Below, in pieces: positions 1 to 33,677 of a stretch of DNA of 33,677 nucleotides. Made by a program: the position numbers and the translations under genes. This stretch comes from Verrucomicrobiaceae bacterium (GTDB taxonomy: Bacteria; Pseudomonadota; Gammaproteobacteria; Pseudomonadales; CAMLJR01). Every line of letters begins with the position of its first letter. Position 1 is the first letter of the stretch. The notes beneath the pieces are model-generated. The model searched no databases, was not told the origin of the DNA, and saw only the letters and a program-made list of their open reading frames with translations. The DNA is taken from positions 1 through 33,677 of the forward strand of contig JAQGNY010000050.1 of the NCBI GenBank assembly GCA_028293825.1, given 5' to 3'.

Positions 1-1209
1 ACGTTGAACCAGCTCGGCGAAAATCTCGATATCAAAAGCATTGTTCCGCTCTCATCGACATCATTAATTAATCAGGCTGTTAGTAATGCCGGGCTGTCCG
101 ATTTTGGTGGCGGGCGCTGGTTGCAGCATTTCGAAGTGTTAATGAAAGCGGTCGATGGCGAAGCGCGCTTGCATTTAGCCGGTCGCGTGCTGACGCGCTG
201 CGAAATGGTGTTGTATTTGGAAGCGCGGCTGCAAATTGTTGAAGCCTATAAACGCAATCCGGACATTGACGACGAGCACATCGATCAACCGGTGTTTATC
301 ACCGGCTTCGGCCGCTCCGGCACCACGATTTTATTTGAGGTGCTGGCGCAAGATCCGCAATTTCGTGTCGCTGCAAAGTGGGAGGCATTGTTTCCCTGCC
401 CACCGCCCACTACGGATTCTTATCACAGCGATGAACGCATAGAAAAAGCCGATCGCGTTACCGAGTTGTTGGAGTCGATGACGCCGGAATTTAAAACCGC
501 GCATAAGCTCGGTTCAAAATTGCCGGTCGAGTCATTGGAGACCGAATATTCGGCGTTTCTGTCCGACGTCTATCCGATTATTTTTCAAATTCCGTCGTAC
601 GCGAAATACCTCGCCACACAGGATTTAACCGAAACCATCGAGTGGCAAAAGAAAACGCTGAAACTGCTGCAATACAAACACAAAGCCAAGCATTGGCTGA
701 TGAAAAGCCCCTCGCACTTGCCACATCTGCGCAAAATTTTAACGGTGTTTCCCGCTATGCGCGTGATCTTCACGCATCGCGATCCGGTGGTGACGGCGGA
801 TTCGATTGTCAGCGTGATGGGCATGTTGTACTGGCTGCGCACCGATCAGCCCTGGGGCGACGGTGCCATCGAAAGCTGGTCGTTGTCGCTGGCCAAAGAC
901 CGCGCCTCGGCGTGGACCGACATCATCGCCATGATCGAATCGGGTCATCTCGCCAAAGGGCATTTCGCCAACTTTCATTACGTCGAATTTATGGCCGATC
1001 CGCTCGCGGCGATCCGCAAAATTTATCGCGAGCTCGACATGACGCTGACGCCGGAAGTCGAGCAGCGCATGCACGATTTTCTCGGCGCCAAAACGCAGGG
1101 CAAATTCGGTAAACACCACTACGAACAAACACCGGACGGCGTGGTTGATCACGAGCGCGATGCTTATGCGGACTATCAACGCTTTTTTGGGGTGCAGTCC
1201 GAAATTTAA
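1..1209 (+). CDS. sulfotransferase family protein, probably 5'-truncated by window edge
   Basis: Likely transfers a sulfuryl group from PAPS to a hydroxyl or amine acceptor in the cytoplasm. Numbering from the TTG at position 4, the 5'-phosphosulfate-binding loop FITGFGRSGTT lies at residues 98-108. The 3'-phosphate-binding part follows, with LMKSPSHLPHL near 232-242 and the THRDP motif at 257-261. This is the layout of the Sulfotransfer_3-type bacterial sulfotransferases. About 400 residues fits the family, and the frame stays open to base 1 with no ribosome-binding site in view, so a few N-terminal codons probably lie outside the window. It is followed after 57 bp by a DUF1214 protein and then a TonB receptor on the same strand, so the three may be co-transcribed. 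The substrate is unknown; steroid or lipid alcohols are a guess from the neighbourhood. Confidence 0.85.
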   Translation, partial: TLNQLGENLDIKSIVPLSSTSLINQAVSNAGLSDFGGGRWLQHFEVLMKAVDGEARLHLAGRVLTRCEMVLYLEARLQIVEAYKRNPDIDDEHIDQPVFITGFGRSGTTILFEVLAQDPQFRVAAKWEALFPCPPPTTDSYHSDERIEKADRVTELLESMTPEFKTAHKLGSKLPVESLETEYSAFLSDVYPIIFQIPSYAKYLATQDLTETIEWQKKTLKLLQYKHKAKHWLMKSPSHLPHLRKILTVFPAMRVIFTHRDPVVTADSIVSVMGMLYWLRTDQPWGDGAIESWSLSLAKDRASAWTDIIAMIESGHLAKGHFANFHYVEFMADPLAAIRKIYRELDMTLTPEVEQRMHDFLGAKTQGKFGKHHYEQTPDGVVDHERDAYADYQRFFGVQSEI

Positions 1210-1266
1210 ATTTGAAATAGCCGCAGCAGCGGCATCGTTCTGCAATTTTTAAATGGGGAAATATTT

Positions 1267-2382
1267 ATGGCGGCAACCGGAATGGACGATGCGATTAAAC
1301 GCTGGCAGGCATTCTGTCAGGGGATCAGTGCGGCGGGCACGGACATTCTGCAATCGGCGCAGCAGGTCGATGACTTATCGCAGGCGGAAGGGCTGCGTTA
1401 TTTAACGCGATTGTTACGCAGCGGCATCGAGAAATTTGTCGAGTACTCCGACCCCGCCGATCCGTGCCTGGCCAATGTGTACAACACGCATCTCAAATGG
1501 GGTCTCGATAATCCCGACAGTCTTTATGCGCTCGCGTATATCGACGGTCGCCGCGAATATGTGGTCACCGGCAATATCGGCACGGTGAATTATTTTAATT
1601 TCACCACCACCACAATGGCGACAACTGCCAAGTACGACATCATCGGCGTGCTCGACAGCCCCGACGTGAAAGCCGATGCCAACGGCAATTTCACCATTTA
1701 TATCGGCGGCCCAAAACGCGACAGCAATTGGGTGGCGCTCAATCCGGACAGCAATTCGCTGCTGGTGCGGCAGACCTTTATCGACCGCTCGAAAGAAAAG
1801 GAAGTGACGTTCGCGATCAAGCTGGTGGCGGACGGTGCGCGCAATGCGCCGTTGAACATGCAGCAATCGCTGGCGCGATCGGAACAGGCGCAAACCTTCT
1901 TTGCGAACACCGGCAGCACTTTCGTCAAATTGACGCAAACGATTAACAGCGAAATGAATCGACTCATCCTGGTCGATCAGCAATTGATGTTATCGATGGG
2001 CGGCGATCCGAATTACGCGTATTTCTGGGGCGGTTATGACCTGCAGCCGGGCGAGGCGCTGCTGATACATTTCCCCGACGTGCCGCACACCGAAACCTGG
2101 GGCCTGTGCCTGTACAACTATTGGCTGGAGTCGCTCGATTACACCAAAGCGCGCATCAACCTGAATAAAAATCTGGCGGTGCACAACCCGGACGGCAGCT
2201 TGACGATTGTGGTCAGCGATGAAAAACCGGCGCAGGGTAATTGGCTGGATACGCTCGGGCATCGACGCGGCAGCATTATGTCGCGCTGGATCAAACCCGA
2301 GCGCGTGGTATTGCCGCTGTGCGAAGTCGTGCGTTTAGAGGGAGTCAATTGGCCGGAAAAATTGCAACGCTGGGAGCGCTGA
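1267..2382 (+). CDS. DUF1214-type protein of unknown function
   Basis: This 371-residue protein has no signal peptide or membrane segment. The C-terminal half carries the pattern I associate with DUF1214 proteins: a PGEALLIHFP strand, a W-x-LxLYNYWLESLDY segment, an NPDGSLTIVVS strand, GNWLDTLGHRRG and a final RW motif. The N-terminal part contains a predicted beta-rich region (YVVTGNIGTVNYFNFTT). The start at ATG 1267 is preceded by GGGGAA at a reasonable distance. The biochemical function of this family is not established. In my recollection such genes often sit beside sulfotransferases and lipid or steroid catabolic genes, as here. It lies 57 bp behind the sulfotransferase and 85 bp ahead of the TonB receptor. 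The family assignment comes from motif memory, not a search. Confidence 0.72.
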   Translation: MAATGMDDAIKRWQAFCQGISAAGTDILQSAQQVDDLSQAEGLRYLTRLLRSGIEKFVEYSDPADPCLANVYNTHLKWGLDNPDSLYALAYIDGRREYVVTGNIGTVNYFNFTTTTMATTAKYDIIGVLDSPDVKADANGNFTIYIGGPKRDSNWVALNPDSNSLLVRQTFIDRSKEKEVTFAIKLVADGARNAPLNMQQSLARSEQAQTFFANTGSTFVKLTQTINSEMNRLILVDQQLMLSMGGDPNYAYFWGGYDLQPGEALLIHFPDVPHTETWGLCLYNYWLESLDYTKARINLNKNLAVHNPDGSLTIVVSDEKPAQGNWLDTLGHRRGSIMSRWIKPERVVLPLCEVVRLEGVNWPEKLQRWER

Positions 2383-2414
2383 GTCTCACCAAAAACCATT
2401 CAACGAATCACTCA

Positions 2415-2440
2415 CACCTTCACTGACGCACCTTCACTGA
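2415..2440. repeat. 12-bp direct repeat, 14-bp period
   Basis: CACCTTCACTGA occurs twice, at 2415-2426 and 2429-2440, in the gap just upstream of the TonB receptor gene. It is one of several short tandem duplications in intergenic regions of this window. Its function is unknown. Confidence 0.85.
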
Positions 2441-2467
2441 ATAACTTCAATAAACAGGGGTACGGAC

Positions 2468-4816
2468 ATGCGCATAGCCAGTGTTTTGAGCCTAACTACC
2501 ATCGTGTCAGTCATCGCCATGCCGGCGGTGGCGCAGTCGCGCACGCCAGAAACTAAACCAGGGCAGATCGAGAATATTGTCGTTACCGCGCGACGCACCG
2601 ACGAAAGCCTGCAGACGACACCCGTTGCGGTCAGCGCGTTCAATGCGGGCGCGTTGGCGCGAGCACAGGTCAGCCAAGTGGCGGATTTACAGGGCCGCGC
2701 GCCGAATCTCTCGATTGCAGTGGGCGGCACCAGTGCGCCGACGCAAGCGCAGCTCGCGATTCGCGGCGAAGCGCAGAACTCACCTGGCACCAACTCGGAC
2801 CCGGCGGTCGGCATTTACGTGGATGGCGTTTATATCGCGCGGCCGATTGCCGCCAATGTCGACGTGCTGGATTTGAGCCGGGTCGAAATTCTACGCGGCC
2901 CGCAGGGCACCTTGTTTGGTCGCAATACGATTGGCGGCGCGCTGAGCCTTACCACTAAGCAACCGACTGGCGACTTTGAAGGTTTGCTGCGGCTGGGTGC
3001 CGGCAATTATTCGCAGCGTCTGGTCGAGGGCGTGATTAATGTTCCGCTGAAAGGCGAAGAGTTGGCGGTGCGCGCCGTGTTTCGCACGCAGAAGCATGAT
3101 GGCTATGGTTCTTATCCTGCATTGGATGACCGCCCGGCCGGCAAAGTGCTCGACGACGATTATGGTCGCCTGGGGTTGCGCTGGGCGCCGGACAACTTGC
3201 CGATGACATTGGCGATATCGGCCGATTATTCGAAATACCGCGATACCGGCCAGCAACAAACGCTGCTCGGTTTCAACTCCGATTTTGCACTGGCGCCGGG
3301 TTTCACTATCGGCAATGCGCTGGCGCTGTTCGGTATAAATCCAGCGGATTACACCACCACCAACGCCAATTTTCGCAAGTATTACGGCTACAACACGGCT
3401 GGCAAAGCTGAGTTCGACACGCCGTATGACACCGGCACGGCCAAGGGTATTTCCGCCACTTTCGACGCCGATATCGATAGCGTGCATTTGAAATCGATCA
3501 CCGCCTACCGCAAAAGCCTGATCCGCGACGCCGAGGACATCAGCGGCATACCGGCAAATTTGGTGGTCTTCGACGGTTACTTCGGGCAGAACCAGCTCAG
3601 CCAGGAACTCAATCTGTCGACCACCATCGATAAGCTCGACCTGATTGGCGGCGTCTTTTATTTCCGCGAGCGCGGGAAAGAGGTGAATCACAGCCAGTCG
3701 TTCGGCTTTCTCAATCCCGCCGGACCGGCCGCGCAAGTGGTGACGACCGGTACCGACGGCGATGTGCGCAACACCTCGAAAGCTGCCTACGCGCAAGCGA
3801 ATTATCACCTTACCGAAAAACTGCGTGCGACCGCCGGCCTGCGTTATACCTGGGACGAGCGCGAAGTTGTCATCCACAGCAAATCGAATCGCGACGACCC
3901 GGAGAGTTGCACGGTCATTCGCGATATTCCCGGCGGCCCGTGCGATCAGACGCGGCAACGCAGCTTCAGTTATCCGGCATGGACGGCGGGGCTCGACTAT
4001 CAGGCCACCGACTCGCTGTTCCTGTACGCAAAAACGAGCGGTGCCTCGATGGCCGGCGGATGGAATATCCGCGACAGCATCTCTCCGGCGTTTGAACCGG
4101 AAAAAGTGCGCGACGTGGAGTTGGGTTTTAAAAACGATCTGCTCGACCACCAGTTGCGCACCAATGTCGCGATTTTCTACGCCTGGTCATCGCAGGTGCA
4201 GCGCATCGTCAATGCCTACGATCCGCTGTTCAACAGCATTACCCAATACGTGCAAAACGCCGGTAAGGCTCGTACGTATGGCGCCGAGCTTGAAGCCACC
4301 GCACTGCCGTGGCAGGGCATGGAAGTTACCGCCAGCGCGGCGGTATTGCGCGCTAATTACACCGAGTTTAACGGCACTCAGTTGGTTGGCACCACGCCGG
4401 TTGAAGTGGATCGCAAGGACGAGTTGATGCCGCAATCGCCGCGGTTAACCTACAGCCTCGGCGCCACGCAAACGGTCGATACCAAGCTCGGCGATCTGTC
4501 GTTTCACGCCGACTACGCCTATGTATCGTCGCGGGCGTTTTACCAGGACACCGCATCGCCGCTGCAACCCGATGACGTGAAGGCGATTTACGATCAAGCC
4601 AATAAATTCGGTATCGTTAAGGGCTACGGACTGCTCAATGCGAAGGTCGCGTTTAACTTGCGTGAACCCAATGTGGAGCTTGCGGTGTGGGGACGAAATT
4701 TGACCGACGAGAAGTATCTTAATGTGACTTCGACGTTCTATACATCGTTTGGTCCGGCAATGGGTTTTCCTGGGGTGCCAAGAACTTACGGCGCAACGCT
4801 CACCTATAACTGGTGA
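2468..4816 (+). CDS. TonB-dependent outer-membrane receptor
   Basis: An outer-membrane active transporter of 782 residues. A signal peptide spans about residues 1-22 (cleavage after AVA). A TonB-box-like segment IENIVVTARR is at 34-43, followed by a plug domain (LQTTPVAVSAF from 48, then LRGPQGTLFGRNTIGG). The large C-terminal barrel ends in an aromatic residue (TYNW), as expected for insertion by the BAM complex. The start ATG 2468 has AGGGG upstream with about 7 bp spacing. The plug subtype resembles the large receptor group of sphingomonads and marine gammaproteobacteria whose substrates are often organic molecules rather than ferric siderophores. The neighbouring sulfotransferase and DUF1214 genes suggest an amphipathic organic ligand. 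It is a diverged paralogue of the receptor at 26860-29208. Confidence 0.95.
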   Translation: MRIASVLSLTTIVSVIAMPAVAQSRTPETKPGQIENIVVTARRTDESLQTTPVAVSAFNAGALARAQVSQVADLQGRAPNLSIAVGGTSAPTQAQLAIRGEAQNSPGTNSDPAVGIYVDGVYIARPIAANVDVLDLSRVEILRGPQGTLFGRNTIGGALSLTTKQPTGDFEGLLRLGAGNYSQRLVEGVINVPLKGEELAVRAVFRTQKHDGYGSYPALDDRPAGKVLDDDYGRLGLRWAPDNLPMTLAISADYSKYRDTGQQQTLLGFNSDFALAPGFTIGNALALFGINPADYTTTNANFRKYYGYNTAGKAEFDTPYDTGTAKGISATFDADIDSVHLKSITAYRKSLIRDAEDISGIPANLVVFDGYFGQNQLSQELNLSTTIDKLDLIGGVFYFRERGKEVNHSQSFGFLNPAGPAAQVVTTGTDGDVRNTSKAAYAQANYHLTEKLRATAGLRYTWDEREVVIHSKSNRDDPESCTVIRDIPGGPCDQTRQRSFSYPAWTAGLDYQATDSLFLYAKTSGASMAGGWNIRDSISPAFEPEKVRDVELGFKNDLLDHQLRTNVAIFYAWSSQVQRIVNAYDPLFNSITQYVQNAGKARTYGAELEATALPWQGMEVTASAAVLRANYTEFNGTQLVGTTPVEVDRKDELMPQSPRLTYSLGATQTVDTKLGDLSFHADYAYVSSRAFYQDTASPLQPDDVKAIYDQANKFGIVKGYGLLNAKVAFNLREPNVELAVWGRNLTDEKYLNVTSTFYTSFGPAMGFPGVPRTYGATLTYNW

Positions 4817-4838
4817 TGTGTGGGGTGTCGTAACAATG

Positions 4839-4879
4839 GCTGCACTGCCGCAAAATCGAAAGGTTAGCGGCGGTGCAGC
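4839..4879. terminator. hairpin between convergent genes, possible shared terminator
   Basis: A 13-bp stem with one T/G wobble pairs GCTGCACTGCCGC (4839-4851) with GCGGCGGTGCAGC (4867-4879) around a 15-nt loop. It sits between the stop of the TonB receptor and the stop of the convergent aldo/keto reductase. Neither side has a T-run, so it is not a textbook Rho-independent terminator. It may still block transcripts from both sides. Confidence 0.5.
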
Positions 4880-4886
4880 GCTTGGT

Positions 4887-5888
<1,002 letters not shown>

Positions 5889-6000
5889 TGGCAATTACCT
5901 CGAAAAGTTTGCGAAGCGGCAGACGGAAAATCACTGCCGGATAAATTAATCAATAATTTTAAATGCAGGGATGGCATGTACTTACAAGCAGCTTCTCACG

Positions 6001-6705
6001 TCAATTACGAGCAGGAATGTTCAGTCCGCGCATCACCGCTGGGCGCGCAACGAAGGCTTCCAGCGCGCGTTTAACATGCGGAAAATCGGCGATGCCAACC
6101 AAATCGCCCGCTTCGTAAAAGCCGATTAGATTGCGTACCCACGGCAGAATTGCGATGTCGGCAATGGTGTATTCATTGCCCATGACCCAGGCGCGATCGG
6201 CCAGCCGCTCATTCAAAACGGCGAGCAAGCGTTTTGCTTCGGCGACGTAGCGATCGCGCGGTCGTTTGTCTTCGTATTCCTTGCCGGCGAATTTATGAAA
6301 GAAGCCGACCTGACCGAACATCGGGCCAATACCGCCGACCTGAAACATCAGCCACTGAATTGCTTCGTAACGACGCGCCGAGTTTTGCGGCAGGAACTTC
6401 CCGCTCTTATCGGCCAAATAAATCAAAATCGCGCCCGATTCGAACAGCGGCAACGGCTCGCCGTCAGGGCCGTTGGGATCGATGATGGCGGGGATTTTTC
6501 CGTAGGGATTAAGCGATAAAAACGCCGGCGATTTCTGATCGTCGGTGTCGAAACTGACCAGGTGCGGCTCGTACGGCAAACCGGTTTCTTCGAGCATGAT
6601 CGACGCCTTCACACCGTTCGGCGTAGGCAACGAGTAGAGCTGGATGCGGTCGGGGTTCTTGGCAGGCCATTTCTTGGCAATGGGAAAAGCGGAGAGATCG
6701 GTCAC
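6001..6705 (-). CDS. glutathione S-transferase, Nu-class/YfcG-like
   Basis: A cytoplasmic glutathione-dependent transferase or disulfide reductase. The N-terminal thioredoxin-like domain shows LYSLPTPNGVKASIMLEE (the TPN active-site segment of Nu-class and Ure2-like enzymes), NPYGKIPAI with the cis-proline, and FESGAILIYLA, the ES pair that binds the gamma-glutamyl group. The helical C-terminal domain contains YTIADIAILPWV. The open frame extends to 6795, but conservation begins at VTDLSAFPI. A GTG at 6705 has GAGG 9 bp upstream, so this GTG is the preferred start (234 residues). The upstream extension has no family-like sequence. The aldo/keto reductase follows on the same strand. The role is likely detoxification or redox repair. 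Confidence 0.9.
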   Translation of the reverse strand: MTDLSAFPIAKKWPAKNPDRIQLYSLPTPNGVKASIMLEETGLPYEPHLVSFDTDDQKSPAFLSLNPYGKIPAIIDPNGPDGEPLPLFESGAILIYLADKSGKFLPQNSARRYEAIQWLMFQVGGIGPMFGQVGFFHKFAGKEYEDKRPRDRYVAEAKRLLAVLNERLADRAWVMGNEYTIADIAILPWVRNLIGFYEAGDLVGIADFPHVKRALEAFVARPAVMRGLNIPARN

Positions 6706-7109
6706 TCGTGAATACCTCGAATAGTCAAATTGAAGCGTAAACGGCTTCATCGAGTTAAGGGGAGAGTGCAGGTGTGATGGAACTCCGACACACAAATGTC
6801 GCGTTTATTAGGGTGATCCAACGCTTATTTTAAACAGACTTCAATTTGTAAGGCCGCGTTGAGTGGAGGCAGCACTATTCCTCTATTCAGGTCGTCACGA
6901 TTACTCGGTGTCCTCGATGAAATTCAAATAAGGCTGCAAAGCGGAAAGAAATTGCCGCATACCGGCAATGGCTTGCAGCATTGCCGCCGATTTTAAAAGC
7001 CAACTCGGGTTAAACGCCCGTAAATGCAGGCTTTGCGGCAAACCAAAAGCTGGTTCGCTTCTTGCCCATACCTCCTGCATCGGAATTGATCGGTCGTATT
7101 GGAGGTGTC
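6706..7109. other. intergenic region between divergent genes
   Basis: About 400 bp between the GST gene (minus) and the unknown gene (plus). I see no convincing gene; the translated frames here look like shadows. It holds the inverted repeat at 6952-6970, a further ATTGCCG copy at 6981-6987, and presumably both promoters. Confidence 0.6.
6952..6970. promoter_or_regulatory. inverted repeat ATTGCCG-N5-CGGCAAT, possible operator
   Basis: A perfect 7-bp inverted repeat with a 5-bp spacer lies 140 bp upstream of the start of the unknown gene at 7110. A third copy of the half-site in direct orientation is at 6981-6987, and a related GCGGCAAA is near 7036. The symmetry and repetition are compatible with a repressor or activator site. 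No binding protein can be named. Confidence 0.4.
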
Positions 7110-7631
7110 ATGAGCGTGATCGGTGGTATCGGATATTCCACGGCGATACAGGTGGCGGGCGGGGCGGCAGTTGGGGCCGCCAAAATTGCGACCGCTTCGG
7201 CGAAGGCGGCTTGGGCGCCATTCGCGAATTTGATCAGCGGGCAAGCTGCCACAACGTCCAGTCAATCCACCGCAGTATCGCCATCCCTGCTGGCGAAAGC
7301 GGCGCTAGCGGTTACGCCGTCGTCCTCTGGTTCAAAGTCATCGGCTGCGAATGAATTCCAGAAATACATGGAAATGACGCCAGCGGAGAAAATTCGTTAC
7401 AACACGCTGTCGCAGATGGGATTAACCGAAGACGATCTGAAGGCGCTGCCGCCCGAACAGCAAGAAAAAATAGAAAATACCATCGCCGAAAGAATTAAAG
7501 ATCAGGCCCAATCGACCGCGTTGGCCAAGTCGAATGCCGCAGGCCAACCGCAAACGAGCGGGGCGGTGGCGTTGTTCAATGCGATTCAGGGCAGTAATAC
7601 CAACAACCATTCGCTCGATATTTATTCGTAA
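7110..7631 (+). CDS. conserved hypothetical protein, Ala/Gly-rich N-terminus
   Basis: Not assigned to a known family. ATG 7110 is preceded by GGAGG 4 bp upstream, so it is preferred over an in-frame TTG at 7062, giving 173 residues. Residues 1-45 are rich in Ala and Gly with weak hydrophobicity (GGIGYSTAIQVAGGAAVGAA); residues 45-75 are Ser/Thr/Ala-rich low complexity. The middle carries a charged helical block, EFQKYMEMTPAEKIRY, then LGLTEDDLKALPPEQQEKIE-like sequence (Met in place of the first Leu) and IAERIK. I recognise this block as recurring in uncharacterised proteobacterial proteins. There is no clear signal peptide. The C-terminus is Asn/Ser/Ala-rich. It stands alone between the GST gene and the PadR operon. 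It could be a secreted or surface-associated small protein, but no function should be assumed. Confidence 0.7.
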   Translation: MSVIGGIGYSTAIQVAGGAAVGAAKIATASAKAAWAPFANLISGQAATTSSQSTAVSPSLLAKAALAVTPSSSGSKSSAANEFQKYMEMTPAEKIRYNTLSQMGLTEDDLKALPPEQQEKIENTIAERIKDQAQSTALAKSNAAGQPQTSGAVALFNAIQGSNTNNHSLDIYS

Positions 7632-7680
7632 GTTTTTTGCTGTCGTCACTTTTTTTCACCATTTCCGCACATCCGTCGTA

Positions 7681-7720
7681 CCCGCTCACTCCACTGCTGG
7701 GCGATAGCGGCGTGAGCGGG
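7681..7720. terminator. strong hairpin downstream of the unknown gene, possible terminator
   Basis: CCCGCTCAC (7681-7689) pairs perfectly with GTGAGCGGG (7712-7720). A smaller inner stem CTGCT/AGCGG can form in the loop. It starts 49 bp after the stop codon at 7631. No T-run follows, so termination is likely but not certain. Confidence 0.4.
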
Positions 7721-7846
7721 AGGTTCTCGTTGTCCACGTGATCAGCCCTTCGTCTTTGCTAACTCTCTGTCTCTGTCTCGATAGTCCAGGAGCTAAATTT
7801 AAGTTCTCTAATTAAAACCATTACATCGAATTACCGTATTTGGTAT

Positions 7847-7875
7847 TTGACGATGGTGGATCTATATCTTAAGAT
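7847..7875 (+). promoter_or_regulatory. sigma70-like promoter of the padR gene
   Basis: TTGACG (7847-7852) and TAAGAT (7870-7875) are separated by exactly 17 bp, a good match to the sigma70 -35 and -10 hexamers. The -10 lies inside the palindrome at 7864-7877. The ribosome-binding site AAGGAG follows near 7901-7906. Confidence 0.5.
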
Positions 7876-7898
7876 ATGTTTTTAATCCTATCTTGAGA
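7864..7898. promoter_or_regulatory. candidate PadR operator pair
   Basis: A perfect 14-bp palindrome ATATCTTAAGATAT occupies 7864-7877. A second, imperfect site TATCTTGAGA is at 7889-7898. The TATCTT half-sites start 23 bp apart, about two helical turns, so two dimers could bind one DNA face. The first site covers the putative -10 hexamer, which fits autorepression by the PadR protein encoded immediately downstream. Binding is inferred, not shown. Confidence 0.55.
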
Positions 7899-7912
7899 GC
7901 AAGGAGAGTATC

Positions 7913-8614
7913 ATGCGTATTTTCTTCCATCGCCTGCATGAAGCGGTTCATCGCCATCACCACCACCATCATATGAGCCGGCGCGGCCGGGGTTTTGCAG
8001 GCTTCGGCGGTCGCGGTGGTTTTGGTGACGGCCCATCCGGCGCCGGTTTCGACGGCTTCAACGGCGGACGCAAACTAGGTTCGGCCGATTTGCAGTTGTT
8101 ATTGCTGACACTGCTGGCCGAGCGTCCCAGCCACGGTTATGAGTTGATCAAAATTCTGGAGGAGCGCTCCAACGGTTACTACGTGCCCAGCCCCGGTATG
8201 GTGTATCCAGCGCTGACTTATTTAGAGGAGCTCGGCCACGCCAGCGTCGAACAACAGGGCTCGAAAAAGCTGTACCGCGTCACCGATACCGGCCTGACTT
8301 ACTTAGAAGGTCGACGCGCCGAGATTGACGCATTGCTCGAACAACTCGCCTATATCGGGCAGCGCATGGAAGACGTGCGCCGGGCGATGGGTCGCGGCGA
8401 TGTGGCCGATGATGCCGCCGATTTCGACGCGCCGCAGACATTTGATGGGCGCGGTCGTCATGCCGCAGGGGCGCCTGAAGTGCGGGCCGCGCGCCGCAAC
8501 TTGAAGTCTGCGCTGATCGCTAAATCGGGTGCTTCGCTGGACGAGCAGCGCCGCATCGCGTTAATCCTCGAGCGCGCCGCTGCGGAAATTCGCGATGCTG
8601 CCGACAACAAATAA
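7913..8614 (+). CDS. PadR-family transcriptional regulator with His-rich N-terminus (YqjI-like)
   Basis: A DNA-binding repressor of 233 residues. The N-terminus holds a run of His (six at 15-20, with others at 6, 9 and 13). A Gly/Phe/Arg-rich linker follows (about 22-52), then the PadR winged helix at about 55-135 (LLLLTLLAERPSHGYELIKILEE, then SPGMVYPALTYLEELG). A C-terminal helical region ends with a YqjI-like LxxAL...LERAAAEI segment. E. coli YqjI has the same order: a His-rich metal-binding arm, PadR domain and helical tail, and it responds to nickel and iron. Metal sensing here is therefore a reasoned inference. ATG 7913 has a strong AAGGAGAG site. It is followed after 36 bp by an MFS exporter and preceded by an operator-like palindrome. 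Confidence 0.9.
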   Translation: MRIFFHRLHEAVHRHHHHHHMSRRGRGFAGFGGRGGFGDGPSGAGFDGFNGGRKLGSADLQLLLLTLLAERPSHGYELIKILEERSNGYYVPSPGMVYPALTYLEELGHASVEQQGSKKLYRVTDTGLTYLEGRRAEIDALLEQLAYIGQRMEDVRRAMGRGDVADDAADFDAPQTFDGRGRHAAGAPEVRAARRNLKSALIAKSGASLDEQRRIALILERAAAEIRDAADNK

Positions 8615-8621
8615 ACCAGTT

Positions 8622-8654
8622 AGGAGTTATGCAATGAAGGAGCTTCAACGATGA
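8622..8654 (+). repeat. duplicated ribosome-binding site and start, with a 6-codon mini-ORF
   Basis: Two related units, AGGAG-N7-ATG (ATG at 8634) and AGGAG-N8-ATG (ATG at 8651), lie in tandem. The first ATG opens a 6-codon frame (MKELQR) whose TGA at 8652-8654 overlaps the MFS start codon as ATGA. The arrangement is that of translational coupling. It could equally be a neutral duplication. Confidence 0.55.
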
Positions 8655-9922
8655 ATGCTGTGCCGCCCGCTAACGCGAAACCAGCGCCGCGCTCATTCGC
8701 GGCGCTGCGTCATCCCGGCTTTCGCGCTTTTATCGCGACCTACATGTTGGCAATGATGGCCGACAATATCGAGCACGTGATCAGCTACTGGGTCATGTAT
8801 CAAAAATTCCACTCATCCGCACTCGGCGGTTTCGCGGTGCTGTCGCACTGGCTGCCGTTTCTCGCGTTCTCGGTGCCGGTCGGCGCATTGGCCGATCGGT
8901 TCGATCCGCGCCGTATTATTCAGTGTGGTATGGGACTCTTTATTACCGCGTCAGTGGGTTGGGGCTATTTCTTCATCACCGACTCGCTGCAGATGTGGCA
9001 CGCGATGTTATTGCTGGTGATTCACGGTTGCGCCGGCGTGTTATGGCAGACCTCAAGTCAGCTTTTATTACACGACATCGTGCCGGCCACCGAGCTGCAA
9101 AGTGCGGTGCGACTCAACGCCACCGCTCGTTATCTCGGTGTGTTGGTCGGTCCTGCCGTCGGTGGTTTGATCATGCTGGCGCTCGGCCCATCGCACGGCA
9201 TTTTGCTGAATACCGTGTTTTATTTACCGCTGGTGTTATGGCTATGGAAGGCGCCGTACGGGCCGCGGTTTCGAGCAGGAAAGCCCGCACCGAAACGCGC
9301 TGTGCGTGGTTTTGCCGATATCACGCAGACGATTCGCGATATTGCCAATCAACCCGTGCTTATAGCGATGATCGTGCTCGCCGGTGCGGTTTCGTTCTTT
9401 ATCGGCAACAGCTACCAGGCACAAATGCCGGCTTTTGCATTGGATCTGGGGCACGGCAATCCGGGTATTTCGTACAGCATGTTGTTGGCGGCGGATGCGG
9501 CTGGCGCACTCGCGGCCGGTTTTCTGCTCGAAAGCTCTGGGTTGCTAACGCCGAATGCGCGCACGGCATTAATGTTGGCGATGGTTTGGTGTGTGGCGCT
9601 GGTGAGTTTTGCTATGGCGCGAAATTATCCGCTCGCGCTGCTGTTGTTGTTTATTGCCGGCTTCTTCGAATTATCGTTCAGCAGTATGGCGCAGACATTG
9701 GTGCAGATAAATGCGCCAGCCGATATTCGCGGCCGCGTTATCGGTCTTTTTAATATGTCCGCATTGGGTCTGCGCGCATTTAGTGGCATTACTGTCGGCC
9801 TGATGGGCACATTGATCGGTGTGCACAATTCATTGGCGGGATCGGCGTTGGTGCTATTGGCATTGATCGCCTGGCTGCTACTGCGCTCATCGAGATCTGC
9901 CGCGCTCGCCAGAGACAATTGA
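8651..9922 (+). CDS. MFS transporter, EntS-like (MFS_3 type)
   Basis: A 423-residue inner-membrane major facilitator with about 12 hydrophobic segments, probably an exporter driven by proton antiport. The loop motif after the second helix, GALADRFDPRR (78-88), matches MFS motif A. The sequence style (AALRHPGFRAFIATYML at the start, VGPAVGGLIM, QINAPADIRGRVIGLFNM) fits the MFS_3 group that includes the enterobactin exporter EntS. ATG 8651 follows AAGGAG by 8 bp. It is transcribed with the His-rich PadR gene (36 bp gap), so its expression is probably set by that regulator. A substrate linked to metal stress, such as a siderophore, chelate or toxic compound, is an inference from that pairing. 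Confidence 0.9.
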   Translation: MNAVPPANAKPAPRSFAALRHPGFRAFIATYMLAMMADNIEHVISYWVMYQKFHSSALGGFAVLSHWLPFLAFSVPVGALADRFDPRRIIQCGMGLFITASVGWGYFFITDSLQMWHAMLLLVIHGCAGVLWQTSSQLLLHDIVPATELQSAVRLNATARYLGVLVGPAVGGLIMLALGPSHGILLNTVFYLPLVLWLWKAPYGPRFRAGKPAPKRAVRGFADITQTIRDIANQPVLIAMIVLAGAVSFFIGNSYQAQMPAFALDLGHGNPGISYSMLLAADAAGALAAGFLLESSGLLTPNARTALMLAMVWCVALVSFAMARNYPLALLLLFIAGFFELSFSSMAQTLVQINAPADIRGRVIGLFNMSALGLRAFSGITVGLMGTLIGVHNSLAGSALVLLALIAWLLLRSSRSAALARDN

Positions 9923-10046
9923 CACCATTTCGTTTTTAAATACATTCATTTTTAAAATAAATGATGCAACTTGCAGAATGGTGTTTACTGCCAAAGGCTT
10001 CGGTAATAAACCTCTGCGATTGGCGCAGCGTTGATGCTCTGCCTTG

Positions 10047-10088
10047 CATTAATAAAAGTGTATTAATAAAACTGCATTAATAAATTTG
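10047..10088. repeat. three tandem 14-bp repeats
   Basis: Units CATTAATAAAAGTG, TATTAATAAAACTG and CATTAATAAATTTG run head to tail without gaps, 43 bp before the start of the beta-barrel gene. Their position in the promoter region could affect expression. They may also simply be slippage products. Confidence 0.85.
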
Positions 10089-10130
10089 TATCGTGCGTTA
10101 ATCATTGCGGCGGGAAATTAGCGAGAAAAT

Positions 10131-10868
10131 ATGCAGCGCGCACGAGCTTCACTTTCTATTTTCTCTATTGTTTTCGCGGCTATAAATCTCGCCATTAACG
10201 CGACAGCCGATGAAGCGCCGGATAAATCCATCGACTTCAAATTATTGTCATCCTTCTATCAGGTTTCCGACGGCAATCACGCCAACGATATTAATTTGCG
10301 CGCCAAGACCGACAATCAAACCGGCTGGGTCGGAATTTACCGCGACCATAATGGCTTTCAACAGGAACGCGTCGGTTATGAAAATACGCAAGCTTTCGAC
10401 CACTTTCACGTTACGTTATCGCCCGAGCTGGCTTCCGGCGGCTATATCGGCGGCTCGATAGAAACGGAGTGGGGCGACGATACCTACCTCATCGCCGGTT
10501 GGAGTCGCACTAATTTAAAACCTTTTTACAATTTGAATTTCGATCCCGGCGATGCGTTGACGCTTGGCATTGGCTCAAAAGCGTTTGCGCGAACCGAACT
10601 TTCGCTCTACCACATTTGGGATGATCGACTGGGCACCGAGCAACAGGTAACGCATGCAGTGGCACGTTATGAAATTTCTCCAGATCAACACTGCGCGGTG
10701 GACATGGCATACAAGCGCGGCTTTTCCGATACTGGGAAATTCGTCGAAGGTTACTCGATGATGTTAAGTTACGATTACGACAGTTATTTCGTTCGTATCG
10801 GCCGCGATCAGTATGTGAATTTTTCTCACGTGATGCAGAATACTTTCGCGCTGGGGAAGAATTTTTAA
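10131..10868 (+). CDS. outer-membrane beta-barrel-like protein of unknown function
   Basis: A 245-residue exported protein. The signal peptide covers about residues 1-26 (cleavage after ATA). The mature part consists of alternating strands rich in Tyr, Phe, Gly and Asp, such as GWVGIYRDHNG, GGYIGGSIETEW and DTYLIAGWSRTN. A conserved-looking FYNLNFDPGDALTLGIG block lies near its middle. It ends in FALGKNF, a terminal Phe typical of BAM-assembled barrels. I recall similar uncharacterised proteins in beta- and gammaproteobacteria but no assigned function. It stands alone: the upstream MFS gene ends 208 bp before, and the DsbA-like gene starts about 98 bp after. No clear ribosome-binding site is visible before ATG 10131. 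Confidence 0.75.
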   Translation: MQRARASLSIFSIVFAAINLAINATADEAPDKSIDFKLLSSFYQVSDGNHANDINLRAKTDNQTGWVGIYRDHNGFQQERVGYENTQAFDHFHVTLSPELASGGYIGGSIETEWGDDTYLIAGWSRTNLKPFYNLNFDPGDALTLGIGSKAFARTELSLYHIWDDRLGTEQQVTHAVARYEISPDQHCAVDMAYKRGFSDTGKFVEGYSMMLSYDYDSYFVRIGRDQYVNFSHVMQNTFALGKNF

Positions 10869-10966
10869 TGTAACGAGCGCAGTATGAGCTTCACCACGTG
10901 CATTTAGAATTGTTCGATAAGCGGTTAAATTTCATCTTGCCGGTAGCTAATACGTTGGAGAAAAAT

Positions 10967-11512
10967 ATGAGTCAGCATCGCGACCTTGAATTGTTTCCAC
11001 CGGTTAATGCGATCGATCACTTGCTCGGTCCAGAACACGCGCCGGTCACACTGGTGGAATACGGTGATTTCGAATGTCCCAACTGCAAGCAGGCCGCGCC
11101 TGCGGTTAAATTGGCGCTGGAGCAATTTCCTGCGCGCGTGCATGCCGTTTTTCGCCATTTCCCGCTTGAGGAAGTTCATCCACACGCGCTAATCGCGGCC
11201 CAGGCAGCGGAATGCGCGGGCGCGCAAAATAAATTTTGGGAAATGCACGATCTGTTGTTCGACCATCAAAGCCATTTAACGCGTGACGATTTGCGCAAGT
11301 ATGCCGATCGTTTGCAGCTCGATTTAGTTCGCTTCGATGCTGAGTTGGGCGACGAAATTTATTTGCAGCGCGTCCGCGAGCATATCGAAAGTGGCAAACG
11401 CAGCGGCGTTCGCGGTACGCCCGCGTTTTATCTCAACGGACAATTTGTGGATGTGTCGTTCGGTCTGCAGGCATTATCGGCAGGAATCAAGGCGATTTTA
11501 GAAAACAGCTGA
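10967..11512 (+). CDS. DsbA/FrnE-like thioredoxin-fold protein, cytoplasmic
   Basis: A thiol-disulfide oxidoreductase of the DsbA-like thioredoxin fold. The active site is Cys37-Pro-Asn-Cys40 in YGDFECPNCKQ, and the cis-proline loop is Thr151-Pro152 in VRGTPAF. The inserted helical domain lies between, containing AAECAGAQNKFWEMHDLLF. The chosen start, ATG 10967, has TTGGAG 6 bp upstream; the open frame reaches 10898 without a matching site. No signal peptide is present, so it probably acts in the cytoplasm, unlike true DsbA. The family usually appears as thioredoxin-domain proteins next to antiporters or stress genes. Here it has no evident operon partner. Its likely role is redox repair or defence against oxidants. 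Confidence 0.9.
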   Translation: MSQHRDLELFPPVNAIDHLLGPEHAPVTLVEYGDFECPNCKQAAPAVKLALEQFPARVHAVFRHFPLEEVHPHALIAAQAAECAGAQNKFWEMHDLLFDHQSHLTRDDLRKYADRLQLDLVRFDAELGDEIYLQRVREHIESGKRSGVRGTPAFYLNGQFVDVSFGLQALSAGIKAILENS

Positions 11513-11553
11513 ATGCCAAGGCTAAGGCGCCGTGCACAGCTTGAAGTGCGGCA

Positions 11554-11584
11554 TAAATTATCGGTACTGATAATTTAATTTTTT
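11554..11584 (+). terminator. Rho-independent terminator candidate after the DsbA-like gene
   Basis: TAAATTATC (11554-11562) pairs with GATAATTTA (11569-11577) around a 6-nt loop, followed by six T residues at 11579-11584. It is 41 bp past the stop codon. The stem is AT-rich, so strength is uncertain. Confidence 0.45.
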
Positions 11585-11654
11585 CGAAAGCGCCCTTAAA
11601 TCCTAAAATTATTTCATCTTTTTTTGCGACGATTTAATTTTTGCGTTGGTTAAA

Positions 11655-12254
11655 TTATTTTCCACACAATGACGGTTTGCGTAAACCGGGGGGCACTTTG
11701 GTTTTGTCGGTGCCGCAAGCATTGTCCAACCGTTCCTGCGTAATGCCGAGAGCGCCGGTTAAATCCGCATCGGATAAATTGTTGTTTAACCAGCCCCATG
11801 CTTTCAGATTCGCGCCGCTCAGATTGGCGCCGACGAAATTGGTCTGACGAAGGTCAGCGCCGGAAAAATTGGCGCCTTTCAGTTGGGCGCCGGATAAATC
11901 CGCAGTGCCAAGCCGCGCGTTCGCGAAGTCGGCACCATTTAATTTTGCGCCACGTAAATTAACCCCTTCCAAATTGATATAGCCGAGCGAGACGCCGCTG
12001 TGCACCAATTCTTCCAGTGCTTCTATACGACCGCCGCTGGCTTGCGAGTCGTGCACGCTGTTAATGACCTGCCAGGCGCGATAAATTCCTTCGCGGCGGC
12101 GATCGCCCGCTTCCAGTACATATGTCACCGCGACCACCACAATTGAAACGCGCGACAATTGATCCAAAAACGCCAGCAGCGAGGATGCACGCAAGGCTTT
12201 AACCAGCCGGCCAAATCGCGTATCGATTTTGGTTAAGGATTGCTGAACTTCCAC
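11655..12254 (-). CDS. membrane-anchored pentapeptide-repeat protein
   Basis: A 199-residue protein. A single hydrophobic helix at about residues 34-48 (VSIVVVAVTYVLEAG) is followed by a short soluble region. A right-handed pentapeptide-repeat section at about 92-165 then shows A(D/N)LxG units such as LRGAKLNGADF, LSGAQLKGANF and LSGANL. The C-terminal tail contains ITQERLDNACG and ends near two Cys residues. The open frame begins at 12365. A GTG at 12254 has a strong AAAAAGGAG site 6 bp upstream, so the longer His/Thr-rich N-terminus is probably untranslated. Pentapeptide proteins can mimic DNA or scaffold other proteins; the role here is unknown. It is divergent from the AraC regulator gene. 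Confidence 0.85.
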   Translation of the reverse strand: MEVQQSLTKIDTRFGRLVKALRASSLLAFLDQLSRVSIVVVAVTYVLEAGDRRREGIYRAWQVINSVHDSQASGGRIEALEELVHSGVSLGYINLEGVNLRGAKLNGADFANARLGTADLSGAQLKGANFSGADLRQTNFVGANLSGANLKAWGWLNNNLSDADLTGALGITQERLDNACGTDKTKVPPGLRKPSLCGK

Positions 12255-12457
12255 CGTTATCTCCTTTTTGAGTGTGTGCAATGCCGAGTTGTGAGTATGA
12301 GTGTGAGCGCGAGTGCCAGCATAAAAAAATAATTCGGCAAGCGCCATATCCGCTCGGGTATTCAATGCGCTCGTATTTTAACAACGGTTAACTAAGGTGT
12401 AATTTGCGCCGCAGTCGCAACTTACTATCATAATGGCCACGCGTGCCGCTGATGGAT

Positions 12458-12485
12458 GATATGAGTGAGCCGATATGAGTGAAAG
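12458..12485. repeat. tandem 14-bp repeat before the AraC gene
   Basis: GATATGAGTGAGCC (12458-12471) is followed directly by GATATGAGTGAAAG (12472-12485). The second copy forms part of the ribosome-binding region of the regulator gene. It could be a regulator half-site pair in direct orientation, as AraC proteins often bind, or a slippage duplication. Confidence 0.7.
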
Positions 12486-12497
12486 GTGCAAATAAAA

Positions 12498-13370
12498 ATG
12501 GTGAATGACGCCTCTTATCCTGAAGTCATCTTTGAGCGACTTTCCGAAAAATTACCGGACGCGCATCGGTCATTGCTGTCGTCATCGCGCTATCGTCAAT
12601 ATGTATTTTTGTACGCGGGCAAAGGCATCGCCCGTTTCGATGGCCGTATCGAGCAGTTGGTGCCGGGCACAGTGCTGTCCATTCCATCGCAGGCAAAATG
12701 CGATCTTCAATTCGACAAAAAAGTAGATGGCGTTTGGATCGCGCTGTTGGAGGAATTTCAAATCTCGTTGGTTATCCCCGCATTACCGAACATGCTCAAA
12801 CCGCGCAGTCCGTTTTGGACCCTGTATTACAAAGTGTCGATGCGTACAGAAATGACAGGCGCCGCGCAGCGAAAGGTTCGAATGCAGGTGATGAACGATT
12901 TACTCTCCGCGCGTTTCAAATTGGAGCTTGGCGCTGATCCCGTTGTGGTCGGCTATATGCAGGTCGCGTTATTTGCGCCTTCGCTCGGCGCGTTGAACGA
13001 AACCCAGTCGCCGACTGAAGATACATTTCAGCGTGCCGACGTAAATGATTTAGTGCTCGCTTTCCGGCAATTGATCGAAAAACATTTTCGCGAGCAATGG
13101 AGTGTCGAGAAATATTGCAAAGCGCTCGGCATTACGCCGCGGCGACTCTCGTTTGCGTGTAAGCACGTAGCGGGTAAGTCTTCGCAGGATCTGCTGCATG
13201 AACGTCTAATGCGCGAGGCGCGGGCGAATCTGACGTACTCCAATAAATCGATCTCCGAAATTGCGTATGCGCTCGGCTTTAAAAGCGCCGCTTATTTCAG
13301 TCACTTTCATAAACGCAACACCGGTATCAGCCCCCGCCAGTATCTGCAGCAGCTCACCAGCGCCAAATAA
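12498..13370 (+). CDS. AraC-family transcriptional regulator
   Basis: A 290-residue regulator. The N-terminal part resembles a cupin-like sensing domain (YVFLYAGKGIARFDGRIEQLVPGTVLSIP). The C-terminal part, about residues 195-288, is the two-helix-turn-helix AraC domain with WSVEKYCKALGITPRRLSFACK and the family signature ISEIAYALGFKSAAYFSHFHKRNTGISPRQY. ATG 12498 has AAAGGTG about 9 bp upstream; a GTG at 12486 overlaps that site and is less likely. It probably activates genes for uptake or breakdown of a small organic inducer. The CMD-like, SDR and P450 genes downstream on the same strand are the natural candidates, and the pentapeptide gene is divergent from it. Confidence 0.93.
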   Translation: MVNDASYPEVIFERLSEKLPDAHRSLLSSSRYRQYVFLYAGKGIARFDGRIEQLVPGTVLSIPSQAKCDLQFDKKVDGVWIALLEEFQISLVIPALPNMLKPRSPFWTLYYKVSMRTEMTGAAQRKVRMQVMNDLLSARFKLELGADPVVVGYMQVALFAPSLGALNETQSPTEDTFQRADVNDLVLAFRQLIEKHFREQWSVEKYCKALGITPRRLSFACKHVAGKSSQDLLHERLMREARANLTYSNKSISEIAYALGFKSAAYFSHFHKRNTGISPRQYLQQLTSAK

Positions 13371-13605
13371 GTTTTACCGAAAAACGCAACAAGTCGGCCT
13401 TTAAACGCATTTACACGCCGTGCTCGCAGCTGCACGATAATGGCGCGATAGCTTCTAAAAATTAAATGGAGCGCTGGTTAAGTTCGACGACATTATTTTT
13501 TTTAGTTTCTGTCGTATAGGTGTCGGATGTTGGTCTGCACCGCCACTACTCTCGCAAAAAAGTATCACCAATTTTTTATTTAAAATTCCTAGATGGACTC
13601 CAACC

Positions 13606-14013
13606 ATGAACGATAACCCGCGTGAAAATTCCGATTCGATTAAGCGTGGTCTCGCTATTGCAAAAAAGATGGTGGGCGAAACAGTCGCGAGCGCAATTGA
13701 AGGCAGCATCGGCTCGACGCAGTTTGGCGCGTATCGCGGTGAAATGGCCGTTGATTTTGTGTTCGGAAAATTGTGGTCGCGACCCGAATTGGACATGCGT
13801 GCGCGCAGTTTAGTGACGCTGGGTATTCTGATTGCGCTGGGGCAATTGGGCGAATTGAAAATTCATTTCATGGCAGCTATTCGCAACGGCTGCACCGTGA
13901 GAGAAATTGAAGAAGTGTTATATCACTCGGCCGCCTATGCAGGTTTTCCTGCATCGAATTCGGCATCGCATGTGGCAACGGAAGTATTTAGGGAAGCGGG
14001 TTTGATCGATTAA
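13606..14013 (+). CDS. carboxymuconolactone decarboxylase family protein
   Basis: A 135-residue all-helical protein of the CMD family. The segment ARSLVTLGILIALGQLGELKIHF, then NGCTVREIEEVLYHSAAYAGFPAS, matches PcaC-like gamma-carboxymuconolactone decarboxylases. The peroxidatic CxxC of AhpD-type members is absent. PcaC acts in the protocatechuate branch of aromatic catabolism, but no other pca gene is present, so a different lactone or carboxylic acid substrate is possible. ATG 13606 has only a weak TGGA site. It lies between the AraC regulator and the SDR-P450 pair on the same strand, which suggests membership in one catabolic cluster. Gaps of 185-235 bp mean it may have its own promoter. 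Confidence 0.88.
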   Translation: MNDNPRENSDSIKRGLAIAKKMVGETVASAIEGSIGSTQFGAYRGEMAVDFVFGKLWSRPELDMRARSLVTLGILIALGQLGELKIHFMAAIRNGCTVREIEEVLYHSAAYAGFPASNSASHVATEVFREAGLID

Positions 14014-14038
14014 AAAAACAGCGATATATCGACTGGTT

Positions 14039-14064
14039 GCATGGATTCGTCGCATGGATTTGTG
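14039..14064. repeat. tandem 13-bp repeat
   Basis: GCATGGATTCGTC (14039-14051) and GCATGGATTTGTG (14052-14064) lie head to tail with two differences, in the gap between the CMD-like gene and the SDR gene. A 10-bp palindrome CGATATATCG precedes it at 14022-14031. Confidence 0.7.
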
Positions 14065-14198
14065 GCGCTGCTTCGCCGCAGTGCGTTTCAAATATTGCGG
14101 ATAATAACTCTAAATTTTATGGCTAACGATATGAGTAGGGCGCGCCACCAGAGTTATGTAAAACAGCGCATCACCTCAATGCTATTCGGAGAAAAACG

Positions 14199-15044
14199 AT
14201 GAACGAAGCACAAATGTGCTGGTGGCCGGAAATGTCTTTGGCTGTAGTCGTTGGTGCGGGTGGCATGGGCATGGCGATAGCGCGCCGGCTCGGCCAGCAG
14301 CATCGCTTATTGCTGACCGATGTAAATGGCGAGCGACTTGAAATGGTTGCCGCGACCTTGCGCGACGAAGGTCTGTCGGTTACCACCGTTGTCTGCGATA
14401 TCACTGATGTGCAATCGGTTGCAGGTCTTGCAACGGCAGTTGCTGCACAAGGGCCGCTGCGGGTGCTTGCGCATGTCGCCGGTTTGTCGCCAAGCATGGC
14501 AGGCTGGCAGCAAATTATGAAAGTGAATTTGATCGGCCCACGCCTGGTTGCTGATGCGTTATTGCCGCTCGCGCAAGCCGGTACCGCTGCGATTTTTATC
14601 GCATCGCTGGCGGCGCATGTCATGCCGGTTTCTGAAAAAGTGCAGGCGGTTTTAGCTGATCCGCTGGCGCCGAATTTCATCGAGCGTTTGGTCGAAGCAC
14701 ATGGCGAAGAATTAACGCCAACGCTGAGTTATGTTTTTTCGAAAAATGAACTGGTGCGGATATGTCAGCGCGATGCGTGGGCATGGGGTCAGCGCAAGGC
14801 GCGCATCGTTTCGTTATCGCCCGGCTTAATTGCCACGCCGATGGGGGCGCTCGAATTTAAAAATCAGCCGGCGAAATTCGACATGTTGGCGAAGACGCCG
14901 TTGGCGCGGCAGGGCGGCATGCTGGAAATTGCAGACGCGGTCGAATTTCTCGCGTCGGACCGCGCCTCTTTTATCAGTGGTATCGATTTATTGGTCGATG
15001 GCGGACTGAACGCGGCTTCACGCCATCCGCAATCTTCTCAGTAA
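14199..15044 (+). CDS. short-chain dehydrogenase, 3-alpha-hydroxysteroid dehydrogenase type
   Basis: An NAD(P)-dependent oxidoreductase of 281 residues. The nucleotide motif is GAGGMG at 19-24, and Asp41 after the second strand suggests NAD. Ser136, Tyr178 and Lys182 (YVFSK) form the catalytic set, and the C-terminus has the family DGG. The Ser-to-Tyr distance is 42 residues, against about 13 in classical SDRs. Comamonas 3-alpha-hydroxysteroid dehydrogenase/carbonyl reductase has a comparable insertion of nearly 30 residues, and the following AWAWGQRKARI...SPGLIATPM stretch resembles it. ATG 14199 has GGAG upstream. It is followed after 41 bp by the P450, so an operon is likely. Action on a hydroxysteroid or other alicyclic alcohol is inferred. 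Confidence 0.85.
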   Translation: MNEAQMCWWPEMSLAVVVGAGGMGMAIARRLGQQHRLLLTDVNGERLEMVAATLRDEGLSVTTVVCDITDVQSVAGLATAVAAQGPLRVLAHVAGLSPSMAGWQQIMKVNLIGPRLVADALLPLAQAGTAAIFIASLAAHVMPVSEKVQAVLADPLAPNFIERLVEAHGEELTPTLSYVFSKNELVRICQRDAWAWGQRKARIVSLSPGLIATPMGALEFKNQPAKFDMLAKTPLARQGGMLEIADAVEFLASDRASFISGIDLLVDGGLNAASRHPQSSQ

Positions 15045-15085
15045 TTATTTAGTCGATCGGCCATTTGCCAATAGTGGAGACAACG

Positions 15086-16300
15086 ATGAGCACGGTATTA
15101 AATTTTAACGACGAATATTCGGACTTCGATCCGTTCTCGATGGCGTTTCGCAATAATCCGCACGCCTATTACGATGATCTTTTGCAAAACTCGCCCGGTT
15201 TTATGTTGCTCGAAGGCATACCTTCCGCTTATGTCGCCCGTCATGATCAAGTCTTGGCGGTGCTGCGCGATCCGGCTAAATTTTCGAGTTTGAAACCGAA
15301 AAATCTACCGGGCATGGAGCGGGTTGATTTTTTCAACAGCAAGCCGGTAATGAATTATTCCGATCCGCCCGAGCACGGTCGTCTGCGTAAAGTGACGCAA
15401 CCGGTATTTACGCCGCGCCGCATGCAGGAAGCGAGTACCGAAATGGCGCGGATGATTACTGAAATTCTCGATGGTGTCGGCCAGGGCGAAACCATCGAAG
15501 TGGTATCGGCAATTACCAAGAAGCTGGCGGTGGAATTATTACTCACACATTTTCTGGGCGTCGAAGAAAAAGATCAGCACATCTTTTTTAATTATGTGAA
15601 AACGCTTTCATCGCTCGACAAAATGCGGCCTGGCGATCCGAAGCCGAAAGAGTTTCTTGATGCATGGGATGAAGGCACCGCGTATTGCCGCGAAGCATTG
15701 AAACGCGCCGCGCAGGAGCAGAGTGATAATGCGATCGGTTTGATTTATCAAGCGATGCAAGGCGATGTGCTGTCCGATGATGAAGTGATGGCCATGATGA
15801 TCACGCTGCTCATTGGTGGTGTCAGTACGATGGCGTCATCGGCAACTTCCGCGTTGTATCACATGGCGGCAAATCCAGAATTAGCGCAGCGTATTCGCAA
15901 GGACCCGGCCCTAGCGAAAATTCAATGCGAAGAGGCATTTCGTTACGATCCACCGGTGACTTTGGTTATGCGCTTTGCGATGGAAGATGTTGAAATCGGC
16001 GGCAAACTTATTCGCAAAGGGATGCCAGTGTATACGATGATTGCCGTAGCTAATCGCGATCCGGCGGTATTCCCGGAGCCGGATCGTTTCAGTCTGGATC
16101 GCGAAAATATGCGCCAGCTGTCGTTTGGTTTCGGCATTCACAATTGCATCGGCAACGCTATCACGCGCGCCACAGTGCCGTTGTTAGTGGTGGAAGTGGC
16201 CAATCGCTATCCCAATTTAAGTATCGATCCTACACGCGGCATCGATTGGGAAACATCGCCGCGCTCACGCCATATCGGCGCAATGACGCTCCGTACTTAA
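15086..16300 (+). CDS. cytochrome P450
   Basis: A soluble bacterial haem-thiolate monooxygenase of 404 residues. The haem-binding loop FGFGIHNCIG places the proximal Cys at 354. The ExxR pair of the K helix is Glu283/Arg286 (EEAFRYDPP), and the C-helix motif is PPEHGRLRK at 94-102. In the I helix the usual (A/G)Gx(D/E)T reads GGVST (244-248), so the acidic residue is Ser247 while Thr248 is kept. ATG 15086 has GGAG 6 bp upstream; the open frame from 15065 begins with TTG and is less likely. It shares strand and a 41-bp gap with the SDR. No ferredoxin or reductase gene lies in the window, so electron partners must be elsewhere. The substrate is unknown, probably hydrophobic. Confidence 0.96.
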   Translation: MSTVLNFNDEYSDFDPFSMAFRNNPHAYYDDLLQNSPGFMLLEGIPSAYVARHDQVLAVLRDPAKFSSLKPKNLPGMERVDFFNSKPVMNYSDPPEHGRLRKVTQPVFTPRRMQEASTEMARMITEILDGVGQGETIEVVSAITKKLAVELLLTHFLGVEEKDQHIFFNYVKTLSSLDKMRPGDPKPKEFLDAWDEGTAYCREALKRAAQEQSDNAIGLIYQAMQGDVLSDDEVMAMMITLLIGGVSTMASSATSALYHMAANPELAQRIRKDPALAKIQCEEAFRYDPPVTLVMRFAMEDVEIGGKLIRKGMPVYTMIAVANRDPAVFPEPDRFSLDRENMRQLSFGFGIHNCIGNAITRATVPLLVVEVANRYPNLSIDPTRGIDWETSPRSRHIGAMTLRT

Positions 16301-16304
16301 TTGG

Positions 16305-16363
16305 TAAGAAATAAATTATTAAGAAATAATTAGTAAGAAATGAATTGTTAAAAAATAAAGTAT
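16305..16363. repeat. four degenerate tandem 14-15 bp AT-rich repeats
   Basis: Units TAAGAAATAAATTAT, TAAGAAATAATTAG, TAAGAAATGAATTGT and TAAAAAATAAAGTAT follow one another directly behind the P450 stop codon. The degeneration suggests an old expansion. Confidence 0.8.
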
Positions 16364-16447
16364 TTGAAGAAAATTATTTAAGGAAAACGTGTTTAATAAA
16401 AAGGCGTTTAAGAGACATTGATAGCAGTAACCCACGATTGGGAGCTT

Positions 16448-16487
16448 ACGGCCCGGAACTGTGAGTTAGGGCCGTGGAGTTTTTTTT
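16448..16487 (+). terminator. Rho-independent terminator of the SDR-P450 operon
   Basis: ACGGCCC (16448-16454) pairs with GGGCCGT (16469-16475) around a 14-nt loop, extendable by T/G wobbles, followed by eight T residues at 16480-16487. It lies between the convergent P450 and SDR genes. Confidence 0.75.
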
Positions 16488-16527
16488 GAATCACCGGCTT
16501 CGTTTGATCAACCCGAGCGCTATCTCG

Positions 16528-17346
16528 TTAAGACGAGCGTTTAATAATGATATGCGGCGCATCGATTTGTTTCTGCAAAAATGCATCGAAATCAGTGGCG
16601 CGTTCGATTAATAAATCGCGTACCTGCGGATGTGTGAATAGCATAAATTTATTGGTGCGGATTGCATCGACCACCATGTCGCCGACGCTATCGGGCTCGA
16701 TTAAATCGAATTGAGGTCCAGGCCCGCGTACATCCAGATCGCTGCTGAATATTCGCGTCGTACTCATAATATTTGTTTTTACCGGGCCGGGGCACAGGCA
16801 GGTCACGCCGATCCCTTGCGGGCGCAAATACAATGCAAGCCCTTCCGAAATTTGCACGATAGCGGCTTTCGCCGCCGCGTAGGGCAGGCGATCGAAGGCA
16901 TAGGTAAGAAGCCCTGCAAACGAACTGGTGTTAACGATATGTCCCGAACCTTTGGCAATTAATAGCGGCAGAAAAACGGCGTTGCTGCGTATCACCGATA
17001 ACAGATTGACCTGAAAAATACGCTCCCATTCTGTCACCGGCAGTTCATCGGGGCGCCCGCTGGTTAACACGCCGACATTATTCATCACGATATCGATGCG
17101 GCCGAATCGATCGAAGACAACATCTTTCAATTTCTCGAAGGCATCGACTGTTGCTACATCGCAGCGCACGCCAAATGCCGCGCCGTCAGTGCTATTAATT
17201 TTCGCCGCGACTTTTGCCGCGCCGGCTTCATCGATATCCGCAGCAATAATCGATACACCAGCGCGCGCCAGCGAAATTGCGGTGCTGCGGCCTATACCAC
17301 TTGCTGCGCCGGTGATGATCGCCACGGTACCTTGCAGTTGTTCCAT
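16528..17346 (-). CDS. classical short-chain dehydrogenase/reductase
   Basis: An NAD(P)-dependent oxidoreductase of 272 residues with the Rossmann fold. The cofactor motif is TGAASGIG at 12-19. Asp37 in the AADID stretch suggests NAD(H) preference. NNVG is at 89-92, and the active site is Asn114, Ser141/Ser142 and Tyr156-x3-Lys160 (YAAAK). PGPVKTNI follows as the usual substrate-loop start. The longer C-terminal part lacks the DGG ending common in acyl-carrier-type SDRs. ATG 17346 has no strong ribosome-binding site. It is convergent with the P450 operon and separated from it by the terminator at 16448-16487. A part in oxidation of an alcohol produced by the P450 is plausible but unproven. 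Confidence 0.92.
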   Translation of the reverse strand: MEQLQGTVAIITGAASGIGRSTAISLARAGVSIIAADIDEAGAAKVAAKINSTDGAAFGVRCDVATVDAFEKLKDVVFDRFGRIDIVMNNVGVLTSGRPDELPVTEWERIFQVNLLSVIRSNAVFLPLLIAKGSGHIVNTSSFAGLLTYAFDRLPYAAAKAAIVQISEGLALYLRPQGIGVTCLCPGPVKTNIMSTTRIFSSDLDVRGPGPQFDLIEPDSVGDMVVDAIRTNKFMLFTHPQVRDLLIERATDFDAFLQKQIDAPHIIIKRSS

Positions 17347-17709
17347 ATAATTTCAATTCCAAAAATAAATTGTGTTGAGCGGCTCAAAGCTTTTTCCGTG
17401 TTTGAGTTTCGTTATGCCTGCAGTTTGAGTCGCGGGTTTAGAGTCATTGTTATGTCAACCGGATTAAATCAATTAAGTGCGCGAGGCTGCGCTAGTTCGA
17501 GCGGACAGCCGTCTCAAGCTTTCGCACTGCGCGCTTAATATTTTTTGCTGACGCTTTTTAGTTCTGCATGGAAGAAAGTTCAGTGTGGAGAAATCGCTGG
17601 AATTGTTAAATGCGATTTCCGACTTTTTGCTGTCACTTTCTCGCGCTTTTTTCTATTTATAGGTACGACTATTTATAGGTACGACTATTATTGCCAAGAG
17701 CGCTGGTGT
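17347..17709. other. intergenic region with tandem repeat
   Basis: About 360 bp upstream of the SDR gene and downstream of the membrane-protein gene, both on the minus strand. No gene is supported. It contains the 16-bp tandem repeat at 17653-17689 and an imperfect distant inverted repeat around ATTAAG(T/C)GCGC near 17472-17540. Confidence 0.6.
17653..17689. repeat. perfect 16-bp tandem repeat, 2.3 copies
   Basis: CTATTTATAGGTACGA occurs at 17653-17668 and 17669-17684 without a mismatch, followed by a partial third copy CTATT. The exact identity points to a recent duplication. Confidence 0.9.
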
Positions 17710-18249
17710 TTAAAGCGACGCGCTGCTTTGCGAATTCGGTAACTGCGCGATGCGGCAACGCCAGCGCGTCAGACCGACCGCATAGGTGACGTAATAACCT
17801 GCAAGTAAACTAAATATCGCGAGAGTGGACATGCTCTGGCCCAAGTCATTCATGTTATGTACGGCAGTGGGATTGAGCACAAACATATCGACGACGCGAT
17901 AAATAATGCGGCCGATAAATGCCAGCGACAGCGCAATGCCAAGGTGCGCATTAGGTGTATAGAACAGGCCTTTTTCGCTGGCCTCGAAACGCGTTTTATT
18001 CAATCCGAATAAGCCCAATAACGTGCCCACACTCAAGCCGCCTGCGATCCACGCAAATCGTTCCGTAGTCATTGGCGCGGCGGTGCCGAGAAAAACAATC
18101 AAGAGCGGAAAAGCGATCATTGTGATCCACGGACGAATTGCGGAGAGCTGCTGGCGCCCGACCAAGCGACGAAAGCGCGAATAGATTCGCCATAAAAATA
18201 GCGGTAGCAAAATAAGCACTGTGGCGATGGGTGAAGGCAATGCATACAT
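17710..18249 (-). CDS. five-helix inner-membrane protein, DUF1453-like
   Basis: A 179-residue membrane protein with hydrophobic segments at about 7-21, 41-58, 65-83, 101-123 and 140-160. Between helices 1 and 2 is a basic loop WRIYSRFRRLVGRQ. Before helix 4 there is a conserved-looking TRFEASEKGLFYTPNAHLGIALSLAF-type block (quoted in part: RFEASEKGLFYTPN). I associate this layout with uncharacterised proteins of the DUF1453 or CcdC-like type; the assignment is tentative. It is divergent from the hybrid kinase gene across about 320 bp, so a shared control region is possible. The C-terminus (NSQSSASL) is polar. No enzymatic motif is visible. Confidence 0.7.
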   Translation of the reverse strand: MYALPSPIATVLILLPLFLWRIYSRFRRLVGRQQLSAIRPWITMIAFPLLIVFLGTAAPMTTERFAWIAGGLSVGTLLGLFGLNKTRFEASEKGLFYTPNAHLGIALSLAFIGRIIYRVVDMFVLNPTAVHNMNDLGQSMSTLAIFSLLAGYYVTYAVGLTRWRCRIAQLPNSQSSASL

Positions 18250-18569
18250 GGTTGCGGGCCACCAAGAGCGTTCGGATAAAACTAATAAGCGCGGGATGCG
18301 CGATGCATCATGTTATCAATTCGTTTGAGTGCATGGAGGTAATCGACGCACTCGAGCGCATCTTGCTTTTTCTTTACATACTTTAGATTGTTTACACACC
18401 CAGATTTCGCTGGCTTAGCGCATTTCAGCGGCCAGCTGATTTAAGCAGTCAGCTATACAAACGCTCGCGTAATTTATACGTGCGTCTTAACCGCAACGGA
18501 TGGCCGACAGATGCCAAAAACGATAGCGATAAGGTAATCTCCAGCGGACTTGAATTGGGAACGCGCGTT
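18250..18569. other. divergent intergenic region
   Basis: About 320 bp between the membrane-protein gene (minus) and the hybrid kinase gene (plus). It presumably holds both promoters, but I find no convincing -35/-10 pair. The kinase frame is open back to a GTG at 18480; that part has no domain-like sequence and is treated as leader. Confidence 0.55.
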
Positions 18570-21500
18570 ATGAGCATCGATACTCAGTCGGCAGCGAATT
18601 GGTCGGCGCCGCGCCGGGATTTTCTTGCCGGCGGTGGTGAAATGGGCGCGCGCATCCGGGCGTTTGATTGGGCCGCGACACCGCTGGGCTCGCCCGAGGC
18701 ATGGCCGCAATCGTTAAAAACAATTGTCCGTGTGATGCTCGACTCACGGTACGCAATGTGGATGCTGTGGGGACCGGAGTTCACTTTTTTTTGTAACGAC
18801 GCGTATCTGCCGACGGTCGGTATCAAGCGCGATTGGGTGCTGGGCGCGCGCGCGGACATCGTGTGGGAAGAAATTTGGTCAGAGGTCGGGCCGCGTATCG
18901 ACCAGGTTCTCGATGGCGGCGAAGCGACGTGGGACGAAGGGCTGCTGCTGTTTTTGGAGCGCAGCGGTTTTACCGAAGAAACCTACCACACGTTTTCTTA
19001 CAGCCCTGTATCCGACGACGAGAACCGTATTGCCGGCATGTTATGCGTAGTCACGGAAGTAACCGATCGCGTGATTGGCGAGCGCCGACTGCATGTATTG
19101 CGCGATCTTGCCGCCCGTTCGGCCGCTACCGCGAGCACCGAAGAAGCGTGTCGACGGGTCTGCGATGTATTCGCGGACTATGCCTACGATATCGGTTTTG
19201 CCGCTCTTTATATGATCGATGCGCACACGCAACAGGCGCAGCGATTTGGCGCTATCGAGTCGCTGGCGATATTGCCGCCAACCTTAGCGCTGCAAGAAAA
19301 CAATTTACCGTGGCCGCTGGCAGCATTGCTCGCCACCGAAGACGTGCAGGAAGTCGCGCTCGCTGCGACGGGAATCCATATCGCAGGCAGCGCCTGGTCC
19401 GATCCAATCGAGCGCGCGCTGCTGTTGCCGCTTAAGGGCGCGGGGCAGGAGGGTCTGGCTGGCTTTTTAATTATTGGCGCCAGCCCGCGGCAACCGCTTA
19501 ACGATTCTTATCGCGCCTTTCTCAATCTGGCGGCGGGGCAGGTCGGTGCTGCGCTCGCCGATGCGCAGGCGCATGAGACCGAACGTAAACGCCTGCAGGC
19601 GCTGGCTGAGCTCGACCGCGCCAAGACCGCGTTCTTCTCCAATGTCAGTCATGAATTTCGCACGCCGCTAACGTTGATGCTCGGCCCAGTCGAGGAAATT
19701 CTCACCGCCGTCGATACGCCGCCGCAGATTCGCGCGCAGCTCGAACTGGCGCACCGCAATTCGCTGCGATTGTTGAAGTTGGTTAATTCGCTGCTCGATT
19801 TCTCACGTATCGAAGCGGGGCGCGAGCTGGCTTTCTATGAACCCACCGATCTGTCCGCGTTTACGCGCGATCTCGCCAGCACGTTTCGCTCGGCGATCGA
19901 GCGTGCGGGTTTAGTGTTCGATGTGGATTGCGCCGGCATCGACCAGCCGGTTTATATCGATCGCGAGATGTGGGAAAAAATCGTCCTCAATTTGCTGTCG
20001 AACGCATTCAAATTCACGCTACACGGTTACATCGCGGTGCGCTTGCGTGTGGAAAACAATCGCGCAGTGTTCGAGGTTGTCGACACTGGTGTCGGTGTGC
20101 CCGCCGCCGAATTGCCGAAATTATTCGAGCGTTTTCATCGCGTCGAAAAAACGCAGGGCCGCACCCATGAAGGATCGGGCATCGGCCTGGCGCTGGTGCA
20201 CGAATTGATTAAATTGCACGGCGCCACCATCGCGGTTAGCAGCGAGTTGGACGTCGGCACGCGTTTTCGCATCGAGATTCCGTTCGGTAACGAACATCTG
20301 CCGGCAGAGCGGGTGAGTTCAGCGCAGGCGTTTACGTCGACACCGCATTCTGTGCCGCACAACGCGCAGACTTTTGTCGAGGAAGCCGTGCGCTGGTTGC
20401 CCGATGCCGAAGCTGAAACGCCGGCGCGTTTGCAATCGGCAGCGCCGCGTTCGAAACTCGACCGCCGTTTCGAGGCAACGTTCGGCTCGCGCATTGTGTT
20501 GGCCGACGACAACGCCGATATGCGTGCGTACGTGCGCGATTTGTTGGCGCCGTTTTACGAGGTCGAATGCGTGGCCGACGGTGCGCAGGCATTGCTCGCC
20601 GCGCGCGCTCGTCATCCCGATCTGGTGCTGTCGGATGTGATGATGCCGCAGCTCGATGGTTTCGGTTTGCTCAATGCGCTGCGGGCCGACGACGAATTGA
20701 GAGATGTGCCGATTATTTTGTTATCGGCACGTGCCGGCGAAGATGCGCGTATCGAAGGGCTCGACGCCGGCGCCGATGATTATTTGGCGAAACCTTTTTC
20801 GGCGCGCGAATTATTGGCGCGGGTCGGTGCGCTATTGGAATTGACGCAGATGCGCGGCGAAAACGAAGAGCGCCTGCATCTGGCGCTATCGAGTATTCAA
20901 GATCAGTTTTATGTGCTGGATAACGAGTGGCGCTATACGCTGGTCAATCCACGCGTCATCGCGTTGAGCGGTCGTACCGAAAACGAATTGTTGGGGCAAT
21001 CGATTTTCGATCTGTATCCCGATTTAAGAGATACCGTGTTCGCTGCCGAACTTGTCGCCACTGCGCAGACGCGCACGCCGCGTCGTTTTGAAATTTTTTA
21101 TGAGCCGTGGGGCTTGTGGATGGAAAGCAGTACCTATCCTGCGGCCGAAGGCGTCGCCGTTTTGGTCACGGATATTTCCGAACGCAAACGCGCGCAGGAG
21201 GCATTTCGTTTGCGCACCGCGCAGTACGAAACACTGCTGACCGCAGCGCCGCTCGGCGTTTATTTAATCGATGCGGATTTTAAAGTGCGCGAGGTCAATC
21301 CGATTGCACGCGCGGTGTTTGGCGATATCGACGAATTGGTTGGGCGCGATTTCGAGCAAGTCATTCAAATTTTGTGGCCGCCCGCGTATGCGACTGAGCT
21401 GGTGTATCGCTTCAGACATACCCTGGCCACCGGCGAGCCGTATTTTACGCAGGAGGTGGTCGAAGAGCGGCGTGATCGCGAAGTCACGGAATATTATGAA

Positions 21501-22724
21501 TGGCAGGTGCACCGTATTCCGCTGCCCGATGGTCGCAACGGCGTCGTGTGTTATTTCCGCGATATTGCCGCGCAAATTCACGCCCGCTCGGCATTGCTTG
21601 AACAACAGCATCGACTCGAAACGGCGGATCGGCAGAAAGATAAGTTTCTCGCGATGCTCGCGCACGAGTTGCGCAATCCATTGGCGCCGATTCGCAATGC
21701 CAGCGAATTGCTGACGCGCTTGGTGCCGGCGGATTCCACCGCGCAACCGGCGATCGGCATGATCAAACGACAGATTTCGCAGATGACGCGTTGGGTCGAT
21801 GATCTGCTCGACGTATCGCGTATCACGCAGGGCCGTATCGAACTCAAATTAGCGAATGTCGATGTCGCGCAGGTAATAACGCAGGCGATGGAAACAGTGG
21901 AGCCGCTGCTGTTGGACAAGCAGCAAAAAGTGGCGCTGACATCCAGCTATCAGCAACCGCTGCGCGTGCACGGCGATTTCGCGCGGTTGGTGCAATGCGT
22001 GGTTAATCTGTTGACCAATGCGATTAAATACACCGACGCGGGCGGAGAAATTGGTATTCATACCCGCGCCGAAGCGGGCACAGCGACTATCGAAGTGGCG
22101 GACAATGGCGTTGGCATAACGCCGGAATTATTGCCGCTGGTATTCGATTTATTTGTACAGAGCGATCGCACGCTCGATCGTTCGCAAGGCGGTCTGGGTA
22201 TAGGGCTTTCGGTGGTAAAAGGTTTAATCGAAATGCACGAAGGCGAGATCATCGCGCACAGCGCTGGTTTGGATCGCGGTTCGACATTCACGATACGCCT
22301 GCCGTTGGTGGAGCGCGTGCAAGCAGCGACGAGCCGTATGCTGGCCACTAAAACAGCGCCGAAACGAATATTGATTGTCGACGACAATATCGACGCGGCC
22401 AATTCGCTGGCGGCGTTGCTCGCACTGGACGGTCACACAACGCAGGCGGCATACGATGGCCACCATGCGCTGGCAGCGCTGACTACGTTTGTAGCGGAAG
22501 TGGCATTGCTCGATATCGGTTTGCCAGAGATGAACGGGTACGAGCTAGCGGCAAAAATTCGCGAGTTGCCAGGGCTCGCTCAAATACGCCTTATTGCGTT
22601 GACCGGTTACGGCCAGGCGGAGGATCGAGAGCGTGCCTTTACCGCTGGCTTCGATGCACATTTAGTGAAGCCGGTTGATTTCAGCGCGCTGCGGCAGACG
22701 ATCGACACGCAATCGATTAAATAA
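18570..22724 (+). CDS. giant soluble hybrid histidine kinase: PAS-GAF-HK-REC-PAS-PAS-HK-REC
   Basis: A cytoplasmic signalling kinase of about 1384 residues with no membrane segment. Domain order with ATG 18570 as residue 1: PAS-like (about 50-165); GAF-like (185-335); first HisKA with His361 in VSHEFRTP; ATPase with Asn478, DTGVGVP (505-511) and GSGIGLAL (535-542). Next comes a receiver with acidic pair 646/647, phosphoacceptor Asp689 and Lys741. Two PAS domains follow (765-875 and 883-1005), then a second HisKA with His1032 in LAHELRNPLAP. The second ATPase has Asn1150, DNGVGI (1178-1183) and GLGIGL (1208-1213). A final receiver has 1271/1272, Asp1315 and Lys1367. Both modules look catalytically intact. 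GGGAA lies 8-9 bp before ATG 18570. No DNA-binding output domain is present, so it signals to another protein. No dedicated partner gene lies nearby. Confidence 0.95.
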   Translation: MSIDTQSAANWSAPRRDFLAGGGEMGARIRAFDWAATPLGSPEAWPQSLKTIVRVMLDSRYAMWMLWGPEFTFFCNDAYLPTVGIKRDWVLGARADIVWEEIWSEVGPRIDQVLDGGEATWDEGLLLFLERSGFTEETYHTFSYSPVSDDENRIAGMLCVVTEVTDRVIGERRLHVLRDLAARSAATASTEEACRRVCDVFADYAYDIGFAALYMIDAHTQQAQRFGAIESLAILPPTLALQENNLPWPLAALLATEDVQEVALAATGIHIAGSAWSDPIERALLLPLKGAGQEGLAGFLIIGASPRQPLNDSYRAFLNLAAGQVGAALADAQAHETERKRLQALAELDRAKTAFFSNVSHEFRTPLTLMLGPVEEILTAVDTPPQIRAQLELAHRNSLRLLKLVNSLLDFSRIEAGRELAFYEPTDLSAFTRDLASTFRSAIERAGLVFDVDCAGIDQPVYIDREMWEKIVLNLLSNAFKFTLHGYIAVRLRVENNRAVFEVVDTGVGVPAAELPKLFERFHRVEKTQGRTHEGSGIGLALVHELIKLHGATIAVSSELDVGTRFRIEIPFGNEHLPAERVSSAQAFTSTPHSVPHNAQTFVEEAVRWLPDAEAETPARLQSAAPRSKLDRRFEATFGSRIVLADDNADMRAYVRDLLAPFYEVECVADGAQALLAARARHPDLVLSDVMMPQLDGFGLLNALRADDELRDVPIILLSARAGEDARIEGLDAGADDYLAKPFSARELLARVGALLELTQMRGENEERLHLALSSIQDQFYVLDNEWRYTLVNPRVIALSGRTENELLGQSIFDLYPDLRDTVFAAELVATAQTRTPRRFEIFYEPWGLWMESSTYPAAEGVAVLVTDISERKRAQEAFRLRTAQYETLLTAAPLGVYLIDADFKVREVNPIARAVFGDIDELVGRDFEQVIQILWPPAYATELVYRFRHTLATGEPYFTQEVVEERRDREVTEYYEWQVHRIPLPDGRNGVVCYFRDIAAQIHARSALLEQQHRLETADRQKDKFLAMLAHELRNPLAPIRNASELLTRLVPADSTAQPAIGMIKRQISQMTRWVDDLLDVSRITQGRIELKLANVDVAQVITQAMETVEPLLLDKQQKVALTSSYQQPLRVHGDFARLVQCVVNLLTNAIKYTDAGGEIGIHTRAEAGTATIEVADNGVGITPELLPLVFDLFVQSDRTLDRSQGGLGIGLSVVKGLIEMHEGEIIAHSAGLDRGSTFTIRLPLVERVQAATSRMLATKTAPKRILIVDDNIDAANSLAALLALDGHTTQAAYDGHHALAALTTFVAEVALLDIGLPEMNGYELAAKIRELPGLAQIRLIALTGYGQAEDRERAFTAGFDAHLVKPVDFSALRQTIDTQSIK

Positions 22725-22796
22725 AGCGATAAGTGTTATTCGTACATTATTTTTTGAAGTAATAATCAGTTTGATGTTTTAATTTTTGGAGTTTTT

Positions 22797-23426
22797 TTGT
22801 TGCAGACTTTTGCGGTTATCGATTTTGAAACCACTGGACTTTCACCGGCACATGGTGCGCGTCCCACTGAAGTCGCCGCCGTATTAGTGCGCAATGGTCA
22901 GATTTACGATCAGTATCACAGCTTGATGAATGCCGGTGTTTATGTGCCGCCGATGATCGAAGCGCTCACCGGAATTAGCAACGCAATGGTTCGCTCCGCG
23001 CCCAACGTAAATGTTGTGATGGGAGAGGTGGCCGAATTTGTCGGACGCTATCCGCTCGTTGCACACAATGCGGCATTCGACTGTAAATTTTGGGATGCGG
23101 AGTTCCAACGTCTCAAACTCAAGCGTCAGCAGGAATTTATCTGTTCGCTGCTATTGGCGCGTCGCGTTTATCCCGGCGCCTATAGTCACAAATTAAATGT
23201 TCTCGCCAAATATCTCGGCTTGCCGGCAGCGGAGCGTTATCACCGCGCCCTGGCCGATGCCCAAGTCACCGCGCATTTGTTGTTGGATATTAAAGAGAAT
23301 TTAAAGCGGCGCTTCGCGTTGTCGCAGGTCACTTCCGATCTGTTGTTGACGCTGCAAAAAACACCGGCGAAAAAAATGGCAGGGCATATCGAAAAATATT
23401 CGGCGGCAATAAATTCATCGGCCTAA
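22797..23426 (+). CDS. DnaQ-like DEDDh 3'-5' exonuclease, TTG start
   Basis: A stand-alone exonuclease of about 209 residues in the DnaQ/ExoX-type superfamily, using two metal ions to remove 3'-terminal nucleotides. The motifs are complete: Asp9-x-Glu11 (FAVIDFETTGL), Asp95 (HNAAFDCKFW), and His149 with Asp154 (YHRALADAQVT). The start must be a TTG: codons at 22797 and 22800 are both TTG, GGAG lies at 22788-22791, and the first in-frame ATG falls after motif I. The lysine-rich C-terminus (TPAKKMAGHIEKY) may touch DNA. It follows the kinase gene by about 70 bp on the same strand and is convergent with the repA-like gene. Roles in DNA repair or replication proofreading are possible; it is not the large Pol III epsilon subunit with its clamp motif. 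Confidence 0.92.
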   Translation: MLQTFAVIDFETTGLSPAHGARPTEVAAVLVRNGQIYDQYHSLMNAGVYVPPMIEALTGISNAMVRSAPNVNVVMGEVAEFVGRYPLVAHNAAFDCKFWDAEFQRLKLKRQQEFICSLLLARRVYPGAYSHKLNVLAKYLGLPAAERYHRALADAQVTAHLLLDIKENLKRRFALSQVTSDLLLTLQKTPAKKMAGHIEKYSAAINSSA

Positions 23427-23506
23427 TTTCACTTATTAAAATTCGATATGAAATTCGCGCAAAAAATATACGTCTAAAAAATTTTAAAAAATAAAGCCAA
23501 ATAATT

Positions 23507-24412
23507 TTAAGGCGTCGATGGCGCGCGCGACGGATGTAATACCAAACCTTCGGCCTCCACATCGACGCGCGCTTCGCCATAAATGCTGAGCACGAGTTTT
23601 AGTTTTTCGAGAAAACGCGGATGGAAATGATGGCGGTTGCGATACGAGGTGCCGAAGCAAGCGTCGAGATCGTCCCATGACACGCGCTCGGTTGCGCGCA
23701 TCACGGGCAGTCGATACGCCAGCCAAAAATAAATATCCAAGCCGAGCGATTGATTGCTGAGTTGCGACAGTGCAGTGACAGGAATGCGGGTCGGATGATT
23801 TTTAATTTCACTGTAAAGCTCGGCGCTGAGTCGCACCATATTGCGTTTGCTCGGATCGGGACGCGCGCCGCGAGGCACCGGATCGGGACGCATACCGTTG
23901 ATGCAGAATTGATCCCAGGTTGCACCCTCGTAACCATTGCCGCCAAACGTCGTGAGAAAATGATTGCTGAATAAACGCAACTCTTGATCCTGAAACGCCG
24001 CATACGTTTTACCGCCAATCGATAAACCGAAACGTTCGGCCCAGCGGTTTAAAGAAATACCGCCGCGATCGATTTCAAAGCTGTCGCTATCGGCACTCCA
24101 GGTAATTAAATACGCAAATAGCATACGTGCGCGCGGACCGAACGGAACGCCGAAAGCCTGACCCACTTTATCGCTGTGTAAAAACAGTCGGCCCGGTTCG
24201 ATGATCAACGAAAAGCTGCCGAAATCCTTTATCCACACTTCGTGGCTGCGTTGCGCGCGATGCGGCAGCGTAATCATATAGGCGATCGCGCGGGGGATGC
24301 CGCGCATGATCGGATTCGCGTCGAACAAGCTGCGTAGAATGGCGACGGGTTCGTCTTGCGGCGCGTGTGCGATACACGTTGGTGTGCGCACTATTGAAAG
24401 ATCGGCTGCCAT
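23507..24412 (-). CDS. plasmid RepA-family replication initiator-like protein (RepA_C)
   Basis: A 301-residue protein whose sequence order matches the plasmid-encoded RepA family (RepA_C). It has a basic LPHRAQ segment, then FSLIIEPG; GVPFGPRARMLFAYLITW at 88-105; and ISLNRWAERFGLSIGGK, a candidate DNA-recognition helix. MVRLSAELYSEIKNHP (192-207), LGLDIYFWLAYRL (223-235) and VSWDDLDACFG follow. The tail FLEKLKLVLSIYGEARVDVEAEGLVLHPS is the typical ending. Such proteins bind iterons and start plasmid replication. The neighbours (kinase, exonuclease, metabolic genes) look chromosomal and no partition gene, toxin-antitoxin system or transposase is seen. It may be a relic of an integrated plasmid, a chromid initiator, or a domesticated regulator. 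No strong ribosome-binding site precedes ATG 24412. Confidence 0.85.
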   Translation of the reverse strand: MAADLSIVRTPTCIAHAPQDEPVAILRSLFDANPIMRGIPRAIAYMITLPHRAQRSHEVWIKDFGSFSLIIEPGRLFLHSDKVGQAFGVPFGPRARMLFAYLITWSADSDSFEIDRGGISLNRWAERFGLSIGGKTYAAFQDQELRLFSNHFLTTFGGNGYEGATWDQFCINGMRPDPVPRGARPDPSKRNMVRLSAELYSEIKNHPTRIPVTALSQLSNQSLGLDIYFWLAYRLPVMRATERVSWDDLDACFGTSYRNRHHFHPRFLEKLKLVLSIYGEARVDVEAEGLVLHPSRAPSTP

Positions 24413-25311
24413 CGATTATCCGTTATCTGTCTTTTTATTAAGGACTGCTATTAAGGGTTGTTAAGTTTTTTTATTGAGTTTTGTTATCGAACTTAATTGT
24501 TGGAATGTGCTGCTTTTATATTCGCGCTGCGAGCGGACCGAATGCTTAAAGGCTGTATTGCCCCGGTATTTTGCGTTTGATTTTGCCCGAGCCGCTACAC
24601 CTTATTGGTTAATTCAGCCTCGATCAAGCGCACGCTGCGCGCATTTATGGCAACGGGCTGGATGTAGGTTCGGCGCCAGCGCGAAAGTTTTTTTGGTCCA
24701 ATCCAATTATTTCGCACGATCGGCGGCATTTGTATAAATAAATTTAGCTTAATCAGTAGACTACGCGCTTGTCGGATTATATCTAGACGCGTTTCGCACG
24801 TTAGTAACGGCACTAATATTCGCGATTAATCTTATGACCGCGCGAGTATTTTTTCAGTGCTCGAATTAATTTTTAATTTGTCGAGTTATCAAATTAGCAG
24901 TTGAAAAAGGTTTATAAGGATTTGCCCGCGCAAAACGATTGCTCTGTTTATCTCGGTATTTAGCACTAAAAGCCGCGCTGAATTGTTCTTCAACAAAAAG
25001 TTCCGGTAGTTACGAGCGGTTTTCTCGAATACGCATTAGCAATCGCACTTATTAAATGATCGTCGTTATTCGATTGGAGTTTTGCGATCAGCCATGCCAT
25101 TGATCTAAATCCCGCCTGCAGTAAAGTGCGCTGCACGGCTCAATTAATTATTCGAATAACAATGTTTTACACGGCGATATAAATGAGTTCGGCGCGGGCC
25201 ATTTGCGCCGTTCGCCGCAATCGGAATAACCTGAGCAGGACCTAACGCATCGCTAAACAATTAAGCGGTGGCAGCCTGGGTCACACGAATAATAAATAAC
25301 GGAGAAATACC
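24413..25311. other. 899-bp gene-free AT-rich region upstream of repA-like gene
   Basis: No open frame here looks protein-like on either strand. The DNA is visibly richer in A and T than the flanking genes. It contains TTATCCG/TTATCTG at 24416-24429, TATTAAGG twice at 24436-24443 and 24449-24456, an inverted repeat TAATTTG-N9-CAAATTA at 24874-24896, and an imperfect palindrome TTGCGCCG-TT-CGCCGCAA around 25203-25220. It contains the start regions of repA and of the APH-like gene. Location and composition fit a replication origin, but I find no clear iteron array. Confidence 0.5.
24436..24460. repeat. short direct repeat near repA start
   Basis: TATTAAGGACTGC (24436-24448) is followed by TATTAAGGGTTG (24449-24460) and then TTAAG. 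The shared core is TATTAAGG. It is too short to call an iteron array but lies within 50 bp of the repA start. Confidence 0.5.
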
Positions 25312-26733
25312 ATGACTAATGCACAGACCGCAGCTACTGCTGCGTCGACCAGCGAATCCCCCGAACGACGCAATATCACCGCGTGGATCGAAAAAAATAT
25401 CGGCGGCAAAGTCACACATATCGAACTGTTGCGCCGTTGGCGCCCGATTTGGCACGTCAGTCTTGAGAAAGACGGCAAAGCCAGACAGGTACTCGTTAAA
25501 GGCATCCGGCCCTGGGACAGCATTCCGTATTCGCTGGAACACGAAATGGTTTCAATGCAGGTGTTGGAGAAGAACGACATTCTCGTTCCACATGTTTACG
25601 GAATGATCCCGGACCCCGAAGCGTTCGTGATGGATTGGGTCGATGCCGACATTCGCGATGCGGGTCTGGTGCAGCAGGGCATCGAGCACACCTCGACGAT
25701 GAGCCCGGAGCGCTGGGCGGCAAGTCTGAAATACATGGAATCGCTGGCGCGCATCCACAAGATTCCCACCGAGCAATTTGTCGGCAAGGAATTGAGCCAG
25801 CCGGTTGGCGCGGCGCAAGTCGCGCTGACGCACTTCGAGCGCTATCTGAAGATGCTCGAAGACACCGATGGCATCGATGCCACGATGGAATTCTTCGCGG
25901 TTTGGTTGCGTCGCAATGTGCCGCAGCACCGCACGCGTCCGTCCTATATCACCGGCGATTGCGGACAGTTCCTCAATAAAGGCGAAGAGCTGGTGGCGAT
26001 TATCGATGTTGAGATCGGCCATCTCGGCGATCCGATGCACGATCTGGCCTGCTTCCGCGGCCGCCATCCGGTCGAAAACATGGGCGATCTGCCGGCGCTG
26101 TATCGCCATTATGAGAAGGCATCCGGCGAGCCATTGGATTTACCAACGCTGGCGTATCATACCGTGGTGTTTCAGGCGATGGCGACGATTGCGCCGATCC
26201 TGGCAATTCGCGAGCGTCATCCCGGCGGCGATTGGGTGGAAGGTGCGGTGCAGATACCGTTTATCGGCCGGCGTGCATTCGAGGCCATGGCCGAGTGTCT
26301 CGGCGTTGAGCTCGACGACTCGATCAAACTTCCCGCCGCGCATGTGGCGCCGCTGGAAGAGTTGGCCGTCGACAAATTGCTCGCGGAAATCAACCGGCTG
26401 CCACTGTCGGAAGACTTTCCTGTCTGGCAGCGCGGTGTGCTCGCATCGCTGCCGCAGTTTCTGCTGACACAAGTTCGCTACGGTGGCTGGCTCGAAGAAG
26501 AAGAACTGAATGCTATCGGCGAATTGTTGGGCAAGCGTCCGGCCAATTTGGTCGAGGGTGACAAGGTGCTCAAGGCCTTCGTGCAAAAGGCTGGGCCCGA
26601 TCAGGATGTCACGTTGCTGAAACTGTTTTACCGGCGCCTTCTGCGCATGTGTCTCGCCTACGCCGGCCCGAATCCACCGGCAAACCATCTGCTGCTGATG
26701 AAGGTTGAGCCGATTATGAACATGCAGCGCTAA
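25312..26733 (+). CDS. APH-like phosphotransferase family protein with C-terminal extension
   Basis: A 473-residue protein related to aminoglycoside phosphotransferases and ACAD10-like kinases. The N-lobe Lys63 lies in VLVKG. The catalytic-loop region reads SYITGDCGQFLN with Asp216, and the metal-binding region is IIDVEIGHLGDPMHDLA with Asp232. Compared with the usual HGDxxxxN, the His is replaced (TGD) and the Asn is one position later (Asn222). About 130 C-terminal residues after 340 are helical and not part of the kinase core. ATG 25312 has GGAG about 9 bp upstream. In related bacteria such genes often sit with acyl-CoA dehydrogenase or steroid genes and probably phosphorylate hydroxyacyl or lipid-like substrates rather than antibiotics. 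It precedes the second TonB receptor by 126 bp. Confidence 0.88.
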   Translation: MTNAQTAATAASTSESPERRNITAWIEKNIGGKVTHIELLRRWRPIWHVSLEKDGKARQVLVKGIRPWDSIPYSLEHEMVSMQVLEKNDILVPHVYGMIPDPEAFVMDWVDADIRDAGLVQQGIEHTSTMSPERWAASLKYMESLARIHKIPTEQFVGKELSQPVGAAQVALTHFERYLKMLEDTDGIDATMEFFAVWLRRNVPQHRTRPSYITGDCGQFLNKGEELVAIIDVEIGHLGDPMHDLACFRGRHPVENMGDLPALYRHYEKASGEPLDLPTLAYHTVVFQAMATIAPILAIRERHPGGDWVEGAVQIPFIGRRAFEAMAECLGVELDDSIKLPAAHVAPLEELAVDKLLAEINRLPLSEDFPVWQRGVLASLPQFLLTQVRYGGWLEEEELNAIGELLGKRPANLVEGDKVLKAFVQKAGPDQDVTLLKLFYRRLLRMCLAYAGPNPPANHLLLMKVEPIMNMQR

Positions 26734-26859
26734 CGCTAAAACCCTTTCCCGCCTAACTGCATTTGATCGCAGCACTCGCCCAGCACATGGGCGATTTGCC
26801 GCGAGGGGCGGGACTTCGTCTGTAGTTTTTCAAAAATATATCCGTGAAGGTTTCCGACT

Positions 26860-29208
26860 ATGAAATTGTTAACGAACGCTGCCTGTGGTCTCGCTGCAAC
26901 ATTCGCCTTGCCGCCGCTGATGAACGTGGCTTTTGCCGCAGATGCGCGTGTCAATGTGATTGAAGAAGTGGTAGTGAATGCGCGCAAGCGCGAAGAAAAT
27001 TTGCAGACGACCCCGGTAGCGGTGACCGCCACCACCGAAAAAGGCCTTGAGCTAAAGCAAATTCTCAATGTCTCGGATATTCAACGCACCGCCCCTAATT
27101 TGGGTATCTCATCGGGCGCGACAGCCGGCTCGAAATTCGTATTCGTGAGCCTGCGCGGCCAGCAGAATTTGCAATCGGGCGTCGGCAATGATCCGGCGGT
27201 CGGTATTTATGTCGACGGCGTTTATATGGCGCGGCCATCGACGGGCGTGATGGATTTGAATGACGTGCAGCGCGTGGAAGTATTGCGTGGACCGCAGGGC
27301 ACATTGTTTGGTCGCAATACGATTGGCGGCGCGGTCAGCATTATCACCAACGAGCCCACCGATAAACTCGAAGGCAAGGTTTCGGTCGATATCGGCCAAT
27401 ACCAAACCAAAGATATTTCCGGTGTGATCAATGTGCCGATTTCGAACGACCTCGATGTGCGCGTATCGGGTCACCATAAAAGCCACATCGGTTACGGTGA
27501 AAACCGCACGCTGAATCAGGATGCCGCCGATCTGGATCACGACGATTTCGTAAGGTTCGGCGCGCGCTATCAAATCAACGACGATTGGAATGCAAAATTT
27601 TCCGCCGACTGGAATGAAATCGAAGACAAGGGCGTGTTGAACGGTTTGGCCGCCTGGAACGACACCACCGGATTACTCGGCGCTAATGGGATTTCACTCG
27701 ATCCGTATCTGCACACCGGCTCCGACTGGTACAAAAGTTATGGCAGCGCAAAAACCGACGTTGATAAAAAATACACGCCGTCCGATATGGTCCGCAGTTC
27801 GGGCTTCAGTCTGAAATTCAACGGCGATTTGGGCTGGAGCGATTTCAGTTCGATCACGGCTTGGCGCACCAGCTCCAGCAAGTCCTATCAGGATCTCGAC
27901 GCTACCCCGATCGATATTCTGCAGGTTTACAGCACCTTTGATTCGCAGGCGTTTTCGCAGGAATTGCAATTGTCCGGCAGCTGGGACGCGCTCAGCTGGA
28001 CTGGCGGTCTGTTTTATTTTCGCGAGTTGGGTCAAGAGACCAGCGAAGCGCAATCGTTCGGGTTTCTCGGCACCGGATTTTTCGAAAACTTTTCCGATGT
28101 CGAAAACGTTTCGTACGCCGCGTTTTTGCAGACCTATTACCAGTTCACCGACAAAGTCCGCGGTGTAGCCGGTTTCCGCTATACCAAGGATGAACGTAAC
28201 GCGGTTCTCCATCACACCAATGTCGTTAACGATCCATCGACGTGTAATGTAGCGATTCCTGATGGCGGCGCTTTCCCGCCGTGTAATCAGACGTTAAAAG
28301 CCGACTTCGAATACCCGGCATGGGTGCTCGGTCTCGATTATCAAATGACCGACGAAATATTCCTGTACGCGAAAACCAGCGGCGCCTCGATGGCTGGCGG
28401 TTGGAATCTGCGCACCGGTGCCGAGCCCGCATTCAATCCGCAAGATGTGGTCGATGTCGAATTCGGCGTGAAGGCAGATTGGCTCGATGGTCGCCTGCGC
28501 ACCAACCTTGCGGCCTTTCATATGTGGCAATCGGATATTCAGCGCAACGTGTCTACCGTAGTCAATAATCGGACCACGCAATACGTGCGCAATTCCGGCG
28601 ATTCGCAGATCGACGGTGTCGAATTCGAAGGCACTGCATTGCCGTGGGACGGCATGGAGCTGACCGCAACGCTGGGCTGGATGCACGGCACTTACGATAG
28701 CGGCACGTATACCGAGGAGCAGGCCGTGCCAACGGTGACGACACCGACCCCCGGCTGCACGCCGATCGCCGGCGGCGCTTATACGTGCGCGGTCGATCGC
28801 AGTGGTGAAAAACTGCTGCAATTGCCCGAGTTCACCTACAGCCTGGGCGCGACGCAAAGCTGGCCGTTGGATATCGGCACATTGCGTGTCCACCTCGATT
28901 ACTCATTTATCGACGATCAGACTTTCTTCCAACAGACCGCATCGCAGTATCAATCGGCAGCCACTAAAGCTGCGTTTGCTAAGTCGAATCAATTGGGTCG
29001 ACTCGATGGCTACGGCTTAGTGAACGGCAATGTCACGCTCGATATGGAGAAACCTGGCGTAACGTTGACGCTATGGGCGCGCAATCTGACCGATAAAAAA
29101 TATGTGCAGATGAATTTTGCCGATCTGTATACCAGCCTCGGTACATCGATTGATTATGTCGGCGAGCCGCGTATTGTCGGGTTGACGGCATCGTATCGGT
29201 TTCAATAG
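26860..29208 (+). CDS. TonB-dependent outer-membrane receptor, paralogue of 2468-4816
   Basis: An outer-membrane transporter of 782 residues. The signal peptide covers about 1-26 (cleavage after AFA), the TonB-box-like IEEVVVNARK is at 34-43 and the plug starts with LQTTPVAV at 48. The plug ends with LRGPQGTLFGRNTIGGAVSI, and the barrel contains YAKTSGASMAGGWN, which the first receptor also has. It ends in ASYRFQ, with Phe next to last. ATG 26860 has GAAGG 9 bp upstream. The equal length and identical placement of landmarks show common descent with the first receptor, though many barrel positions differ, so ligands may differ. The 126-bp gap after the APH-like gene holds nested inverted repeats (CCCGCC 26748-26753 with GGCGGG 26807-26812; CGCCCA with TGGGCG inside). 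Confidence 0.95.
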   Translation: MKLLTNAACGLAATFALPPLMNVAFAADARVNVIEEVVVNARKREENLQTTPVAVTATTEKGLELKQILNVSDIQRTAPNLGISSGATAGSKFVFVSLRGQQNLQSGVGNDPAVGIYVDGVYMARPSTGVMDLNDVQRVEVLRGPQGTLFGRNTIGGAVSIITNEPTDKLEGKVSVDIGQYQTKDISGVINVPISNDLDVRVSGHHKSHIGYGENRTLNQDAADLDHDDFVRFGARYQINDDWNAKFSADWNEIEDKGVLNGLAAWNDTTGLLGANGISLDPYLHTGSDWYKSYGSAKTDVDKKYTPSDMVRSSGFSLKFNGDLGWSDFSSITAWRTSSSKSYQDLDATPIDILQVYSTFDSQAFSQELQLSGSWDALSWTGGLFYFRELGQETSEAQSFGFLGTGFFENFSDVENVSYAAFLQTYYQFTDKVRGVAGFRYTKDERNAVLHHTNVVNDPSTCNVAIPDGGAFPPCNQTLKADFEYPAWVLGLDYQMTDEIFLYAKTSGASMAGGWNLRTGAEPAFNPQDVVDVEFGVKADWLDGRLRTNLAAFHMWQSDIQRNVSTVVNNRTTQYVRNSGDSQIDGVEFEGTALPWDGMELTATLGWMHGTYDSGTYTEEQAVPTVTTPTPGCTPIAGGAYTCAVDRSGEKLLQLPEFTYSLGATQSWPLDIGTLRVHLDYSFIDDQTFFQQTASQYQSAATKAAFAKSNQLGRLDGYGLVNGNVTLDMEKPGVTLTLWARNLTDKKYVQMNFADLYTSLGTSIDYVGEPRIVGLTASYRFQ

Positions 29209-29217
29209 TTAACGGAT

Positions 29218-29252
29218 GCGGCGACGCGATAATTGCGTCGTTCGCTTTTTTT
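29218..29252 (+). terminator. Rho-independent terminator after the second TonB receptor
   Basis: GCGACGC (29221-29227) pairs with GCGTCGT (29235-29241) around a 7-nt loop. The stem is extended by GCG/CGC (29218-29220 with 29243-29245) past one bulged T, and seven T residues follow at 29246-29252. It lies 10 bp after the stop codon. Confidence 0.8.
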
Positions 29253-29300
29253 CTTTCTCTTTTAATTTCGTAAAAAAAATCTTCTGCGCAGGAAATCATC

Positions 29301-30419
29301 ATGAATAATTTTTCTTCCGCGTTGCTGCTAACCGCCGTTGGCGATGTGATGGTGGCGCGTCACGACGAAACGCTATTGGATTTGGTGTCTGCACAATTGC
29401 AATCCTCCGATATCGTGTTCGGCAATTGCGAATGGCCGTATTCGGAAGAGCCGGGCGACACGCATCCGGTGGAGGCGCATCTCAACGACGGTGTCGACGA
29501 CATCGATTTATTCGTGCCGGGAAAACCGGAAAGCATAAGTATGTTGGCGAAGGCGGGCTTCGATGTGATGTCGTTCGCGAATAACCACTGCCTGCATTCG
29601 GGCTATCGCGTATTTCAGCGCACGCTGACATTGCTGCGCGAAGCTGCGATTGCACCGGTCGGTGCCGGCAATAATATTGCCGAGGCATTGCAGCCGGTAA
29701 TTATCGAACGCGTCGGCACACGCATCGCTTTTATCGCCTGCGCGTCGGCGTTATTGCCGGGCACCGAAGCGGGTCGGCGCACGCCGGGAATTGCGCCGTT
29801 GCGCCGCCATAGCTATTTCGAAAATCCGGCGTGGGAAATGCTCGGTATCGATCCGAAAATTAAAACGCTGGTTAATCGCGACGATTTAGCCGCGCTGTGC
29901 GAAAGCATTCGAGCGGCGCGCAAAATTGCCGATGTGGTGATCATCAGCTGCCATTGGGGAATTCTCGAACACCGTTCGGCGATTGGCGATTATCAGCGCG
30001 AAGCCGCGCATGCATTTATCGATTGCGGCGCCGATTTAATTCTCGGTCACGGTCCGCTCGTTACCAAAGGCATCGAGGTGTATCGCGGCAAAACTATTTT
30101 TTATTCGCTCGGTAAATTTTTGATGAAAGGTCCGGTAGAAACCGGACAAATTCCGGTCGGCATGTCAGTGCCTTTCGGCGACGAAAGTCGCAAAGGAATT
30201 GCGGCGCTGGTGGAGATCGAGCACAAACAAATAGTTCGCACCGGGTTCACACCGTGTTACGCCGATGAACAATCGCGTCCGCGTTTGCTCGAAGCGGATG
30301 ACGCCATGTTCGGTGAAATTGCCGAAGACATTCGGCGTATCAGTAGTGAAGCGGGGTTGGGCGCGCTGCGCTTGGAAAATAGTGGCGACCGTGTAGTGGT
30401 CAGCTCGACCTCTGAGTAA
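29301..30419 (+). CDS. CapA-family metallophosphatase-like protein
   Basis: A 372-residue protein of the CapA/PgsA-like calcineurin-type phosphatase superfamily, known from poly-gamma-glutamate and capsule loci. Visible motifs are GDVM (Asp15), GNCE (Asn42, Glu44; usually NLE), FANNH (Asn94, His96), SCHWG (His218) and GHGPL (His250). In the family the last motif is commonly GHxPH, so the second His is Leu253 here, and the following YSLGNF reads YSLGKF. No signal peptide is visible, which is unusual for a capsule factor. ATG 29301 has AGGAAA about 8 bp upstream. It lies between two terminators, so it is probably transcribed alone. The real substrate is unknown. Confidence 0.9.
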   Translation: MNNFSSALLLTAVGDVMVARHDETLLDLVSAQLQSSDIVFGNCEWPYSEEPGDTHPVEAHLNDGVDDIDLFVPGKPESISMLAKAGFDVMSFANNHCLHSGYRVFQRTLTLLREAAIAPVGAGNNIAEALQPVIIERVGTRIAFIACASALLPGTEAGRRTPGIAPLRRHSYFENPAWEMLGIDPKIKTLVNRDDLAALCESIRAARKIADVVIISCHWGILEHRSAIGDYQREAAHAFIDCGADLILGHGPLVTKGIEVYRGKTIFYSLGKFLMKGPVETGQIPVGMSVPFGDESRKGIAALVEIEHKQIVRTGFTPCYADEQSRPRLLEADDAMFGEIAEDIRRISSEAGLGALRLENSGDRVVVSSTSE

Positions 30420-30439
30420 ATTGCTATGCGACGCTGCGA

Positions 30440-30478
30440 CTGTTGCTGATGCAGCAGCTTTGCAACAGCATATTTTTT
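30440..30478 (+). terminator. Rho-independent terminator after the CapA-like gene
   Basis: CTGTTGC (30440-30446) pairs with GCAACAG (30462-30468) around a 15-nt loop that can form an inner stem. Six T residues follow at 30473-30478. It lies 20 bp beyond the stop codon. Confidence 0.6.
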
Positions 30479-30661
30479 AAAAGCCTTTTGGTTTGCGAGG
30501 ATTTCTTGATTTAAGAACTTTGGTGTTCGGCGATTCCATTTATGATTTTGGTGAGTCGGCGAACGCGCAGAAAATAATTTTTGTTTGCAGCCGCAACAAT
30601 AATAGCGACCACGTTCTTTTCGTCCGATCAATATGCAATAGTGACGACCTTCCTCACTTGC

Positions 30662-32914
30662 ATGACGAATCCAATTATGGCGCGTACTTCCGAATCGTCA
30701 CCGCAGCCGTTTGTGCCGGCGAATCTTGCTCCCGCTGAATTTACCTTCAGAGCCCTGTTGCTCGGTGTCGTGCTCGGTGCCGTGTTCGGCGCGTCGTCGC
30801 TTTATCTCGTACTCAAAGTCGGTTTGACCGTTAGCGCCTCGATACCGGTAGCGGTTATCGCGATCACGTTTTTTCGGCTGTACGCGAAAATGGGCGGCCG
30901 CGATGCCAGCATTCTGGAAAATAATATTGTCGCAACGGCGGGTTCGGCGGGCGAATCCATCGCCTTCGGTCTCGGCGTAACGATGCCGGCGATTTTAATT
31001 CTCGGTTTCGATCTCGAAATAAGCCGTGTTTTGCTGGTGGCAGTGCTCGGCGGATTACTCGGTATTTTGATGATGATTCCGTTGCGACGCACGCTGATCG
31101 TGGCGCGTCACAAGGAATTGAAATACCCCGAAGGCACTGCGTGCGCGCAAGTGTTGATAGCCGCCGAGTTGTCGAAAGATTCCGCAGCGGGCGACAGTGC
31201 GGAAAACTCAAAACGCGCTGCCGTTATTTTTGGCGGATTTTTTATCGGCCTGATTTATAAAATCGGCAACACCGTATTTAAAGGCTGGAAAGAAGTGCCG
31301 TCGGTATTATTTGGCGCGCCGTTGAAAGGCGGTTCGATTGCGGCGGAAATATCGCCGGAGCTGCTCGGTGTCGGTTACATCATCGGCCCGCGTATCGCTT
31401 CGATCATGTGCGCGGGCGGGGTGCTCGCGTATCTGTTATTAATTCCGCTGATTAAATTCTTTGGCGATGGCTTACTCGAACCATTGCTGCCCGCCAGTAA
31501 ATTAATTAAAGACATGAGCGCCGGCGATATTCGCGGTGCGTACATTTTGTATATCGGCGCCGGCGCAGTGGCGACAGGCGGCGTAATCAGTTTAGTGCGC
31601 GCGCTGCCGACCATCTGGCGCAGCATGCGCGAAGGCTTGAATGGTTTCGGCGATCGCGGCAACGCGCAGTTGCGCACCGAGCGCGACATTTCGATGCGCT
31701 GGGTCTTGCTCGGTTGCGCGGCGGTTATTGCTGCGATCACCGCCGCGCCATCGCTGCACATGAATATTTTTGGCGCGATTCTGATTTTATTGTGCGGATT
31801 TTTATTCGTTACCGTGTCGTCGCGTTTAACCGGTGAAATTGGATCGTCGAGCAATCCGGTGTCGGGAATGACGATTGCGACGTTGTTGCTGACTTGTTTT
31901 ATTTTTTTGCTGTTGGGCTGGACCTCGCCGCCGTATTACGTGACGGCTCTATCGGTCGGCGCCATTGTTTGTATCGCCTGTGCGAACGGCGGTTCTACCT
32001 CGCAGGATTTAAAAACGGGTTTTCTGGTCGGCGCAACACCGCGCCTGCAGCAGTACGCGATTATTTGCGGCGCGTTGATTTCAGCCTTGGCGCTGGGACC
32101 AATCTTGTTGAAGTTAAATGCGGCGGCGACGGTGTACGTGCCCATCGAAAAAATAGCAACAGGGCTGCATACCGATGTTAATACGCTAACACAGGTGACG
32201 CATTTGGAAGGCCCGCAAGCCGCGAGCGATGCCAGCGAATATCGTATCTGGCAAAAAAATGATTCGATCAAAGCACCGGCCGGAAAATATTTGGTGAACG
32301 CAACCGGCGATGCTGTTTACTTCGTCGATCCCGGTATCAATGGCACTTATACGATGCGCCCTGATGGCAGCGAGGTGCGCAAATTCGATGCGCCGAAAGC
32401 CGTACTGGTGTCGTATATCATCAAGGGAATTCTCGACCGCGAGTTGCCGTGGGCGCTGGTTTTATTCGGCGTCATCATCGCGTTGGTGCTGGAGATGAGT
32501 GGCGTATCTTCGTTGCCGTTTGCAGTCGGCGTGTATTTGCCGCTGTCGTCATCGGCGCCGATTTTTGTCGGCGGCTTGGTGCGTTGGTGGGTTGATCGTC
32601 AGCGTAATGCCAGTGCGCAATTGGCTGCGTTGAGCGATGAAGAAAAATCGGCTGAAAGCGATCGGTCGCCCGGGGTATTGCTGGCGTCGGGTTACATTGC
32701 CGGCGGTGCATTGGCGGGAATCGTGATTGCGTTCAGTGCGGGCGTGCTATCGAATTTCGCTAAGGCTGTCGATATCTGGTCGAGCTCGAATAATCCATTT
32801 TATGCAGGCAATTATTCCAGCGCGTTGTCGCTGTTGCCGTGGTTGGTTTTAGTGATCGCATTAATCGCGGTTAACAAAAGCAAGCAACAAAAAAACAAAC
32901 AAGTCGCAAACTAA
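30662..32914 (+). CDS. OPT family transporter
   Basis: An inner-membrane carrier of about 750 residues with roughly 14-16 hydrophobic segments, of the OPT (oligopeptide transporter/YSL-like) family. Typical features are the N-terminal LAPAEFTFRALLLGVVLGA, then GASSLYLVLKVGLTVSASIPVAV; the segment around ENNIVATAGSAGESIAFG; GEIGSSSNPVSGMTIATLL; and the late ALVLEMSGVSSLPFAVGVYLPLS-type segment, here split by short loops. A soluble insert at about residues 500-580 (WQKNDSIKAPAGKYLV and following) is usual for bacterial members. Known OPT substrates are small peptides and metal chelates; nothing here tells which. The open frame begins at TTG 30581, but ATG 30662 or ATG 30677 fits family starts better. 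None has a clear ribosome-binding site. Confidence 0.93.
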   Translation: MTNPIMARTSESSPQPFVPANLAPAEFTFRALLLGVVLGAVFGASSLYLVLKVGLTVSASIPVAVIAITFFRLYAKMGGRDASILENNIVATAGSAGESIAFGLGVTMPAILILGFDLEISRVLLVAVLGGLLGILMMIPLRRTLIVARHKELKYPEGTACAQVLIAAELSKDSAAGDSAENSKRAAVIFGGFFIGLIYKIGNTVFKGWKEVPSVLFGAPLKGGSIAAEISPELLGVGYIIGPRIASIMCAGGVLAYLLLIPLIKFFGDGLLEPLLPASKLIKDMSAGDIRGAYILYIGAGAVATGGVISLVRALPTIWRSMREGLNGFGDRGNAQLRTERDISMRWVLLGCAAVIAAITAAPSLHMNIFGAILILLCGFLFVTVSSRLTGEIGSSSNPVSGMTIATLLLTCFIFLLLGWTSPPYYVTALSVGAIVCIACANGGSTSQDLKTGFLVGATPRLQQYAIICGALISALALGPILLKLNAAATVYVPIEKIATGLHTDVNTLTQVTHLEGPQAASDASEYRIWQKNDSIKAPAGKYLVNATGDAVYFVDPGINGTYTMRPDGSEVRKFDAPKAVLVSYIIKGILDRELPWALVLFGVIIALVLEMSGVSSLPFAVGVYLPLSSSAPIFVGGLVRWWVDRQRNASAQLAALSDEEKSAESDRSPGVLLASGYIAGGALAGIVIAFSAGVLSNFAKAVDIWSSSNNPFYAGNYSSALSLLPWLVLVIALIAVNKSKQQKNKQVAN

Positions 32915-32962
32915 ACAGATTGCAAAATAAGTAAATCGACAATCAACGAAAGCGGAAAATAG

Positions 32963-32989
32963 AAAAAAGCGGCACGAGTAAATTACCGC
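32963..32989 (-). terminator. weak terminator candidate of the yciK-like gene
   Basis: On the minus strand GCGG and CCGC (32989-32986 and 32972-32969) form a short stem followed by six T residues (A-run 32963-32968 on the plus strand), 13 bp after the stop codon. The stem has only four pairs, so this is tentative. Confidence 0.3.
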
Positions 32990-33001
32990 GCCTTGTTTAA
33001 T

Positions 33002-33677
33002 TTATTTGTGCTGCGCGTCGAGGCTTTGCCCGGTTACACCCAGACTGTCCGGCCCGATCAAATATAAATACACGGGCATGATTTGTTCGGGGCTGGGATT
33101 GGTCGCCGGACTTTCCGCCGGATAGGCAACGCGGCGCATCGCCGTGTTGGTGGCGCCGGGGTTAATGCAATTGACGCGAATGCCGGTGGTAGTATCGAGT
33201 TCATCGGCAAGCACCTGCGCCAAACCTTCGACACCGAATTTCGATACCGCGTATGCGCCCCAAAATGCACGGCCCTTGCGACCGACACCGGACGATGTAA
33301 ATACAATCGAAGCATCGCTGCTTCGCTGCAATAGCGGCAGCAATGCTTTGGTGAGCATGAAGTTCGCCGTCAAATTCACATTCAACACGTCGTTCCAATC
33401 CGCAACGCTGCTGTCGAGAATACTTTTGCGTTGTCCGAGAATTCCCGCGTTATGCAACAAACCATCGAGACGGCCGAATTCGCGTTCGATCGTTTCGCGC
33501 AGTGTGTGATATTCCTCCAGCGTGGCGCCGCCGAGCTTCAGCGGATAAATCGCCGGCTGCGTAAAGCCCGCCTGCTCGATTTCGTCGTAAACCGCTTCTA
33601 ATTTTTTGATGGTTTTGCCGAGTAAAATCACGGTGGCGCCGTGCGCTGCAAAACTCAATGCAGCGGCGCGGCCGATG
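33002..33677 (-). CDS. yciK: YciK-like short-chain dehydrogenase, N-terminus beyond window
   Basis: A partial SDR; at least 224 residues are seen and the frame stays open through base 33677. The visible N-terminal edge reads IGRAAALSFAAHGATVILLGK, the end of the TGxxxGIG cofactor motif, so only about 20-30 residues are missing. LDGLLHNAGILG, VNLTANFMLTKALLPLL, FTSSGVGRKGRAFWGAYAVSK (Ser, Tyr, Lys set; quoted over two motifs) and RVNCINPGATNTAMR closely follow E. coli YciK. The tail IMPVYLYLIGPDSLGVTGQ matches too. The function of YciK is poorly known. In many gammaproteobacteria yciK follows ubiG and a phosphoglycolate-phosphatase-like gene, which would be expected just outside the window. 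It is convergent with the OPT gene. Confidence 0.88.
   Translation of the reverse strand, partial: IGRAAALSFAAHGATVILLGKTIKKLEAVYDEIEQAGFTQPAIYPLKLGGATLEEYHTLRETIEREFGRLDGLLHNAGILGQRKSILDSSVADWNDVLNVNLTANFMLTKALLPLLQRSSDASIVFTSSGVGRKGRAFWGAYAVSKFGVEGLAQVLADELDTTTGIRVNCINPGATNTAMRRVAYPAESPATNPSPEQIMPVYLYLIGPDSLGVTGQSLDAQHK

Follow-up and report, generated by a model that had tools for sequence, protein, structure and literature searches.

A Cys-free homologue of NfeR with a histidine-rich arm and its MFS partner: a candidate metalloregulatory operon with an exchanged output

What does a regulator related to E. coli NfeR (YqjI) control when its neighbour is a transporter gene? The E. coli protein is a repressor of nfeF, and an excess of nickel lifts the repression (available part of PMC7981267, after Wang et al.). 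We addressed this question in a 33,677-nucleotide stretch of contig JAQGNY010000050.1 (the window), where a PadR-family gene is followed by an MFS gene. The features considered were as follows.

7847..7875, + strand: predicted sigma-70-type promoter TTGACG-17-TAAGAT (consensus scan)
7864..7877, no strand: operator-like palindrome ATATCTTAAGATAT, overlapping the predicted -10 hexamer (conservation in the clade)
7892..7897, no strand: CTTGAG, a degenerate second box that follows the first CTTAAG by 24 nt
7913..8614, + strand: NfeR-type PadR-family regulator, 233 aa (PF03551 60 bits, alignments, AlphaFold)
7928..7972, + strand: codons spanning the nine arm histidines H6, H9, H13 and H15-H20 (direct reading)
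8651..9922, + strand: MFS transporter, type A, 12 helices (PF07690/PF05977, 10-homologue alignment, AlphaFold)
23507-24412, - strand: RepA_C-type plasmid replication protein (28.9 bits, cut-off 26)

Both open reading frames, and the six consecutive His with three more in the N-terminus of the regulator, were found as the initial annotation had described them. The N-terminus reads MRIFFHRLHEAVHRHHHHHHMSRRGRG, with His at positions 6, 9, 13 and 15-20, encoded by a mixture of CAT and CAC codons. The Pfam PadR score of 60 bits compares with a cut-off of 27. In the AlphaFold model, residues 1-51 had pLDDT below 50, and the arm, judged from this model, is probably disordered. C-terminal to it, a confident PadR winged helix was followed by C-terminal helices, and the fold matches were to PadR proteins. 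The proposed relation to YqjI also held: BLAST aligned the window PadR domain with E. coli NfeR at 39% over 88 residues (E 2e-21), and multiple alignments extended the similarity into the C-terminal region. On these alignments, the window regulator is a distant, Cys-free homologue of E. coli NfeR. It has the PadR architecture and, as a matter of composition only, the nine His before the PadR core; arm Cys and an adjacent nfeF/SIP gene are absent, the neighbour being the MFS gene. No Cys was found in the window regulator, nor in four of the five other regulators at least 60% identical to it (the exception, at locus L138, has two). The conserved Cys of E. coli NfeR are reportedly needed for its nickel response.

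The arm was compared across 49 NfeR-type loci, made up of the window, five annotated loci (L006, L056-L059), L007-L009 and 40 of 57 further distinct matches (the 57 exclude G327; near-copies are counted among the 49, L010 and L060 were left out before the count, and five plasmid records were taken from 104 matching). His accounted for 13.0% of the arm stretch (up to 60 residues) versus 2.3% of the remaining protein, an enrichment beyond chance and in line with the suggested likeness to the arm of YqjI, and 37 of the 49 regulators had at least five His in the stretch. Arm loss in homologues from the same operon had been named as counter-evidence; the five regulators found beside the window's type of MFS all keep 5-13 arm His. 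Runs of 6-8 His occurred in 5/49 regulators (window, L068, L071, L073 and L080, the last three being close relatives of one another). The nearest relatives of the window regulator, L007 (74% identity) and L008 (72%), have longest runs of three and two, with 11 and 8 arm His in total, arranged differently. The exact run of six is therefore not special. By these comparisons the His-rich composition is a family trait kept in the arm and the run of six is incidental.

The regulator and MFS genes lie on one strand, separated by 36 nt at the window, 8 nt in L008 and 2 nt in L061, and this layout is that of one operon. The window MFS protein scored 114 bits with MFS_1 (PF07690, cut-off 33.4), also matched MFS_3 (PF05977), and gave an AlphaFold model of mean pLDDT 86 with MFS fold matches. 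It had previously been labelled EntS-like, a label that we could not sustain: the score with the EntS model NF007792 was 73.3 bits, where the cut-off is 324, and direct BLAST with E. coli EntS aligned 25% over 77 residues (E 0.021). The MxcK model was not among its matches, a sequence search of solved structures gave nothing useful (best E 0.82), and plasmid records contained no match at E 1e-30. D38, E41 and H42 in the first membrane helix were present in 10/10 aligned type-A homologues. Among 195 relatives of the L008 genome, its own counted in, 10 had a type-A protein at E 1e-50; with the window and L138 this makes 12 genomes (a separate 399-genome sample is outside this count). An NfeR-type regulator lies beside the gene in five of the 12, and the other seven, with proteins 59-66% identical, have no such neighbour. 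Conversely, the L007 genome has the regulator and no type-A MFS at E 1e-20. We also observed that the L008 pair sits between likely S-(hydroxymethyl)glutathione dehydrogenase and S-formylglutathione hydrolase genes (L008:2813-7909, translations read).

The predicted promoter places the palindrome over the -10 box. A consensus scan around it gave three promoter-like sites versus 2.6 expected, and the scan alone proves nothing. A -35 element, a spacer of 17-18 and TAAGAT inside the palindrome were common to the window, L007, L008 and L061, and in the same four a second box of CTTRAN type lies at exactly 24 nt (CTTGAG in the window, CTTAAA in L007, CTTAAC in L008, CTTAAG in L061). Neither the -35/-10 layout, by the same rule, nor the 24-nt box was found in L062 or L138, both of which have the palindrome (in L138 a 300-nt stretch held no good site and a 400-nt stretch an exact one). 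The exact 14-nt palindrome occurs once in the 4.3 Mb window genome assembly. When no more than one mismatch is allowed, its 12-nt core, the TATCTTAAGATA palindrome, precedes 32 of the 34 regulators in the window's clade, the consensus being derived from the window, which is counted by construction. The exceptions were L151 (no palindrome found) and L056 (two mismatches). At the same stringency the core preceded 0/15 regulators outside this clade, E. coli included. By a simple -35/-10 rule, the palindrome lies over or beside a promoter-like -10 in 25/49 loci, and the match level of the window was reached in 0/200 resampled upstream sequences.

With up to two mismatches allowed, the window genome held three further copies, none of them persuasive (a control pattern gave one per strand). 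One falls within an SDR-like gene, one at the 3' end of a kdsA-like gene that is followed by an enolase-like gene, and one about 70 nt past the end of a 1392-nt ORF (C40:103148). A longer pattern gave one further place, in C34 with two mismatches. Because the site over the -10 box goes with the regulator, autorepression can be argued for. From its sequence setting, the window regulator looks like an autorepressed metalloregulator, probably with a single target, whose output has changed from reductase to exporter.

We compared the partner genes of the 49 loci, counting a gene as nearby when a BLAST match of more than 35% identity started no further than 2500 nt away, whichever the strand; the labels set by hand for L006, L140 and L150 agreed with this rule. 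A ferric reductase (SIP/NfeF) was nearby in 29 loci. Two loci (L144, L151) had a regulator-SIP-MFS triplet with a second kind of transporter, type B, and three (L063, L064, L070) had type B without SIP. Type A stood beside the regulator in five (window, L008, L061, L062, where it is cut by the contig end, and L138), and ten loci had neither SIP nor either MFS type, some of them truncated where the contig ends, as at L076. The two types align at 26% over 155 residues (E 3e-4). Two of the five type-B proteins (L064, L070) were scanned with models and scored 342-344 bits with MxcK (cut-off 525), the next model reaching 108-122. As MxcK was their best match, the exporters in these operons lean to siderophores, and the SIP-MFS-B triplet likewise ties type B to ferric-siderophore handling. 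At L067 (4967-6298), a convergent flavin-reductase-like gene adjoins the NfeR-type regulator instead of SIP.

On the regulator tree, where 13/46 inner branches are starred, the type-A pairs fell within one starred clade of seven rows, which also holds L007 and L143, both without type A; the type-A label needed two changes (the L138 regulator, its end being uncertain, entered the tree in shortened form). The 34-row clade of the window (support 100/99) contains SIP, SIP with type B, type B alone and type A as partners. By gene neighbourhood, at least two different MFS types became partners of NfeR-type regulators. An MFS protein in place of the ferric-chelate reductase had been seen correctly at the outset, as had the departure from the E. 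coli arrangement; the module is not singular, since the family shows several such changes of partner. In a limited body of papers searched, we noticed no account of an NfeR-MFS pair and no joint mention of MxcK and myxochelin. No paper there combined PadR with a siderophore-interacting protein, an MFS transporter and an operon, and one mentioned the PadR family, an MFS transporter and siderophore export.

The genome setting bears on how the pair arrived. At E 1e-3 the window regulator matched 4 of 55 related genomes (one of the same genus, the rest of the same order; best 8e-9), and in a class sample of 274 genomes, the window's own included, two others matched at 1e-12, one of them being L009, with a His-rich PadR beside SIP. 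Close named orthologues occur in betaproteobacterial MAGs. The window RepA was 34-37% identical to plasmid RepA proteins (best 8 of 768 matching records), and the contig may be plasmid-derived. Because of these orthologues and the RepA-like gene, horizontal or plasmid-borne arrival of the regulator-MFS pair appears likely. Elsewhere in the window, three overlapping 19-nt direct repeats with a 14-nt period (10045-10091) precede an ORF at 10131 that has no Pfam match.

In the window genome we found a SIP match on another contig, no second regulator of NfeR type at E 1e-3 and no match to IucA/IucC. NRPS condensation domains were detected at C12 (two strong) and C20 (one weak). The genes after those at C12 look like exopolysaccharide or polysaccharide-export genes (translations read), and the C12 genes were discounted as a siderophore cluster for this adjacency. 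With no IucA/IucC match and the C12 domains placed by exopolysaccharide-like genes, no siderophore of its own is evident.

Homology, arm, operon layout, the palindrome with its conservation and the change of partner can be read directly from the DNA and its relatives. We give roughly even chances to the reading that the two genes form an autoregulated metalloregulatory operon, in which metal bound by the arm derepresses an exporter of chelator or siderophore type. The NfeR-type protein, presumably a dimer, would repress the regulator-exporter operon by occupying the palindrome at the -10 box of its own promoter. A divalent metal, by analogy with NfeR most likely Ni2+, Co2+ or Fe2+, would bind the flexible His arm and loosen the repressor, and upon derepression the MFS protein would be made. 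This protein would most likely move a small chelator, a siderophore-type molecule or a metal complex out of the cell, taking the place held by the ferric-chelate reductase NfeF in other family members. Repression, metal binding, the inducing metal, the direction of transport and the substrate are what we infer here. Metalloregulation is favoured by the NfeR homology and the family-wide His arm, and control of the operon by a palindrome that lies over the -10, is unique in the genome in its exact form and is conserved in relatives. Repression finds a parallel in E. coli NfeR and in an 85-fold increase of nfeF in a Klebsiella nfeR mutant (available part of PMC7981267).

Several results weaken parts of this mechanism. 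The regulator has no Cys, unlike E. coli NfeR. In the available part of the same article, sensitivity of the Klebsiella nfeR mutant to nickel and to iron starvation (dipyridyl) was unchanged, which counts against the mechanism and means that phenotypes may be slight. Chelator export is made less secure by an MFS protein that is not EntS by score and does not have MxcK among its matches, and by the want of an evident siderophore. Coupling of regulator and MFS is loosened by the seven of 12 type-A genomes without an adjacent regulator and by the L007 genome, and the operator model by the failure of the second box and of the -35/-10 layout in L062 and L138.

The transporter might instead export the metal ion itself, as ferroportin does, making the module a plain metal-efflux system. 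D38 and H42, four residues apart and kept in 10/10 type-A homologues, have the spacing of the ferroportin TM1 metal site Asp39/His43 (available part of PMC7655804), and a His-arm sensor beside a metal exporter would make a simple loop. However, the fold match lacks specificity, ferroportin (8bzy_A) being 50th among 433 PDB matches at E <=0.001. Ferroportin has metal sites in both lobes, Asp-His in TM1 and Cys-His in TM7/TM11 (available part of PMC7655804), whereas no second-lobe ligand site was identified in the window MFS. Type-A homologues without the regulator also keep D38 and H42, which may therefore serve the general transport cycle, and we regard metal-ion export as unlikely. We judge it similarly improbable that the genes form an ordinary drug or aromatic-compound efflux pair, with a PadR protein that answers an organic ligand and an arm of no regulatory importance. 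Many PadR-fold matches were to the organic-ligand regulator LmrR, genes of catabolic type occur in the window (P450, short-chain dehydrogenases, TonB receptors, an AraC-type regulator), and the genes flanking the L008 pair, from their translations, are formaldehyde-detoxification-like. Against such a pair stand the His enrichment over the 49 relatives, the homology to the metal regulator NfeR, and clade-mates with a ferric reductase under the same palindrome.

Finally, the arm could sense nothing and serve to store metal, or be a low-complexity tail prone to slippage, its His number drifting freely. Its length and His number do differ greatly between loci (raw ORFs of the typed loci, some over-extended, have 0-38 His ahead of the PadR core). 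A GGGCAT tandem repeat encodes the Gly-His arm of the Cupriavidus metallidurans regulator (L056:4700-4900), and the PadR regulator Rmet_4198, only possibly the same gene, gained extra G and H residues in a laboratory C. metallidurans mutant (available part of PMC13192273). Yet the enrichment in His has persisted through great divergence and the order of residues has not, as expected of selected composition, and we think a non-sensing arm very unlikely.

On the metalloregulatory reading, a single kind of metal sensor has apparently been connected to different outputs in bacteria. More tentatively, and with less than even confidence, we suggest that NfeR-type sensors could be widespread portable metal switches whose reductase was joined or replaced by exporters, type A exporting a chelator or chelate. 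If this were true, the same metal signal would drive export or recycling of chelators or siderophores, and not intracellular iron release. Apart from this suggestion, the comparisons place the E. coli regulator in a family that shares an operator-like element and whose outputs are exchangeable, and palindrome and arm together offer a cheap handle for predicting metal-controlled exporters. Two MFS subfamilies, the unassigned type A and the siderophore-exporter-like type B, appear to be co-regulated with ferric-siderophore reduction.

Among known systems, the enterobactin exporter EntS shares with the window MFS a weak similarity at the level of the MFS, far under the EntS cut-off, and the myxochelin exporter MxcK (NCBIfam NF038077) is the best model for type B, the window MFS being of another subfamily. 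The PadR-SIP operons of Burkholderiales (for example Mycetohabitans L059, Cupriavidus L056) have regulators about 50% identical to that of the window, same-strand neighbours and the window palindrome at one mismatch in L059 and two in L056; their second gene encodes a siderophore-interacting ferric reductase, whereas that of the window encodes an MFS protein. E. coli NfeR has in common with the window regulator the PadR domain, a His-rich N-terminal arm, a similar C-terminal region and upstream TATCT/AGATA elements, although its half-sites are arranged as TTAGATATATCTAA upstream of nfeR and not as TATCTTAAGATA. Its arm carries seven Cys versus none in the window regulator, and its partner is the divergent ferric reductase gene nfeF (yqjH), in contrast to the same-strand MFS gene of the window.
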